Positions 1 through 64,000 of a DNA stretch of 64,000 nt are shown here, one piece after another. The stretch spans positions 558,001 through 622,000 of the forward strand of contig NZ_WNXZ01000003.1 of assembly GCF_009733845.1 (NCBI RefSeq), read 5' to 3'. This DNA is from Pseudactinotalea terrae (GTDB lineage: Bacteria > Actinomycetota > Actinomycetes > Actinomycetales > Beutenbergiaceae). Every line of letters starts with the position of its first letter. Positions within the stretch are counted from its first letter, which is position 1. The notes below the pieces were generated by a model, which saw only the letters and a program-made list of their open reading frames with translations, did no database searches and was not told the DNA's origin. Position numbers and translations under genes: made by a program.

Positions 1-458
1 CTGTCGTTGACACGGCGGGCGCGGAGCCGGATCCAGCTGCGCCCTGGCGCCCCGCTGGGTGCGATGTCGTCGAACCGTTCGGCGATGGCCTCGATGACGC
101 ACAGCAGGCTCCACGCGCGGCCCCAGAGCAGCCAGACGTGCGGCACCTGACGCCGCGCCTTGATCTCGATCGAGTTCTCGCACAGCCGCCAGAGCGGCAG
201 CGTGAGGGTACGCACGTCGGTCGGCGGTGCCTCGCTGACCACGAGGCCGACGTCGAAGAGGAGGTCGAGCTCGATCTCGGTGCGGCCGCCGCCCGTCGCG
301 ACCATCGGGGTGTCGGAGAGCCCGGTGGAACCGACCGGAGCGCCGTCGAACGGCAGCTCCAGCAGCCCGGCGGTGCGGCGCAGCGTGATCGTCTCCGGGT
401 TGAGGAGGCAGGAGACCTGCGCGCCGGTCTTGTCGTCGAGGAACACCGCTCGTTCCAT
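1..458 (-). CDS. eCIS tube/baseplate protein, CIS7 (Afp7/Pvc7) type, 5' part only
   Basis: This is the first 152 residues of a gene that runs off the left edge. The start of the protein (MERAVFLDDKTGAQVSCLLNP) has the pattern of the CIS tube N-terminal domain, a short beta strand followed by LNPETI/FNPE, found in Afp7/Pvc7-like proteins of contractile injection systems. Family members normally carry a LysM domain near the C-terminus, which would lie outside the window. They sit between the tube and the baseplate/spike. The ATG shares one base with the TGA of the upstream gene (TGATG), so translation is probably coupled. A good ribosome site (CCAGGAGG) lies inside the preceding gene's last codons. 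The identification rests on motif and gene context. Confidence 0.75.
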   Translation of the reverse strand, partial: MERAVFLDDKTGAQVSCLLNPETITLRRTAGLLELPFDGAPVGSTGLSDTPMVATGGGRTEIELDLLFDVGLVVSEAPPTDVRTLTLPLWRLCENSIEIKARRQVPHVWLLWGRAWSLLCVIEAIAERFDDIAPSGAPGRSWIRLRARRVND

Positions 459-1378
459 CAGCCGACCTCCTGGATCCGCGCGAGATCCGCACGCCAGTCC
501 GCGAGCCGTCGCTGCAGCCGCGCGGTGCCTGTGGGTGCTGCGGGCGGCAGCTCCGGCCAGTGCGAGGTGGCCGGAACGGCATGCTCGGACGGCCGGGGTT
601 GTTCCGCGGCGGTCTGGAACCGAGCGGCTGCCGCGTGGCTGCGTGGTGAACCGGGCTCTCGTGGCGCGGCAGTCCCGCCCGAGCGGGAGGTGCTCATCGA
701 CGCCCGAGGTGGCAGCACCGGGTAGGGAGCGAGCCGCACCGGCGGGGGCTGCGGAGGCGCGGGCTGCGGCGGGCGCAGGGTCGCCGCCCAGGTCGGGGTC
801 GCGCCGTCGGGGGAGGTAGCGTCGGGTACGTTCGCCGCCAACTCGGCCGGACGCACGCGCGGCAGCGCGGTGCGCCGGCTGCGCTCCGCCGTCGGGACCT
901 CCGGCGCAGCGGCTGGGCGCGCTGGTGCGGCACCGACCTTCGCCTCGGAGGCACCGCGGGCGGCCGGAACTGCAGCCGGCACGGTCGTCGCGTGCTCCTG
1001 GCTCCGCCACGCGAGGTGTGCGCGGCCCGGCGCGGTGCGCGCATCCGCCGGCGTCTCGTGGCGGCGCCGCGGCCGGTCCGACCGCTGCTCGGCAGGGGGC
1101 GTGCTGGCGAGGCTCGGCTGCCTCGTCGGCCGGGGTGCGGGCATGGCCGGTGCCGGCTCGGTCGCCGCCGCAGCCCCCGGCGGCCGCAGCAGCCCGGGCG
1201 CGTAGGCCGCGACCATCCGCAGCCAGTGCTCCGGGGCGTCGGCCAGGTGCGGTGGCCGCGGGACCTCGGCTGCCGCCGTTCCGGCCACGCGGTCGGCGAG
1301 GCGTTGCAGCGCCGTGGCGGCGGCCAGGACCGCGGCGGCCGCGCGGCGCCGGAGCGCCCTACGTCGTCGGCGCCGCAT
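458..1378 (-). CDS. Pro/Ala-rich basic protein of the eCIS operon
   Basis: The product is a 306-residue protein of low complexity. Residues 1-15 are almost all Arg with Ala, and residues 16-35 are Ala-rich. A short segment with aromatic residues follows (EHWLRMVAAYAPGLL, about residues 50-64), then some 200 residues of Pro/Ala/Arg-rich, probably disordered sequence. A conserved-looking end (WPELPP then RLQRRLADWRADL) closes it. It overlaps the tube gene by 20 bases and touches the CIS7 gene, so it belongs to the injection-system operon. I do not recognise a family. Its place between tube and CIS7 matches poorly conserved linker proteins often seen in actinobacterial eCIS loci. The start could be further in, because the Arg run is unusual. 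Confidence 0.65.
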   Translation of the reverse strand: MRRRRRRALRRRAAAAVLAAATALQRLADRVAGTAAAEVPRPPHLADAPEHWLRMVAAYAPGLLRPPGAAAATEPAPAMPAPRPTRQPSLASTPPAEQRSDRPRRRHETPADARTAPGRAHLAWRSQEHATTVPAAVPAARGASEAKVGAAPARPAAAPEVPTAERSRRTALPRVRPAELAANVPDATSPDGATPTWAATLRPPQPAPPQPPPVRLAPYPVLPPRASMSTSRSGGTAAPREPGSPRSHAAAARFQTAAEQPRPSEHAVPATSHWPELPPAAPTGTARLQRRLADWRADLARIQEVG

Positions 1379-1835
1379 CGAGTGTCAACCCCTCGTGCAC
1401 GAGCGTCAGCCGGGCGATCGCCGCGGCGTTGGACAGCGCGTCCAGCGGCTGCAGCAGTGAGGCGCACGGCCAGGCGCTCGTCAAGTTCCACAGCAGCACC
1501 ACGTCGCTGCCCGTGCTGTCGAGCATCGCGATCGAGACCTCGCGGCGCACGACCTTCCCCGACGTCGCGCTGAGCATCCAGCGCCACATGTCCTGATCGG
1601 TCGTGAGCCCGTAGGAGAGGGTGACGCGGTTGTTGCGCACCCGTCCGGGGAGCTGTCGCACCACCTGGTGAGCACCGGCCTCGCGGTACTCGATCGGTTC
1701 CACCTCGACGCCGAGACCGTCGACGGCGGTGAAGCGCGCCGCGTTGGAGGTGCCGTCGAGCACCAGCTTGAACAGGTAGGCACGGGTCGGCTCGGTCCAG
1801 CTGCCCGGCGCCGCGGTGGCGGGGATCTCCGACAT
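1359..1835 (-). CDS. eCIS inner tube protein (T4 gp19-like)
   Basis: The 158-residue protein belongs to the phage T4 gp19 / CIS tube family. It shows the usual pattern of an N-terminal beta hairpin (YLFKLVLDG), a 'VDGLGVEVEPIEYREAG' segment, the 'LPGRVRNNRVTLSYGLT' strand pair and the 'WNLTSAWPC' stretch followed by 'RLTLVHEGL' near the end. Such proteins stack as hexameric rings to form the rigid inner tube that is driven into the target when the sheath contracts. The start lies one base after the sheath stop (TGA-G-ATG), with GGAGTC as the ribosome site. Length is normal for the family. Only one tube gene is visible here, while many eCIS loci carry two. Confidence 0.9.
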   Translation of the reverse strand: MSEIPATAAPGSWTEPTRAYLFKLVLDGTSNAARFTAVDGLGVEVEPIEYREAGAHQVVRQLPGRVRNNRVTLSYGLTTDQDMWRWMLSATSGKVVRREVSIAMLDSTGSDVVLLWNLTSAWPCASLLQPLDALSNAAAIARLTLVHEGLTLDAAPTT

Positions 1836-1836
1836 C

Positions 1837-3120
1837 TCAGACTCCTTCCGTCGTCGACCCCGACGACATGTTCTGGCTGATCTTGATGATCACGAACTCG
1901 GCCGGTTTCACCGGCGCGATGCCGATCAGCGCCGTGAGGTAGCCGGCGTCGATCTCCTCGTCGGGGTTGGTCTCGCGGTCGCACTTGACGAAGAAGGCCT
2001 CGGCAGGGGTCGCGCCCAGCAGCGCGCCGTCGCGCCACACCCGGGTGAGGTACGCCGTCAGGTCGCGGGTCAGGATCGACCAGAGGTCGTAGCCGTTGGG
2101 CTCGAACACCACCCACTGGGTGCCGATCTCGATCGACTCCTTGATCATGTTCACGAAGCGCCGCACGTTGACGTAGGTGTACTCGCTGCCCGTGGCGAGG
2201 GTGCGCGCGCCCCAGATCCGGATGCCCCTCGTGGCGAAGCTGCGGATCACGTTGACGCCGGCCTGGTTGAGCTGGCCCTGCACGTGCCGGTCGACCCGGT
2301 CCTCGAGATCGATGACACCGCGGATCGGTTCGTTCGCGGGGGCCTTGTGCACGCCCCGGAGCCGGTCGACGCGTGCGTACACGCCGGCGATGTGTCCCGA
2401 CGCCGGCGCCGCCCGGGGGCGTCCGGTGACCGGGTCGGTCACCACGACCCTGGGGTAGTACAGGGCCGCGTACTCGGTGTCGCGTGGTCGCATGTTGACG
2501 CGCTCGGCGCGGGCGGGCCGCCGACGGGTGGTGCTCTCGCCGGCGTCGTCGCCCTCGGCGGTCTCGGCCGTGCCTCCTGCGCCTTCGGCGTCCGCTGGGG
2601 CTTCGGCGGCAGGCCCGGGCGTCGCGACCGTGGTGAGCTGCGCCATGTCCTCGGCGACACCGGGGACGTCGAGGATCGCGAAGCGGTCCTCCATCAGCTC
2701 GCAGTGGTCGATCAGCTCGGTGTGGAACGCGGCATCGTTCAGACCGGGTGCGGCGAGGACCGATACCTCGTCGCGGGCACGGAGCAGTGCGAGCGCCTGT
2801 CGGAGCGTGGCGGCGGTGGGCGAGGGCCCGAGGTTGACGACGAGGCAGAGGCCCCCGCCGTTGGCGAAGAACCCCTCGACGGCGATCCCGAGGTCGGTCG
2901 GCTCCGGCACCGGGCCCGACCCGTCGGACCCGCGGGCGGGAGTGACGAATGCGCGCTCGTACTGGGTGAGGTCGATGATCGGCGTGACCTCCAGCACTCG
3001 CTCCTCGGCTGCTGCCGCGACACCGATCAGCGCCGCGACGCTGGTCGAGACCGACTGGATCGGGCGCGGTCCGTCGTTGACCTCCTGCACGTAGACGCCC
3101 GGTGCGTTGACGCTCGGCAT
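1837..3120 (-). CDS. eCIS contractile sheath protein
   Basis: This 427-residue protein is a tail sheath of the eCIS/phage family. The N-terminus (PGVYVQEVNDGPRPIQSVSTS) is the sheath arm that links neighbouring subunits. The C-terminal half holds the conserved core: 'GIRIWGARTLA', 'YVNVRRFVNMIKESI', 'FEPNG..LWSILTRDLTAYL' and the terminal 'EFVIIKISQ' strand that donates to a neighbour. Residues of about 180-240 form an acidic, Ala/Glu/Asp-rich and then Arg-rich insertion, probably a flexible surface loop. The ATG was chosen because AAAGGAGA precedes it. Contraction of this sheath is what propels the tube. It lies between the Pvc16-like gene and the tube gene in one minus-strand operon. Confidence 0.93.
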   Translation of the reverse strand: MPSVNAPGVYVQEVNDGPRPIQSVSTSVAALIGVAAAAEERVLEVTPIIDLTQYERAFVTPARGSDGSGPVPEPTDLGIAVEGFFANGGGLCLVVNLGPSPTAATLRQALALLRARDEVSVLAAPGLNDAAFHTELIDHCELMEDRFAILDVPGVAEDMAQLTTVATPGPAAEAPADAEGAGGTAETAEGDDAGESTTRRRPARAERVNMRPRDTEYAALYYPRVVVTDPVTGRPRAAPASGHIAGVYARVDRLRGVHKAPANEPIRGVIDLEDRVDRHVQGQLNQAGVNVIRSFATRGIRIWGARTLATGSEYTYVNVRRFVNMIKESIEIGTQWVVFEPNGYDLWSILTRDLTAYLTRVWRDGALLGATPAEAFFVKCDRETNPDEEIDAGYLTALIGIAPVKPAEFVIIKISQNMSSGSTTEGV

Positions 3121-3143
3121 CACTGTCTCCTTTGGCTCGTGTG

Positions 3144-3827
3144 TCAGTCGCTCGGTTCGGGACAGACGATCTGGGGGTCCTCGGACCCGCTGGGGATGGT
3201 CGCCGTGAAGCGCGACCGACCTGCCGCAACCACGACCGGCACCGGCTGGCTGCTGTCGACCCCCGTCAGCACGAAGCGTCCGTGGCGATCCGTGCGGACC
3301 CGCTCGATGCTGTCGAGGCGGCCGATCTCGGCACCACCCAGCGGTAGCCCGGCCCGTGTGACGGTGCCGGCGATGCGGCCGGGGCGGGTGACCTGGAACC
3401 GCCGTTCTCGCACCGGTGGCGCCTCCGGCTCGGGTTCCGGCTCGATGACGAGACGGCTGCTCAGCCGGGCGGCCGGCCGGCGTGGCACCAGCCCTGCCAG
3501 CCACCAGCTCTCGGTCGGCGGGTCGGCGAGCTGGTAGGACTCGTGGCCACGCACGGCCGCGGCGATGGTGACGAGCGCCGTCGCGACCGCGGCCGGTTCG
3601 CCGGAGGGCGTCAGGACATAGGTCAGGTCCAGTCGCAACGGCACCCCGGGGTCGATGCGCCTGTCGGCGACCGGACGGACCTCGTCGAGCGTGACCAGCA
3701 CGCCGCGCTCGCCGGCGCCGTCCGCAGCCGCCTCGTCCCAGCCGATGACGGCGTCGGGCAGCACCGTGCGCAGCCAGTCCTCCAGGGACCGGTGGTGCTC
3801 GGAGACGTGCGCGGCCAGATCGGTCAT
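3144..3827 (-). CDS. Pvc16-like (DUF4255) protein with a carboxypeptidase-regulatory-like domain
   Basis: The product is 227 residues long. The first 120 residues look like the Pvc16_N/DUF4255 fold, a sheath- or tube-terminator-like domain found beside eCIS sheath genes (LVTLDEVRPV, then 'PLRLDLTYVLTPSG'). An acidic-proline linker (EPEPEPEAPP) follows. Residues of about 145-215 resemble a carboxypeptidase regulatory-like beta sandwich (GRIAGTVTRAGLPLGGAEI, then 'VRTDRHGRFVLTGVD'). In the family, Pvc16-type proteins cap the end of the particle, and an added beta sandwich might bind surfaces. The gene is the first of the structural operon visible here and ends 23 bases before the sheath start. 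The Pvc16 assignment is moderate, while the C-terminal beta-sandwich call is firmer. Confidence 0.55.
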   Translation of the reverse strand: MTDLAAHVSEHHRSLEDWLRTVLPDAVIGWDEAAADGAGERGVLVTLDEVRPVADRRIDPGVPLRLDLTYVLTPSGEPAAVATALVTIAAAVRGHESYQLADPPTESWWLAGLVPRRPAARLSSRLVIEPEPEPEAPPVRERRFQVTRPGRIAGTVTRAGLPLGGAEIGRLDSIERVRTDRHGRFVLTGVDSSQPVPVVVAAGRSRFTATIPSGSEDPQIVCPEPSD

Positions 3828-3932
3828 GTGGCCAGGCTGGCGGCGGGGCCGTCACCCGCGCGTTGCACGGGCGTCACGCCCGCACCGATCGCCGTGACGG
3901 CGACGTGACGGCTCCGGGTCCACGGTGGCCAG

Positions 3933-4232
3933 ATGTCCGAGCCCACACCATCCGGCCTTCAGCGCTGGGGCCTCAGCATCCCGTGGCTGCTCTTGGCGGG
4001 AGCCGTGCTCGTGATGACCGCCGTGATCACCACGATCGCGCTGCGGATGCTCGAGCCGCAGCCGAGCATCCCGACTCCCACGATCAGCCCGAGCCCGGCC
4101 GTCGTCATCGGCGAGCCAAGCACGCAGCGCCCGTTCATCATCATCCCGACGGACGGCGTCGCGTCCGCGACCGATTCGCCGACCGCCGTCGGCCCCGACG
4201 CGGTGCCCGCGCGATGGATCAGCCACCGGTGA
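3933..4232 (+). CDS. small single-pass membrane protein, divergent within the eCIS locus
   Basis: The predicted protein has 99 residues. A short polar N-terminus is followed by one strong membrane segment at about residues 14-38 (SIPWLLLAGAVLVMTAVITT), then a Pro/Ser/Thr-rich outer or linker region. No family is recognised. It reads away from the Pvc16-like gene and is overlapped by the next small gene. The ribosome site (GGTGG) is weak. Coding is supported by the well-formed hydrophobic helix and by the close packing with the neighbouring frame. Some actinobacterial injection systems use a separate membrane protein for contacts with the cell envelope. Whether this is one is inference only. 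Confidence 0.5.
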   Translation: MSEPTPSGLQRWGLSIPWLLLAGAVLVMTAVITTIALRMLEPQPSIPTPTISPSPAVVIGEPSTQRPFIIIPTDGVASATDSPTAVGPDAVPARWISHR

Positions 4233-4435
4233 GACCGGCCGAGGAACCGGAGCACGACGCGATCGCCGTCGTGACGGTCCTCATCGGGCAGCCGCCCCGA
4301 GTCCGGATCCGGTACGCACGCCCGAACGCTCGCTGGATCGAGCACGTGCACGCGGCTCCGGAGCCGGCGATGGCCGAGCTGTGGGCATGGTGCGAGGCAG
4401 CGTTCCGCCTCGGTGAGATCAGCCGGCCGCAGTGA
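4214..4435 (+). CDS. small protein of unknown function beside the eCIS locus
   Basis: The frame encodes 73 residues starting MDQPPVRPAEEPEHDAIAVV. It begins inside the last codons of the small membrane protein gene and ends 17 bases into the 3' end of the SARP gene, which lies on the opposite strand. The middle (VVTVLIGQPPRVRIRYARPN) looks like two beta strands and the end (AMAELWAWCEAAFRLGEIS) like an amphipathic helix, so a folded small domain is plausible. No family is recognised. An overlapping start is typical of coupled genes. The alternative is that this is chance coding in GC-rich DNA. Confidence 0.4.
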   Translation: MDQPPVRPAEEPEHDAIAVVTVLIGQPPRVRIRYARPNARWIEHVHAAPEPAMAELWAWCEAAFRLGEISRPQ

Positions 4436-5195
4436 CGAGCCGCTGCGGTGCCACGGCGTGCTCGACCATGTGCTGGAACTGTGGGCTCGGTGCGATGCCG
4501 AGCTCGGCCTCGATCAGCCGGGCGTAGGAGCGTTGTGCGCGACGCGCCTCGGTGATGTTGTGCTCGGCGAGATGGCACTCGATCGCGACCTGGTGGGCGG
4601 ACTCGCGGAGCGGGTCCGCGGCGATCGCTGCCAGCGCGGCTCCGATCGCTTTGCCGTAGCTGCCGCGTGCCAGGAGGCTGCGAGCGAGCTCCTCGACGGC
4701 GTGGATCCACCCCTGCCGCAGCCGCTCGCGCTCGAGGCACAGCCAGTCGGCGTCGTAGCCCGGGACGAGCTCCCTGCCGAATCGGTCGGGGTCGACCAGG
4801 AGGTCGGCGGTGGTGGCGCAGCCGCTGAGAACCCGGTGCATCCACGCGGTGGCCTCCCAGTAGTCCACCTGGGTGCCGGGCGCGATCGAGACCTCGCTCA
4901 GATCGCCGTCCAGCAGGCCATGGTCGCGCTTGCTCAGCCGCCAGAGCGCTGAGCGCAGGTTGCCCCGGGCTCGCTGCTCGGGAACCTCGGGCCACAGCAG
5001 CCCGGCCAGCGCGGATCGCGACACGGGTGAGCGGTGCACAGCGAGATAGGTGAGCACGCCCACGGCGCCACCGGTCAGGGTGACCTCGCCGGTGCCGTTG
5101 CCGCACCTGAAGCCGCCCAGCAGCCTCAGGTGCCAGGTGGCCGTGCTGTCCTTCACGTCAACGACCGCCGGCTGCACGGCGCGGGGCGGGTTCAT
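4419..5195 (-). CDS. SARP/AfsR-type transcriptional activator (BTAD domain)
   Basis: The protein has 258 residues from the ATG preceded by GGGAGGT. Residues of about 20-110 form an OmpR-like winged-helix DNA-binding domain (LRLLGGFRCGNG, 'LTYLAVHRSPVSRSALAGLLWPE', 'ARGNLRSALWRL'). The second half is the bacterial transcriptional activation domain of TPR-like helices (YDADWLCLERERLRQGWIHA, 'ALAAIAADPLRESAHQVAIE', 'YARLIEAELGIAPSP'). SARPs activate secondary-metabolite and other clusters by binding direct repeats near promoters. Its place at the head of the injection-system operon suggests that it controls that locus, or is controlled with it. An upstream in-frame ATG would add 25 residues but lacks a ribosome site. 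Confidence 0.88.
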   Translation of the reverse strand: MNPPRAVQPAVVDVKDSTATWHLRLLGGFRCGNGTGEVTLTGGAVGVLTYLAVHRSPVSRSALAGLLWPEVPEQRARGNLRSALWRLSKRDHGLLDGDLSEVSIAPGTQVDYWEATAWMHRVLSGCATTADLLVDPDRFGRELVPGYDADWLCLERERLRQGWIHAVEELARSLLARGSYGKAIGAALAAIAADPLRESAHQVAIECHLAEHNITEARRAQRSYARLIEAELGIAPSPQFQHMVEHAVAPQRLVTAAG

Positions 5196-5294
5196 TCGAC
5201 CTCCCAGGCTCGATGCGCTCCGGGCGGTCGGGGGCGCACCGGTGCGCTGATGTCCATGAGGAGGCGACACCGCCGGCGCTGATACATCCGCCGA

Positions 5295-5321
5295 GTTCGT
5301 TGCAGACCGGCGCGTTCGTTG
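5295..5321. promoter_or_regulatory. direct repeat upstream of the SARP gene
   Basis: GTTCGTTG occurs twice, at 5295 and 5314, about 100-125 bases upstream of the SARP start. SARP proteins bind short direct repeats beside promoters. The 19-base period is not the usual 11 or 22, so this is only a candidate autoregulatory site. Confidence 0.2.
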
Positions 5322-5385
5322 GGTGCACCAGACGAACTCGACGATGTGGAACGCACTCGGCGTGGGGGGCGCCGGGCGCCGGGCG

Positions 5386-6522
5386 TCAGGGAAGGGGGCC
5401 GAGGAGGGCGCTCGCGACCGTGCTGTGGGCCGACTCGTCGTCGCTGGGATGGAACAGGCCGGCCAGGACGTCGCGGTACAGGCGGCTCAGCTCGTTCTTG
5501 GCGAAGTAGGAGCCGCCGCCGCTGACGCGGATCGCGGCCTCGACCACGTCCTTCGCGGTCTCGGTGGCGAGCACCTTGGTTCCGGCGAGCTTGGCGAACC
5601 AGCGGGGGCCGTGGTCGACCTGGTTGTCGACGTCGGCAGCGACCGCGTGCAGCTGCGTGGTCGCCGTCTCCAGGGCCATCGCGGCGGTCGCGAGGCGCCA
5701 GCGGATGTCGGGGTCGTGCGCGTAGACGTCGCCGGTCTTCATCGACGTCCTGGTCCGTACCGTCTCCACCGCGAGGTCCAGCGCGCGCTGCCCGATCCCG
5801 ACGTACACGCTCGAGAGCAGCAGCTCGAAGCACGCGAAGATCCCGAACACGAACGGGTCGGGGTTCGGGCCGGGTGGCAGGCGCCGCACCACGCGGTCGG
5901 CGGGGGCATGGGCGCCGTCGAGCACCGTGGTCCGGGACTGCGTGGCCCGCATCCCGAGGGTGTCCCAGTCGTCCTTGGTCTCGGTGCCCTCGCGCGTGAC
6001 GAAGCCGTACACGATGCGCGGGTCGTCGGGGTCGCTGTCGTCGAGGCCGTGCACGCCGAGCCGCGTCCAGGCCGGCGCCAGCGAGGTGAAGATCTTGGTG
6101 CCGTGGAAGCGGTAGCCGCCCTCGCCGTCCGGCACGGCGCTGGTGGCCGATCCGAACAGCACGAGATCGTTGCCGCGCTCGGAGATGCCGAACCCGAACA
6201 CCTCGCCCGCCGCAGCCTCGCAGAGCAGGAAGTCCAGCCCGCCGTCGCCCCGCTCGTGCAGCACGCGCGCGACGCCGCACCACACCTGATGCATGTTGGT
6301 CGCCAGCGCGGTGGCGGGAGCAGCCGCCGCGAGCCGGGACTGCTCGCGCACGAGCTCCAGCAGGCTCAGGCTGGCGCCGCCGAGGCCGGTGGGCACGTGC
6401 GCGGCGAGGTAGCCGGCTGCGGTCAGCGCCTCGAGATCCTCGGTGAAGAAGGTGTTGTCGCGGTCGTAACCAGGCGCACGGTCGTGGATCTCGGCCAGCA
6501 GGTCGTCAGGCAGGAAACTCAT
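5386..6522 (-). CDS. acyl-CoA dehydrogenase family protein
   Basis: The 378-residue protein is an FAD-dependent acyl-CoA dehydrogenase-like enzyme. The N-terminal helical domain (LAEIHDRAPGYDRDNTFFTED, 'AAGYLAAHVPTGLGGA') is followed by the beta-barrel domain (FHGTKIFTSLAPA, 'TREGTETKDDWDTLGMRATQS'). The C-terminal four-helix domain includes 'ERALDLAVETVRTRTSM'-like and 'ETAKDVVEAAIRVSGGGSYF' stretches. The last part matches members that desaturate or oxidise unusual acyl or nitrogen-containing substrates, so the substrate cannot be named. It is a single gene with no fatty-acid neighbours. The ATG at the MSFLPDD start was chosen because the family's first helix begins there; the upstream extension is Arg-rich and unlike the family. 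Confidence 0.85.
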   Translation of the reverse strand: MSFLPDDLLAEIHDRAPGYDRDNTFFTEDLEALTAAGYLAAHVPTGLGGASLSLLELVREQSRLAAAAPATALATNMHQVWCGVARVLHERGDGGLDFLLCEAAAGEVFGFGISERGNDLVLFGSATSAVPDGEGGYRFHGTKIFTSLAPAWTRLGVHGLDDSDPDDPRIVYGFVTREGTETKDDWDTLGMRATQSRTTVLDGAHAPADRVVRRLPPGPNPDPFVFGIFACFELLLSSVYVGIGQRALDLAVETVRTRTSMKTGDVYAHDPDIRWRLATAAMALETATTQLHAVAADVDNQVDHGPRWFAKLAGTKVLATETAKDVVEAAIRVSGGGSYFAKNELSRLYRDVLAGLFHPSDDESAHSTVASALLGPLP

Positions 6523-6850
6523 GACCCTGACGGTAGCCCTGGCACGACGTCCACGCTCGATGCGCCTGCAAGCGATTGCGAGGGCAGCAGGAGGGCGTCG
6601 AGCGTGGACTTTGTGCCGCCAGCACGAGGTTCCCGGCGACGGCGGGCAGGTCCGCCGGAACCTGTTCGCCGTCGTGCCGCGGGCGTGACCGATGTTGCGC
6701 ATGTGACAAATGGGACCAACGAGGAGGCAGATTGGCGGAAACTCGCCGAAAACACGCCCTCAGATCGTGGAGTTGTCGCCTCTTCGCCGTAGTGTCGGCT
6801 CCGGCGCTTCCCGATCGGGGGGCGATCAAGTGGAAGAGAAGGGGACAACT
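6523..6850. other. intergenic region between acyl-CoA dehydrogenase and HU genes
   Basis: These 328 bases separate two divergent genes and should hold both promoters. The stretch 6700-6755 is richer in A and T than its surroundings. I see no convincing -35/-10 pair, no RNA gene and no coding frame. The ribosome site for HU (GAGAAGGGG) is at its right end. Confidence 0.5.
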
Positions 6851-7132
6851 GTGTCCGTCAACCGCACTGACCTCGTGGCCGCCATCGCCGACAAGGCCGG
6901 CCTCACCAAGACCGACGCCGACAAGGCGCTGTCCGCCCTGCAGGACGTGCTGATCGAGTCCCTGGGCAAGGGCGAGGCCGTCAAGGTCACCGGCCTGCTC
7001 TCCGTCGAGCGCGTCGAGCGCAAGGCGCGCACCGGCCGCAACCCGCGCACGGGCGAGGAGATCAAGATCCCCGCGGGCTTCGGCGTCAAGGTCTCCGCCG
7101 GCTCGGCCCTGAAGAAGGCCGTCAGCAACTGA
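6851..7132 (+). CDS. hup: HU-family nucleoid DNA-binding protein
   Basis: The product is a 93-residue histone-like protein. It begins with the HU helical body (VNRTDLVAAIADKAGLTKTD), followed by the beta-saddle and arm with 'GLLSVERVERKARTGRNPRTG' and the conserved 'IPAGFGVKVSAGSALKKAV' end. HU dimers bend and compact DNA. The arm motif is RNPRTG, as in most HU proteins. There is no Lys/Ala-rich C-terminal extension of the mycobacterial HupB type, so this is a short HU. The GTG start sits 5-6 bases after GAGAAGGGG. It is a single-gene unit closed by a strong terminator. Confidence 0.95.
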   Translation: MSVNRTDLVAAIADKAGLTKTDADKALSALQDVLIESLGKGEAVKVTGLLSVERVERKARTGRNPRTGEEIKIPAGFGVKVSAGSALKKAVSN

Positions 7133-7144
7133 TCTGCTGAGCAC

Positions 7145-7195
7145 CAGCGGCACAGCCGCTGCCACCAGGGCCCGGGAGCGATGCTCCCGGGCCCT
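7145..7195 (+). terminator. terminator after the HU gene
   Basis: A 7-bp hairpin (7145-7161) is followed by a perfect 13-bp GC-rich stem (7167-7179 with 7183-7195) and a GAT loop. There is no long T run, as is common in high-GC actinobacteria. Confidence 0.85.
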
Positions 7196-7268
7196 GTGCG
7201 TTCATCCTCTGTGCGCGCGACCCGCCGACGGGTCGCGACCGACCCGGGAGGTTCGTACACTGGCAGAC

Positions 7269-7637
7269 ATGTCCGAACCGCTCCCTCCCAGCAGCCCCGA
7301 ACCGGACCGGTTGTCCACGGCTGGCTCCACCGGCGTGCTGGAGCGGCCCGAGACCCGCGAAGAGGCGGCTCCGGGCGATGCCGAGCGGTACGCGCACTAC
7401 GTCAAGAAGGAGAAGATCACCGCGGCGGCCGTCTCCGGTGGTCCGGTGGTGGCGCTGTGCGGCAAGGTCTGGACCCCCACGCGCGATCCCAGCAAGTTCC
7501 CGGTGTGCCCGGTGTGCAAGGAGATCTACGAGTCGATGAACAGCGGCGGCGACCGTTCGAACGACAAGGGTTCCGACGGCGGTGGGTCGGGTCGGTCCGG
7601 CTTCTCCGGTCTGTTCGGGTTCGGCTCGCGCCGGTGA
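7269..7637 (+). CDS. DUF3039 domain-containing protein
   Basis: The 122-residue protein carries the actinobacterial DUF3039 signature: 'RYAHYVKKEKITAAAVSG', 'VVALCGKVWTPTRDPSKFPV' and 'CPVCKEIYE'. The four cysteine/histidine-type positions suggest a small metal-binding core. A disordered acidic N-terminus and a Gly/Ser/Asp-rich tail flank it. Its function is unknown. It is conserved next to a DEAH-type helicase in many actinomycetes, and here the helicase GTG overlaps its stop by four bases (GTGA), so the two are translationally coupled. Confidence 0.92.
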   Translation: MSEPLPPSSPEPDRLSTAGSTGVLERPETREEAAPGDAERYAHYVKKEKITAAAVSGGPVVALCGKVWTPTRDPSKFPVCPVCKEIYESMNSGGDRSNDKGSDGGGSGRSGFSGLFGFGSRR

Positions 7638-9481
7638 CGCCGCCCCCCGAGACGGGGCGGCACGAGACGGGGGATGGTTCCGTCGGCGTGCGCCCGCACG
7701 AGCAGGAAGGCACGTCGCAGCACCCGCAGCACCCCTCGGCTGCTGCGGCGACGCAGCTGTCACCGGCGTACCCGGCGCGGGCAGCGTGGGGGACCGCGGG
7801 TCGGCTGCGCGCCTGGCAGGCGGAGGCGCTGTCGTCGTACCTGAGCCGCTCGCCGCGTGACTTCCTCGCGGTGGCGACCCCCGGTGCCGGCAAGACGACC
7901 TTCGCGCTCCGGGTGGCCACCGAACTGCTCGAGACCGGCGTGGTGCGCCGGGTCACCGTGGTGGCGCCCACCGAGCACCTGAAGACCCAGTGGGCCGACG
8001 CGGCCGCGAAGGTCGGCATCAGCATCGACCCGAGCTTCCGCAACGCCCAGGGCCGCCACGGCGCGCAGTTCGACGGCGTCGCCCTCACCTATGCGCAGGT
8101 GGCCGCCAACCCGGCGCTGCACCGTGCCCGCACCGAGGCGGCGCGCACGCTCGTGATCCTCGACGAGGTGCACCACGGCGGTGACGCGCTCACCTGGGGT
8201 GACGCGGTTCGGGAGGCTTTCGAACCCGCGACCCGGCGGCTGGCGCTGACCGGGACGCCGTTCCGGTCCGACACCTCCGCGATCCCGTTCGTCACCTACG
8301 AGCGCGATGCCGACGGCATCCGGCGCTCGAGGGCCGACCACTCCTACGGGTACGGCGACGCGCTGCGCGACGGCGTGGTGCGGCCCGTGATCTTCCTCGC
8401 CTACACCGGGCAGATGCGGTGGCGCACCCGCGCGGGCGACGAGGTCAGCGCGCGCCTCGGCACGCCGATGACGAAGGACCAGATCGCGCAGGCGTGGCGC
8501 ACGGCGCTCAACCCCGACGGCGAGTGGATCGGGTCGGTCCTCAAGGCCGCCGACACCCGGCTCTCGGAGGTGCGCCGCTCGGTTCCCGACGCCGGCGGGC
8601 TCGTGATCGCGACCGATCAGGAGACCGCGCGTGCCTATGCCGGCCAGCTGCGGGCGATCACCGGCCAGCCGCCGGTGGTGGTGCTGTCCGACGACGCCGG
8701 CGCCTCCCGCCGGATCGAGGAGTTCGCGGCCGGGGACCAGCGGTGGATGGTCGCGGTGCGCATGGTGTCCGAGGGTGTGGACGTGCCGCGCCTCGCGGTG
8801 GGCGTGTACGCCACGGCGGCTGCGACCCCGCTGTTCTTCGCGCAGGCGATCGGCCGGTTCGTGCGTGCGCGCAAGCGCGGCGAGACCGCCTCGATCTTCC
8901 TGCCCTCGGTGCCGGTGCTGCTCGGCCTGGCCGGTGAGCTCGAGGCCGAGCGCGACCACGCGCTGGACCGCAAGGCCAGCGACGAGCCCGGCGAGGTGCT
9001 CCTCGACGACGCGGCGCTCGAGCAGGCCAACCGGGAGGAGTCGGCCAGCGACGACATGCTGTCCGGCTTCGAGGCGCTCGAGGCGAACGCGAGCTTCGAC
9101 AAGGTCCTGTTCGACGGCGGCGAGTTCGGGGTGGGCGGCGACGTCGGGTCCGACGAGGAGCTCGACTTCCTCGGGCTGCCGGGGCTGCTCGACGCCGACC
9201 AGGTGGCCACGCTGCTGCGGCAGCACCAGGCCCAGCACGTGGCGAGGTCGCCCCGCCGGGAGCAGGCGCGCGACGTCGTCGACCATCGCCGCCTCGGTGA
9301 GCTCCGCAAGGAGCTCAACCAGCTCGTCTCGGCGTGGTCGCGCCGGTCGAGCACCCCGCACGGCGTGCTGCACACGCGGCTGCGCCAGCACAGCGGCGGG
9401 GGAGAGGTCGCGACCGCCACGGCCGAGCAGATCGAGAAGCGGATCGAGAAGGTCCGCGCCTGGTTCATCGGGAAGAGCTGA
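7634..9481 (+). CDS. DEAD/DEAH-box helicase
   Basis: The product is a 615-residue SF2 helicase. About 60 disordered residues precede 'LRAWQAEALSSYL' (Q-like motif), the Walker A site 'TPGAGKTTFAL', the DEVH box in 'VILDEVHHGGDALTWGDA' and motif III 'LALTGTPFRSD'. The second RecA domain has 'MVSEGVDVPRLAVGVYATAA' and 'FAQAIGRFVRARKRGE' (motifs V and VI). The C-terminal 180 residues are acidic and then helical, with no recognised domain. It resembles the helicase part of type I/III restriction enzymes but has no nuclease or methylase neighbours, so it is a conserved actinobacterial helicase of unknown role. The GTG start overlaps the DUF3039 stop. Confidence 0.9.
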   Translation: MTPPPETGRHETGDGSVGVRPHEQEGTSQHPQHPSAAAATQLSPAYPARAAWGTAGRLRAWQAEALSSYLSRSPRDFLAVATPGAGKTTFALRVATELLETGVVRRVTVVAPTEHLKTQWADAAAKVGISIDPSFRNAQGRHGAQFDGVALTYAQVAANPALHRARTEAARTLVILDEVHHGGDALTWGDAVREAFEPATRRLALTGTPFRSDTSAIPFVTYERDADGIRRSRADHSYGYGDALRDGVVRPVIFLAYTGQMRWRTRAGDEVSARLGTPMTKDQIAQAWRTALNPDGEWIGSVLKAADTRLSEVRRSVPDAGGLVIATDQETARAYAGQLRAITGQPPVVVLSDDAGASRRIEEFAAGDQRWMVAVRMVSEGVDVPRLAVGVYATAAATPLFFAQAIGRFVRARKRGETASIFLPSVPVLLGLAGELEAERDHALDRKASDEPGEVLLDDAALEQANREESASDDMLSGFEALEANASFDKVLFDGGEFGVGGDVGSDEELDFLGLPGLLDADQVATLLRQHQAQHVARSPRREQARDVVDHRRLGELRKELNQLVSAWSRRSSTPHGVLHTRLRQHSGGGEVATATAEQIEKRIEKVRAWFIGKS

Positions 9482-9896
9482 GCTCCCCGACGGCGGTGCG
9501 GATCGCTGCTGCGGTCGCGCTCGCCTCGTCCGCGGCGTACGTCGTGCGGGGCCAGAAGAACCCGCGCAGCCCGTCGCCCTTGGTGCGTGGCACCACGTGC
9601 GTGTGCAGGTGCGGCACCGACTGGCTGACGACGTTGTTGATCGATACCCAGGTGCCCTGGGAGCCCAGGGCAGCCGGGATCGCCGTCGAGAGCAGCTGCA
9701 CGGCGCCGAAGTAGTCGGCGAGCCGGTCCGCGGGAAGGTCGGAGAGGGTGTCGACGTGCTCGGCGGGCACCACGAGGGTGTGGCCGACGAACACCGGCCG
9801 GATGTCGAGGAACGCGACCACGGTGTCGGTGCGCAGCACCTCGTGGGCGGGCTCGTCACCCGCCACGATGCGGCAGAACAAGCATGCTCTCGACAT
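9465..9896 (-). CDS. HIT family hydrolase
   Basis: This 143-residue protein belongs to the histidine triad superfamily. 'CLFCRIVAGDEPAHEV' supplies the zinc-type Cys-x2-Cys start, and 'SVPHLHTHVVPRTKGDG' is the HxHxH catalytic triad on which a nucleotidyl intermediate forms. Family members hydrolyse nucleotide phosphoramidates or dinucleoside polyphosphates. Its 3' end overlaps that of the helicase by 17 bases on the opposite strand, and it follows pncB by 58 bases in the same direction, so they could share a transcript. The ATG at MSRACLF is the natural start. Confidence 0.92.
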   Translation of the reverse strand: MSRACLFCRIVAGDEPAHEVLRTDTVVAFLDIRPVFVGHTLVVPAEHVDTLSDLPADRLADYFGAVQLLSTAIPAALGSQGTWVSINNVVSQSVPHLHTHVVPRTKGDGLRGFFWPRTTYAADEASATAAAIRTAVGELSSSR

Positions 9897-9954
9897 CCGT
9901 GGCACCTCTCCCTCGACCCGCCTCACACGTGGTGCGGCGAGCGTACGACCGGTC

Positions 9955-11265
9955 TCAGAGCTGGATGTGCGTGGTGGGGATCGCGGGGTCGCCCGCCGAG
10001 AGGCGGCGCGCCGAGGGGCCGAGCTCGCCGCGCGAGGCGGTGTGACGCTCGGCCGCAAGGGTGACGCCTGCGGCGCCGACATAGGACTCCTCGACCTGCC
10101 CGGCCCGCACGAGGGGGACGTGCAGCAGGCGCATGTCGGGCTCGGAGGGCGTCCAGGCAGAGTCCGCTCCTGCCACCACGATCTCCTCCACCGCGCGCCC
10201 GGCGGCGTCGAGGCGGCGCATGGCGCTCTTGCGGCCCGCGACCGAGGCCTTCGACGTGGAGGCCTTGACGACACCGGCCATCGCGCCGTCGGCGCCCTCG
10301 CGCTCGACCAGCTTGTAGACCATGCCGCAGGTGGGCGCGCCGGACCCGGTCACGACCGAGGTGCCGACGCCGTAGGAGTCGACCGGGGCGATCGCGAGGG
10401 AGGCGATCGCGTACTCGTCGAGGTCGGAGGAGACCACGATCTTGGTCCCGGCGGCGCCGAGGGAGTCGAGCTGGTCGCGGACCTCACGGGCGACGACGGC
10501 GAGGTCGCCGGAGTCGAGACGGATCGAGTCGAGGCCGGTGCCGGCCGCCGCAATCGCGCGCTGCACGCCGGTGGGGATGTCGTAGGTGTCGACCAGAAGG
10601 GTGGTCTCGGTGCCGTACGCCGCGACCTGGGAGGCGAACGCTGCCTCCTCGTCGTCGTGCAGGAGGGTGAAGGAGTGGGCAGCGGTGCCGATCGTGGGCA
10701 GTCCGTAACTGCGACCGGCCTCGAGGTTGGAGGTGCCGGCGAACCCCGCGACCGCGGCAGCCCTGGCGGCGGCGACGGCTGCGTGCTCGTGCGCACGCCG
10801 AGAGCCCATCTCCAGGCACGGCCGGTTGCCCGCGGCGGAGGTCATGCGGGAGGCGGCGGAGGCCACGGCCGAGTCGTAGTTGAGGATGCTCAGCACCACG
10901 GTCTCGAGCAGGATGCCCTCGGCGAAGGTCGACTCGACGACGAAGATCGGCGAACCCGGGAAGAACACCTCGCCCTCGGTGTAGCCGACGATGTCGCCGG
11001 TGAAGCGGTAGTTCGCGAGGTAGTCGAGCGTGGCGGCATCGACGACGCCGTTCTCCCGCAGGTAGGCGAGCTCCTCCTCCCCGAAGCGGAAGTCCCGGAT
11101 CGCCTCCAGCACCCTGCCCACGCCGGCGACGACGCCGTAGCGGCGACCGGCTGGCAGCCGCCGGGTGAAGACCTCGAACACGCACCTGCGGTGCGCGGTG
11201 CCATCGGCCAAGGAGGCCTGCAGCATCGTGAGCTCGTAGCGGTCGGTGAGCAGCGCCGTCGACAT
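9955..11265 (-). CDS. pncB: nicotinate phosphoribosyltransferase
   Basis: The 436-residue enzyme makes nicotinate mononucleotide from nicotinate and PRPP in NAD salvage. The start (TALLTDRYELTMLQASL) and 'RRCVFEVFTRRLPAGRRYGV' are typical of PncB. The central 'TSNLEAGRSYGLPTIGTAAH' carries the conserved phosphorylated-histidine region, and 'SIRLDSGDLAVVAREVRDQL' with 'VVSSDLDEYAIASL' form the phosphate-binding loops. Length is normal. It is divergent from clpS with only 66 bases between start codons, so both promoters are packed there. It probably runs on into the HIT gene. Confidence 0.96.
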   Translation of the reverse strand: MSTALLTDRYELTMLQASLADGTAHRRCVFEVFTRRLPAGRRYGVVAGVGRVLEAIRDFRFGEEELAYLRENGVVDAATLDYLANYRFTGDIVGYTEGEVFFPGSPIFVVESTFAEGILLETVVLSILNYDSAVASAASRMTSAAGNRPCLEMGSRRAHEHAAVAAARAAAVAGFAGTSNLEAGRSYGLPTIGTAAHSFTLLHDDEEAAFASQVAAYGTETTLLVDTYDIPTGVQRAIAAAGTGLDSIRLDSGDLAVVAREVRDQLDSLGAAGTKIVVSSDLDEYAIASLAIAPVDSYGVGTSVVTGSGAPTCGMVYKLVEREGADGAMAGVVKASTSKASVAGRKSAMRRLDAAGRAVEEIVVAGADSAWTPSEPDMRLLHVPLVRAGQVEESYVGAAGVTLAAERHTASRGELGPSARRLSAGDPAIPTTHIQL

Positions 11266-11331
11266 GATGGCCAACCTAGCCCCCAGATCCGGCTCGGACG
11301 ACGTGGCCTCGGTCTCGCCTAACCTGGTGTG

Positions 11332-11628
11332 GTGAGCACAGCATCCCCGGACGTCGAGCAGCAGGAGGAGACCGACGTCGTCGTCGACGCTGCCCGCCCT
11401 TGGGTGACGATCGTCTGGAACGACCCGGTCAACCTGATGAGCTACGTGAGCTACGTCTTCCAGAGCTACTTCGGCTACGACGAGCGCAAGGCTAACCAGC
11501 TGATGATGCAGGTGCACCACGAGGGGCGGTCCGCGGTGTCCTCGGGCTCGCGGGAGAAGATGGAGATCGACGTGCAGGCCATGCACTCCTTCGGGCTGTG
11601 GGCCACCATGCAGCAGGACGACCAGTGA
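11332..11628 (+). CDS. clpS: ATP-dependent Clp protease adaptor ClpS
   Basis: The 98-residue adaptor delivers N-degron substrates to ClpAP/ClpCP. The signature '[20 protein letters not shown]' includes the Asn-Asp pair that holds the substrate N-terminus. It is followed by '[20 protein letters not shown]' and 'LWATMQQD'. A disordered N-terminal arm of about 20 residues is usual. Two GTG codons in a row (11329, 11332) could start it; I chose the second because VSTA fits relatives. It overlaps the DUF2017 gene (GTGA), which is the common actinobacterial arrangement. Confidence 0.95.
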
Positions 11629-12200
11629 AGGGCTTCGCGCGGCGGCGCGGCGTGTACGTGGCCACGCTCGATCGCACCGAGCGCACGATCCTGTCGCGGG
11701 TGGTCGCCGACACGGCGCTGCTGCTGGGTGTCAGGCTGGACGTCGAACGCCCGGAGGGCGACGCGGACCCCCTGGCCGCGCACGCCTGGTCGGCCGAGGG
11801 TCTCGAGGAGCCGAGCGACCCGGCGCTGGCTCGGCTGCTGCCGAGCGCCTCGGAGGACGACGGCGTCGCCGCCGAGTTCCGCCGTCTCACCGAGGGTGAT
11901 CTGCGCGCCCAGAAGGTGGAGCGGCTGCGGATGGTGTGGGGCGCGCTGCTCGCGCCGGGGGAGAAGATCGAGGTCCAGCCCGAGCGGGCGATGGATTGGG
12001 CGGCCGCCCTGACCGACGTGCGGCTCGTGCTCGCGGAGCGCCTCGACATCCAGACCGACGAGGATGCCGAGGCGGTCTACAAGGCAGCCAACCGGCGTCG
12101 AGCAGAGGACGACGACGTCCGAGCCGCCCTCGGCAGCCTGTACATGGTGCTGACCTGGCTGCAGGAGTCGTTGATGTCGGTGATGCTCAAGTCGCTCTGA
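11625..12200 (+). CDS. DUF2017 family protein
   Basis: This 191-residue protein is of the actinobacterial DUF2017 family, almost always encoded directly after clpS. Features are the N-terminal '[20 protein letters not shown]', a variable acidic middle, and a helical C-terminal half with '[20 protein letters not shown]' and '[21 protein letters not shown]'. It has no catalytic motif. Coupling to clpS through an overlapping GTGA suggests a role with protein turnover, but nothing in the sequence defines it. Confidence 0.9.
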
Positions 12201-12231
12201 GGCGGTGGCGCCGGCGCCCCAGCCATCGTCG

Positions 12232-12280
12232 GCTTCGGGGTGATCTCGGTCCAGCTGCTGACCCGTGAGCACCCCGAAGC
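12232..12280 (+). terminator. inverted repeat after clpS-DUF2017
   Basis: An 11-bp perfect inverted repeat (GCTTCGGGGTG / CACCCCGAAGC) encloses a 27-base loop, 32 bases after the DUF2017 stop. It probably ends that transcript. The long loop makes this less certain than the other stems. Confidence 0.5.
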
Positions 12281-12396
12281 GCTTTCCGCCGAGCCGGGCG
12301 CCGGCCCGTCACCGTGGCGCCGGCGACAGGTGAAACTCGCCACAAACCGCCGTTCTGCATGGGTTGTGTCGCCGTGCGGGGTTAGTGTCCCGAACC

Positions 12397-13230
12397 GTGA
12401 GTGATGCACCGATCGGGATCTTCGACTCCGGCGTGGGCGGCCTGACCGTCGCGCGCGCGGTGATCGATCAGCTGCCCAACGAGTCGGTGCTCTACATCGG
12501 CGATACCGCCAACTCGCCGTACGGGCCGCAGCCGCTCGCGGACGTGCGAGCGCACGCGCTCACGGTCATGGACGATCTCGTGGCCGCGGGCGTGAAGATG
12601 CTCGTGATCGCCTGCAACTCGGCCTCCTCGGCGGTGCTGCGTGACGCGCGTGAGCGATACACGGTCGCGCAGGGCGTGCCGGTGGTCGAGGTCATCCTGC
12701 CCGCCGTGCGGCGCGCCGTTGCCGCCACCCGCTCGGGGCGCGTGGGCGTGATCGGCACCCAGGCGACCATCACCTCCCGCGCGTACGACGACGCCTTCGC
12801 CGCCGCTCCGCACCTGCGCCTGACGACGACGGCGTGCCCCGCCTTCGTGGACTTCGTCGAGCGGGGCCAGACCTCGGGCGACGAGCTGATCAGCCTCGCC
12901 CGCAGCTATCTCGCGCCGATCCTCGCAGCCGACGTCGACACCCTCGTGCTCGGGTGCACCCACTACCCGCTGCTCACCGGGGTGATCTCCTACGTCGCCG
13001 GTGACGGCGTCACGCTGGTCAGCAGCGCCGAGGAGACCGCGAAGGATGTCTACCGCACCCTCGTGGCGCACCACCTCTCTGCCGACCCGCAGGCCACCCC
13101 CACGTACCAGTTCCTCGCCACCGGTGACCCGAAGGCGTTCGACAGGCTCGCCCGCCGGTTCCTCGGCCCGGAGGTCGGTGCCCAGAGCGCAGCGGACATC
13201 ACCGGTGAGATCCCGAAGGTGGTCATCTAG
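12397..13230 (+). CDS. murI: glutamate racemase
   Basis: The 277-residue enzyme converts L- to D-glutamate for peptidoglycan. It has both catalytic cysteine regions: '[17 protein letters not shown]' with '[17 protein letters not shown]' at the start, and '[15 protein letters not shown]' in the second half. The GTG start at VSDAPIGIF fits family alignments. The next gene starts on the base after its stop, so murI and the metallo-hydrolase form a tight operon, as in many actinomycetes. Confidence 0.97.
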
Positions 13231-14004
13231 GTGCGTCTCGTCGTGGTCGGGTGCTCAGGCTCGGTGTCCGGACCGGACTCCGCGTCCTCCTCCTACCTGG
13301 TGCAGGCCGACGAGGGGGAACGCACCTACTCGGTGCTGCTCGACCTCGGCTCCGGGGCGTTCGGGCAGCTGCTGCGCTACGCACGGCCCGAGGACGTCGA
13401 CGCCGTGCTGCTCTCGCACCTGCACGCCGACCACGTGGTCGACCTCGCCGCCCTCGACGTCTACCTCCGCTACGGACCAGGTTCTCCGCACCATCAGATG
13501 CCGCTGGTCGGCCCGGAGGGGACCGATCGACGACTGGTCGAGCTCATCGGGGAGCCCGACGCCGGCACCTGCTCCTACGCGATCAGCACCTGGGCGGCGG
13601 GCACCCCGATCGAGGTGGGGCCGCTGCGCATCGAGCCGTTCGAGGCGCGCCACCCGGTGCCGGCGTTCGCGTTCCGCATCACCGGGCCCTCGGAGGACGG
13701 CACGGGCACCCGCGCCATCGTCTACACCGGCGACACGGACACCTGTGACAGCGTCACCGCCGCCGCGACCGGTGCCGACCTGCTGCTGGCCGAGGCCGCC
13801 TTCGAGGAGGACCGCGACGAGGTGCGCGGTATCCACCTGACCGGCCGCCGCGCCGGCGAGCTCGCGACGGTGGCCGCCGTCGAGCGTCTCGTGCTCACGC
13901 ACATCCCGCCGTGGACCTCGCGCGAGAAGGTGCGCGCCGAGGCGTGCACCGCGTACGGCGGCCCGGTCGATGTCGCCAAGCCCGGGGTCATCTTCGCGCT
14001 CTGA
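13231..14004 (+). CDS. MBL-fold metallo-hydrolase
   Basis: This 257-residue member of the metallo-beta-lactamase fold has the zinc-binding 'LLSHLHADHVVDLAALDVY', a metal-ligand Asp in 'IVYTGDTDTCDS' and a final His region in 'VLTHIPPWTSREKVRAEA'. The domain resembles RNase Z/ElaC-like and cyclic-phosphate-directed enzymes, but no tRNA-processing exosite is visible. It stands immediately after murI, a conserved actinobacterial pairing (the mycobacterial Rv1339 type, reported to act on cyclic AMP). That role is by position and similarity only. The GTG start directly follows the murI stop. Confidence 0.9.
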   Translation: MRLVVVGCSGSVSGPDSASSSYLVQADEGERTYSVLLDLGSGAFGQLLRYARPEDVDAVLLSHLHADHVVDLAALDVYLRYGPGSPHHQMPLVGPEGTDRRLVELIGEPDAGTCSYAISTWAAGTPIEVGPLRIEPFEARHPVPAFAFRITGPSEDGTGTRAIVYTGDTDTCDSVTAAATGADLLLAEAAFEEDRDEVRGIHLTGRRAGELATVAAVERLVLTHIPPWTSREKVRAEACTAYGGPVDVAKPGVIFAL

Positions 14005-14150
14005 GGCTGTGGTCCCTGTCACAGGGCGGGGCCGCGGGCCCGGGAGTTCGGCGCTGTTGCGGGGATCTCGCCGCTGCTGGGGCGCCTGCACACCGTCCGT
14101 TCCGTGACCGTAGGCACGCGGTCGGCTGAGTGCTCGCTACTCTCGCACGC

Positions 14151-16838
14151 ATGGCAGAGGCAACCGAGAACCTCGACACCGCGGCAAACGGCATCGCCAC
14201 CGGATCGCGCCTGGGCGCGGTGCTGGAGATGCCCGACGAGCTGCGTCACGACGTCCGGCTGCTCGGTGAGCTGCTGGGCACCGTCATCGCCGAGAGCGGC
14301 GGCGACGACCTGCTCGCCGACGTCGAGCGGCTCCGCGAGCTGACGATCCGCGCCTACACCGAATCGGGCTCCGAGGCGTTCGACCAGGCGGTCGCATTCG
14401 TCGATGACCTCAGCCTCGACCGGGCCGAGGAGCTGTCGCGCGCATTCACGTGCTACTTCCACCTGGTCAACCTGGCCGAGGAGTTCCATCGCATCCGGGT
14501 GCTGCGGGCACGCGAGGACGACGGCGGCGCTCGCCCGCCCGAGGACTCGCTCGCCGGTGCGATCGCCAAGCTCCGCGAGGACCTGGGCGAGGAGGAGACC
14601 CTGCGCCGGGTCGCCGAGCTGGAGTTCCGCCCGGTGCTCACGGCGCACCCGACCGAGGCTCGCCGTCGTGCGGTCGCGGCCTGCATCCGGCGCATCAGCG
14701 ACCTGGTCGCGGAGCGCGACGACCCGCGCCTGACGCACCGGGGCCTGGAGGAGAACCGCCGCGCGCTGCTCTCGGAGATCGACACGCTGTGGCGCACCTC
14801 GCCGCTGCGTCTCGACAAGCCGACGCCGCTCGACGAGGTCCGCACCGCGATGGGCGTCTTCGACGAGACCCTGTTCACGGTGCTGCCGCAGATGTACCGC
14901 CGCTTCGACGACCTGCTCGCAGGCGGGGACACCTCGGGGACCCGCGCCCCGGTGGTTCCGGCGTTCCTGCGGCTCGGCTCCTGGATCGGCGCCGACCGCG
15001 ACGGCAACCCCAACGTCACCGCCTCGCTCACGCGTGCGGCGGCCGGGATCGCCTCCGAGCACGTGCTGCTGGGGCTCGAGCGCGCCGCGGTGCGGATCGG
15101 TCGCGGCCTCACGCTCGACGCGGCCACCACCCCGCCGTCGCCGGAGCTCGAGGCGCTCTGGGCGCGTCAGCACCGCCTCGCCGAGGAGGTGACCGACGAG
15201 ATCGCGAGCCGTTCTCCCGACGAGCCCTATCGCCGCGTCATGCTCACGATCGCCGAGAGGATCGGCGCGACCCGCCGTCGGGATGCCGACCTCGCCTACG
15301 CGAGCGTGGACGAGCTGCTCGCGGACCTGCGCGTGGTCCAGGCAGCGCTCGCGAGCAGCGATCCGCGCAAGGCCTACGGCGAGGTGCAGTCGCTGATCTG
15401 GCAGGTCGAGACGTTCGGGTTCCACCTCGCCGAGCTGGAGGTGCGCCAGCACTCGGCCGTGCACGAGAAGACGCTCGCGGAGGTCGACGCCGGTGGTCAG
15501 CTCTCGGAGATGAGCGAGGAGGTCCTGGAGACCTTCCGCGCGATCGCCAGCGTGCAGCGCCGCTACGGCCAGCTGGGCGCGCGCCGCTACATCGTCTCGT
15601 TCACCACCAAGGCCCAGGACATCGCCAACGTGTTCCGGCTGGCCGAGGTCGCGCTCGGGTCCGGCGACGACGCGCCGGTCATCGACGCGATCCCCCTGTT
15701 CGAGACCTTCGAGGACCTGCAGAACTCCACGACGGTGCTCGACGGCATGCTCGAGCTGCCGCAGGTGCAGGCTCGGCTCGCCGCCACCGAGCGAAGGCTC
15801 GAGGTCATGCTCGGCTACTCCGACTCCAGCAAGGACGTGGGCCCCGTGTCCGCGACGCTCGCGCTGTACGAGGCGCAGAGCCGGATCGCCGAGTGGGCCG
15901 AGCGCAACGACATCACGCTCACGCTGTTCCACGGCCGCGGTGGTGCCCTGGGTCGTGGCGGCGGCCCCGCCAACCGGGCCGTGCTCGCACAGCCCCCCGG
16001 CTCTGTCGACGGTCGCTTCAAGCTGACCGAGCAGGGCGAGGTCATCTTCGCCCGCTACGGCGACCCGGTGATCGCCTCCCGCCACATCGAGCAGGTCGCG
16101 GCTGCCACCCTGCTGCAGGCCACCCCCGCGATCTCGGAGCGGAACTCGAAGGCGGCGGCGGACTTCGCCGATGTCGCTGCGACGATGGACGTCAGCTCGC
16201 GCGAGCGGTTCTACCAGCTCGTCCGGGCCGAGGGCTTCCCGCAGTGGTTCGCCACCGTGACACCGCAGGAGGAGGTCGGCTGGCTGGCGATCGGGTCGCG
16301 GCCCGCCCGCCGCGGGCTCTCGGTCTCCTCGCTCGATGATCTGCGTGCGATCCCGTGGGTCTTCGCGTGGACGCAGGCGCGGATCAACCTCACCGGGTGG
16401 TTCGGGCTCGGCACCGCGCTCGCGAGCGTCGGCGATGTCGACAGGCTGCGCGAGGCGTACCAGCGGTGGCCGCTGTTCGCGACGATGATCGACAACGTCG
16501 AGATGTCGCTGGCCAAGACCGACGTGCGGATCGCGAAGCGGTACCTGGCGCTCGGTGACCGTGACGACCTCGCCGACCTCGTGCTCGAGGAGATGGAGCT
16601 CACCCGGGACTGGATCGTGCAGATCACGGGTCAGGAGCGGCTGCTCGCCGGGCACCGCGTGCTCGGCCGGGCGGTGCAGCTGCGCTCGCCGTACGTGGAC
16701 GCGCTGTCGCTGATCCAGCTGCGCGCGCTCGCCGCGCTCCGCTCGGGTGACCACGACGACGCCGAGGACGCCAAGATCCGCCGGGTCATGCTCCTGTCCG
16801 TCAACGGCGTCGCCGCTGGGCTTCAGAACACCGGCTGA
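14151..16838 (+). CDS. ppc: phosphoenolpyruvate carboxylase
   Basis: The 895-residue enzyme adds bicarbonate to PEP to give oxaloacetate, feeding the TCA cycle. Key motifs are present: '[14 protein letters not shown]' (catalytic His region), '[15 protein letters not shown]', '[16 protein letters not shown]', '[20 protein letters not shown]' (the mobile catalytic loop and glycine-rich loop) and the C-terminal 'QNTG' that is invariant. Length is normal. The ATG at MAEATEN was chosen because no family homology extends further. It is a single-gene unit, followed by the repeat array. Confidence 0.98.
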
Positions 16839-16849
16839 TCGACCGACCG

Positions 16850-17090
16850 CCCGGTGGTGGCTCAGCGGCCACCAGGAGCCGGGGTGTGGACGCTCAGCCA
16901 CCGGCCGCCCCGCCCGGTGGTGGCTCAGCGGCCACCGGTGGCCGGGGTGTGGACGCTCAGCCACCGCCACCCACCCGGTGGTGGCTCAGCGGCCACCGGT
17001 GGCCGGGGTGTGGACGCTCAGCCACCGGCCGCCCCGCCCGGTGGTGGCTCAGCGGCCACCAGCAGCCGGGGCGTGGACGCTCAGCCACCG
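16850..17090. repeat. four-copy 61-63 bp palindromic (REP-like) tandem repeat
   Basis: Four units start near 16850, 16913, 16974 and 17037, with periods of 63, 61 and 63 bases. Each begins CCCGGTGGTGGCTCAGCGG and contains GTGTGGACGCTCAGCCACC. On the minus strand every unit reads GGTGGCTGAGCG ... CGCTGAGCCACC, an inverted repeat with one mismatch, so each can fold into a hairpin. Differences between units are a few bases at the unit centre and the unit junctions. It fills the gap between ppc and rph and may end or stabilise the ppc transcript. No open frame across it looks like a gene. Confidence 0.9.
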
Positions 17091-17218
17091 CCCAGCCCGA
17101 CAGGTGGACGCCAGGTCACCGGCCGGCGCCGCGAGGAGCGTGGAGGTGGCTTCGCGGATCCATCGAGGCCGGCGGAGCGGGCGGCGAGGGGCTGCCCTGG
17201 GCCATAGGGTGGGGAAGC

Positions 17219-18016
17219 GTGACCGAACCCGTTGCCCCCGTGCCCTCGTCCGTTGCTCGCGCCGATGGGCGCGCACCCGATCAGCTCCGTGAGGTGTCGT
17301 TCACCCGGGGCTGGTCGGACCACGCGGAGGGGTCGGTGCTGGTGCAGTTCGGCGGCACCCGGGTGCTGTGCACCGCGTCCTTCACCGACTCGGTGCCGCG
17401 CTGGCGCAAGGGGTCCGGGCTCGGCTGGGTGACCGCCGAGTACTCGATGCTCCCGCGCTCGACCACGACGCGCTCCGACCGCGAGTCCGTCAAGGGCAAG
17501 ATCGGCGGCCGCACCCACGAGATCTCGAGGCTGATCGGTCGATCGCTGCGCGCGATCATCGACCTGTCGGCGCTCGGCGAGAACTCGATCGTGCTCGACT
17601 GCGACGTGCTCCAGGCCGACGGCGGCACCCGCACAGCCGCGATCACCGGCGCCTACGTGGCGCTCGCCGACGCGATCGCCTGGGGCCGTGCGCACGGCGC
17701 GGTCAAGCCGGGCGCGACCGTGCTGACCGACTCCGTGGCCGCCGTCAGCGTCGGCATCATCGCAGGCACCCCGATGCTCGACCTGCCCTACGTCGAGGAC
17801 GTCACCGCCGAGACCGACATGAACGTCGTGGTCACCGGCTCGGGCAGCTTCGTCGAGGTGCAGGGCACCGCGGAGGGTGCGCCGTTCGACCGTGCCGAGC
17901 TCGACCAGCTCCTCGACCTGGCGCTCTCCGGGACCGCGGAGCTGGCGCGCCTGCAGGCCGACGCGCTCGCGCAGCCGCTCGACCGACCGGCCGCGCCCGG
18001 CCCACTGACGCGATGA
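17219..18016 (+). CDS. rph: ribonuclease PH
   Basis: The 265-residue phosphorolytic exoribonuclease trims tRNA 3' ends. It starts with about 17 extra residues and then the family start '[16 protein letters not shown]'. Conserved parts are '[20 protein letters not shown]' (RNA-binding Arg region), '[20 protein letters not shown]' and '[20 protein letters not shown]' (phosphate and catalytic region). The GTG at VTEPVAPV was chosen for length, but a downstream GTG is possible. It overlaps rdgB by four bases (ATGA). Confidence 0.97.
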
Positions 18017-18624
18017 GCACCCAGCCCAGGCTCGTGCTCGCCACGAGGAACCAGCACAAGCTCGACGAGCTGCGCGCGATCCTGGCGGCCGAAGGGGTCG
18101 ACACCGCCGGCGTGGTGAGCGCCGCCGACGTCGACGGTCCCGACGTGCAGGAGACCGGCGTGACGTTCGCCGAGAACGCCCTCCTCAAGGCACGTGCGCT
18201 GGTGGCCCACACGGGGCTGCCGGCCGTCGCGGACGACTCAGGCTTCGCCGTCGACGTGCTCGGGGGGTCGCCCGGGGTGTTCTCGGTGTACTGGGCCGGG
18301 CGGCAACGCGACGACGCCGCCAACAACGCCCTCCTGCTCGCTCAGCTCGAGGACGTCGGTCCCGAGCATCGCGGTGCCCAGTTCGTGTGCGCGGGCGCGC
18401 TCGTGACCCCCGACGGTCGGGAAGAGGTCCGGGAGGGCGTCGTTCGCGGGCGGCTTCTCGCGGAGCCGGTGGGCGACGGCGGTTTCGGGTACGACCCCCT
18501 GTTCGTGCCCGACGGCCACGACCGCAGCTACGCCCAGCTCACCGCTGCCCAGAAGAACGCGATCTCGCACCGCTCCCGCGCCTTCCGCGAGCTGGCGCCG
18601 CTGATCGCCGAGCTGCTGGCCTGA
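18013..18624 (+). CDS. rdgB: non-canonical purine NTP pyrophosphatase (RdgB/HAM1)
   Basis: The 203-residue enzyme removes dITP, dXTP and related nucleotides. Conserved motifs are '[17 protein letters not shown]', '[12 protein letters not shown]', '[20 protein letters not shown]' (catalytic Asp about residue 75), '[12 protein letters not shown]' and '[11 protein letters not shown]'. One change is odd: the usual S-A-R-Y/W-x-G after PGV(F/Y) reads S-V-Y-W-A-G, so the conserved Arg is Tyr at residue 93. The rest of the active site looks intact. It is coupled to rph. Confidence 0.93.
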
Positions 18625-18635
18625 CCCCCAGCGGG

Positions 18636-21600
18636 CTACAGGCTTCGACGACGCCGGCTGACCAGCACCAGGGCGAGCCCGGCGAGCAGCACCAGCCCGG
18701 CCAGCAGCGGAGCGGCGCTCCCGATCCCGGTGGTGGGCAGGTTCGTGCCGGCTCCTGCTGAGCTGTCGGTCGGGGTGCTCGAGCTCCCGGTCGGGGAGCT
18801 GTCCGTGGGTGTGCCATCGACGGGCGGCACGTCCGCGCGAGCGATCACGATCACCAGCTCGCCCGTCACCAGGTCGTCCACGGTCACCGTGAACGTGTAG
18901 GTGCCGGCCGTGGTCGGGGTCCCGGAGATCGCGCCGTCGGTGGACAGTGTCAGCCCTGGGGGCAGGTCGCCGGCGGCGAGCACCCAGGTGTGGTCCGGGT
19001 CCAGGCCACCGGTGGCCACCAGCTGGGCGCGGTAGGCGACGCCCACCGTTCCCGCGGGGAGCTCGTCGGTCGTGACCGTCAGCGGTGCGAACGGCGTGGC
19101 CTCGGCCGGCTGCGACGGGGCCGACTCGCCGACGGCGTTCACCGCGCTGACCGTGTAGAAGTACCTGGTCCGATTCGTCACGTCCGTGTCGGTGAAGGAG
19201 GTCGCGTCCAGCGGGTCGCCGGTCAGCGCCGTGCCGGGCACGCCGGGCTCGGTCGAGCGGTACACGAGGTAGCCGAGAACGGGGGACTGGCCGTCGTCGG
19301 CAGGCGGCGACCAGGTGAGGCCGACCGATCCGTCACCGGCGCTCGCCGCCAGGTCCAGCGGAGCCGTCGGGGCGGAGACGAACGTCACCAGCACGGGGGT
19401 CGTCAGCTCGGTGGCGCCGGCGACGGCGGTGTAGGTGACCTGCTCGGCCACGTCGTCGGTCACCGTGAAGGTGACGATCCCGTCGGCGTCGGAGGTCCCG
19501 CTCGGTGCAGAGATCTGGGAGCTGCCGCCGTCGGCGGTCAGGCTGACCTCCTCGCCGGCGACGGCGTTGCCCTGGGCGTCCCGGAGCGTCACCGTGATCA
19601 TCGAGGCGGCCAGGCCGTCCGCGGCGACCGTGGTCGGGTCGGCCGTCAGGGTCGACTCGGTGACCGAGACGGCGCCGGCGATGAAGGTCACCGTGGCCGT
19701 CGCGTCCAGCGCGAGGTCGTCGGCGGCGAGTGCCTGGATCAGCATGGAGACGACGGCGGGGCTCACCGTGGCGCCGTAGGTCACCTGTTCGGCGACCGTG
19801 CTGGCCACGGAGAACGTGACCCTCCCGTCACTGCCGGTGATCGCCGTGGGCGGTGAGATCACCGAGCTGCCGCCATCGGCGACCAGGGTGACGACCTGCC
19901 CCGGGACCGGGTTGCCGTGGGCGTCGACGATCACCGCGGTGATCCTTGAGCTGCTCTGGCCATCGGCGACGACGGTGGCCGGCTCGGCGGTCAGCGTCGA
20001 ACGGCTCACGGAGACATCGCCCACGGCGAACGTCACGGCTGCCGAGTCGTCGATCTCGGTGCCACCGGCCGTGGCGGTGTAGGTGACGTGCTCGGCCACG
20101 GTGTCGGTGACGGTGAAGGTGACGACGCCGTCGGCGCCGGAGAGGCCGCTGGGCTCGGAGATCGCCGAGGAGCCGCCGCCAGCGGTGAGGATCACCGGAA
20201 GGCCGGGGACCGGGTTGTCGTTCGTGTCCAGGAGCGTGACGGTGATCGTGGCGGCGCTCTCGCCGTCGGCGATGACCGAGGTGGGGTTCGCGGTGACGCT
20301 CGAGGCCGCCGGGGAGACGGCGCCGGGCGTGAACTGCACCCCAGCCGTCTGCGTCAGCGGGGTGTCGCCGACGGTCGCGGTGGAGATGACGTGCTCGGCC
20401 ACGGTGTCGGTCACGGTGAAGGTGACCACGCCGTCGCCGCCGGAGGTTCCGCTGGGCTCGGAGATGGCCGAGGAGCCGCCGTCCGCGGCCAGCGTCACGG
20501 ACTGGCCCGAAACCGGGTTGCCGGTGGCGTCGAGCAGCTTGACGGTGATCGTGGCTGCGCTCGTACCGTCGGCGGGCACCACGGCGGGCGCGGCCGTCAC
20601 CGTCGAGACGTCGGCGGAGATCGGGCCCGGCGTGAAGGTCACCACCGCGGTTTCGTGGAGCTGGGCCGCGCCGACGGTGGCGGTGTAGGTGACCTGCTCG
20701 GCCACGGTGCTCGTGACGCTGAAGCTGACCACGCCGTCGGCGTCCGAGGTCCCGCTGGGCTCGGAGATCGCCGAGGAGTCGCTGCTTGCGGCCAGCGTCA
20801 CGGCGTGGCCGGGAACCGCGTTGCCGGTGGCGTCGCGGAGGGTGACCGTGATCGTCGAGGTGCTCTCGCCGTCGGCGGTGACCGAGGTGGGGCTGGCGGT
20901 GACGGTCGAGGCGCTGGGAGAGACGGACCCGACGGCGAACGTGACGGTCGCGGTCTGATCGATCTGGGTGCCACCGGCGGTGGCGGTGTAGGTGACCTGC
21001 TCGGCCACCGTGCTCGTCACGGTGAACGTGATGACGCCGTCGGTGCCCGAGGTCCCGCTGGGCTCGGAGATCACCGAGGAACCGCCGTTGGCGCCCAGAG
21101 TCGCCGACTCACCGACGACCGGGTTGCCGTTCGCGTCGCGGAGGGTGACCGTGATCGTCGAGGCGGTCGCGCCGTCGGCGGGCACCTCGGTGGGGGTGGC
21201 GGTCACGGTCGAACCCGCGGCCGAGACCGGCCCGGCGGTGAAGGTGATACCGGCCGTCTGGGTCAGTGCGGCACCGTCGACCGTCGCGGTGACGGTGACC
21301 TGCTCGGCCACGGTGTCGGTCACAAGGAAAGTCAAAGTGCCGTCCATGCCCGACAGGCCATGCGGCGGCTCGGCGCTCGCACTGCCGGAGAGCTCCAGCG
21401 CGACGGTCTCCCCGACCATCGGCTGCCCCACGGTGTCCCTCACCGTCACCGTGACGGTGGATGCGCTGGTGCCGTCGGCGATCACGGTGGTCGGTGCCGC
21501 CGTCACGGTCGAGGCGTCCAGCGAGAGGCCCGCGGGTGCGATCGTGATCGACAGCTCCTGGTTGTCGGTCTGCAGGTTCGCATCGGTCACGGTGACGGTG

Positions 21601-24293
21601 AAGACCGAGGTCCCAGCTGCGGTGGGCAGACCCGTGATGCTGCTGCCGCTCAGCTGCAGCCCCGGCGGGAGAGCGCCGCCGGAGAGCGACCAGGTGTAGG
21701 GCACGGTGCCGTCGGTGGCGGCCACCGTCGTGCTGTAGGTCGCGCCGACGGTGCCGCCCGGGAGCGCGCTGGTGGTGATCGTCGGCGCCTCGACCGGCGC
21801 GGTCACCACCTGGGTCAGAGCGGGCGAGGTGGAGGCGAGGTACTGCCCGGAACCGGAGAACGCCGCGGTGATCGAGTGGTTGCCTCCGCTGGTGAAGGTC
21901 GCGGTGCAGGTCGCCTCACCGCTGGCGGTCGCCACCGGGACAACCGCGCACAGCGTCGTCGACCCGTCGTAGAAGGTGACGGTCCCGCCGCCCGGGTTCG
22001 GGGCGACGTCCGCCGTGAACGTGACGTCCTCATCGGCCATCGACGGGTTCACCGACGACGCCACGGTGGTGGTCGTGCCGATGTTGATGACCGGCGGGGT
22101 CGACACCAGGGCCAGCGTGTGCCCTCCGCCCGCCGACAGCGCGACGACGCGGGACAGATCGCTCGGCACCTCGAGCTGTGCTGCGGAGTTGTCACCCCAC
22201 GCGACGATCGTGCCGTCGCCGGTCCGGGCCACACCGTGGTACCAGCCCGCGGAGACCTCGACGACATCGCTCAGATCGGGGACGTCGGTCTCTCCCCGGC
22301 CATCGCCACCCCAGGCCACGAGGGAGCCGTCGGCCAGCGCCAGGCTCCACACGCCGCCGGCCGCGATCTGGGTGACCTCGACGAGACCGGCCGGCGGGCT
22401 CAGCTGACCCCAGGAGAAGCCACCCCAGCCCGCCACCGCGCCGTTCGGGGTCAGGGCATAGGTGTGGAACGTCCCGGCGGAGATCGTGGTCGCGAACAGG
22501 TCGTCCGGAACAGCGTGCTGGCCCTGGTTGTTCAGTCCCCAGACCACGACGCTGCCGTCCGACCGCAGCGCGACCGGGTGGAAGTCGCCGGCGGCGATCG
22601 CCACCACATCGGTGAGATCACCCGGCACGTCGGTCTCACCGTTCACGTTGCGACCCCAGGCCACCACAGTGCCGTCGGCCTGCAACGCCATGCTGTACTG
22701 AGCGCCGGCATCGATCGCCACCACGTCGCTCAGGCCGGGCGGTACGTCGGTCTCGCCGGCCCGGTTGCCGCCCCACCCCACGACCGTCCCGGATGCGGTC
22801 AGCGCCAGGCTGTGATCGGTGCCAGCCGCCAGGGCGATGACATCATCAAGTCCCTCCGGCACATCGATCTGCCCGGCTGGGTCGGGGGCCGGCACCTCGT
22901 ACCCGCCGTCGTGGACGTTGGCTCCCCACGCCACCACGTGACCGGTGCGGGTGGGGTAGACCACCTGCAGCAGTCGGTCCGACGCGCTCGCGGCGATCGC
23001 GTCCGTCCCGGAGAACTGCGCCGTGACAACGTATCGACCGGCATCGAGCCCGCTCGGAGAGCAGGTCGCGGTGCCGGTGCCGTCGAGCGGGACCGCCGCG
23101 CAGTCGGCGATGACGGTGCCCCGGTCGAGGAAGGCGACCGTGCCGCCGTCGGGGGCCGGATCGACGCTGGCGGTGAAGGTGACCGTGTCGGTGTCCATGG
23201 CCGGGTTCGTGCTGGAGCCCACGGAGGTCTGACTCCCGGGCAGCTCCTCCCAGCCGGCGTACAGCGTGACGCCGACCGGGTTGTTGCTGGCGGAGCCGGT
23301 CCCGATCACGGTCTCCTCGGTGACCGGCTCGCCGCCGCCGGACGATGACAGGTACCAGCCGGTGAACCGGTGCGCCGCCCACGTCGGATCCGTCAGGGGC
23401 AGTGTCATCGCCCCAGCCACGAGCGTGGTGGCGAACAACGCCAGCGGCGCCGGGGCGTCCGTGCCGCCGTTGGCGTCGAAGGAGACCAGGTAGTGGCGAC
23501 CGGTCACGGTGAGCGTCGCCACGTCCACGGTGCCGGTGTTCGCGATCGCGCCGTCGTTGTCGATCGTGCCGGCGCCGGTCAACGTGCCGGAGTTCGTGAC
23601 GGTGACGCCCTCAGGGATGCTGATGTAGCTCGCGGCCGGAATGGTCACGGTGCCGGCGTTGCTGAGGGAGCCGAGCCCGCTGCCGCCGGAGCCGGGGCCG
23701 ATGGCGACGGAGGTGGCTGACGCGCCAGCCGCGGTGACCGCGGCTCCGGAGCCGATCACCACATCGCCGCCGTCGCCTTCCCGACCGCCTCCGATGCCTG
23801 CCGCCAGACCACCACCGACGGCGTTCACCTCGCCGCCGTTGATCGTGATCGCCCCGGCGCTGTCGAGGTAGTCGCCACCGATGCCTGCGCCAAAGTCTCC
23901 GCCGGTGGTGGTCAGGACGGCGCCGCCTACGCTGTCCTCGATCACCAGCGCCGCCCCGGGCGGCACCGCGATGCCGGCGTGGTCACGCTGGCTGCTGATC
24001 GTCACCTGGTGGCCGGCCAGGTCGAGGGTCACCGTTCGCCCCTCGGCGACCGCAGGTCCTTGGCTGGAGACGATGTCGGCGTCGACGGTCACGGTGCAGC
24101 TGTCTGCGCCGTTGCAGTCGAAGGCGTCGACGAGCTCAGCGCCCGTGATCACCGTGGCGTCGGCCGCCGCTGCGGGTGGTACCGACGCGATCAGGCCGAC
24201 GGCGACCAGTAGCACGCTGGACGTCCCCGCGATCGTTCGACGCCGGACAGACGGATTCGATGCGCGAGCAGCCCGATCCACGTGTTCCCCCAT
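18636..24293 (-). CDS. giant LPXTG-anchored surface protein with RCC1 and Ig-like repeats
   Basis: The 1,885-residue protein begins with a signal peptide (residues 1 to about 43, Arg-rich start, hydrophobic core, AAAAD cleavage area). A Gly/Ala-rich beta-solenoid-like region follows (about 45-260), then one InlB-type repeat (VSFDANGG ... FTGWY) and a bacterial Ig domain. About seven RCC1-type repeats fill residues 450-730 (each with VVAWGxN, ALAAGxxHSLAL-like pattern). A second Ig domain and a putative-Ig domain precede seven invasin/Big_1-type repeats of about 100 residues (920-1637). A fibronectin III domain, another putative-Ig domain and a Ser/Thr/Pro spacer lead to the sortase signal LPTTG (about 1852), a membrane helix and an RRRR tail. 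It should be covalently linked to the wall and extend far from it. No sortase gene is in the window. Confidence 0.93.
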   Translation of the reverse strand: MGEHVDRAARASNPSVRRRTIAGTSSVLLVAVGLIASVPPAAAADATVITGAELVDAFDCNGADSCTVTVDADIVSSQGPAVAEGRTVTLDLAGHQVTISSQRDHAGIAVPPGAALVIEDSVGGAVLTTTGGDFGAGIGGDYLDSAGAITINGGEVNAVGGGLAAGIGGGREGDGGDVVIGSGAAVTAAGASATSVAIGPGSGGSGLGSLSNAGTVTIPAASYISIPEGVTVTNSGTLTGAGTIDNDGAIANTGTVDVATLTVTGRHYLVSFDANGGTDAPAPLALFATTLVAGAMTLPLTDPTWAAHRFTGWYLSSSGGGEPVTEETVIGTGSASNNPVGVTLYAGWEELPGSQTSVGSSTNPAMDTDTVTFTASVDPAPDGGTVAFLDRGTVIADCAAVPLDGTGTATCSPSGLDAGRYVVTAQFSGTDAIAASASDRLLQVVYPTRTGHVVAWGANVHDGGYEVPAPDPAGQIDVPEGLDDVIALAAGTDHSLALTASGTVVGWGGNRAGETDVPPGLSDVVAIDAGAQYSMALQADGTVVAWGRNVNGETDVPGDLTDVVAIAAGDFHPVALRSDGSVVVWGLNNQGQHAVPDDLFATTISAGTFHTYALTPNGAVAGWGGFSWGQLSPPAGLVEVTQIAAGGVWSLALADGSLVAWGGDGRGETDVPDLSDVVEVSAGWYHGVARTGDGTIVAWGDNSAAQLEVPSDLSRVVALSAGGGHTLALVSTPPVINIGTTTTVASSVNPSMADEDVTFTADVAPNPGGGTVTFYDGSTTLCAVVPVATASGEATCTATFTSGGNHSITAAFSGSGQYLASTSPALTQVVTAPVEAPTITTSALPGGTVGATYSTTVAATDGTVPYTWSLSGGALPPGLQLSGSSITGLPTAAGTSVFTVTVTDANLQTDNQELSITIAPAGLSLDASTVTAAPTTVIADGTSASTVTVTVRDTVGQPMVGETVALELSGSASAEPPHGLSGMDGTLTFLVTDTVAEQVTVTATVDGAALTQTAGITFTAGPVSAAGSTVTATPTEVPADGATASTITVTLRDANGNPVVGESATLGANGGSSVISEPSGTSGTDGVITFTVTSTVAEQVTYTATAGGTQIDQTATVTFAVGSVSPSASTVTASPTSVTADGESTSTITVTLRDATGNAVPGHAVTLAASSDSSAISEPSGTSDADGVVSFSVTSTVAEQVTYTATVGAAQLHETAVVTFTPGPISADVSTVTAAPAVVPADGTSAATITVKLLDATGNPVSGQSVTLAADGGSSAISEPSGTSGGDGVVTFTVTDTVAEHVISTATVGDTPLTQTAGVQFTPGAVSPAASSVTANPTSVIADGESAATITVTLLDTNDNPVPGLPVILTAGGGSSAISEPSGLSGADGVVTFTVTDTVAEHVTYTATAGGTEIDDSAAVTFAVGDVSVSRSTLTAEPATVVADGQSSSRITAVIVDAHGNPVPGQVVTLVADGGSSVISPPTAITGSDGRVTFSVASTVAEQVTYGATVSPAVVSMLIQALAADDLALDATATVTFIAGAVSVTESTLTADPTTVAADGLAASMITVTLRDAQGNAVAGEEVSLTADGGSSQISAPSGTSDADGIVTFTVTDDVAEQVTYTAVAGATELTTPVLVTFVSAPTAPLDLAASAGDGSVGLTWSPPADDGQSPVLGYLVYRSTEPGVPGTALTGDPLDATSFTDTDVTNRTRYFYTVSAVNAVGESAPSQPAEATPFAPLTVTTDELPAGTVGVAYRAQLVATGGLDPDHTWVLAAGDLPPGLTLSTDGAISGTPTTAGTYTFTVTVDDLVTGELVIVIARADVPPVDGTPTDSSPTGSSSTPTDSSAGAGTNLPTTGIGSAAPLLAGLVLLAGLALVLVSRRRRSL

Positions 24294-24393
24294 TGCTTGA
24301 TACGTCAACAACGGATCTTGGCACGCAGACGGCCTCCGTGTCCATGGGTCCGGCAGCTTTGACGGCGCCACGGGCGCGCACAGCGCATGACCC

Positions 24394-24417
24394 CGTTCCC
24401 GCTCGCGAGCGGGAACG
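24394..24417. terminator. perfect 24-bp palindrome after the NUDIX gene
   Basis: A perfect palindrome centred on TCGCGA (CGTTCCCGCT arm) lies six bases after the NUDIX stop on the minus strand. It is a likely terminator and also shields the promoter of the surface protein gene from read-through. Confidence 0.65.
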
Positions 24418-24422
24418 CGCTC

Positions 24423-24962
24423 TCAGAGCAGCCGGCCGGTCAGGGTGAGGGCGGTGCGGATCAGAGCGGAGTGACCGTCGACCATCTCGCCCAGGATCTC
24501 GGGGGCGATGATCTGCTCGGGGGTGAACCAGTCGATGTCGAGCGCGTCCTGCTGCGGCTGGCAGTCGCCCTCCACCGGCACGATGAACGCGAGCGAGACC
24601 GCGTGCTGCCGAGGGTCGTGGTAGGCCGTGATCCCCGGGGTGGGGAAGTACTCGGCCACCGTGAACGGCACGGGCGAGACGGGCAGCCGGGGCAGCGCCA
24701 TCGGGCCCAGGTCCTTGTCGATGTGGCGGGCCAGGGCGTCCCGGATGCGCTCGTGGAACATCACGCGCCCGCTCACGAGCGCCCGCTGGATGCCACCCTC
24801 GCGCGGCGTGCGCAGCAGGGTGGCAACCGTGGTGATCACACCGTCGGGGTCGACCCGCACCGGCACCACATCCACGTACAGGATCGGCATCCGTCGTCGG
24901 ATCACCGCCAGCTCCTCGGGAGAGAACCAGCTGCCGATGTCGTCCGTACCTACCTCACTCAC
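24423..24962 (-). CDS. NUDIX hydrolase family protein (DUF4916)
   Basis: This 179-residue protein belongs to the DUF4916/NUDIX-like family of actinomycetes. It starts with 'WFSPEELAVIRRRMPILYVD' and 'VVPVRVDPDGVITTVATLL'. The Nudix-box region reads 'GGIQRALVSGRVMFHERIRD', where a full Gx5Ex7REUxEExGU motif is not present, so catalysis in the usual way is doubtful. The end has 'ALDIDWFTPEQIIAPEI'. It stands alone next to tRNA-Leu. Its substrate is unknown. Confidence 0.85.
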   Translation of the reverse strand: MSEVGTDDIGSWFSPEELAVIRRRMPILYVDVVPVRVDPDGVITTVATLLRTPREGGIQRALVSGRVMFHERIRDALARHIDKDLGPMALPRLPVSPVPFTVAEYFPTPGITAYHDPRQHAVSLAFIVPVEGDCQPQQDALDIDWFTPEQIIAPEILGEMVDGHSALIRTALTLTGRLL

Positions 24963-25129
24963 GTCCCTGTTCTACAGGCTCGCGCGACTCGCCGCCACGC
25001 TGCCGCGCGGGGCGGACCCGCTCGCGTCCTCACCAGGGCCCTGCCGCCAACCTCGCCGCCGCACCAGGGCCGGGCGTCGACTGCTCCGCGATGTCCCAGC
25101 AACGAGAGTCGTCTGGGTATCCAGACGGG

Positions 25130-25211
25130 TGCGCGAGGTGGGACTCGAACCCACACGCCCGAAGGCACAGGAACCTAAATCCTGCGCGGCTGCCAGTTAC
25201 GCCACTCGCGC
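25130..25211 (-). tRNA. tRNA-Leu (anticodon UAG)
   Basis: The minus strand folds as a class II tRNA of 82 bases with acceptor GCGCGAG/CTCGCGC and T arm GTGGG-TTCGAGT-CCCAC. There is a long variable arm (GCC-TTCG-GGC) and the anticodon loop is TTTAGGT, giving anticodon TAG. No CCA is encoded. Confidence 0.96.
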
Positions 25212-25318
25212 TCGTTCCCCCAGCGTAGGCGCCAGCGGGACGACTCCTTGCCCACGCGTCCCAGAACGTTCGCCTGCCGTTCCCCGCCGGAACCAGCAGC
25301 GCGACTACCGTCCCGGAC

Positions 25319-26095
25319 ATGACTCACCGCGTCGTCGCCACGACCTACAACCTCTGGGCCGACTCCCGTTGGTCCGAGCGGACCGAGCCCCTGCGTGCCT
25401 ACCTCGAGCTCACCCGCCCCGACGTGCTGTGCGTCCAAGAGCTGCGCCCGGCCTCCCGTGACCTGATCGATGCCGCACTGCCGGATCACTCCCGCGTCGA
25501 CGACGAGTTCGAGGGCTGGCTGCGGGAGGGCAACATCTGGTGGTCGAACGCGATCTTCGAGCTCCTCGAGCACGGCGCCGAGGAGCTCGGGCTGCTGTCA
25601 CCGCTGCGACGGCTGTTCTGGGTCCGGTTGCGCCACCTGGCCTCCGAGACCACGGTGCTGGTGGCGACGGCGCACTACACCTGGCAGGGGAACCCGCGGG
25701 AGCGCACCGAGGGCAGCTCTCCGCGCATCGCCGAGTCGCTCGCCACGGTCGAGGCGCTCGAGCGCGTGGCGGAGACAGCGGAGCCGGTGCTGTTCATGGG
25801 GGATCTCAACGATGCGACCAACGCCATCCGCATCCTCCGCGAGGCCGGCCTCCTGGACAGCTTCACCGCGTGCGGTGCACCGTTGCAGCCGACCCATCCG
25901 GCGCGGCCCACCGCCTCGGGCAACCCGCAGGTGCTGGACTGGCAGCTCCACCGCGGCGCGATCCGGTGCATGAACAGCCATGTGGGCGAGTACTTCCTGG
26001 GCGACATCGCGCCGTCGGACCACAAGCCCGTGGTCGCGACCTACGCGCTGGGTGAGCGCACTGACGTGGCAGGCCCGGGCGCCGCGACGTCGTAG
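25319..26095 (+). CDS. endonuclease/exonuclease/phosphatase family protein
   Basis: The 258-residue protein has the DNase I-like EEP fold: 'VVATTYNLWADSRW' (metal Asn), 'RPDVLCVQELRPASR' (catalytic Glu), 'VLVATAHYTWQGNP' (His), 'VLFMGDLNDATNAI' (Asp-x-Asn) and the final 'DIAPSDHKPVVATYA' (Asp-His). All catalytic residues are present. It lacks a signal peptide, so it is cytoplasmic. Substrates in this superfamily range from nucleic acids to phospholipids and cannot be told apart here. It is followed 52 bases later by a HAD gene in the same direction. Confidence 0.9.
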   Translation: MTHRVVATTYNLWADSRWSERTEPLRAYLELTRPDVLCVQELRPASRDLIDAALPDHSRVDDEFEGWLREGNIWWSNAIFELLEHGAEELGLLSPLRRLFWVRLRHLASETTVLVATAHYTWQGNPRERTEGSSPRIAESLATVEALERVAETAEPVLFMGDLNDATNAIRILREAGLLDSFTACGAPLQPTHPARPTASGNPQVLDWQLHRGAIRCMNSHVGEYFLGDIAPSDHKPVVATYALGERTDVAGPGAATS

Positions 26096-26147
26096 CGTGG
26101 GTGTGCTCCCCCCCGGGGCAGTGCCACACCCTCACGAACGGAACCAG

Positions 26148-26870
26148 GTGACCGACCACCCCACGCCGACGCTCGTCCTCGACTTCGACGGCACGCTGTG
26201 CCTGGGTGACGACCCGATCTACCTGTTCGCCGACGAGCTGGCCACGCTCGTGGAGGACAAGGACGGCTCGGCCGAGGTCCGGCGCCGTCTCGAGGCCTTC
26301 CTCAACGGCGAGGAGCGCGTCGAGGACGCCGAGGACGGCTACCACGCGCTCTACTACCTCGGCCGCCCGTTCGGCGTCCCCGCCGAGGCCGCCGCGGCGG
26401 CGTATCACCGTTCCCGCGAGCGGATGGAGGCAGGGGAGGGGCACGTCCACGCACCGGCGGGGATCGTCGAGCTGCTCGACGACGTGCGTGCCGCCGGGGT
26501 GCGCGTGGTGCTGGTGACGAACGCCCCCGCGGTCGGAGCGCTCACCTGGCTCGGCACGGTCGGCATCGCGGAGCGGCTCGACGACGTGATCGCCGAGGCC
26601 GGGAAGCCGCACCGGATGGCGGAGCACCTCAGCGGGCTGCTCGCCCAGATGGGCGCGACCGACTCGCCCGAGCTGCTGGCGAGCGTCGGCGACGTCTGGG
26701 TGAACGACGTCGAGCCCGCGATACGCCTGGGCGCGCGCGGGTTCCACATCGATCGCTATGGCTCGGGCCGCACCCCGACCAGCGCGAGCGCCCCCACGAT
26801 CGGCGAGCTGTACCCCGTGATCCGGGCCTGGGCGACCGACCCGAGCACGCCGCTGGGCCCGCAACCCTGA
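26148..26870 (+). CDS. HAD family hydrolase
   Basis: The product is a 240-residue haloacid-dehalogenase-type phosphatase. Motif I is 'LVLDFDGTLCLGDDPI' with the nucleophile Asp, motif II is 'VVLVTNAP', and motif III/IV lies in 'AEAGKPHRMAEHL' and 'LASVGDVWVNDVEPAIRLGA'. The helical cap between motifs I and II is of the C1 type. The substrate is not predictable. The GTG start at VTDHPTPT has an upstream GGAACCAGG ribosome site. The same strand and short gap suggest co-transcription with the EEP gene. Confidence 0.88.
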   Translation: MTDHPTPTLVLDFDGTLCLGDDPIYLFADELATLVEDKDGSAEVRRRLEAFLNGEERVEDAEDGYHALYYLGRPFGVPAEAAAAAYHRSRERMEAGEGHVHAPAGIVELLDDVRAAGVRVVLVTNAPAVGALTWLGTVGIAERLDDVIAEAGKPHRMAEHLSGLLAQMGATDSPELLASVGDVWVNDVEPAIRLGARGFHIDRYGSGRTPTSASAPTIGELYPVIRAWATDPSTPLGPQP

Positions 26871-27027
26871 ACACACCCATGAGTGTTTACCCGATCGATA
26901 CCTCCTGGACGCGCCGGACTCTGGCGCGATCGACCTCGGGTGACTAGCGTGCAACGCGTGTTCATCGCCGGATGGTCTGACGGAATGCCGTTACCGCCGG
27001 TACCGTCATCGTGAAGCCGAGGTCAGC

Positions 27028-28056
27028 ATGAAGCGTTCGATTCTCTTTCCAGCCATCGCCGCGGTCGCGGCGCTGTCGCTCGCGGCGTGCGCCGGGGGTG
27101 AGGGCGGCGACGACCCCACGGGAGGCTCTGACGGCGAGTCGAACGCCTCCGAGGGCGGCGGCGCGGCCGAGGACCCCGAGGAGCTCATCCTCGGCCTCGT
27201 CCCCTCCCAGGACCAGGACCAGCTGGTCGAGGACGCCGAGGCGCTCGGCACCCTGATCGGTGACGAGCTCGGCATCCCGGTGACGACGTTCGTCTCGACC
27301 GACTACTCGGCGCTCGTCGCGGGTATGCAGACCGGTCAGGCCGACATCGGCATGTTCGGCCCGATCGCGCTGGTGCAGGCCGCCGACGTGGCCGGTGCGA
27401 CCCCGATCCTGCAGTCGGTGCGCTACGGCACCTCGACCTATCACACGCAGTGGTTCACGAACGACCCCGACACCTACTGCCTCGACGAGGTCGTCACCGT
27501 GGCCGACGACGACGGTGTCGACATGACCTACTGCAACGGCACCGACACCGCTGAGACCGGGCCGGTCGGGGAGGACGCGCTCGCGCTCATCACCGCCGAC
27601 ACCGCGATCTCGATGGTCGACGCCGCGTCCGCATCCGGCTACTACTACCCGGCCACGCAGCTGCAGGAGGTGGCCGGACTCGACCCGCTGAGCCTCAACG
27701 CCCAGTTCGCCGGAGGCCACCCGAACTCGGTCCTCAACGTGGCCCGCGGTGACTTCCCGGTCGGTGTCAGCTTCGACGACGCTCGTACCGAGGTCGTCGA
27801 GGAGAACCCGGAGATCGGCACCCAGGTGACGGTGTTCGCGTTCTCGGAGGAGATCCCCAACGACGGTGTTGCCGTGCGGGGTGACCTCTCCGACGACCTG
27901 AAGCAGCGCATCAGCGACGCGATGATGGCCGTCATCGAGACCGAGGAGGGCGCCGCTCAGTTCGACGCCGTCTACAACATCGAGGGTCTGGTGCCCGCCG
28001 ACCTCGACGCGCTCGAGGCAGCGCGCCAGGTCGAGGCGAACTTCGGCGAGGAGTGA
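27028..28056 (+). CDS. phnD: phosphonate-type ABC transporter substrate-binding lipoprotein
   Basis: The 342-residue PhnD-like protein starts with a lipoprotein signal (LSLAAC, lipidated Cys 21) and a Gly/Glu/Asp-rich linker. The binding domain has 'LILGLVPSQDQDQLVEDA', 'TDYSALVAGMQTGQADIGMF' (ligand-binding region) and 'AGGHPNSVLNVARGDFPVGV'. PhnD proteins bind phosphonate, phosphite or related oxyanions. Here no C-P lyase or phosphonatase is nearby, so the ligand is open. It is the first gene of phnD-C-E-E-rpiR. A hairpin pair follows it and may raise its level over the membrane parts. One GTTTACC motif about 140 bases upstream is weakly reminiscent of a PhoP half-site. Confidence 0.88.
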   Translation: MKRSILFPAIAAVAALSLAACAGGEGGDDPTGGSDGESNASEGGGAAEDPEELILGLVPSQDQDQLVEDAEALGTLIGDELGIPVTTFVSTDYSALVAGMQTGQADIGMFGPIALVQAADVAGATPILQSVRYGTSTYHTQWFTNDPDTYCLDEVVTVADDDGVDMTYCNGTDTAETGPVGEDALALITADTAISMVDAASASGYYYPATQLQEVAGLDPLSLNAQFAGGHPNSVLNVARGDFPVGVSFDDARTEVVEENPEIGTQVTVFAFSEEIPNDGVAVRGDLSDDLKQRISDAMMAVIETEEGAAQFDAVYNIEGLVPADLDALEAARQVEANFGEE

Positions 28057-28061
28057 GTCCG

Positions 28062-28131
28062 CGCCGCGCGAGGCCACGGGCAGGTGGCCTCGCGCGGCGT
28101 CGTCGTGCCGCCTCCCGCCCGGAGGCGGGAG
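28062..28131 (+). terminator. two stem-loops between phnD and phnC
   Basis: A 16-bp perfect stem (28062-28077 with 28084-28099, six-base loop) is followed by an 8-bp stem with a CGGA loop (28112-28131). Such hairpins after a binding-protein gene commonly give partial termination or protect the upstream mRNA, so that more binding protein is made than transporter. Confidence 0.7.
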
Positions 28132-28156
28132 CACACCGAGGAAGAGGTAGGCAGCT

Positions 28157-28938
<782 letters not shown>

Positions 28939-28942
<4 letters not shown>

Positions 28943-29751
28943 GCCTCGTCGCCGACGTGTCGACCCCCGCGGGCAGACCCCGCAAGCCGCCTCCCAGCCC
29001 GGCCCTGCTGATCGGGCTCGCGGTCGTGCTGGCGATCACCCTCTGGGCCGGGCTCAGCATCGAGTTCACGCTCGCGCCGCTGTTCACCGATCTCACCCGC
29101 GGCAAGGTGATCATCGACCAGTTCCTGCGGCCCGAGTGGGACTTCCTGCTGCGGCCCGCCGTCGCCGCGGCATTCCTCGAGACCCTCTACATAGCGATCC
29201 TCGCCTCGCTCGGCGGATGCATCCTGGCGCTGCTGCTGGCGATGCTCGCGAGCAAAGTCAGCGCACCGAACACACTGGTGTACCGGATCACCCGTGGCGT
29301 GCTCTCGCTGGTGCGTTCGTTGCCCGATGTGGCCTATGGTCTGCTCTTCGTCGCCGTGCTCGGCACCGGCGCGCTGCCCGGTGTGCTCGCGCTGATCATG
29401 TTCAACATCGGAGTCGCGGCGAAGCTCACCGGCGAGACGATCGACTCCATCGATCCGGGCCCGGTCGAGGCGGTCGAGGCCGCCGGCGGCAACCGGCTCC
29501 AGCGGGCACGATGGGCGATCTTCCCGCAGGTGGCACCGAACTACCTGTCGTACTGCTTCTACGTCTTCGAGCTGAACATCCGTGCCTCGCTGGTGCTGGG
29601 CATCGTGGGCGCCGGCGGCATCGGCACCCTGCTCTACACACTCCTCGCGCGGTTCGAGTACTCGCAGGTCTCGGCGATCGTGGTGCTGCTGTTCGTGGTC
29701 GTCTTCATCCTCGACCAGCTCTCCCGGGCACTCCGACGGAGGCTGTCATGA
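28939..29751 (+). CDS. phnE: phosphonate-type ABC transporter permease 1
   Basis: This 270-residue inner-membrane permease has about six membrane helices, with the first at residues 20-40. The EAA loop that contacts PhnC reads 'TGETIDSIDPGPVEAVEAAG' followed by 'QRARWAIFPQVAPNYLSYC'. The 'LNIRASLVLGIVGAGGIGTLL' stretch after it is typical of PhnE. It overlaps phnC at its start and the second permease at its end, so all transport genes are translationally coupled. Confidence 0.93.
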
Positions 29752-30641
29752 GTGCCGTTGCCGACAGGCCCGCCAAGGCCGCGCGCCCCCCGCAGCCCTC
29801 GAAGGCTCGCACCACCGTCGGGATGCTCCTGGTCGCGGTCGTCGTGATCTTCGCGGTCAGCCAGATCGACGCCCGCTGGGAGCGGCTGCCCGAGCTGGTC
29901 ACCGTGCTGCCCCGGTACGTGGGGCTGATGCTCGAGGGCATCATCCAGAACCCGTTCACCGAACCCGCCTCCCGCTACTGGTCCAGCGCCATCGACTACA
30001 CGCTCGAGTCGTTGCAGATGGCCTGGATCGGCACCCTGATCGGCGCGGTCATCTCGTTCCCGATCTCCTTCCTCGCGGCCCGCAACACCGCGCCGCTCGC
30101 CGTGGTGCTCGTGGTGCGGCAGATCCTCAACGCGATCCGAGCGGTGCCCGAGCTGATCCTGGCGATCGCGCTGATGATGCCGATCTTCGGGTTCGGTCCG
30201 TTGGCCGGCGCGCTGGCGCTGGGCGTCGGCGCGGTCGGCACGCTGGGCAAGCTGTCCTCGGAGGCGATCGAGGGGATCGACCCGGGCCCGGTCGAGGCCG
30301 CGACCGCCGTCGGCGCCTCCAAGCTCCAGGTGCTGCGCTGGGGCGTGCTGCCGCAAGCGCTGCCCGAGATGGTGGCGTTCTGGCTCTACCGCTTCGAGAT
30401 CAACATCCGCGCCTCGGCCATCCTCGGTGTCCTCGGCGCGGGCGGCGTCGGTGCGATCCTCAAGCAGCTGTTCGACAAGCGCGAGTGGGAGCGCATCGGC
30501 GTGACTCTCCTGGTGATCATCGTGGTGACGATCATCATCGACCAGATCTCCGCCGCCGTCCGGCACCGGATCATCTCCGGGGCGGGGGGCCGGTCCCGCC
30601 GTCAGGAACGCCGCACCGAGACCGAGGGCCTGATGGCATGA
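29748..30641 (+). CDS. phnE: phosphonate-type ABC transporter permease 2
   Basis: The second permease has 297 residues and similar topology. Its EAA loop is 'SSEAIEGIDPGPVEAATAVG' followed by 'QVLRWGVLPQALPEMVAFWL'. It shares 'EINIRASAILGVLGAGGVGA' with its partner, so the pair arose by duplication and probably forms a heterodimer. A basic tail (GRSRRQERRTETEGL) is cytoplasmic. Its last codons overlap the RpiR gene (ATGA). Confidence 0.93.
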   Translation: MSAVADRPAKAARPPQPSKARTTVGMLLVAVVVIFAVSQIDARWERLPELVTVLPRYVGLMLEGIIQNPFTEPASRYWSSAIDYTLESLQMAWIGTLIGAVISFPISFLAARNTAPLAVVLVVRQILNAIRAVPELILAIALMMPIFGFGPLAGALALGVGAVGTLGKLSSEAIEGIDPGPVEAATAVGASKLQVLRWGVLPQALPEMVAFWLYRFEINIRASAILGVLGAGGVGAILKQLFDKREWERIGVTLLVIIVVTIIIDQISAAVRHRIISGAGGRSRRQERRTETEGLMA

Positions 30642-31513
30642 ATCCCCAGCAGCCTGAGCTTGGTTCGGTCCCTGCCCTGATCCGCGCCGGCATCCCCGAT
30701 CTGAACCCCAGCGAGCGGCGGGTCGCGGAGGTCTTCGTCGACCGTCCCGCGTGGACGATCGAGGCGAGTGCCCAGGAGATCGCCGACGCCGCGGGCACCT
30801 CCCGTGCCACCGTGGTGCGCACCGCGCAGCGGCTGGGGTTCACCGGCTACCCGCAGCTGCGCGTGCTGCTGGCCCGTGACCTCGGCCTGGTCGCCGGGCA
30901 GCCGGAGGCCCACCACACCTCCGACGACGCGGTCGGGGTGTTCAACGCCTTCCTGCGCGATGTGGCGCTGACGATCAACGACGCCCTCGCGCTCCTCGAC
31001 GCCGATGACATCCGCCGGGCCGTCGACCTGCTCGCCGACGCCCGCGACGTCCTCGTGGTCGGCAACGGGCTGTCCTCGCCGGTCGCGGTGGAGATGGCGA
31101 TGCGGCTGAACGCGATCGGACGATACGCGGAGGCCCCTGTCGACCACGTCGAGCAAGGTGTGCGCGCCAGGCGGCTCGGACCGGGCGACGTCTGCGTCGT
31201 GGTCAGCGGCTCGGGCAGCACCCGGCCGACCATCGCAGCGGCACGGGCTGCGACCCGGGCGGGGGCCGCCGTCGTCGGCCTCACCGCCTCGGCGACGGCG
31301 GGGCTCGCCGAGGTCGCGACCGTGAGCCTGGTCGTGGGGCTGGGCGCGCCCTCGTTCCGCGACGAGATCACCCGCAACTCGCGGCTGCCGCAGTCGATCG
31401 TGGCCGGTGCGCTGGTCCGCGCGCTCTCCGAGCGCAACATCGACGCCGCCCGCGAGGCGCAGGCACGCATGCTCGACGTCATCGGCGAGGTCTTTCTCCA
31501 AGACCCCCGCTGA
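30638..31513 (+). CDS. MurR/RpiR family transcriptional regulator
   Basis: The 291-residue regulator has an N-terminal RpiR helix-turn-helix ('LNPSERRVAEVFVDRPAWTI', 'SAQEIADAAGTSRATVVRTA') and a C-terminal SIS domain for sugar phosphates ('DVLVVGNGLSSPVAVEMAMR', 'CVVVSGSGSTRPTIAAARAA'). Its ATG overlaps the stop of the second permease gene, so it is translated with the transporter. RpiR proteins sense phosphosugars. This suggests that the transporter supplies a phosphorylated carbon compound, or that phosphate and sugar state are linked. No sugar-isomerase target gene is nearby. Confidence 0.93.
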   Translation: MNPQQPELGSVPALIRAGIPDLNPSERRVAEVFVDRPAWTIEASAQEIADAAGTSRATVVRTAQRLGFTGYPQLRVLLARDLGLVAGQPEAHHTSDDAVGVFNAFLRDVALTINDALALLDADDIRRAVDLLADARDVLVVGNGLSSPVAVEMAMRLNAIGRYAEAPVDHVEQGVRARRLGPGDVCVVVSGSGSTRPTIAAARAATRAGAAVVGLTASATAGLAEVATVSLVVGLGAPSFRDEITRNSRLPQSIVAGALVRALSERNIDAAREAQARMLDVIGEVFLQDPR

Positions 31514-31516
31514 GCG

Positions 31517-31993
31517 TCAGTCGACGCCGAGGTCCCGGCGGAGCTTGGCCACGTGCCCGGTCGCCTTGACGTTGTACTGGGCGAGAGCGACGGTCCCATC
31601 GGGGTTGACCACCACGGTGGAGCGGATGACGCCCACGTAGGTCTTGCCGTAGTTCTTCTTCTCGCCCCACGCGCCCCACGCCTCGAGGACCTGGTGCTCG
31701 GGGTCGCTCAGCAGCGGGAAGGTCAGGCGTTCGTCGGCCACGAACTTGGCCAGCTTGGCCTGCTCGTCGGGCGAGATCCCGACGACTGCGTAGCCGTGCG
31801 CGGTCAGCGGCGCCAACGAGTCGCGGAAGTCGCAGGCCTCCTTGGTGCATCCCGGGGTGCCGGCGGCCGGGTAGAAGTAGACGATGACGCCCTTGGAGGC
31901 CGTGGCGAGCAGGTTGCTGAGGTCGACGGTGGTGCCGTCGGAGGCGGTCAGGCTGAAGGTGGGCGCGTCGGCGCCGACGTCGAGTCGAGGCAT
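31517..31993 (-). CDS. bcp: thioredoxin-dependent thiol peroxidase (BCP/PrxQ)
   Basis: The 158-residue peroxiredoxin reduces hydroperoxides. 'YFYPAAGTPGCTKEACDFRD' carries the peroxidatic Cys 49 and the resolving Cys 54, five residues apart, as in atypical two-Cys PrxQ. The conserved 'GISPDEQAKLAKFVADERLT' and 'GKTYVGVIRSTVVVNPDG' follow. It is convergent with the RpiR gene, with three bases between stop codons. No partner thioredoxin is in the window. Confidence 0.96.
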   Translation of the reverse strand: MPRLDVGADAPTFSLTASDGTTVDLSNLLATASKGVIVYFYPAAGTPGCTKEACDFRDSLAPLTAHGYAVVGISPDEQAKLAKFVADERLTFPLLSDPEHQVLEAWGAWGEKKNYGKTYVGVIRSTVVVNPDGTVALAQYNVKATGHVAKLRRDLGVD

Positions 31994-32068
31994 GTGCCCA
32001 CTGTAGGTCCGCCTCGGCGGCCAGCCCCGCCCGGACGGCTACGGTGGCGCCCGGGCGAGACTGTCAGG

Positions 32069-32470
32069 CTAGGCCATGGCTCCGAGACGGTCGAGAGCAG
32101 CGGCCCACCGCGCCTCGTAGGCGGACCGGTCCTCGACGCCATGATGCTGCAGATCGAGCCGGGTCCCGGCGTCCTCGGGCTGCAGGTCGAGCTCGACCAG
32201 CGTGGCGGGGGCATCGGGCGTCTCGTGCCAGGACCAGCGCAGCTGTTCCTGCGGGTGGAAGCTGCGCAGCACGCCGCTGGGGCCGTCCTTGCTGCGCCAC
32301 GGCTCGCCTTTCCCGGCGAACCTCGCGCCTGGTCCCAGCAGTGCCCGCGCGCCGGCGGGGCTGAGGATCCTGTCCCATACCTGTGCGATCGGGGCCGTGA
32401 TCGTGCGGCTCACACGGGCGCTCGGCACCTGCGGTTCATCATGTTCGGGGCTGGTCTCGGCTGCGCCCAT
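32069..32470 (-). CDS. SRPBCC (AHSA1/polyketide-cyclase-like) domain protein
   Basis: The 133-residue protein has the START/SRPBCC pattern: 'VSRTITAPIAQVWDRILSPA' at the N-terminus, a middle 'LRSFHPQEQLRWSWHE' and a long C-terminal helix 'YEARWAAALDRLGA'. The fold forms a hydrophobic pocket. No ligand can be named. The ATG at MGAAETSP was chosen because upstream residues are Arg-rich and unlike the family. It stands alone on the minus strand. Downstream (32471-32701) is a short non-coding gap before the next gene. Confidence 0.75.
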   Translation of the reverse strand: MGAAETSPEHDEPQVPSARVSRTITAPIAQVWDRILSPAGARALLGPGARFAGKGEPWRSKDGPSGVLRSFHPQEQLRWSWHETPDAPATLVELDLQPEDAGTRLDLQHHGVEDRSAYEARWAAALDRLGAMA

Positions 32471-32701
32471 GCAGGCTTCCCATCCAAAGCTTGGACGCCT
32501 CGGCCGAGCGCCGAGGCGCACCCCTTATTCCACCACCATCGGTGCTCGCGCGTCAGCGGTTCCGACGGCGGATCGTGGTTCGGCAGTCCGCTCGCCGTGG
32601 TCGGTGGGGCGGTACAGCGCCGACATCACGCCGATCGCCGGGCGCCCAGCCCAGCCCAGCACCAGCGCGAGCGCGGCCTGTGCGCCGGTCGAGTCCAGCG
32701 A

Positions 32702-33661
32702 TCAGATCGCGCGCGGGTGGTCCACACGGAACACCACGCGCCCCGAGTCCCGAGGTGCTCCGTGCTGGACCCAGGTCGCGAGCTCGGTCCACGGGCGGGC
32801 GTCGATGTCGCCGATCTGCAGCTGCCGGTCTGCGGCGAGCCAGGCCATCTCGTCGGCCAGGTGCGGTTCCGCTCCGAGGAAGAAGGTCGTGATGCTCCGG
32901 TCGGCCGTCGTGGGGTCGGCGACGAAGGCCCCATAGGGGAAGCGCTCGTCGGCTCCGGCTGCGTGGCCCAGCGCGATGGCCGTCGCCCCGGGCTCCAGCA
33001 GCGCGAAGGCGTCGACCAGGTGCTGCCCGCCGATCATGTCGATCGCACCGTGAACGCGGGAGCCGACCGAGGCGGGCGTCGTGTGCGTCTCGTGCGCACC
33101 GAGACGACGGAGGGCCTCGTGCTGGCGCTCGTCACGAGCGACCGCCACGACCCAGGCGCCCGAACGTGCCGCGAGCTGGACCGCGAACCTGCCGACCGCA
33201 CTCGTCGCACCGACGACGAGGAGGCGCCGGCCGAGGACCGATCCGAACCTGCGCACGGCGCGCAGCGCGGTCGTCGCGGGCACCGGGAGCGTCGCGAGCC
33301 GCTCCCAGGGTGTGTCGGTGGAGGTCGCGGCGGTCATCGCGTGCGGCACCGCGCGCCGCTGGGCCCAGCCGCGGGCGCTGAGCCCGAGGAAGATCACGCG
33401 CTCGCCCGCCGCCGGGCCGTGTCCGTCAGCTGCGGGCTCGAGCACGACTCCGCTGCCGTCCCACCCCGGGATCGCTCCCGGCGGGGCCGCTGCGAGGGCC
33501 GCGATGTCGCCAGGATTGGGTGCGAACGCCTCGACGCGCACCAGCACCTCGTGCGGCAGCGGCGCGGGTTCGGGCACCTCGCGAAGGGTCAGTCCTCCCG
33601 GGGAGCCGGGGGTGGTCGTCCATGCCAGCATGCTGAGCCCGTCCGTCTCGATGTTCGTCAC
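32702..33661 (-). CDS. quinone-oxidoreductase-like zinc-type alcohol dehydrogenase (MDR)
   Basis: The product is a 319-residue medium-chain dehydrogenase/reductase. The N-terminal GroES-like domain reads 'LREVPEPAPLPHEVLVRVEA' with 'PGWDGSGVVLEPA'. The nucleotide-binding domain has 'LLVVGATSAVGRFAVQLAAR' (AxxxVG variant for NADPH) and 'IDMIGGQHLVDAFALLEPGA'. Zinc ligands of true alcohol dehydrogenases are absent, so it belongs to the quinone-reductase/YhdH-like group. Its substrate is unknown. It is a single-gene unit. Confidence 0.88.
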   Translation of the reverse strand: MTNIETDGLSMLAWTTTPGSPGGLTLREVPEPAPLPHEVLVRVEAFAPNPGDIAALAAAPPGAIPGWDGSGVVLEPAADGHGPAAGERVIFLGLSARGWAQRRAVPHAMTAATSTDTPWERLATLPVPATTALRAVRRFGSVLGRRLLVVGATSAVGRFAVQLAARSGAWVVAVARDERQHEALRRLGAHETHTTPASVGSRVHGAIDMIGGQHLVDAFALLEPGATAIALGHAAGADERFPYGAFVADPTTADRSITTFFLGAEPHLADEMAWLAADRQLQIGDIDARPWTELATWVQHGAPRDSGRVVFRVDHPRAI

Positions 33662-33718
33662 TGATCAGCCAACCGATGACGGCGTGCGCCCATTCCACGG
33701 CGGGCTCCGCAGACCCGG

Positions 33719-34828
33719 TCATGCGGCGGGCAGGGTGGCGCCCGCCCGCCGGCGCAGCACGTATGCCCAGGTGGCCACCGCGAGCGCGATGCTCCACACG
33801 GGCCACAGGAACGTGACGCCGATCGCCGCCCAGTTGCTGGCGAGCTCCCCGATGCTCGCGATACCGATGCGTCCCACCGCCGCGACGATCATCGAGACAC
33901 CGGCCGGGAGGATCAGTGCCGCAACGATCGAGGCGGGGACGACCGCGAGACCGACAGGAACATCCCTGCCGCCCAGACCGGGGAGCCAGGCCCAGAACCG
34001 CTCACCCCAGGGGCGCACCAGCCCGACGGTCAGGATGCTGCCCACCAACGCGCCCCCGGCCAGGATCAAGCCGTTGTTGATCTCGCCGCCGGTGGCCTCG
34101 TATGCCTCGACGTCGAACCCGAGTGGGAAGCCCAGCACCCACGCGATGCGGGTCGCCGCGTAGAGCAGCGGGACCGCGACGGCGACGGCGACCGCTGTCC
34201 GGCCCCATCGCGCTGCCGCCGCAGGTTGCTGCCACCGGGGCAGCGACGCCGTGCCCCGCTGGGCGTCGACGGCGTGAATGGTCGCCACGACCGTCACGAT
34301 CGCCACGCCGCTGACCGCGAGCTGGGAACCGAGCTCGACCGCCGGGATGCTCGCCAAGATCTCGCGCCACTGCGCCGAGAACAACGACCCGATCAGCACC
34401 GCGGGCAGGTATCCGACGAATGCGAGCGGGTTCGCGTCACACGCCGCCGCGAGCGCGCCGACGCCGACCGCCGGCGTGCCGATCACCAGCGCGGCACGAG
34501 CCGCGCTCCGACCGGGCCGCGCAGGCTGCCGCCCGCCGGCGCGAGCGATCGCGCCCAGGGCGAGCAGCCCGGCGCACACGAGCGCAGCCGCAGCCGCGAG
34601 CAGCAACGAGACCTGCGCAGCGGGCAGTCCCATGGTGAGCGAGCCCGACGGATACGTCTCGCTCGAGGTGGTGCCGTGACCGGTCAGCCCGGCGATCAGG
34701 GCGCCGAGCCCGCCTGTCGCCGCGGCGACCGCACCGGCGGTGGTCCAGCGTGTGGCGCGCCGGACCCGTGCGTGCAGGTCCGCACGGTCGCGGCCCTGCT
34801 GGGATGAGGTGATCTGTTCGGTGTCCAT
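33719..34828 (-). CDS. polytopic membrane protein of unknown function
   Basis: The 369-residue protein has roughly ten hydrophobic segments, for example at residues 28-50 (GAVAAATGGLGALIAGLTG), 70-95, 110-130, 175-200 and in the last 80 residues. It begins with MDTEQITSSQQGRDRADLHA, a polar cytoplasmic end, and stops with a basic tail (RRRAGATLPAA). I do not recognise a family. It lies downstream of a two-component system in the same direction with 76 bases between, so it could be controlled by it. The ATG after GAAGGCTGG was chosen over an upstream ATG that would add a polar stretch. Confidence 0.75.
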   Translation of the reverse strand: MDTEQITSSQQGRDRADLHARVRRATRWTTAGAVAAATGGLGALIAGLTGHGTTSSETYPSGSLTMGLPAAQVSLLLAAAAALVCAGLLALGAIARAGGRQPARPGRSAARAALVIGTPAVGVGALAAACDANPLAFVGYLPAVLIGSLFSAQWREILASIPAVELGSQLAVSGVAIVTVVATIHAVDAQRGTASLPRWQQPAAAARWGRTAVAVAVAVPLLYAATRIAWVLGFPLGFDVEAYEATGGEINNGLILAGGALVGSILTVGLVRPWGERFWAWLPGLGGRDVPVGLAVVPASIVAALILPAGVSMIVAAVGRIGIASIGELASNWAAIGVTFLWPVWSIALAVATWAYVLRRRAGATLPAA

Positions 34829-34904
34829 GGCTCCAGCCTTCGCTGATGCCGTGCCGTGCGGATCCCGCCGCCGAGCCAACCGGCTCACCCGGGCGGGGGA
34901 GCGC

Positions 34905-35570
34905 TCAGAGCCCGGAGACGGCGTCGCTGAACCCGGACTCGTACGCGAAGATCGCGGCCTGCATCCGGTCCCGCGCCCCGAGCTTGCCGAGGACGTTCGC
35001 CACGTGGGTCTTGACGGTCTCCACCCCGAGCCACAGCTCGCCGGCGATCTCGGCGTTGCTGCGCCCGGCGGCCAGCAGCCGCAGCACCTCGCGCTCGCGG
35101 TCGGTCAGCCGATCGAGGAGCTTCTCATGGTGAGCCCGCTGCGGGCGGGCGTCGCCGACCAACCGGCGCACCGCCGTCGGGAACAGCACGGCGTCCCCGC
35201 GTGCCACCACCCGCACGGCCTCGCGGATCTGCTCCGGGTCGGCGCGCTTGAGCAGGAACCCGGCCGCGCCGGCGCGCAGGGCGTCGAGCACGTAGTCGTC
35301 GGCCGAGAACGTCGTGACCACGAGCACCCGGGTGGCAGGGTTGCGCTGCAGGATGCGTTCGGTGGCGGCGATGCCGTCGAGGCTCGGCATGCGCACGTCC
35401 ATGAGCACCACGTCGGGAGTGTGCTCGGCTGCGGCCGCCACCCCGGCCACGCCGTCGTCGGCCTCGGCCACCACCTCGATCGCCGGGTCGGCGAGGAGGA
35501 TCGCGCGCAAGCCGCTGCGCACGAGCGGCTCGTCGTCGACCAGGACCACCCGGATGGTCGGAGCGGTCAT
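34905..35570 (-). CDS. NarL/LuxR-family response regulator
   Basis: The 221-residue regulator has a receiver domain ('VVLVDDEPLVRSGLRAILLA', phosphoacceptor Asp 58 in 'DVVLMDVRMPSLDG', Thr in 'VLVVTTFSADDYV', Lys in 'AGFLLKRADPEQ') and a C-terminal LuxR helix-turn-helix ('LTDREREVLRLLAAGRSNAE', 'VETVKTHVANVLGKLGARDR'). Its ATG overlaps the kinase stop (ATGA), so the pair is translationally coupled and should be a cognate two-component system. Confidence 0.95.
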   Translation of the reverse strand: MTAPTIRVVLVDDEPLVRSGLRAILLADPAIEVVAEADDGVAGVAAAAEHTPDVVLMDVRMPSLDGIAATERILQRNPATRVLVVTTFSADDYVLDALRAGAAGFLLKRADPEQIREAVRVVARGDAVLFPTAVRRLVGDARPQRAHHEKLLDRLTDREREVLRLLAAGRSNAEIAGELWLGVETVKTHVANVLGKLGARDRMQAAIFAYESGFSDAVSGL

Positions 35571-36778
35571 CTCGCCACCCCCGGGATCGTCAGTCGCACC
35601 CGCCAGCGATCGCCCACGGCGCCCGCCTCGAGCGAGGCGCCGATCAGTGCCGCGCGCTCCTTCATGCCGATCACTCCTCGCCCGCCCCCGGCGGCCCCCG
35701 GGGATGTCCCGACGGCGTTGCTCACCTCGAACGTGAGGCTCTCCTGCGCTCGCCGCCAGGTCACCTCGACGGGTCCGGTGCCGTGCCGCTGCCCGTTGAC
35801 GACCGCCTCGGCGAGGACCTGGTACGCCTCTCGTGAGGTGAGGTCGTCGAGGCCGCCGACGGCCTCGGGGTCGCCGGTCAGCCGGACCGTGCTCGTGCCC
35901 AGGTCCGCCAGATCGGCGAGGGTGGGCTGCGGCCCGGGTGCCCGCGCGCCGTCGTCCTCCTCGCGCAGGACCGCGAGGCTGCGGTCGAGATCGGCCATCG
36001 CGGAGCGGCCCACGCGCGCGATCTCGGCCAGTGCCGCACGTGCGGCCGGCTCGTCGCGGCCCAGTGCCGCCTCGGCCACGCTCGCCTGCATGGTGGTGAT
36101 CGCGAGCGCGTGGCCCACGCCGTCGTGAAGCTCACGAGCGATCCGGTTGCGTTCGGCGAGGACCTGCCGCTCGTGTCGCTCCGCCTGCTCGCGGGCGCTC
36201 GCGCTGGGCCCGAGCAGCGGGACGGCGAGCGCCCGCATCAATGCCCGCCCCAGGAGGGCGAGCAGCGGCAGCGCGCACGCGATCAGGACGGCGAGCGGGA
36301 CACCCCAGGCGCCGAGAGCCGGGGCGCTGACCCGGAAGCCGTCGCCGCGGGTGCCCACGGCCCAGCCGACGAGGGCGACCGCGTAGGGGATGCCGGCGAG
36401 CAGGGCCACCACGGCCACGCCGCCGGCGATGAGGTGCGCGACGAAGAACCCGGCGGATCTCAGCCGGTCGTCCCAGGTGAGCTGCGCCGTCGGGCCGGCG
36501 AGGTCGAGGTCGAGGAGGCTCCTGGCGGCCGCGACGCTGACGTCCCGCACCGGCGCCAGCAGCGGTGGCGCGAGCGCGAGCGGCACCGCGATGACGGTGA
36601 GGGCAATGGTGAGCCCGAGCGGGACGGCCGGGGCCGAGCGCGCGAGCTGGACCAGGCCCGCGGCCAGGATCACGTAACCGGCCGCGAGGATCCCGCCCAG
36701 CACGAGGTGCACGCCGCCCTGCACGGAGTGCGAGAGCAGCGTGAGCAGCCGCGATCGGGTGGGGGTCACGGGGACCAT
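35567..36778 (-). CDS. sensor histidine kinase (DesK/NarX-type HisKA_3)
   Basis: The 403-residue kinase has an N-terminal sensor part with about five or six membrane helices (residues 20-180). The dimerisation and phosphoacceptor helix reads 'RNRIARELHDGVGHALAITT', where the ELHD His is phosphorylated. The ATPase domain has 'YQVLAEAVVNGQRHGTGPVE' (N box) and 'GRGVIGMKERAALIGASLEA' (G box). No extracytoplasmic sensor domain is visible, so it may sense the membrane. It is encoded directly before its response regulator. Confidence 0.93.
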   Translation of the reverse strand: MVPVTPTRSRLLTLLSHSVQGGVHLVLGGILAAGYVILAAGLVQLARSAPAVPLGLTIALTVIAVPLALAPPLLAPVRDVSVAAARSLLDLDLAGPTAQLTWDDRLRSAGFFVAHLIAGGVAVVALLAGIPYAVALVGWAVGTRGDGFRVSAPALGAWGVPLAVLIACALPLLALLGRALMRALAVPLLGPSASAREQAERHERQVLAERNRIARELHDGVGHALAITTMQASVAEAALGRDEPAARAALAEIARVGRSAMADLDRSLAVLREEDDGARAPGPQPTLADLADLGTSTVRLTGDPEAVGGLDDLTSREAYQVLAEAVVNGQRHGTGPVEVTWRRAQESLTFEVSNAVGTSPGAAGGGRGVIGMKERAALIGASLEAGAVGDRWRVRLTIPGVAR

Positions 36779-36794
36779 GCTGCCGGATCGCTCC

Positions 36795-36830
36795 GCCCGG
36801 CGGATCCCCGCGGCGGGGGAGCCGCCGGGC
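36795..36830 (-). terminator. terminator after gap
   Basis: A 9-bp outer stem (GCCCGGCGG / CCGCCGGGC) encloses an inner CCCCG/CGGGG hairpin, ten bases after the gap stop. It separates the TetR-gap operon from the two-component genes. Confidence 0.75.
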
Positions 36831-36840
36831 GTGCTGGGGC

Positions 36841-37845
36841 TCAGAGTGCGGCGGCGACCCGCTCGGAGAACTCCACGAGGCGGTTCGAGAACCCCCACTC
36901 GTTGTCGTACCAGCCGTGCACCTTGACGTGCGTCCCGACGGCCTGGGTCAGCGGGGCGTCGAAGATCGAGGAGTGCGGGTTGCCCACGATGTCCGCGGAG
37001 ACCAGCGGCGCCTCCGAGTACTGCAGGTAGCGCTGCAGCCGCGGCGAGGCGGCGGCCTCGGCGAACGCGGCGTTGACCTCCTCGACACCAGCGGCGCGCT
37101 GGAGCACGACCGTGAGATCGGTGATCGAGCCGACGGGTACCGGGACCCGCATGGCGGCACCGGTCAACCGCCCTTCGAGCTCGGGCATCACCTTGCCGAT
37201 CGCCTTCGCCGCGCCGGAGGAGGCCGGGATGATCGAGACGGCAGCGGCTCGGGCGCGGCGCAGATCGGAGTGCGGCGCGTCGTGGAGGCGCTGGTCGCCC
37301 GTGTAGGCGTGCACGGTCGTCATCAGACCGGACTCGATGCCGAACGCCTCGTGCAGCACCTTCGCGAGCGGGGCGAGGGAATTCGTGGTGCAGGAGCCGT
37401 TGGAGAACACGTCGTGGCTGTCCACGTCGAGCTGGTCGTCGTTCACACCGAGGACGAACGTGGGGACGTCGCCCTTCGCGGGCGCGGAGACGACGACCTT
37501 CCTGGCGCCTCCCTGCAGGTGGGCGGCCGCCGCGGCGCCGTCGGTGAAACGTCCCGTGGACTCGATGATCACGTCGGCGCCCACGTCGCCCCAGGGGATC
37601 GCCGCCGGGTCGGGCTGGGCGAGGACGGTGATGCGCTTGTCGCCGACGGTGATCGTGTCGCCGTCCACGGTGACGCCGTCGAGGTGACCCGAGACCGAGT
37701 CCCACTCCAGCAAGGTCGCCAGCGTGCGGGCGTCGGTCAGGTCGTTGACGGCGACCACCTCGAGGTCGGAGTCGGTGGCCAGCGCGGCGCGCAGGTAGCT
37801 GCGCCCGATCCGCCCGAAACCGTTGATGCCGATGCGTGCTGTCAT
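36841..37845 (-). CDS. gap: glyceraldehyde-3-phosphate dehydrogenase (type I)
   Basis: The 334-residue enzyme has the NAD site 'RIGINGFGRIGRSYLRAAL', the catalytic 'SNGSCTTNSLAPLAKVLHEA' with Cys 152, 'MTTVHAYTGDQRLHDAPHSD' and 'WYDNEWGFSNRLVEFSERVA'. The usual CTTNC is CTTNS here, so the second cysteine is absent. It is coupled to a TetR gene rather than to pgk and tpi, so it may be a second, conditionally expressed GAPDH. Its cofactor preference cannot be read with certainty. Confidence 0.96.
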   Translation of the reverse strand: MTARIGINGFGRIGRSYLRAALATDSDLEVVAVNDLTDARTLATLLEWDSVSGHLDGVTVDGDTITVGDKRITVLAQPDPAAIPWGDVGADVIIESTGRFTDGAAAAAHLQGGARKVVVSAPAKGDVPTFVLGVNDDQLDVDSHDVFSNGSCTTNSLAPLAKVLHEAFGIESGLMTTVHAYTGDQRLHDAPHSDLRRARAAAVSIIPASSGAAKAIGKVMPELEGRLTGAAMRVPVPVGSITDLTVVLQRAAGVEEVNAAFAEAAASPRLQRYLQYSEAPLVSADIVGNPHSSIFDAPLTQAVGTHVKVHGWYDNEWGFSNRLVEFSERVAAAL

Positions 37846-38450
37846 GATGCTGTCTCTCTCTCGTCGGGGTGCTGGGATGCGGCCTCCCGCGGCGGTGCGG
37901 CCGCGCGGAGCAGGTCGAGCGCGCCGGCGCGGGCGTCGACGTCGGGCTGAGGGTCGCGCCGTGCGATCGCGAGCACGTAGCCGCCCTGCAGGACCGCCAT
38001 GAGGGTGTGGGCGAGTCGCTCGGGGTCGATGTCGGCGCGCAGCTCGTGGGCATCCACGGCCTCGCGCAGGACCCGCACCCAGGTGCTGTGGACCTCGGTG
38101 AAGACGCGCGCCACCGGCGCGAGCAGCACCGGGTCCTCGCGCACCTGCGGGTCCTGGGTCATCCGGCCGACCTTGCAGCCCTTGAGGGACTCGCGCGCCC
38201 GCATCAGGTGGGCCTCGATCCGGGCCATCGGGCTCCCCGGCCCGTCGAGCGCGGAGGTGGACGGCATGAGGTCGGCGATGTTGCGCTCGAGCGCAGCGAC
38301 GCCGAGATCGCGCTTGCTGGGGAAGTGGTGGTACATGCTGCCCTGGCCCACGCCCGAGCGTTCACGCACCTCACGCGGGCTCGCATCCGCGTAGCCGCGC
38401 TCCCACATCAGCTCGCTCATCGCCTCGACGAGGCGGTCGCGTGAGGTCAT
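37842..38450 (-). CDS. TetR/AcrR family regulator
   Basis: The 202-residue regulator has an N-terminal TetR helix-turn-helix ('RDRLVEAMSELMWERGYADA', 'REVRERSGVGQGSMYHHFPS') and a C-terminal ligand domain that contains 'SLKGCKVGRMTQDPQVREDP' with a single Cys. This C-terminal region resembles the LmrA/YxaF-type regulators. Its stop overlaps the gap start (ATGA), so repressor and enzyme are made together. A 16-bp palindrome lies 12 bases upstream of its start and should be its own operator. Confidence 0.92.
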   Translation of the reverse strand: MTSRDRLVEAMSELMWERGYADASPREVRERSGVGQGSMYHHFPSKRDLGVAALERNIADLMPSTSALDGPGSPMARIEAHLMRARESLKGCKVGRMTQDPQVREDPVLLAPVARVFTEVHSTWVRVLREAVDAHELRADIDPERLAHTLMAVLQGGYVLAIARRDPQPDVDARAGALDLLRAAAPPREAASQHPDERETAS

Positions 38451-38462
38451 GGGACGAGAGTA

Positions 38463-38478
38463 TACCTACCTCTAGGTA
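38463..38478. promoter_or_regulatory. candidate TetR operator for the tetR-gap operon
   Basis: TACCTACCTCTAGGTA is an inverted repeat of six bases (TACCTA/TAGGTA) around CCTC, placed 13-28 bases upstream of the TetR start. It lies in an AT-richer patch and is a good autorepression site. Confidence 0.7.
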
Positions 38479-38556
38479 CAGTCGGCTCGCACCGGTGTCG
38501 ACGGCGCAGCTGGACTGCCTGGAACGCCAGTGCCCGCGCGCGGCCAGCCCGGGAAG

Positions 38557-38585
38557 CCAGGGTTCGCTGCGGTGGCGAGCCCTGG
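38557..38585 (-). terminator. terminator after argG
   Basis: An 11-bp stem (CCAGGGTTCGC / GCGAGCCCTGG, one G-T pair) with a seven-base loop starts 17 bases after the argG stop. Confidence 0.7.
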
Positions 38586-38602
38586 GGCACCGGGCCAGGA
38601 GA

Positions 38603-40081
<1,479 letters not shown>

Positions 40082-40130
40082 TCACGGTGTCGCCTCGCTC
40101 ACAGGGGGAGCGCGGCGGAGTGCGTGGCGG

Positions 40131-40222
40131 GCGTTGCGGAGGTGACCTCAACGGCACGTGGTGCAACGGGCAGTGCTGCCGGCGTTGCGGAAGTGACCCC
40201 AACGGCACGTGCGGCAACGGGC
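40131..40222. repeat. 41-bp direct repeat, two copies
   Basis: Copies at 40131-40171 and 40182-40222 match at 37 of 41 bases. Each starts GCGTTGCGGA and ends GCAACGGGC, so the ends are partly palindromic (GTTGC / GCAAC). They fill the gap between the argG promoter and the csp terminator. No gene is seen. Confidence 0.75.
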
Positions 40223-40252
40223 TGGGCCGCCCGGACGCCGTCGGGAAAGGCA

Positions 40253-40284
40253 AACGCGCACCCCGCCGAAGCGGGATGCGCGTT
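40253..40284 (-). terminator. terminator after csp
   Basis: A 14-bp stem with one mismatch and a CGAA tetraloop lies 35 bases after the csp stop. T-containing sequence (GTTTGCCTTT) follows on the minus strand. Confidence 0.85.
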
Positions 40285-40319
40285 GCGAGGACCCTTGCGG
40301 GTCAAGTCAGAGCAGTTGC

Positions 40320-40523
40320 TCAGACGGCGCGGATGTCCTGCGCCTGCGGGCCCTTGGGGCCCTGGGTGATCTCGAACTCCACCTTCTGGTTCTCCTCGAG
40401 CGAGCGGTAGCCGCTGCCGGAGATGGCGGAGAAGTGCGCGAACACGTCGGCACCGCCGTCGTCAGGGGTGATGAAGCCGAAGCCCTTTTCGGCGTTGAAC
40501 CACTTCACGGTTCCGAGGGTCAT
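40320..40523 (-). CDS. cspA: cold-shock protein (CspA family)
   Basis: The 67-residue single-strand nucleic-acid chaperone has the start '[20 protein letters not shown]' with RNP1 (KGFGFI) and '[17 protein letters not shown]' with RNP2. The end is '[17 protein letters not shown]'. The ATG follows GAAGGAGA. The gap of about 130-150 bases before the next features likely holds a long 5' untranslated region, which is common for csp genes. It is a single-gene unit closed by a strong hairpin. Confidence 0.97.
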
Positions 40524-40710
40524 GATGTCTCCTTCAAAGATCTGCCGCACCTCTTGCCGGTACGGCTGCCACGGTGAGTCGTCCGTCAGATCTCGAAAGA
40601 AAGCACCCGGCCATCGGAATGGTTGGGCGCCGGTAAGACGTCGATGCACTGCAACTTCAGGAACAAGCGTAGCCGAGGTTCGCCGGTTTCGCGAGGGTTG
40701 ATCTTCCAGC

Positions 40711-40738
40711 TGAACCGATCGGCGTCCCGTCTCGTCTC
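40711..40738 (+). promoter_or_regulatory. ECF (SigL-type) promoter of the yceI-sigma-anti-sigma operon
   Basis: TGAACC (40711-40716), a 16-base spacer and CGTCTC (40733-40738) match the TGAACC-N16/17-CGTgtC consensus known for mycobacterial SigL. It lies 35 bases before the YceI start and would make the operon self-activating. Confidence 0.75.
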
Positions 40739-40773
40739 TGCAGTGTGCGAAACATCGACGACGGGGGATGCTC

Positions 40774-41463
40774 ATGAGCAAGCGCACCAAGGTACTGACA
40801 GGGCTGGCGATCGGGGCGGTGGTGCTCGTCATCGTTGTGCTCGTGGGATCCCGGCTCTACGGCAACTGGGTGAACAGCAACGCCGAGGCGGCGCCCACGC
40901 TGGGAGGGTCGTCCGAGACCGCCCAGGCGTCGTCGTCGGACCAGGATGGCCCCGGTGAGGTGGACGGCGAGTACACGGTGGGCCCCGGCAGCTACGCCGG
41001 CTACCGGGTCGACGAGGTCCTCAACGGGCAGGATGTGACCGTGACCGGGCGGACCGAGGATGTCAGCGGGTCGGTGACCATCGCCGACGGCACGCTCACG
41101 GCGGGCACCATCGAGGTCGACCTGACCACGGTCGCCACGCCTGAGTCGCAGCGCGATGCGTACTTCCGCTCGGAGGCCCTGGAGACCGATGAGTTCCCGA
41201 CGGCGACCTTCGAGCTGACCGAGCCGGTCGCCGTCGCGCTCGACGGCGGTGATGTCGCGCTCGTGGGCGATCTCACCATCCACGGGGTCACCCAGGCCGT
41301 GACGATCACGGCCCAGGCGGGCACGAACGGTGACGCGTTGCAGGTCGTGGGGTCCGTGCCGATCACCTTCGCGGACTACGACGTGCAGGCGCCGGACCTC
41401 GGGTTCGTCGTCGTCGAGGAGGAGGGCGCGATCGAGTTCAGCCTGGAGCTGGCGGCGGGGTGA
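40774..41463 (+). CDS. YceI family protein, membrane-anchored
   Basis: The 229-residue protein has an N-terminal membrane anchor (residues 6-27, [20 protein letters not shown]) and a Ser/Gln/Asp-rich linker. A YceI lipocalin-like domain follows ('[20 protein letters not shown]', '[20 protein letters not shown]', '[16 protein letters not shown]'). YceI domains bind isoprenoids or other lipids. The second of two ATGs was chosen because GGGGGA precedes it. Its stop overlaps the sigma-factor GTG, so it is the first gene of an envelope-stress operon. Confidence 0.92.
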
Positions 41464-41981
41464 GCAGCCGCCCGGGCCTTGACGGGGACGCCGATGCGCT
41501 GCTGACCGCGGTGCACGCGTCGTTCGGCGCGGACCTGCACAGGTACGTGGCGGCGATGATCGACCATGCCAGGGCGGCCGATGTGGTGCAGGAGACGCTG
41601 CTGCGGGCGTGGCGCCATCCGGACGTGCTCACGCGGCCCGAGGGCTCGGTGCGTGCCTGGTTGTTCACGGTGGCCCGGAACCTCGTCATCGACGAGGCCC
41701 GCAGCGCGCACCGGCGCCGCGAGCTCACCACCGACGAGATGCCGGAACCCGGGGTCGGCGACCGTACCCAAGAGGTGCTGGACGCGTGGTTGGTCGCGGA
41801 TGCGCTGGTCGAGCTGTCGGCCGAGCACCGCGCGGTGGTGGTCGGCTCGTACTACCGCGGTCGGTCCGTCGCCGAGCTGAGCCGCGAGCTGGACATCCCG
41901 CCGGGCACCGTGAAGTCCCGGCTTCACTACGGGCTTCGCGCCATGCGCCTGGCGCTGCAGGAGAGAGGAGTCACCTCGTGA
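41460..41981 (+). CDS. ECF RNA polymerase sigma factor (SigL-like)
   Basis: The 173-residue sigma factor has region 2 ('LHRYVAAMIDHARAADVVQE', 'ETLLRAWRHPDVLTRPEGSV', 'AWLFTVARNLVIDEARSAHR') and region 4 ('LVELSAEHRAVVVGSYYRGR', 'VAELSRELDIPPGTVKSRLH'). The GTG overlaps the YceI stop and its own stop overlaps the anti-sigma GTG. The promoter upstream of the operon fits SigL, and the anti-sigma type also fits, so a SigL-like factor with feedback on its own operon is a sound inference. Confidence 0.93.
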   Translation: MSSRPGLDGDADALLTAVHASFGADLHRYVAAMIDHARAADVVQETLLRAWRHPDVLTRPEGSVRAWLFTVARNLVIDEARSAHRRRELTTDEMPEPGVGDRTQEVLDAWLVADALVELSAEHRAVVVGSYYRGRSVAELSRELDIPPGTVKSRLHYGLRAMRLALQERGVTS

Positions 41982-42688
41982 GCGAGGACAGGTACCGGGA
42001 GTGGGACGCGGCCTACGTGGTCGGTGCGCTCAGCTCGTCCGAGCGGCGCGAGTTCGAGCGCCACGTCGCCGGCTGCGACGCCTGTCGCGAAGCCGTCTCC
42101 GAGCTCGCGGGCATGCCCGCGGTGCTCTCGGAGCTGACCCGGGAGCAGGCGGTCGCCCTGGCTCCGCCGGGGATGCCCGACGGCGATCGCTCGGGTGGGG
42201 CGCAGGTGGTGCCGATCGCCTCGCTCGCTCGGGCCGCTGCGCGGGGGCGGAAGCGGCGCCGGCTGTGGCAGGCGGCGGCTGCCGTCGGGCTGGTCGCGGC
42301 CGGCGGGGTCGGGGGCGTGACGCTGAGCGAGGTGGGTGGCGGCGCCGACGCCGCCGTGACGGCTGTCACGCTGGAGCCCGTGGACGGCAGCGAGGTGAGC
42401 GCGGACCTGATGCTCACGCCGTCCACCTGGGGGACCCGGATGGAGTGGTCCTGCTCGTACGCCAGTCGCGGCGGCGGCGCGGGGCCTTCCGCGGGTGTCT
42501 ACACCCTGGTGCTGATCGACGACGACGGCACCCGGACCGTGGCGGCCACCTGGAGCGCCGACGGCGGTGAGCACGCCAGCGGCCTGCTCGCCTCATCGGC
42601 CATCGGCGTCGACGACATCAGCAGGATCGAGCTCGGTGTCGAGGGCGTCGACGTCGTGCTGGCGGCCGCGGACCTCTCCGACGTCTGA
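41978..42688 (+). CDS. zinc-binding anti-sigma factor (RslA-like)
   Basis: The 236-residue protein has an N-terminal ZAS domain ('YVVGALSSSERREFERHVAG' then H-V-A-G-C-D-A-C, the HxxxCxxC zinc site) that should sequester the sigma factor. One membrane helix is at about residues 92-115 (LWQAAAAVGLVAAGGVGGV). An extracytoplasmic C-terminal domain follows ('VTAVTLEPVDGSEVSADLML', 'WSCSYASRGGG', 'YTLVLIDDDG'), as in anti-sigma-K/L proteins. Redox change of the zinc cysteines is a known way to release the sigma factor. Confidence 0.93.
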   Translation: MSEDRYREWDAAYVVGALSSSERREFERHVAGCDACREAVSELAGMPAVLSELTREQAVALAPPGMPDGDRSGGAQVVPIASLARAAARGRKRRRLWQAAAAVGLVAAGGVGGVTLSEVGGGADAAVTAVTLEPVDGSEVSADLMLTPSTWGTRMEWSCSYASRGGGAGPSAGVYTLVLIDDDGTRTVAATWSADGGEHASGLLASSAIGVDDISRIELGVEGVDVVLAAADLSDV

Positions 42689-42724
42689 TCGAGGTCTCGG
42701 CGCGGCCGCAGGCCAGGTGTGCGA

Positions 42725-42762
42725 AAGGCCCGCTACCGGAGTTCGCGCTGGTAGCGGGCCTT
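42725..42762. terminator. bidirectional terminator between anti-sigma gene and tRNA-Lys
   Basis: A 13-bp stem (AAGGCCCGCTACC / GGTAGCGGGCCTT) with a 12-base loop lies between the convergent anti-sigma gene and tRNA-Lys and can serve both. Confidence 0.85.
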
Positions 42763-42767
42763 CGTGG

Positions 42768-42840
42768 TACACCCCCTGGGACTCGAACCCAGAACCCAGT
42801 GATTAAGAGTCACTTGCTCTGCCAATTGAGCTAGAGGTGC
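42768..42840 (-). tRNA. tRNA-Lys (anticodon CUU)
   Basis: The minus strand gives a 73-base tRNA: acceptor GCACCTC/GGGGTGT (one G-U at 1-72), D arm GCTC...GAGC, anticodon stem AGTGA/TCACT with loop CTCTTAA (anticodon CTT), T arm CTGGG-TTCGAGT-CCCAG, discriminator A. No CCA is encoded. Confidence 0.96.
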
Positions 42841-42917
42841 TTGCCGACGAACAAGTCTAGCGCACCTCCACAGGGTGGTCGGCAGCCGCAGGAGTGGTCG
42901 TGGCCACACTCTGACCG

Positions 42918-43358
42918 TCAGGCCGAGAGGTGCCGGGGAAGGCGGTCGAGGCAGTCGTTCCAGCCCTGCTCGGCGCCGCCGTCGGCGATGTGGGCGGTCG
43001 AGGTGTGCCGCACGGTGACCTCGGTGCCCTGCCCTCTCGGGGAGAAGGTCACCTCGACCTCGTCGACGACGGGCTCGCCGTCGATCTCGGCGGGGGAGCC
43101 GTCGCTGATCCAGATCCAGGTCATCGCCAGCATCGAGGGTGGGGCGAGCGTGGTGAAGGTGCCGGTGACACCCATCCCGACGGCGGCGCTGTGGATCCGA
43201 TATGTGCCACCTTCGCGCGGGTCGAGGTCATAGGTGGTGTCCGGCCACTGCGGCCACCACCACTGTGCGAGCTCGACCGGATCGACCCAGGCCCGGAACG
43301 CGCGCTCGGGCCCGACGGGCACCTCCCGGACGATCGTGATCGTGGTGGTCTCGCTCAT
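42918..43358 (-). CDS. SRPBCC/AHSA1 domain protein
   Basis: The 146-residue protein has the AHSA1-like pattern 'IVREVPVGPERAFRAWVDPV', 'AQWWWPQWPDTTYDLDPREG', 'GGTYRIHSAAVGMGVTGTFT', 'EVEVTFSPRGQGTEVTVRHT' and a final 'EQGWNDCLDRLPRHL' helix. It is coupled to an ArsR regulator (ATGA overlap), a frequent pair in which the regulator represses both. The ligand is unknown. Confidence 0.9.
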   Translation of the reverse strand: MSETTTITIVREVPVGPERAFRAWVDPVELAQWWWPQWPDTTYDLDPREGGTYRIHSAAVGMGVTGTFTTLAPPSMLAMTWIWISDGSPAEIDGEPVVDEVEVTFSPRGQGTEVTVRHTSTAHIADGGAEQGWNDCLDRLPRHLSA

Positions 43359-43696
43359 GGCGTGCTCCCATCGGGTGAGGCTTGGCTGTGCAGGTGCGCT
43401 GCGTACCGGTCGAGGTGGTTCGCCCAGAACAGCCGGGTACGGGTGGCCCACTCGACCAGCATCTCGAGGCTGCCTGGCACGAGGCTGACCGTGACCACCC
43501 GGCCATCCTTGACGCGGGTGACCAGGCCGCCGTCGACCAGGCGATCGAGGTGCTTGAGCACGGCCGGCACGCTCACGCTCAGGTGGGCAGCGAGGTCGGT
43601 CACGGACGCCGGGCCGGTCGCGAGTCGCTCGACGATGCGACGCCGTGGCTCGCTCGCGATCGCCGCCGCGGTGGCGTCCAGCGAGATAGCGGGCAT
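43355..43696 (-). CDS. ArsR-family helix-turn-helix regulator
   Basis: The 113-residue winged helix regulator has 'AIASEPRRRIVERLATGPAS', 'VTDLAAHLSVSVPAVLKHLD' (recognition helix) and 'LVTRVKDGRVVTVSLVPGSL' (wing). No metal-binding Cys motif is present, so it is the non-metal SdpR-like type that accompanies AHSA1 proteins. A TTAACCAATCGGTAA site lies just upstream. Confidence 0.93.
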   Translation of the reverse strand: MPAISLDATAAAIASEPRRRIVERLATGPASVTDLAAHLSVSVPAVLKHLDRLVDGGLVTRVKDGRVVTVSLVPGSLEMLVEWATRTRLFWANHLDRYAAHLHSQASPDGSTP

Positions 43697-43714
43697 GGTG
43701 TGACGGTAGCAGAT

Positions 43715-43733
43715 ACTTAACCAATCGGTAAGG
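43715..43733. promoter_or_regulatory. candidate ArsR operator
   Basis: TTAACCAATCGGTAA (43717-43731) is an imperfect inverted repeat like the TTAACCaaTTGGTTAA sites bound by SdpR-type ArsR proteins. It is in the 65-base gap between the divergent ArsR and ATP-grasp genes and could control both. Confidence 0.55.
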
Positions 43734-43761
43734 TAATGCGGATCCCGGTACGGTTCGGTTT

Positions 43762-44712
43762 GTGCCCAAGCCTCATATCGCGCTCGTGACCTGCGCGGAC
43801 CTGCCTGACCTGGAGCCCGAGGACCGGCCGCTGCTGGACGCCTTGCGAGAGCGCGACGCGGAGGTGAGCGTCGCCGTCTGGAACGACCCGGACGTGGACT
43901 GGAGCGCGTTCGACGGCTCGGTGCTCCGCTCGACCTGGGACTACACCGACAACTACGAGGCGTTCATCTCCTGGGCGCGATCGGTGCCGCGGCTGCTCAA
44001 CCCGCCGAACGTGGTGCGCTGGAACTCCGACAAGCACTACCTGGAGCGGCTCGCCGCGCACGGCCTCGACGTCGTCGAGACCACGTGGCTCGAGCCCGAC
44101 CGCAACTTCGACAAGCGGGCTCTGCACAACCGCTTCCCGGCGCGCGAGGACTTCGTGATCAAGCCCGCCATCTCGGCCGGCTCGAAGGACACGGGTCGCT
44201 ACACGGCCACCGACGCCGACTCACGGCGGTATGCGATCGAGCACGCCGAGCGGCTGCTGAAGGCAGGCCGGTCCGTGATGGTGCAGCGATACATCCCCGA
44301 GGTCGACTCGGTCGGCGAGTCAGCGCTGATCTTCCTCCACGGCACGTTCTCGCACTCGGTGCACAAGGACGCGATGCTCGCGCCTGGCGACGACGACGTG
44401 GTCGACGGCCTCTACCGGCCCGAGAGCATGTCGCAGCACCAGGCGACCGACGCCGAGATCGAGGCCGCCCAGAACGTGCTCGCGTTCGCGCGCGCCCGTA
44501 TCCCGGGCCGGAACCCCTCGAGCAGGCCCCTGCTCTACGCGCGGGTCGACCTCGTCACGCCGAGATCGGGCTCGCCGGTCCTGATGGAGCTCGAGCTCGT
44601 GGAGCCGTCGCTGTTCTTCTCGCTCGCCCCCGGCTCGCTCGAGCGCTTCGCCGACGCGATCCTCGCCGAGGTGCGGATGGGACCGGACACCCACAACATC
44701 GAGCTGGCCTGA
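43762..44712 (+). CDS. ATP-grasp domain protein
   Basis: The 316-residue protein has the ATP-grasp fold: N-terminal 'HIALVTCADLPDLEPEDRPL' and 'WNDPDVDWSAFDGSVLRSTW', then the ATP site 'DFVIKPAISAGSKDTGRYT' and 'VMVQRYIPEVDSVGESALIF'. The metal-binding end is 'VLMELELVEPSLFF'. The set resembles DcsG-type and glutathione-synthetase-like ligases that join a carboxylate to an amine. There are no biosynthetic neighbours. The GTG start is the only one near the promoter gap. Confidence 0.85.
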   Translation: MPKPHIALVTCADLPDLEPEDRPLLDALRERDAEVSVAVWNDPDVDWSAFDGSVLRSTWDYTDNYEAFISWARSVPRLLNPPNVVRWNSDKHYLERLAAHGLDVVETTWLEPDRNFDKRALHNRFPAREDFVIKPAISAGSKDTGRYTATDADSRRYAIEHAERLLKAGRSVMVQRYIPEVDSVGESALIFLHGTFSHSVHKDAMLAPGDDDVVDGLYRPESMSQHQATDAEIEAAQNVLAFARARIPGRNPSSRPLLYARVDLVTPRSGSPVLMELELVEPSLFFSLAPGSLERFADAILAEVRMGPDTHNIELA

Positions 44713-44755
44713 GTCGGGCGCTCGAGGCGCGCGACCGCGCTCGGGAAGCGTGCGG

Positions 44756-44926
44756 TCAGCGTCCGAAGAGGCGCGAGAACAACCCGCCTGTGCTGGGCTC
44801 CTGAGAGGTGTCGTGACCGGGGCACCACTGGCCGGCGGGCACGGCACGCTTGACGTCGGCGATGTGCTGGCCACATCCCGCCCACGTCGTCTTGCCGCAG
44901 GTCTTGCAGGTGACGGGTCGACACAT
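44756..44926 (-). CDS. small CxxC zinc-ribbon protein
   Basis: The 56-residue protein begins MCRPVTCKTCGKTTWAGCGQ and contains 'HIADVKRAVPAGQWCPGH', with five further Cys/His positions that could bind one metal ion. A Ser/Gly tail ends in 'GLFSRLFGR'. The ATG is preceded by AAAGGAGA with good spacing. It follows the CstR-like gene by 27 bases in the same direction, so it belongs to the persulfide operon. Small proteins of this type are common in actinomycetes but their role is not known. Confidence 0.75.
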   Translation of the reverse strand: MCRPVTCKTCGKTTWAGCGQHIADVKRAVPAGQWCPGHDTSQEPSTGGLFSRLFGR

Positions 44927-44953
44927 AGGTGGTTCTCCTTTGCTGGGGTTGTC

Positions 44954-45229
44954 TCAGGCGAGGGTGAGGAAGAGCTTCTCGAGCTCCTCGGTGGTGATGT
45001 CGTCGGCGCGGTTGGTGCCGTCGGGATCGGCGATGCAGTCCTTCATCGCGGAGGCGATGATCGCGAAACCGGCCCGGTCCAGGGCTGAGGAGACGGCGGC
45101 CAGCTGGGTGACCACATCCCGGCACGAGCCACCGCCGTCGACGGCGGCGATGACGGCGTCGAGCTGGCCGCGCGCGCGGCTGAGCCGGTTGCGGATGCGG
45201 CGTTGCGTCTCGAGATCACTGGTGGGCAT
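44954..45229 (-). CDS. cstR: CsoR/CstR-family repressor, persulfide-sensing type
   Basis: The 91-residue all-helical repressor has 'ETQRRIRNRLSRARGQLDAV', 'DGGGSCRDVVTQLAAVSSAL' with Cys 36, 'IIASAMKDCIADPDGT' with Cys 65, and an acidic tail. Copper-sensing CsoR proteins also have a His four residues before the second Cys. Here that residue is Ala, so copper binding is unlikely and the two-cysteine pattern fits CstR, which forms di- or trisulfide bridges with persulfides. It lies between the CoA-disulfide reductase-rhodanese gene and a zinc-ribbon gene. Confidence 0.88.
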   Translation of the reverse strand: MPTSDLETQRRIRNRLSRARGQLDAVIAAVDGGGSCRDVVTQLAAVSSALDRAGFAIIASAMKDCIADPDGTNRADDITTEELEKLFLTLA

Positions 45230-45255
45230 GGGAGCTCCTGTTCGGGTCGTGAGGG

Positions 45256-47046
45256 TCAGACATGGGCGGGTTCTGCCGCTGTGGTCAGCACGCGGGAGGC
45301 ATCGTGGCCGAGGGTGGCGCGCAGCGTGAGCGTGCCCCCGGAGAGAGACGCGGAGTCGAACCCCGCCTGCGTGAGGACGCGGTGCGCGATCGCCGACCGC
45401 ACTCCGGAGGCGCACATCACCCGCACAGCGCGCTCGCCGGCGGCTGCGCGCACCTCGGCCAGGCGATCGCGCAGCTCGGTGTGGGGGATGTTCACCGCAC
45501 CGGGCAGGTGCCCGGTGCTGAACTCGTCGCGGCTGCGCACGTCCAGGACCAGTGCTGAGCTGCGCACCTCGTCGAGCTCGTCGGGGTACCAGAGCCGCAG
45601 GGTGCCGTCGAGGACGTTCTGGCCGACCATCCCAACCAGGTTGATCGCGTCCTTGGCCTGCCCGTACGGCGGCGAGTAGGACAGATCGAGGTCGATTAGG
45701 TCGGCGACGACCATCCGGGACCGCATCGCCGTCGCGATCACGTCGATGCGCTTGTCGACGCCCTCGAGACCGACGGCCTGCGCGCCCAGCACCAGGCCGT
45801 CCCCGGCGCGGACGTGCACGCTCATGTGGATCTGCGCCGCGCCGGGGAAGTACCCGGCGTGCTGGTTCGGGTGCAGGTGCAGGGTCCGGTAGTCGATGCC
45901 GGTCTCGTCGAGCGCGGCGCGGTTCGCGCCGGTCATCGCCACGGTCAGCCGGCCCACCCGCACGATCGCGGTGCCCAGCGGCTGCGGGATCGGGCGAGCC
46001 CGGTCCGGTCGGAGGATGTCATCGGCCACGAGCCGGCCGGCGCGGTTCGCGGGTCCGGCGAGGGCGACCGGGCGTCGGATCCCCGTGACCGGGTCGATGC
46101 TGACGGTGGCGTCCCCGACGGCCCAGACGCCGTCGAGCGAGGTGCGGCCGTGCTCGTCCACGATGATCGCGCCGCGCTCGCACGCGACCCCGGCGTCCTC
46201 GAAGACCCGGGTGTCCGGTCGCACACCGGTCGCGAGCACGATGACATCGGCGCTCAGCTGCGTGCCGTCGTCGAGCACGACCGTGTCGGCATCCGCGCCG
46301 GAGATGATCCGCCGCGCGGCGGTGCCGGTGTGCACCTCGATCCCGATTCGGTTCAGCTCCTCGTCCACGAGCCAGGCGTTCTCGGCGTCGAGCGGGGGAA
46401 GCACATGGTCGGCGAGCTCGACCACGGAGGTGGACAGCCCCTGCTGGGCGAGCGCCTCGGCGGCCTCGAGCCCGATGAACCCGGCTCCCAGGACCACTGC
46501 GCGCGTCGCGCCCGCGTCGACGCGATCGCGCAGCGCTGTCGCATCCTCGACCGTGCGCAGCGTGCGCACTCGCGGGGAGTCGAGCCCCTCGATCGGTGGC
46601 CTGGCGGCGACCGCGCCGGGGGAGAGGACCAGGGCGTCGTACCCGAGCCGCTCCACGCCCTCAGGGGTGCTGACCACGACCTCGCGGGCGATCGGGTCCA
46701 GCCCGACGACGTCGTGCCGGGTGCGCACGTCCAGGTTCAGGGCCGCCCGCAGGCTCTCGGGTGTCTGCACGAGCAGCTGGTCGGCAGCGGCGATCTCGCC
46801 GCCGACGTAGTAGGGGAGGCCGCAGTTCGCGAACGACACGTGCTCGCCTCGATCGAGCACCACGATCTCGGCCGACTCCTCCAGCCGTCGCGCGCGGGCG
46901 GCGCAGCTCATGCCGCCGGCGACACCTCCGACGACGACGACGCGGCGGACCTGCTCCGCTCGGCGTGCCTGGGGGCGGGCGTCCGTCATCGCTGCGGGGG
47001 GCGTGTCCGGGATCGAGGGGTCTGGCGTGTTGTCCGACGTCGTCAT
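45256..47046 (-). CDS. CoA-disulfide reductase fused to rhodanese (CoADR-RHD)
   Basis: The 596-residue flavoprotein begins with the FAD site 'RVVVVGGVAGGMSCAARARR' and the single active Cys 75 in 'VSFANCGLPYYVGG', the CoADR signature. An NAD site 'AVVLGAGFIGLEAAEALAQQ' and a dimerisation domain ('AGYFPGAAQIHMSVHV') follow. Residues of about 480-596 form a rhodanese domain ('LVLDVRSRDEFSTGHLPGAV') with Cys 545 in 'VRVMCASGVRSA'. Such proteins reduce CoA or small-molecule persulfides and polysulfides. The CstR palindrome 11-28 bases upstream of the ATG shows how it is likely controlled. Confidence 0.94.
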   Translation of the reverse strand: MTTSDNTPDPSIPDTPPAAMTDARPQARRAEQVRRVVVVGGVAGGMSCAARARRLEESAEIVVLDRGEHVSFANCGLPYYVGGEIAAADQLLVQTPESLRAALNLDVRTRHDVVGLDPIAREVVVSTPEGVERLGYDALVLSPGAVAARPPIEGLDSPRVRTLRTVEDATALRDRVDAGATRAVVLGAGFIGLEAAEALAQQGLSTSVVELADHVLPPLDAENAWLVDEELNRIGIEVHTGTAARRIISGADADTVVLDDGTQLSADVIVLATGVRPDTRVFEDAGVACERGAIIVDEHGRTSLDGVWAVGDATVSIDPVTGIRRPVALAGPANRAGRLVADDILRPDRARPIPQPLGTAIVRVGRLTVAMTGANRAALDETGIDYRTLHLHPNQHAGYFPGAAQIHMSVHVRAGDGLVLGAQAVGLEGVDKRIDVIATAMRSRMVVADLIDLDLSYSPPYGQAKDAINLVGMVGQNVLDGTLRLWYPDELDEVRSSALVLDVRSRDEFSTGHLPGAVNIPHTELRDRLAEVRAAAGERAVRVMCASGVRSAIAHRVLTQAGFDSASLSGGTLTLRATLGHDASRVLTTAAEPAHV

Positions 47047-47056
47047 GGGAACCCAG

Positions 47057-47074
47057 TATACCCCCCGGGGTATA
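47057..47074. promoter_or_regulatory. CstR/CsoR-type operator
   Basis: TATACCCCCCGGGGTATA is a perfect 18-bp palindrome 11 bases upstream of the CoADR-RHD ATG. The form ATACCCC-n-GGGGTAT is the known operator class of CsoR/CstR repressors. The gene for such a repressor follows in the same operon, so autoregulation is likely. Confidence 0.88.
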
Positions 47075-47176
47075 TGGTCGAGACGACGACCTCGTGTCCG
47101 GAGCGGCGCACGGCGTCGGGGGCACCTAGCCACCGCAGGTCCGATGTGTGCCTCCGCGCTAGCGAGGCCACAAGAA

Positions 47177-47236
47177 AGGCGAGGTCCAAGTCCCGACCAA
47201 CGACCGTGCCGTTGCCCGAGGGCTTGAACCTCGCCT
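47177..47236. terminator. long inverted repeat beside tRNA-His
   Basis: AGGCGAGGTCCAAG (47177-47190) and CTTGAACCTCGCCT (47223-47236) are inverted with one mismatch, around a 32-base loop that contains a smaller CAACG/CGTTG hairpin. It starts five bases after the 3' end of tRNA-His and probably ends that transcript. Confidence 0.5.
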
Positions 47237-47241
47237 ACTGG

Positions 47242-47314
47242 GGTGAGTAACGGGACTTGAACCCGCGACATCCGCGACCACAACGCGGCGCTCTACCAGC
47301 TGAGCTATACCCAC
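47242..47314 (-). tRNA. tRNA-His (anticodon GUG)
   Basis: The minus strand gives acceptor GTGGGTA/TACTCAC, anticodon stem CCGCG/CGCGG with loop TTGTGGT (anticodon GTG), T arm with TTCAAGT, and C as discriminator. A G precedes position 1 (47315), matching the extra G-1 needed by histidyl-tRNA synthetase. Confidence 0.95.
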
Positions 47315-47396
47315 CATGCGTGCTGTCCCAGGGTGCCTGGGCGGCAGCAGAGACCATTCTAACCATCGGATCGGGGTGCTGGGTACGTGCTCCTGC

Positions 47397-48017
47397 TCAC
47401 GGCTGCAGCACCGTGGGGGATGCCAGGATGTCGGCCGCGACCTTCCGTGAGCTCGCCGAGTCCGGACCGGGCTCGGCGGGGAACAGCACGGCGCGGTAGT
47501 AGCGCAGCTCGTCGATGCTCTCGAGGATGTCGGCGAGCGCGCGGTGGCCGCCCGCCTTCTTCGGCGAGGCGAAGTACGCGCGCGGATACCAGCGGCGTGC
47601 GAGCTCCTTGATCGAGGACACGTCGATGATCCGGTAGTGCAGGTGCTCCATGAACGCCGGCATGTCCCGGTCCAGGAAGGTCTTGTCCGTGCCCACCGAG
47701 TTGCCCGCGAGGGGTGCCTTGCGCGGCTCCGGCACGAACTGCCGGACGTAGTCGAGCGCCTGCTGCTGCGCTTCCTCGAGCGTGATGCCGCCCGCGAGCT
47801 CATCGATCAAGCCCGAGGCGGCGTGCATCTCCTGGACGACCGGCAGCATCGTCTCGACGACGCCGGGTGGCGGCGCGATCACCAGGTCGATGCCGGGGCC
47901 GAGGGGCTTCAGCTCAGAGTCGGTGACGACGACGGCGATCTCCACCAGCGCGTCCTTGGTCAGGTCGAGCCCGGTCATCTCGCAGTCGACCCACACGATC
48001 GCATCCGTTGCACTCAC
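47397..48017 (-). CDS. orn: oligoribonuclease
   Basis: The 206-residue DEDDh exonuclease degrades two- to five-base RNAs and pGpG. Motif I is 'IVWVDCEMTGLDLTKDALVE', motif II is 'PLAGNSVGTDKTFLDRDMPA' and motif III is 'HRALADILESIDELRYY', all with the expected acidic residues and His. The GTG at VSATDAIV was chosen because family proteins start just before the WxDxEMTGL motif. A GTG 18 bases upstream is also possible. It precedes tRNA-His on the same strand. Confidence 0.96.
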   Translation of the reverse strand: MSATDAIVWVDCEMTGLDLTKDALVEIAVVVTDSELKPLGPGIDLVIAPPPGVVETMLPVVQEMHAASGLIDELAGGITLEEAQQQALDYVRQFVPEPRKAPLAGNSVGTDKTFLDRDMPAFMEHLHYRIIDVSSIKELARRWYPRAYFASPKKAGGHRALADILESIDELRYYRAVLFPAEPGPDSASSRKVAADILASPTVLQP

Positions 48018-48073
48018 GCGTGCCAGGGTAGTCACCGCGGGCGGCGCGCCCGGTCACGCGGACGGTGTGCTGG

Positions 48074-48874
48074 TCAGGCCGTTGCGCCGGGGTCGGAGGC
48101 CAGCGGCACCAGATCGGCGATCGAGTCGACCACCCGGGTGGGGCGGTACGGGTACAGCTCGATCTGGTGCGGCTTCGTGGAGCCGGTCTTGACCAGCACC
48201 GTGCGGAGCCCGGCCTCGAGCCCGCTGATGACGTCGGTGTCCATCCGGTCCCCGATCATGACCGTGGTCTCGGAGTGGGCTTCGAGCCGGTTCAGTGCCG
48301 AGCGCATCATCAGCGGGTTCGGCTTGCCCACGTAGTAGGGCTGCCTGTTGGTGGCGGTGCTGATGAGCGCGGCGACGCTGCCGGTGGCAGGCATGGTTCC
48401 GGCCAGACTCGGGCCGGTCGCGTCCGGGTTGGTCGCGATGAAGCGGGCCCCGCGCTCGATCAGCCGGATCGCCTTGGTGATCGCCTCGAAGGAGTATGTG
48501 CGGGTCTCGCCGAGCACCACGTAGTCGGGGTCGCGCTCGGTCATGACGTAGCCGACGTCGTGCAGCGCGGTGGCGAGGCCCGCCTCGCCGAGCACGAACG
48601 CGCTGCCGCCGGGACGCTGCTCGTCCAGGAACCGGGCGGTTGCCATGGCCGATGTCCAGATCGCGTCCTCGGGGACGGGGATGCCGCTGCGGCGCAACCG
48701 CACGGACAGGTCGCGTGCGGTGTAGATCGAGTTGTTCGTCAGCACGAGGAACTTGGCCTCCCGCTCGAGGAGGGCCGAGATGAACTCCGCGGCCCCGGGG
48801 ATCGGGTCCTCCTCGTGCACGAGGACCCCGTCCATATCGGTCAGCCAGGTCTCGACAGGGCGTTCGTTGGTCAC
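48074..48874 (-). CDS. HAD-IIA family phosphatase (NagD-like)
   Basis: This 266-residue HAD phosphatase has motif I 'WLTDMDGVLVHEEDPIPGA', motif II 'FLVLTNNSIYTARDL', the C2-type cap region and motif IV 'TVMIGDRMDTDVISGLEAGL'. The 'KPNPLMMRSALNRL' Lys is also present. NagD-like enzymes dephosphorylate nucleotides or sugars. The GTG start (VTNERPVETWL) fits family length. It is divergent from the LLM oxidoreductase, about 97 bases away. Confidence 0.92.
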   Translation of the reverse strand: MTNERPVETWLTDMDGVLVHEEDPIPGAAEFISALLEREAKFLVLTNNSIYTARDLSVRLRRSGIPVPEDAIWTSAMATARFLDEQRPGGSAFVLGEAGLATALHDVGYVMTERDPDYVVLGETRTYSFEAITKAIRLIERGARFIATNPDATGPSLAGTMPATGSVAALISTATNRQPYYVGKPNPLMMRSALNRLEAHSETTVMIGDRMDTDVISGLEAGLRTVLVKTGSTKPHQIELYPYRPTRVVDSIADLVPLASDPGATA

Positions 48875-48971
48875 GAGGACATGGTCTCAGGTCTGCTCCG
48901 CCGCTGCTGGCGCTAGAGATCTCTCGACGGCGGCCGGAATGGCTCGGCGGGCCTCGGGGTTCGTGTCTCGT

Positions 48972-49790
48972 ATGGAGCTCCAGGTAGTGCTGCCGAACGA
49001 GTCGCCCGCGATGCCCGTGAGGAGGCTCGTCGAGCTGGCGCGGGATGCCGAAGACCTCGGTTACTCGACGGCGTGGCTTCCGGATCACGTGCTCCCGCCA
49101 GGTGAGTACGGCGACACCTTCGGAGGGCTGTACGAGCCGCTGGTCACGATCGGCCACCTCAGTGCCGTGACGGAACGGCTGCGGTTCGGGACCTCCGTGC
49201 TGGTCGCCCCGCTTCGCAGCCCCTTCGTGCTCGCCAAGCAGGTGGCGACGCTGCAGGAGCTGTCGGCCGGGCGGGTCATCCTGGGGCTCGGGGTGGGCTG
49301 GAACCGGCCGGAGCTCGAGGCGGTCGGAGCCGATTACGGCAGCCGCGGAGCGGTCACCGACGACGCCATCGCCGTGATGACGCATCTGCTCAGCGGCGGA
49401 GCGGCGCCCTACCGGGGCCGGCGGTTCTCGTACGAGGAGGGCGTGTTCGGTCCTGTGCCGCAGCTGCCGGTCCCACTGATGATCGGAGGGAACAGCGACG
49501 CAGCGTTGCGGCGCGCTGCCCGGTACGGCGACATCTGGCAAGGGATCCCCAACGGCCCCGACCACTTCGCCGAACGAGCCCGCACGCTCGCAGACCTGGC
49601 TGGTGACCGCGAGGTCGCCGCCACGCTGCGGATCCAGTGGGAGGACGATGTCTCGGTTGGGCGGAAGGTCGACGAGATCGTCCGCTATCGCCAGGCAGGG
49701 GCTGCCAGCATCGCCGTGCACGTCGGCGACCACGATCGGGCAGGTGATCGGATGGCCGCGCTCGCCGAGGCGCTTGCCGACAGCGGGTGA
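48972..49790 (+). CDS. LLM-class flavin (F420)-dependent oxidoreductase
   Basis: The 272-residue protein is of the luciferase-like monooxygenase fold. It starts 'LQVVLPNESPAMPVRRLVEL', with 'AEDLGYSTAWLPDHVLPP', 'TSVLVAPLRSPFVLAKQVAT' and 'GRVILGLGVGWNRPELEAVG'. The last stretch and the 'GGNSDAALRRAARYGDIWQG' segment are typical of actinobacterial F420-dependent members. Substrate and cofactor are not proved by the sequence. The ATG at MELQVV is preceded by no strong ribosome site. Confidence 0.88.
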   Translation: MELQVVLPNESPAMPVRRLVELARDAEDLGYSTAWLPDHVLPPGEYGDTFGGLYEPLVTIGHLSAVTERLRFGTSVLVAPLRSPFVLAKQVATLQELSAGRVILGLGVGWNRPELEAVGADYGSRGAVTDDAIAVMTHLLSGGAAPYRGRRFSYEEGVFGPVPQLPVPLMIGGNSDAALRRAARYGDIWQGIPNGPDHFAERARTLADLAGDREVAATLRIQWEDDVSVGRKVDEIVRYRQAGAASIAVHVGDHDRAGDRMAALAEALADSG

Positions 49791-49839
49791 GGCCACCGCG
49801 CCGCCGTCGTCATGGCGGGCCGCCTCGCTGGTTGGCTAC

Positions 49840-49957
49840 GTGCCCCCGGCAGGCGCCGCCGTCGGCGACCGCTCCTTCGTCGTGGTCGCACTCGGCGGGC
49901 TCGTGGGTTGTCCCGTGCCCCCGGCAGGCGCCGCCGTCGGCGACCGCTCCTTCGTCG
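49840..49957. repeat. 43-bp direct repeat (two copies) near tRNA-Arg
   Basis: GTGCCCCCGGCAGGCGCCGC... begins at 49840 and again at 49915; 43 bases are identical, with a period of 75 bases. The first part (GCCCCCGGCAGG) is also the reverse complement of the 3' end of the adjacent tRNA-Arg, so the repeats may be tRNA-derived. CGTCATGsCGGGCCGCCTCG also occurs twice around them. Confidence 0.8.
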
Positions 49958-50013
49958 CGGCCGCGCTCCGGCTCCCATCGTCATGCCGGGCCGCCTCGTC
50001 GCGAGCTCCTCGG

Positions 50014-50086
50014 CGCCCCCGGCAGGACTCGAACCTGCAACCGACAGCTTAGAAGGCTGTTGCTCTATCCGTTGAGCTACGAGGGC
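50014..50086 (-). tRNA. tRNA-Arg (anticodon UCU)
   Basis: The minus strand gives acceptor GCCCTCG/CGGGGGC with one T-G pair, D arm GCTC/GAGC, anticodon stem ACAGC/GCTGT with loop CTTCTAA (anticodon TCT), T arm GCAGG-TTCGAAT-CCTGC, discriminator G. Confidence 0.96.
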
Positions 50087-50193
50087 ATCGGCGGCGACCC
50101 CGAGAGGATCGCACCGGTCAAGCCTACGGCGCGGAGTTGGGCGTCACGGCGCGCGCATTGGTCTCAGAGGCAAGAAACCGGCAGTCTAGGCAC

Positions 50194-51816
50194 GTGAGCA
50201 CCTCGACCGACGACGACGCGCGCCCGAGCGAGCCCGCGGCCCCGCCGGCTGTGCCGATGGTGGAGGTCGTCGAAGACCTGCTGGCGAGCCTCCAGTCGGC
50301 GCGTCTGGCGCTCGACACCCCTGACGCCGACGAGGCGCGCGCCCGCCGCCACCGCGTGTCCCTGCAGGTCAGCAACCACCTGCTGCCGCGGCTGCGCGAG
50401 GTCTCCGCGCCGGCGATCGTGGTGCTCGGCGGCTCCACCGGTGCGGGCAAGTCCACGCTGGTGAACTCGATCGTCAGCGCGGATGTCTCGCCCGCCGGGG
50501 TGCTGCGTCCCACCACCCGCGAGCCGGTGCTGGTCGTCCACCCCAAGGATGCCGAGCTCCTCGACGGCCACCCCGTCCTTGGGATCGCCACCCGCATCAC
50601 CCACGAGGGCACCAAGCGTGGCCTTGCGCTCATCGACGCCCCCGATCTCGACTCGGTGCACGCCGCGAACCGCGAGCTCGCCGACCAGCTGGTCGAGATG
50701 GCCGACATGTGGGTCTTCGTGACCACCGGCTCCCGCTACGGAGATGCGCTGCCGTGGCAGCGCCTGCGGGACGCCGTCGATCGCGGGATCTCGATCGCCG
50801 TCGTCCTCAACAGGGTTGACAGGGCCGGCCTCAATGAGGTCCGCAACGACCTGTTCGCCCGCCTGCAGGAGCAGGGGCTGACCTCCGTGCCGTTCTTCGT
50901 GATCCCCGACGTCGGCCCGATCGAGGGACCGCTGCCCGCCAGCAAGGTGCAGCCGCTCGCCGGCTTCCTCGGGGTGCTCGGCGCCGGGGCGCAGTCACGT
51001 AGCGTCATCGCCCGCACGGTGCGCGGTGCGTGGCCCGCGTTGCGTGAGGACGTCCAGCTCCTCGCCGCCAACCTCGACTCCCAGCGCCGCACCACGCTCT
51101 CGCTGCAGGGCGCCGTGCAGGCCGCCACCCGCGCCGCTGCCGCCCGCGCGCGCGCCGATGTGCAGACCGGCTCCGCCGCGACCGGCGCTCCCACCACGGC
51201 CTGGCTGGCCGGCGCCAGCTCGGGTGGCTCGCTGTCCTCGCTCGTCGCACCGCCGAAGGGTTGGATCCAGAAGCGCCGGTACCGGCGCTCCTCGACCGGC
51301 CGCGCCGATGCGCTGCAGCGCCTGCGCGAGATCAGCCTCACCGAGCTCCGCACCGTGCTCACGGACGCGTGCGCCTCCGCCGAGCGCGCCATCCGCGCCG
51401 TCCTGGCGGAGACCGCTGCGGGTCGCCAGCTCGCCGACGCCGTGCCGGGCACGGCTAGCGACGAGGCCCGGACCGAGCGCCTCGACCTGCTGTTCCGTGA
51501 GTGGGACTCGGTCGCCGGCGAGCGGACGGTCGACCTCACCTCCTCGGAGCCGCTGTCGGGCGTCGAGCTCGGCCACCTGGTGGAGGTGGCCGCCGTCGGC
51601 GTCGACGGCGCAGCCCGCTCGGTCCAGCGCCTCGCCGGGGACGGCGGTGCGACCGCCGTGGCTGCGCTGCGCGACGACCTCGCCGACTGGGCAGCGGCCG
51701 CGGTGGCCGCCGAGGCCGACGAGTTCACCGCGGCACTGGACCAGATGGACATCGACCCCGCCGACGCCGCCACCCGGCTGCGGCTGCGGGCCAGCGAGCT
51801 GCGGGAGTACGCGTGA
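50194..51816 (+). CDS. dynamin-like GTPase (DynA-type)
   Basis: The 540-residue protein has a GTPase domain with G1 'GGSTGAGKSTLVNSIVS', a G2 Thr in 'VLRPTTREPVL', G3 'LIDAPDLDSVHAANRELADQ' and G4 'LNRVDRAGLNE'. A long helical, coiled-coil-prone remainder of about 300 residues follows (bundle like dynamin stalks). There is no membrane helix. The next gene encodes a second GTPase with two membrane helices, the arrangement of the Streptomyces dynA-dynB pair used in septation. The pair assignment is by architecture and order. The GTG start follows a short acidic region. Confidence 0.8.
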   Translation: MSTSTDDDARPSEPAAPPAVPMVEVVEDLLASLQSARLALDTPDADEARARRHRVSLQVSNHLLPRLREVSAPAIVVLGGSTGAGKSTLVNSIVSADVSPAGVLRPTTREPVLVVHPKDAELLDGHPVLGIATRITHEGTKRGLALIDAPDLDSVHAANRELADQLVEMADMWVFVTTGSRYGDALPWQRLRDAVDRGISIAVVLNRVDRAGLNEVRNDLFARLQEQGLTSVPFFVIPDVGPIEGPLPASKVQPLAGFLGVLGAGAQSRSVIARTVRGAWPALREDVQLLAANLDSQRRTTLSLQGAVQAATRAAAARARADVQTGSAATGAPTTAWLAGASSGGSLSSLVAPPKGWIQKRRYRRSSTGRADALQRLREISLTELRTVLTDACASAERAIRAVLAETAAGRQLADAVPGTASDEARTERLDLLFREWDSVAGERTVDLTSSEPLSGVELGHLVEVAAVGVDGAARSVQRLAGDGGATAVAALRDDLADWAAAAVAAEADEFTAALDQMDIDPADAATRLRLRASELREYA

Positions 51817-53267
51817 GCCACGAGGTAGGCCCGGAGCTCCGGGCGCGGGTCGAGCAGATCCGCGAGGCGCTGGATCGCGGTGCTGACCGGTTCGAGCCGG
51901 CCGTGGCCGACCGCGCCCGCGCAGATCTCGACCGTGTCCTGGAACGACTCGACCTGGGCGTCGACCACTCGGTGGTCGCGCTCGTCGGTGGTACCGGGTC
52001 GGGCAAGTCCTCGACCTTCAACGCGCTCACCACCCTGCAGTTCGCGGACGTCGGTGTCATCCGGCCCACCACCTCGCAGGCCACCGCCTGCGTGTGGGGT
52101 CCGCAGGCCGAGAAGCTCCTCGACTTCCTGCAGGTCGCGAAGGAGCGCCGCATCCTGCGCGAGTCCGCGCTGACCGGCAGCGACGAGGCCGACCTGCACG
52201 GGCTCGTGCTGCTCGACCTCCCCGACCACGACTCCGTCGCCACCGGGCACGCCGAGCTCGTCAACCGGCTGCTGCCGCTGATCGACCTCCTGATCTGGGT
52301 GGTCGACCCTCAGAAGTACGCCGACAACGCCCTCCACGAGGGTTACCTGCGCGAGCTGCAGGACAGGCACGAGGCGATGCTCGTCGTCGTCAACCAGGTC
52401 GACACCCTCACCGACGCCGGCAAGGAGGCGGTGCGGGTGGACGTCGGAAGGCTGCTCGCCGAGGACGGCATCGGCGACGTCCCCGTCATGCTCGCCTCAG
52501 CACGCACCGGTGACGGGATCGCCGCCGTGCGCGACCACCTCCGCAGCGTGCTTCGTACCGAGTCGATCGCCGCCCGCACCGCCCGCGACGAGATCGCCGC
52601 GATCGCCCGCCGCATCGGCGAAGGCCTGGGGGAGAGCGAGCCCGCCATCCCCGCCCCGACCGAGACCGCCGATTCGCTGGCCGAGGCCGCAGGCGTCCCT
52701 GCGGTCGCCCAGGCGATCGAGACCGCCGTCGTGAGCCCGACGCCGGTCGTGCTCAGCTCGGTGCAGCGACCCGCGCGCTCGCGGATCGACGCGATCCGGG
52801 AGTCGTGGCTCGCCACGACGACCGCGGGACTGCCCGCGCGCTGGCGTGCGGCGGTCGTGAGCTCGGTCGCCTCGGCGGGGGACTTCTTCGAGCACGCTAG
52901 CGCTGCCCTCGAAGGCGTGCCGCAGCCCTCCTCACGGGACCAGTCCGCCGCCCGGCAGCGGCTGCTGGGTCTGATCGCACTGATCGTGGGCATCGTCGCC
53001 GTGGTCGTGGGGGCGATCCTGCTGACGCAGAGCACCGGGCTCGGCATCGGTGTGGCGGCGGGCGGCGTCCTGGTGACGATCGTCGGCCTGGTGCTCGTGC
53101 TCGCGGCGCGGTCGCGGCGCCGCCGCACCGCAGCCGAGCGGGCCGAGCGCTACCGGCGTGATGTGACCGACGCCGTCGCACGAGTCGTCAAGAACGACCT
53201 TGACGAGCCGGCGACGGCGATCCTTGCCGACCACCAGTCCGTGCGGTCGAGCGTCTCCGGCAGCTGA
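51813..53267 (+). CDS. dynamin-like GTPase with membrane anchor (DynB-type)
   Basis: The 484-residue protein has G1 'LVGGTGSGKSSTFNALTTLQ', a G2 Thr in 'GVIRPTTSQATA', G3 'LLDLPDHDSVATGHAELVNR' and G4 'VNQVDTLTD'. Two membrane helices lie at about residues 386-410 ('LLGLIALIVGIVAVVVGAIL') and 414-440 ('LGIGVAAGGVLVTIVGLVLV'). A basic region and a C-terminal helix follow. Its start overlaps the stop of the first GTPase (GTGA), so a complex is likely. These may work at membranes during division or stress. That role is from the Streptomyces homologues, not visible here. Confidence 0.82.
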   Translation: MSHEVGPELRARVEQIREALDRGADRFEPAVADRARADLDRVLERLDLGVDHSVVALVGGTGSGKSSTFNALTTLQFADVGVIRPTTSQATACVWGPQAEKLLDFLQVAKERRILRESALTGSDEADLHGLVLLDLPDHDSVATGHAELVNRLLPLIDLLIWVVDPQKYADNALHEGYLRELQDRHEAMLVVVNQVDTLTDAGKEAVRVDVGRLLAEDGIGDVPVMLASARTGDGIAAVRDHLRSVLRTESIAARTARDEIAAIARRIGEGLGESEPAIPAPTETADSLAEAAGVPAVAQAIETAVVSPTPVVLSSVQRPARSRIDAIRESWLATTTAGLPARWRAAVVSSVASAGDFFEHASAALEGVPQPSSRDQSAARQRLLGLIALIVGIVAVVVGAILLTQSTGLGIGVAAGGVLVTIVGLVLVLAARSRRRRTAAERAERYRRDVTDAVARVVKNDLDEPATAILADHQSVRSSVSGS

Positions 53268-53416
53268 GCGCTGTCCACAGGTGCAGCGTGATGCACCGTC
53301 ATCCACAGCACCCCTGGCTCACCTGAGCGCGCCGAGGCGCAACCCCGCCAGCCTGGGCGCTCCGGCACCGCGCCGGGCGGCCGGGCACACCGGCCGGTCA
53401 GCACTGAGGAGTGAAC

Positions 53417-53944
53417 ATGAGCGAGACCGAGGTGACCGTGCGCGGCCACTTGGGACACAACCCCGAGCTGCAGAAGTCGGCGGCGGGCAAGTCGTGGCTG
53501 CGGCTGCGGGTCGCCACCAACCGGCGGCTCCGCACGGCTGAGGGCTGGGCCAACGGCCCGACCTCCTGGTACGAGGTCAGGGTCTTCGGTGCGTTCGCGC
53601 AGAACGTCGCGGAGAGCCTGCGCAAGGGCGACCGGGTCGTCGTGCAGGGCCCGCTGGACATCGACGAGTACGTCGACGACAAAGGCTTGCCCCATCGCAC
53701 CGCGATCATCCGCGCCAACGCCCTGGGACCGGACCTGTCCGGGGCCACCGCGCGGGTGGCCAAGGTGTACCGCAACGAGGCGGGCGAGATCGTGCAGCCA
53801 CCCGCGCCGGAACCACCGGTCGATGTGAGCGGCATGCACGAGGTGGACGAGAGCTTCCCCGACGAGGAGGAGTTGGAGGACTTCGAGGACGGCGACGAGG
53901 TCGAGAGCGAGGAGATCGCCGAGGGCGCGCTCGCCACGGTGTGA
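53417..53944 (+). CDS. ssb: single-stranded DNA-binding protein paralogue
   Basis: The 175-residue protein has an OB fold typical of SSB: 'EVTVRGHLGHNPELQKSAAG', 'WLRLRVATNRRLRTAEGWAN', 'WYEVRVFGAFAQNVAESLRK' and 'GDRVVVQGPLDIDEYVDDKG'. The C-terminal 40 residues are strongly acidic (EEELEDFEDGDEVESEEIAE) but lack the DDDIPF end that binds partner proteins. It is therefore a second SSB like Streptomyces SsbB. The ATG after GAGGAG was chosen. It stands beside the DynA/DynB genes. Confidence 0.9.
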   Translation: MSETEVTVRGHLGHNPELQKSAAGKSWLRLRVATNRRLRTAEGWANGPTSWYEVRVFGAFAQNVAESLRKGDRVVVQGPLDIDEYVDDKGLPHRTAIIRANALGPDLSGATARVAKVYRNEAGEIVQPPAPEPPVDVSGMHEVDESFPDEEELEDFEDGDEVESEEIAEGALATV

Positions 53945-53962
53945 TCCGGCGCTCTCCCAGGC

Positions 53963-53996
53963 CCGGTCCCGGTGGCTCGTGGGCCGCCGGGACCGG
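53963..53996 (+). terminator. terminator after ssb
   Basis: A perfect 10-bp stem (CCGGTCCCGG / CCGGGACCGG) with a 14-base loop starts 18 bases after the ssb stop. Confidence 0.75.
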
Positions 53997-54053
53997 TGCG
54001 GCGCCGTAGGGTAGGAGGCTGGTATCCCCGCCCACGAGAAACTTGGGAGAGCT

Positions 54054-55732
<1,679 letters not shown>

Positions 55733-55736
<4 letters not shown>

Positions 55737-56314
55737 CGAGAACGAAGCCACGCTCGACTGCACGCGCTTCTGCGGTCCTCGTCGAGGGACGCAGCGACGA
55801 GCGTGCGGTGCTGGCCGCCGCTGCCTTGCTCGGCCACGACCTGGCCGCCGCCGGTGTGGGAGTGATCCCGATCGGCGGCGCCATGGCGATCCGGCGTGCC
55901 GTGGCCGAGCACGGCCTCGGCGGCGCGGGGCTCCGGCTGGCCGGCCTCATCGACATCGGCGAGGTGAGGCATGTCTGCCGCGCGCTGTTCGGCGGTGCCG
56001 ATGTCGAGCCCTACCCCGGTGCGTTGGCTAGCGCCGGCTTCTTCGTGTGCGACCGAGACCTCGAGGACGAGCTGATCAGGGCACTCGGGATCGAGGGAGT
56101 CGAGGCGGTGCTGACCGAGCATGGAGATCTCGACCGGTTCCGCAAGTTCCAGCATCAGCCGGCACACCGGCACGAGCCCGTCACCGATCAGCTCCATCGA
56201 TTCCTGGGCACGACGGCGGGGCGCAAGATCTCCTACGGCACGCACCTCGTCGAGGCTCTTGCCCCGGAGACGCTGCCCGCCCCGCTTCGCTCCGTGCTCG
56301 AGCACGTGCTCTGA
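55733..56314 (+). CDS. TOPRIM nucleotidyl-transferase/hydrolase domain protein
   Basis: The protein of about 193 residues has the TOPRIM pattern: 'AVLVEGRSDERAVLAAAALL' (catalytic Glu), 'VGVIPIGGAMAIRRAVAEHG', 'RLAGLIDIGEVRHVCRALFG' and 'GFFVCDRDLEDELIRALGIE' (DxD region). The end 'RKISYGTHLVEALAPETLPA' is conserved in actinomycetes. No ATG or GTG precedes the first motif in frame. The best start is a CTG at 55733, which overlaps the ettA stop (CTGA), so initiation would be by coupling to ettA. The function is unknown, possibly nucleic-acid processing. Confidence 0.78.
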
Positions 56315-56365
56315 CGCTCCGACACCGCCCCCGGCCGGAAGGCACCCGCTGACAGGATGTGACCC

Positions 56366-56632
56366 ATGCCCGACGCCGAGCCCGAGTTCGAGATCGAGTT
56401 CCGCTGGAAGGAGCAGGTCTACTACTGGGAGGGGAGCCGAGGGCTGTATCTCGACGGCGGCTGGGGAGTCAGCCCGGTCCTGACCTACGTGCCCCCCGCC
56501 GAGAGCTGGGACCAGGTCGCGCCCGACTGGGCCAAGGGTCGTCGCGATGAGATCGTGCGCAGGCTGACCGAGCACCCGAACCACCGGGTCGTCGAGGGCG
56601 CGTACATGGAGAACCTCGGTGTGACGCGCTGA
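56366..56632 (+). CDS. conserved small hypothetical protein
   Basis: This 88-residue protein has 'FEIEFRWKEQVYYWEGSRGL', 'YLDGGWGVSPVLTYVPPAES' and 'EEIVRRLTEHPNHRVVEGAY'-like segments (actual start of the last: DEIVRRL). The aromatic-rich beta pattern followed by a helix is like proteins seen next to reductase and nucleotide genes in actinomycetes, but no family name is known to me. The ATG stands 51 bases after the TOPRIM stop. It may be transcribed with that gene. Confidence 0.7.
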   Translation: MPDAEPEFEIEFRWKEQVYYWEGSRGLYLDGGWGVSPVLTYVPPAESWDQVAPDWAKGRRDEIVRRLTEHPNHRVVEGAYMENLGVTR

Positions 56633-56660
56633 TGACTCGGCTGCTGCCGGCCGCCGTGCC

Positions 56661-57545
56661 CTACTCCGCGTCGAGGCGGGCGATCTCCTCGGCGCTGAGC
56701 TCGAGGTCAGCGGCTGCTGCGGAGTCGGTGATCGACGTCGGACGCTTGGCACCGGGGATCGGGATCACCACGGGCGCCTGCGCCAGCTCCCACGCCAGCG
56801 CGACCTGCTGCGGGCTGACACCGCGCTCGGTCGCCACCTCGGCGAACGCGGGATGCTTGTCCGCGAGGTCCTTGGCGCTCCCGAGCCCACCGAGGGGGCT
56901 CCAGGGCAGGAACGCGAGGCCGAGCTCGGCGCAGACCTCGATCTCCGGCTGGCTGCTGCGGAACGCGGGAGAGAACTGGTTCTGCACGCTGACGAGCTGA
57001 TCTCCCAGCACGGCGTGCGCGGCGCGGATCTGCTCGGGGTTCACGTTCGACAGACCGATCGCGCGGACCTTGCCGGAGTCCGCGATCTCGCGGAGGATCC
57101 CGATGGTCTCGTTGTAGTCGCGGGTGTCGTCCGGGCGGTGGTGCTGCCACAGCCAGATCGTCTCGACGCCCAGGCGCTGGAGGCTGGCGTCGACAGCCTC
57201 GCGCAGGTGCTCGGGCGAGCTGTCGCGCGACCAGCCGCCGCCGTCGGTGCGGACGCAGCCGCCCTTGGTGGCGAGCTTGACCTGGTCCCGTACGCCGAGC
57301 TCGTCGAGCAACGAGGCGATCAGCTTCTCGTTCTCGCCCTGGCAGGCGGCACCGAGGAGCTCACCGGGGCCGTAGGCGTCTGCGGTGTCGAACAGCGTGA
57401 CGCCGGCGTCGAGGGCTGCCCTGACCGTCTGCGCGAGCTGCTCGCGCGGCTGCGGGCCGGTCTGATCGAAGGTCATCAGGCCGAGCCCGATCGCTCCGAC
57501 CTCGTCGATACCGACTGCTGCGTTTCCGATCGTTCGTGTGCGCAT
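56661..57545 (-). CDS. aldo/keto reductase
   Basis: The 294-residue NADPH-dependent reductase is of the (beta/alpha)8 type. 'AIGLGLMTFDQT' and 'GVTLFDTADAYGPGELLGAA' carry the catalytic Asp and Tyr, 'LATKGGCVRTDG' the Lys and 'WLWQHHRPDDTRDYNETIGI' the His. 'AIGLSNVNPEQIRAAH' and 'VVIPIPGAKRPTSI' bind the cofactor. The catalytic tetrad is complete. It is convergent with the small gene before it. Confidence 0.94.
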   Translation of the reverse strand: MRTRTIGNAAVGIDEVGAIGLGLMTFDQTGPQPREQLAQTVRAALDAGVTLFDTADAYGPGELLGAACQGENEKLIASLLDELGVRDQVKLATKGGCVRTDGGGWSRDSSPEHLREAVDASLQRLGVETIWLWQHHRPDDTRDYNETIGILREIADSGKVRAIGLSNVNPEQIRAAHAVLGDQLVSVQNQFSPAFRSSQPEIEVCAELGLAFLPWSPLGGLGSAKDLADKHPAFAEVATERGVSPQQVALAWELAQAPVVIPIPGAKRPTSITDSAAAADLELSAEEIARLDAE

Positions 57546-57604
57546 ACATCCGACCTTATGGGTTCGCGTCCACTCCCGAGCCCGCTCGGCGACCTCGCTC
57601 ACCC

Positions 57605-57678
57605 CACGAGATCGCACCACGTGCACGAGATCGCACCGTTCCTGGTGCGATCTCGTGCAAGAAGTGCGGTCTCGTGCC
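57605..57678. repeat. cluster of palindromic 14-15 bp repeats
   Basis: GCACGAGATCGCACC (57623-57637) and GGTGCGATCTCGTGC (57644-57658) form a perfect 15-bp inverted repeat with a GTTCCT loop. A further CACGAGATCGCACC copy lies at 57605-57618 and a diverged GTGCGGTCTCGTGCC at 57664-57678. The cluster sits between divergent genes for the aldo/keto reductase and the thioesterase, so it could also be an operator. Confidence 0.8.
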
Positions 57679-57749
57679 TGGCGGACACCGATGGGCGCGA
57701 TAGCGTCAACCACCAGGGGCAGGCCGGTGCACGACACGCAAGGAGCGAT

Positions 57750-58211
57750 ATGGGCAGGGTGAGGATTCCGATCCAGGTCCGCTGGTCGGACATCGACGGG
57801 TACGGGCACGTCAACAACGCCGCGATGCTCACGCTCCTGGAGGAGGCACGCATCGCGACCTTCTGGAACGCTGACCTGCCCGACGGCGCTGCGAGCCCCA
57901 CCCAGACCCTCTCGGGCGGCCCCACAGCCGACAGCTTCACGCTGGTGGCGCGGCAGGAGATCGAGTACCTCGCGCCGCTGCCGTTCAGCCAGCGCCCGAT
58001 CGGCGTGGACCTCTGGGTCGCGCGCGTCGGGGGCGCGAGCCTCGAGGTCAACTACGAGGTCCGCAGCTCCGACGACGTGCTCTGCGCGATCGCCGCGACC
58101 TCGATCGTCATGGTCGACGCCGCCAGCGGTCGTCCCCGCAAGCTGCGCCCCGAGGAGCGGCAGGCTCTCGACCCGCTGCTCGAGGCCCCGCTCGAGTTCC
58201 GCAGGCGATGA
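57750..58211 (+). CDS. acyl-CoA thioesterase (hot-dog fold, 4HBT type)
   Basis: The 153-residue protein has the 4-hydroxybenzoyl-CoA thioesterase-type start 'IPIQVRWSDIDGYGHVNNAA' (catalytic Asp and the GHVNN motif). It continues with 'LTLLEEARIATFWNADLPDG', 'LVARQEIEYLAPLPFSQRPI' and 'VDLWVARVGGASLEVNYEVR'. The ATG follows AAGGAG. Its stop overlaps the start of the NAD-binding protein gene (ATGA), so the two are coupled. The acyl substrate is unknown. Confidence 0.93.
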   Translation: MGRVRIPIQVRWSDIDGYGHVNNAAMLTLLEEARIATFWNADLPDGAASPTQTLSGGPTADSFTLVARQEIEYLAPLPFSQRPIGVDLWVARVGGASLEVNYEVRSSDDVLCAIAATSIVMVDAASGRPRKLRPEERQALDPLLEAPLEFRRR

Positions 58212-58951
58212 CCGTCCTCGTCACCGGCGGCACCGGCACGCTGGGTCGACCGACCGTGGCAGCCTTGAGGGCCCAGCGCCACGAGGTCGCGGTGCTGAGC
58301 CGTAAGCCGGGAGCTGGCCACCGGGTCGCGAACCTCAGCTCTGCCGACGGCGTCGACGAGGCGCTCGACGGCGTGCGGACCGTGGTGCACTGCGCCACCA
58401 CCCGCTTCCGTGACATCGGGCAGACCGAGGTGCTCATCGACGCCGCCGAGCGGGCGGGCGTCGAGCACCTGGTGTTCGTCTCGATCGTCGGCGTCGATGA
58501 CGTCCCGTACTTCTACTACCGCGACAAGGTCGCCAGCGAGCAGGAGCTGATCGCCTCGGACCTGCCGCTGACGATCCTGCGCGCCACGCAGTTCCACGAC
58601 TTCGTCGCGGGCTTCCTCGCACCGCAGCGCCGGCTGCCGCTGCTGCTGGTCCCCGAGCTGCCGGTGCAGCCGATCGCGGTCGAGGACGTCGCCGACCGGC
58701 TGGCGGAGATCGTCGCCGGTCCGCCGCTCGGTCGCGCGGAGGACATCGGCGGTCCTCAGGTCCTCACCGTGCTCGAGGCGGCCCGGGTGTGGCAGCGCGC
58801 CCACGGTACCCAGCGCCGCATGCTGCCGGTGCCGATCCCCGGTGGCATGGGTGCCGCGTTCCGCGCCGGCCGCCACACCACCGGGCTGCCCGGCTACGGC
58901 CGCCGCACCTTCGCGGAGTACGCCGCCGATCACGCGGCCGCGGCACACTAG
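58208..58951 (+). CDS. NAD(P)H-binding atypical SDR protein
   Basis: The 247-residue protein is an NmrA/atypical short-chain dehydrogenase-like protein with 'TVLVTGGTGTLGRPTVAALR' (GxxGxxG nucleotide site), 'VVHCATTRFRDIGQTEVLID', 'HLVFVSIVGVDDVPYFYYRD' with Tyr and Lys, and 'LTILRATQFHDFVAGFLAPQ'. It may be a redox sensor or a reductase of unknown substrate. It is coupled to the thioesterase and followed four bases later by the NagZ-MurQ gene. Confidence 0.9.
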   Translation: MTVLVTGGTGTLGRPTVAALRAQRHEVAVLSRKPGAGHRVANLSSADGVDEALDGVRTVVHCATTRFRDIGQTEVLIDAAERAGVEHLVFVSIVGVDDVPYFYYRDKVASEQELIASDLPLTILRATQFHDFVAGFLAPQRRLPLLLVPELPVQPIAVEDVADRLAEIVAGPPLGRAEDIGGPQVLTVLEAARVWQRAHGTQRRMLPVPIPGGMGAAFRAGRHTTGLPGYGRRTFAEYAADHAAAAH

Positions 58952-58955
58952 CCCG

Positions 58956-61307
58956 GTGACCACCGATGTGACCGACCTTGAGCTCCGCCGCGCCGTCCAC
59001 GGCGTCCTCCTCGCCGCCTTCGACGGGACCGATGTGCCCGACTGGGTCCGCGAGGCCGAAGGGCTCGGCGGTGTCTGCCTGTTCGCGCAGAACACGCCCG
59101 ACCCGGCCACCGCGGCACGCCTCGTGACCGAGCTTCGCGCCGCGCACCCGCACCTGGTCGTCACCATCGACGAGGAGGGTGGCGACGTCACCCGCCTCGA
59201 GGCGGCAGGCGGCTCCAGCCTTCCCGGCGCCTCGGCGCTCGGTGTGCTCGACGACGACGCCACCACCCGGTCGCTCGGCCGCGCCCTGGGTGGTCTGCTG
59301 GCCGCGTGTGACATCGACGTCGCGCTCTCGCCGGTCCTGGACGTCGCCTCCAACGCCGAGAACGTCATGCTCGCCGCCCGCGCGATCGCTGCTGACCCGC
59401 AGGTCGTGGCCCGCCAGGGTGTCGCCCTCGTCGAGGGGCTGCAGCAGGCCGGGGTGGCCGCCTGCGCGAAGCACGCCCCCGGGCACGGCGACACGGCGGT
59501 CGACTCCCACCTCGGGGTGCCGACGCTCGATGTCGACCGCGCGACGCTCGAGGACCGCGAGCTCGTGCCGTTCCGCGCCGCGATCGCCGCCGGGGTCGAC
59601 GCGATCATGCTCGCCCACCTGATCGTGCCAGCGCTCACCGAGGGCCTCACCTCGCTGGATGCCGCCGTGCCCACGCTGCTGCGCGAGGCCGGCTTCGAGG
59701 GCGCGCTGATCACCGACGCCCTCGACATGGGAGCCGTGCTCGAGCGCACCGGCGATGACATCGGCGAGGCCGCGGTGCTCGCCTTGCTGGCCGGCGCCGA
59801 CCTGCTCTGCCTCGGCTCGCCGGTGCACATCGACGAGGCCACCTTCCGCCACGTCGTCGCCGGCGTCGAGGCCGCCGTGCGCTCCGGGCGGCTCCCGCTC
59901 GACCGGCTCGGTGAGGCCGGCAGGCGAGCCGCTGCGCTGCGCCGCCCCCGAACCGAGGCTCCCAGCATCGACGCGGCGCTCGCGGACCTCGTGCGCATCG
60001 GGCAGGATGCCACCCGCCGTGCCACCGGCCGGCGTGGCGACCTCACGCTCACACCGGGCGACGGCCTGCTCGACCTCCGCTTCCGTGCGGCCTATGCCGC
60101 CAGCAGCACGCACGGCATCGCCCCGGCGCTGCTGATCGAACGGCTGGGGCTGGTCGAGGGGGAGCCCGAGGGGCGTCGCGTCGCGGTCCTCACCAAGGAT
60201 GCGACGCCGGAGGTGGCAGCGCTGCTGAGCAGGCGACCGGACGCCGTCGTGATCCACGTCGGTTACCCGGGAGCCGCTCCCGATGCGCCGAACCTCGTGA
60301 CCGTCAACAGCGGTGGGCGTGCGAGCCTCCTCGAGGCCGTGCGGCTGTGCTCTCCCGACGGCGAGGGGCAGGGCTGGCAGGAGCTGATCGGGCTGCGTGC
60401 GCCGACCGAGGAGCGCAACCCGCGCACGACGGAGCTGGACACACTGGGCTCGGCCGAGCTCATGGCCGTCGTGCTCGCTGAGGACGCGACCGTCGCCGGG
60501 TCGGTCGCTGCAGCCGCCGAGCCGCTCGCCCGGCTCGTGGACGCGGGCGTGCACGCGCTCGCCCACGGCGGGCGCGTCCACTACGTCGGAGCGGGCACCT
60601 CCGGGCGGCTCGGTGCGCTCGATGCGGCCGAGCTGCTCCCCACCTACGGCGTGGGCGAGGAGGGTTTCGCCGCTCACCTCGCCGGTGGCCCCGGTGCGAT
60701 GCTGCGCGCCGTCGAGGGCGCCGAGGACGACGACGAGGCCGGGGCCGCCGCCGTCTCCGGCGTGGGTCCGCACGACCTGGTCATCGGCGTGGCCGCGAGC
60801 GGTCGCACGCCGTACGTCCGGGGTGCGCTCGCGGCGGCGCGCGCGGCCGGTGCCGCCACCGGGCTGATCTCGACCAACCCGCACGCCACGCTCGCGGAGG
60901 TGGTCGATGTCGCGGTGCTCATCGACTCCGGCCCCGAGGTCGTCACCGGGTCCACCCGCATGAAGGCCGGGACCGCCACGAAGATGGCGATCAACGCGTT
61001 CTCGACCGCGGTCATGGTGCGGCTCGGCAAGACCTACGGCAACCTGATGATCGACGTCGCCCCCACCAACGACAAGCTCCGTGCCCGGTGCGTGCGCATG
61101 CTGATGCAGGGCACCGGCGCCACCGCCGAGGATGCCGCCGCCGCGCTCGCCGAGGCGGGCGACATCCGCACCGCGCTGGTCATGCTCGGCGCCGACGCAC
61201 CCCTCGAGGCGGCACGTGCGGCGCTCGCCGCCAACCCGCCCGATCCCGCCCGCGCGGGCGACCCGGGCGGGGTGCGGTCCGCGATCGCGCGAGCCGCGGG
61301 ACGTTGA
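58956..61307 (+). CDS. fused beta-N-acetylglucosaminidase (NagZ) and MurNAc-6-P etherase (MurQ)
   Basis: The 783-residue protein joins two recycling enzymes. Residues 1 to about 470 form a GH3 NagZ-like domain: 'VVTIDEEGGDVTRLE', the general acid His-Asp pair in 'KHAPGHGDTAVDSHLGVP' (Asp 183, His 185) and the nucleophile Asp 254 in 'ALITDALDMGAVL'. Residues 478-783 form MurQ: 'EERNPRTTELDTLGSAELMA', 'YVGAGTSGRLGALDAAELLP' (SIS site with Glu), 'VASGRTPYVRGALAAA'-like and 'NPHATLAEVVDVAVLIDSGP'. One chain would cut GlcNAc-MurNAc and then open MurNAc-6-P to GlcNAc-6-P. No kinase or transporter lies beside it. The 3' end touches a 47-bp direct repeat. Confidence 0.95.
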   Translation: MTTDVTDLELRRAVHGVLLAAFDGTDVPDWVREAEGLGGVCLFAQNTPDPATAARLVTELRAAHPHLVVTIDEEGGDVTRLEAAGGSSLPGASALGVLDDDATTRSLGRALGGLLAACDIDVALSPVLDVASNAENVMLAARAIAADPQVVARQGVALVEGLQQAGVAACAKHAPGHGDTAVDSHLGVPTLDVDRATLEDRELVPFRAAIAAGVDAIMLAHLIVPALTEGLTSLDAAVPTLLREAGFEGALITDALDMGAVLERTGDDIGEAAVLALLAGADLLCLGSPVHIDEATFRHVVAGVEAAVRSGRLPLDRLGEAGRRAAALRRPRTEAPSIDAALADLVRIGQDATRRATGRRGDLTLTPGDGLLDLRFRAAYAASSTHGIAPALLIERLGLVEGEPEGRRVAVLTKDATPEVAALLSRRPDAVVIHVGYPGAAPDAPNLVTVNSGGRASLLEAVRLCSPDGEGQGWQELIGLRAPTEERNPRTTELDTLGSAELMAVVLAEDATVAGSVAAAAEPLARLVDAGVHALAHGGRVHYVGAGTSGRLGALDAAELLPTYGVGEEGFAAHLAGGPGAMLRAVEGAEDDDEAGAAAVSGVGPHDLVIGVAASGRTPYVRGALAAARAAGAATGLISTNPHATLAEVVDVAVLIDSGPEVVTGSTRMKAGTATKMAINAFSTAVMVRLGKTYGNLMIDVAPTNDKLRARCVRMLMQGTGATAEDAAAALAEAGDIRTALVMLGADAPLEAARAALAANPPDPARAGDPGGVRSAIARAAGR

Positions 61308-61352
61308 CCGGCTAGAGGTACATCCCGGGAGCGCGCTCCTCGGCCTTCACCG
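61306..61352. repeat. left copy of 47-bp direct repeat flanking the sulfur cassette
   Basis: This copy differs from 63700-63746 at one base (C at 61312). It begins inside the NagZ-MurQ stop codon (TGA) and corresponds to the last codons and stop of the AAA ATPase gene at the right end of the window, with that stop changed from TAA to TAG on the minus strand. It looks like a leftover 3' end. Confidence 0.95.
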
Positions 61353-61520
61353 CGGCGCCAGCAGCACATGGGGACGGTTCGGTATGACGAACCCAGCGGC
61401 GGCGTACGGCGTGGGAGGGCTCCACCCACCGATGGTCCGTTTCCCGTCGGGACCTTCGGCCCTGGCCTTCGAACACTCCCGGCGTAGCGTCGAGGTGACG
61501 GAACGGATCAGGAGATCCCC

Positions 61521-62807
61521 ATGAAGAACCTCGTCATTCTCGGCGCCGGAACGGCCGGGACGATGATCGCCAACAAGCTGCGGCACCGGCTCGACCGTGG
61601 CGGCTGGTCGATCACGATCGTGGACCGCGACGACGAGCACCACTACCAGCCGGGCTACCTGTTCGTCCCGTTCGGGAGGTACTCCCACGAGCAGGTCGTC
61701 CGGTCTCGGCACACCTTCCTCCCCGACGGGGTGGACTTCATGACGGCAACCGTCGACCGGGTCGATGCCGAGGCCAACGTCGTCCTCCTCGAGGACGGCC
61801 GACGCCTCGGCTACGACCAGCTCGTGATCGCGACCGGCACGACGCCGCGCCCCGGCCAGACGCCGGGGGTCCTCGACGGTGAGTGGCGCCGCAGCATCTT
61901 TGACTTCTACACCCTCGAAGGGGCCGAGGCCCTCGCCCGGGCGCTGCAGGAGCTGGACAGCGGTCGGCTCGTCGTGCACATCACCGAGATGCCGATCAAG
62001 TGCCCGGTGGCGCCGCTGGAGTTCACGTTCCTCGCGGACGACTGGCTGCGCAAGCGCGGGATCCGCGACCGGGTGGAGCTGGTCTATGTGACCCCGTTGG
62101 ACGGCGCTTTCACCAAGCCGGTGGCCTCGGCCCGCCTCGGAGGCATGCTCGACGAACGCAAGGTGCTGGTCGAGACCGACTTCATGATCGAGCGGGTCGA
62201 CCCCGAGCGAAAGATGCTCGTCTCCTACGACGAGCGCGAGATCCCGTTCGACCTGCTGGTCACGATCCCGCTGAACATGGGCGCGGACTTCGTCGCCCGA
62301 TCAGGGCTCGGCGACGAGCTCAACTACGTCCCGGTCGACCAGCGCACCCTGCTGTCGAAGAAGTACGACAACGTCTTCGCCGTCGGCGACGCCAGCGACA
62401 TCCCAGCCTCCAAGGCCGGCTCGGTGGCCCACTTCTCGGTCGAGATCTTCGTCGACAACTTCCTCGAGCACATCGCCGGGCTGCCGATGTCCGGCGCCTT
62501 CGACGGGCACGCCAACTGCTTCGTGGAGTCCGGCGACGGCAAGGCGCTGCTGATCGACTTCAACTACGACACCGAGCCGCTACCGGGCAAGTACCCCCTG
62601 CCGCTCGTGGGACCGATGGACCTGCTCAGGGAGACGCGCACCAACCACCTCGGCAAGCTCGCGTTCCGCTGGATCTACTGGAACGTCCTGCTCCCGGGCC
62701 GCCCCGTGCCCTTGCCGGCCTTGATGTCGATGACCGGCAAGCAGATGCCTCCAACGGAGATCACCCATACCCACCAGACCACCCGCACCGATCAGAGGGA
62801 GATGTAG
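61521..62807 (+). CDS. sqr: sulfide:quinone oxidoreductase-like flavoprotein
   Basis: The 428-residue protein has the FAD site 'NLVILGAGTAGTMIANKLRH' and 'IVDRDDEHHYQPGYLFVPFG' typical of SQR. Redox cysteines are Cys 161 in 'EMPIKCPVAPLEFTFLADDW' and Cys 333 in 'GHANCFVESGDG'. A second FAD contact is 'VFAVGDASDIPASKAGSV'. The C-terminal region 'LRETRTNHLGKLAFRWIYWN' is amphipathic and should dip into the membrane. It should oxidise sulfide to polysulfide and pass electrons to quinone. It leads a three-gene operon with an AGGAGA ribosome site. Confidence 0.92.
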   Translation: MKNLVILGAGTAGTMIANKLRHRLDRGGWSITIVDRDDEHHYQPGYLFVPFGRYSHEQVVRSRHTFLPDGVDFMTATVDRVDAEANVVLLEDGRRLGYDQLVIATGTTPRPGQTPGVLDGEWRRSIFDFYTLEGAEALARALQELDSGRLVVHITEMPIKCPVAPLEFTFLADDWLRKRGIRDRVELVYVTPLDGAFTKPVASARLGGMLDERKVLVETDFMIERVDPERKMLVSYDEREIPFDLLVTIPLNMGADFVARSGLGDELNYVPVDQRTLLSKKYDNVFAVGDASDIPASKAGSVAHFSVEIFVDNFLEHIAGLPMSGAFDGHANCFVESGDGKALLIDFNYDTEPLPGKYPLPLVGPMDLLRETRTNHLGKLAFRWIYWNVLLPGRPVPLPALMSMTGKQMPPTEITHTHQTTRTDQREM

Positions 62808-62810
62808 CAG

Positions 62811-63125
62811 ATGCCCGTCACGACCATCGCTGACCACGACATCCATGTCGACGCCGAAGGCTTCATGACCGAGTACGACGAGTGGAACCAGCAGCTGGGG
62901 GCCGCGCTCGCCGCCCAGATCGGGATCGAGATGACCCCCGAGCACTGGAAGGTGGTCGACTTCCTGCGCACCGACTACAAGGACCAGGGCGAGACGGCCA
63001 CGCTGCGGCGGGTTTCCACCGTGGGCGGGTTGCCCACCAAGCAGCTGTTCGTGCTGTTCCCCAAGAAGCCCGCCAAGAAGATGGCATACGTCGCCGGGCT
63101 GCCCAAGCCACGCGGCTGTGTGTGA
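62811..63125 (+). CDS. TusE/DsrC-like sulfur carrier protein
   Basis: The 104-residue protein has the TusE/DsrC fold: 'HDIHVDAEGFMTEYDEWNQQ', 'EMTPEHWKVVDFLRTDYKDQ' and 'TLRRVSTVGGLPTKQLFVLF', ending 'YVAGLPKPRGCV' with the conserved penultimate Cys 103. DsrC of sulfur-metabolising bacteria has a second Cys ten residues earlier. Here residue 93 is Tyr, so the protein can carry persulfide on one Cys but cannot form the DsrC trisulfide. It lies three bases after sqr and before a DsrE-like gene. Confidence 0.92.
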   Translation: MPVTTIADHDIHVDAEGFMTEYDEWNQQLGAALAAQIGIEMTPEHWKVVDFLRTDYKDQGETATLRRVSTVGGLPTKQLFVLFPKKPAKKMAYVAGLPKPRGCV

Positions 63126-63142
63126 GCCGGAGGAGACCTGAG

Positions 63143-63652
63143 ATGACCACCATCGAGAGCGCGCCGCTCGTCCCGTCGTTCGATGCGGAGGAGACCGACC
63201 GCAAGCTCGCGATCATCTGCTCCAAGGGCAACCTGGACATGGCCTACCCCGGCCTGATCCTGGCCAACGCGGCGCTCGGCGAGGGAGTGGAGACGCATCT
63301 GTTCTTCACCTTCTGGGGTTTCGACATGATCAACAAGAAGACGATGGGCGACCTGAAGTTCACGATGCTCGGCAACACCGCGACGCACATGCCGCAGGGC
63401 CTCGGCGGCCTGCCCGGTATGACCTCGATGGCGACCAGGCAGATGAAGAAGGCCATCGCCGATCTCGACGTCCCCGAGGTGCCGGAGTTCCTCCAGCAGA
63501 TCGCCGACTCCGGCGGCCACCTGTGGGCGTGCCGCATGTCCGCGGACATGCAGCACCTCGAGAAGGAGGACCTCTACGACGAGGTCGAGGACATCATCAG
63601 CGCCTCGGACTTCATCGAGAAGACCGAGGGCGCGCAGATGCTGTTCATCTGA
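63143..63652 (+). CDS. DsrE/DsrF-like (DsrE2-type) sulfur-transfer protein
   Basis: The 169-residue protein belongs to the DsrE/DsrF/DrsH-like family: 'DRKLAIICSKGNLDMAYPGL', 'EGVETHLFFTFWGFDMINKK' and 'SGGHLWACRMSADMQHLEKE'. Cysteines in 'IICSKG' and 'LWACRMSADM' are the likely persulfide carriers. The hydrophobic middle (residues 60-110) is of the DsrE2 type. It follows the TusE-like gene by 17 bases after a GGAGGAG ribosome site. With sqr and the TusE-like gene it forms a sulfide-to-carrier relay. Confidence 0.9.
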   Translation: MTTIESAPLVPSFDAEETDRKLAIICSKGNLDMAYPGLILANAALGEGVETHLFFTFWGFDMINKKTMGDLKFTMLGNTATHMPQGLGGLPGMTSMATRQMKKAIADLDVPEVPEFLQQIADSGGHLWACRMSADMQHLEKEDLYDEVEDIISASDFIEKTEGAQMLFI

Positions 63653-63699
63653 CCGGCATTCATCCGGGCAGGAGCCGCGCTTCCTGCACTCCCTCGGGT

Positions 63700-63746
63700 G
63701 ACCGGTTAGAGGTACATCCCGGGAGCGCGCTCCTCGGCCTTCACCG
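63700..63746. repeat. right copy of 47-bp direct repeat flanking the sulfur cassette
   Basis: This is the 3' end of the AAA ATPase gene, including its TAA stop (63706-63708, minus strand). It is repeated at 61306-61352 with 46 of 47 bases the same. The sulfur cassette lies exactly between the two copies. Confidence 0.95.
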
Positions 63747-64000
63747 GGGTGCTGGGCAGGTCGGTCGGCAGCAGCGTCCGGATGTCGTCCGGTGTGGGTG
63801 CCGAGAGGTCCACGATCCGCTGCGCCTGCAGCATCGTGGCCTCCTCGAACAGGTTCCGCACGAACCTGCCGTTGCCGAAGCTGGTGGGCCGCGGGCGGGG
63901 GAGAAGACGCCGGAACGCGTTCCCGACGCCGTCGGCCAGGTGATAGCCCGCCTCACCGGTGACGAGCTGGAAGATGCCCCAGAGCTCGTCGTCGTCGTAG
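63706..64000 (-). CDS. AAA family ATPase (CbbX/SpoVK-EccA-like), 3' end only
   Basis: The last 97 residues of a protein that continues beyond the right edge. 'ELWGIFQLVTGEAGYHLADG' and 'PTSFGNGRFVRNLFEEATML' with 'QAQRIVD' match the C-terminal lid of CbxX/SpoVK-type AAA ATPases, in which 'FGNGRxVRN' carries the sensor-2 Arg. The end is a short Pro-rich tail (APGMYL). The ATPase core is outside the window. The last 14 or so codons are the source of the duplicated 47-bp repeat. Confidence 0.82.
   Translation of the reverse strand, partial: YDDDELWGIFQLVTGEAGYHLADGVGNAFRRLLPRPRPTSFGNGRFVRNLFEEATMLQAQRIVDLSAPTPDDIRTLLPTDLPSTPVKAEERAPGMYL

Follow-up and report, generated by a model that had tools for sequence, protein, structure and literature searches.

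How did an operon of three genes come to lie between two convergent genes, both of them intact, with a copy of the end of one gene on either side? The window in which this arrangement occurs, the whole stretch of 64,000 nucleotides that was analysed, corresponds to positions 558001-622000 of contig C9 (NZ_WNXZ01000003.1) in a genome of 4.76 Mb and 15 contigs (G000). Positions without a contig name refer to the window. The operon is preceded by a gene which we take, following the sequence-only reading, to encode a NagZ-MurQ fusion protein (58842-61307, plus strand; longest open reading frame, the true start lying perhaps further downstream) and which ends with TGA at 61305-61307. On the other side, the minus strand carries the 3' part of an AAA ATPase gene (63706-64000).

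A 48-bp direct repeat around the operon

The sequence-only reading had described a 47-bp duplication of the ATPase 3' end that brackets the cassette. Alignment of the two copies bore this out and added one base pair: a direct repeat of 48 bp (61305-61352 and 63699-63746), identical at 47/48 positions, encloses sqr and dsrE2 with a tusE-like gene between them. As proposed, the ATPase gene whose 3' end is covered by the right copy is intact; its open reading frame continues beyond the window edge (63706-65757 in window coordinates, 683 aa). The left copy starts at the NagZ-MurQ stop codon and, again as described, is an orphan tail. Its single mismatch to the right copy, at repeat position 8, falls within the ATPase stop codon, which reads TAG on the left and TAA on the right. 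The insert between the copies measures 2346 bp (61353-63698) and consists of a 168-bp leader, the three genes and a tail of 46 bp.

A tandem duplication of the ATPase region, in which one copy decayed around a cassette that was already there, would likewise leave one copy as an orphan tail. We consider this very improbable. No ATPase remnant was seen outside the repeat, and the order of genes in a relative that lacks the cassette (G001, see below) largely contradicts such a history. A degraded ATPase gene between the copies, named beforehand as a refuting case, was rejected as a candidate, as a comparison of the leader with the ATPase gene gave nothing significant (best E 0.68).

The sequence-only reading had also suggested a search for the repeat elsewhere. 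Within the whole genome, the region 61200-64000 matched itself and three stretches of 30, 31 and 58 bp, and the idea that the cassette is a repeated unit of this genome was rejected. As an empirical control, 1.255 Mb of the same genome were scanned for direct repeats 400-20000 bp apart, using 16-bp seeds and keeping the best 22 pairs per contig. Among these best 22, the top pair in 400 kb of contig C7 was 22 bp long and exact. To judge by their spacing and sequence, the longer pairs found on C8 and C9 are probably tandem arrays, coding repeats or parts of much larger repeats. The scan also gave one weaker gene-tail-like pair (55/62) outside the window, at C9:492553-492614 and 494592-494653, whose copies lie about 2 kb apart near a tyrosine recombinase match at C9:490074. 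Other repeats were noted along the contig. Near the contig end, a 1295-bp stretch with tyrosine recombinase matches is directly repeated without a mismatch (C9:646457 and 651802, beyond the window); short tandem arrays of related GGTGGCTGAGCGTCCACC-type units occur at 16850-17090 and at C9:640396-640955; and repeats spaced 303 bp apart at 20050-21300 probably reflect a protein with repeated domains.

Gene families and leader of the operon

All three genes lie on the plus strand. The first (61521-62807) is assigned to the type III sulfide:quinone reductases (SQR) by family NF049943 (637.4 bits, cut-off 525), in the cysteine form: Cys161 and Cys333 are conserved in 89/89 alignment rows. A selenoprotein subtype of SQR with selenocysteine in an HxxU motif is listed in an excerpt of PMC13188914. 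The protein of the window reads HANC, with Cys333 and not selenocysteine, and 89/89 rows have cysteine at this position; HANC is likely the counterpart, by position, of HxxU. The second gene (62811-63125) encodes a TusE/DsrC-like sulfur relay protein (PF04358; TIGR03342 above cut-off) whose translation contains only the penultimate cysteine, with an alanine 11 residues before it. This is the pattern that an excerpt of PMC3397948 gives for DsrC/TusE-like proteins of organisms without DsrAB. The third (63143-63652) encodes a DsrE2-like sulfur carrier (PF13686; NF047629 below cut-off). The operon is likely a sulfide-oxidising unit with two sulfur carriers. In such a detoxification pathway SQR would oxidise sulfide and reduce quinone, and the sulfane sulfur would be passed to the DsrE2-like and TusE-like carriers.

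Both partner genes were matched within 3 kb of sqr in 88/89 loci, and the sqr-tusE-dsrE2 operons, mostly of Actinomycetota (L090-L098, L100-L179), have the same three gene families close together; what sets the window apart from them is the gene-tail repeat on either side. A literature search returned no paper with the full set of terms for the operon in actinobacteria, and we make no claim of novelty for either operon or scar.

The leader (61353-61520) contains GGGACCTTCGGCCC at 61449-61462, 5' of sqr, which resembles a DosR box. From about 61475 onward it aligns with the leader of a Nocardioides locus (L100). Upstream of sqr, a DosR-like box was present at 7/88 loci compared with 2/391 control stretches and a CsoR-like operator pattern at 11/88 compared with 1/391, enrichments that are no more than suggestive, since both patterns were picked after looking. 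The leader of the window lacks a CsoR-type operator and the insert lacks a CsoR-like gene, whereas L100 carries a gene for a CsoR-type repressor (PF02583) just upstream.

An empty site and the relatives of the operon

The comparison with close relatives that had been proposed revealed an empty site. In G001, a genome of the same genus, the ATPase gene (C2:68216-70264) and MurQ (C2:70288-71157) converge, the cassette is absent, and 2 bp separate the two stop codons as read off the sequence. Together with the intact neighbours in the window, this agrees with the proposed insertion that left its target gene restored. Over 41 bp aligned without gaps, the two repeat copies match G001 at 26/41 and 25/41 positions, while they match each other at 47/48. 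As the copies are far more alike than either is to G001, the duplication probably postdates the divergence of this lineage from G001. Gene conversion could also have kept the two copies similar, which makes this age less than firm, and a single difference between them permits no date.

The distribution of the cassette is patchy. An ortholog of sqr is present in 1/3 genomes of the genus, the best matches in G001 and G002 (E 1e-25 and 6e-9) being distant relatives. Neither of these two genomes yielded a tusE-like gene, which occurred in 10/59 genomes searched, our own included. Within the family (f1), a match to sqr below 1e-100 was found in 2/24 genomes, G000 and G003.

NagZ-MurQ orthologs are present in both G001 and G002. 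In G002 the search for the AAA ATPase gave no match at E 1e-100, the best being a domain match with 47% identity, and MurQ directly faces the acyl-CoA thioesterase gene TesB. Three of 16 further MurQ loci (L067-L082; flanks of 1.5 kb) included TesB, which lies across a short gap at L074 (G013) and about 0.75 kb away at the other two. The interval between MurQ and TesB hence varies as gene content differs between genomes: it is a short gap in G013 and G002, and ATPase and TetR genes lie in between in G000 and G001. Extra open reading frames between TesB and TetR in G001, whose translations suggest to us a LacI-type regulator and proteins of sugar transport, showed no comparable repeat around them.

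A tree of 89 SQR proteins, 88 of them different, placed the protein of the window with that of Nocardioides sp. CGMCC 1.13656 (L100; 85% identity, support 100/91). The pair then joins N. szechwanensis (L101; support 100/99), within a set of eight Nocardioides rows (support 95/91). The SQR of G003, a member of the same family, falls in a different clade with Georgenia. Because its sqr is nested among Nocardioides, the cassette was probably acquired horizontally; the closest sqr found, at only 85% identity, points to no donor. Base composition gives no clear signal: at 0.659 the GC content of the cassette falls at the 4th percentile of 1812 windows, yet its GC3 (0.93-0.96) is no lower than in three neighbours (0.86-0.92).

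Repeats at other loci and the mode of joining

Bracketing repeats were sought at other sqr loci. The starting set held 101 loci (80, 9 and 12 of a further 20, the other 8 being contigs already included; these 20 came from 28 genomes found, with 4 already in the set and 4 left out). After removal of one duplicate and 15 loci with short flanks, 85 remained. At a score of at least 24 within 6.5 kb, four loci (4/85) had a bracketing repeat and 81 had none, compared with 4/405 pseudo-cassettes in our own genome (3 distinct repeats). The difference is only suggestive, both for this threshold (Fisher, p = 0.034) and for scores of at least 40 (3/85 and 2/405, p = 0.039), as both tests are post hoc, uncorrected and made against an unmatched control.

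Two of the four brackets are gene tails (2/85). At L100 the tail (5793-5856) of an intact acyl-CoA dehydrogenase gene (4622-5875) occurs again at 12186-12249, about 80 bp past the dsrE2 stop, with 59/64 identical positions; between the tails lie Pfam CMD, MMPL and DUF302 genes, the CsoR-type repressor gene and the sqr operon. At L147, which comes from a metagenome bin, the gene concerned encodes an aldehyde dehydrogenase: an intact copy (12966-14402, minus strand) ends about 170 bp past dsrE2, and a tail of 309 bp from such a gene lies on the other side (7778-8086, matching 12952-13260 at 266/309). The remaining two were not counted as gene tails: L170 looks like a pair of paralogous genes that resemble each other across about 220 aa, while the repeat of L171 looks intergenic, short and palindromic. 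The tails of L147 differ at 44 positions in 300 bp, 34 of them third codon positions, and those of L100 at 14 in 83 bp, 9 of them third positions. With differences mainly at third positions, these tails look as if they had evolved as separate genes.

This divergence is what would be expected if incoming DNA carried a gene tail beside the cassette and a single crossover in that short homology, Campbell-like or by homology-facilitated illegitimate recombination, restored the gene and turned the resident tail into the orphan. The order of gene, 3' end, element and orphan tail in the window, L100 and L147 fits such a course as well. It is nonetheless an unlikely explanation for the window, where the near-identical tails would call for a donor tail from the same or a very near species, and the pattern recurs at only the two loci just described. 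In a wider and still less likely form, actinobacterial sqr islands would have been captured repeatedly at gene 3' ends, guided by tails and without a recombinase of their own, the last 50-300 bp of a resident gene being brought along or copied, so that this gene is made whole again and an orphan tail stays behind at the other end. Three cases fit: the AAA ATPase of the window, the acyl-CoA dehydrogenase of L100 and the aldehyde dehydrogenase of L147.

Integrase-mediated islands use att sites at gene 3' ends, and core lengths of 48 bp are typical of elements that integrate site-specifically. As in the window, such islands restore their target gene and leave an orphan tail at the far end. On this view the 48 bp would be attL and attR cores, and a tyrosine recombinase acting in trans would have moved the small non-autonomous element between them. 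The genome contains 11 tyrosine recombinase matches, of which the closest to the right copy is about 25 kb away. We regard this as unlikely. Profile searches and open reading frame translations recognised only the three cassette genes in 61353-63698 and no recombinase, integrase or transposase, in agreement with the sequence-only reading, and the related cassettes share no core: they use other gene tails or, at most loci, have no repeat at threshold. A single att site is hard to reconcile with the tails of the window, L100 and L147, which come from different genes and are unequal in length and divergence. A 25-bp core of the repeat had no exact match in viral contigs, and the ATPase loci of seven genomes (18-19 kb each; G001, G009, G017, G010, G014, G011 and G007) contained no second ATPase tail. 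In phage records the cassette DNA had no match, and the SQR-like proteins of six records were all below 60% identity. Plasmids gave SQR relatives that were likewise all below 60% and partial matches to cassette DNA in 11 records, covering at most 18% of the query. The compact cargo element suggested earlier is not supported as a unit that has ends of its own, given the 81 loci at which no bracketing repeat reached the threshold and the two whose tails come from other genes and have diverged. A mobile-element reading, though possible, is unnecessary; nothing found here points to a dedicated mobile cassette, and the locus looks like ordinary gene acquisition and not like a self-moving element.

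We think it rather probable that a foreign operon entered this lineage after the split from G001 and was joined by host recombination or repair, with a 48-bp duplication that spared both genes. The repeat, the empty site, the phylogenetic misplacement of sqr and the gene families are the observations on which this reading is based. The incoming DNA, 2.3 kb long and akin to the version in Nocardioides, would have brought the whole operon together with its leader, and would have been joined in the 4-bp gap between the convergent stop codons, by end joining at a staggered break or by homology-assisted joining, during which the 48-bp stretch across both gene ends was duplicated. A duplication that takes in both stop codons leaves both genes whole, which would explain how such an event persisted at so narrow a junction. 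Where only 4 bp separate the stops, nearly any insertion that lacks a duplication would cut a gene, so that survival bias may account for the position.

The genome encodes Ku (C7:383645) and a LigD-type ligase above the curated cut-off (C7:380971), about 1.8 kb apart, and an excerpt of PMC12169178 reports non-site-specific integration in Rhodococcus. Similar to the window, the variable segments with direct repeats that an excerpt of PMC2884548 ascribes to illegitimate recombination are small, repeat-based and free of mobile-element genes; most of their repeats, which come from E. coli, S. aureus and S. pyogenes, are shorter than 30 bp, whereas the window has 48 bp at a convergent junction. Against joining by the host it has to be said that integrases also leave a duplication at a gene 3' end. 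We argue that host recombination or repair explains the window, L100 and L147 more simply than a single att site. In the window, a staggered break followed by end joining and homology-assisted joining with DNA of a very near relative would leave the same footprint and are inseparable here. The third-position differences at L100 and L147, as if one tail had arrived with the DNA, are unlike a simple staggered break and suggest that the mechanism may be homology-assisted.

The locus thus presents a clean acquisition with its empty site, in which an operon entered a junction of few free bases and broke neither gene. If gene-tail duplications are common at acquired islands, they would provide a searchable scar of gene capture without an integrase.
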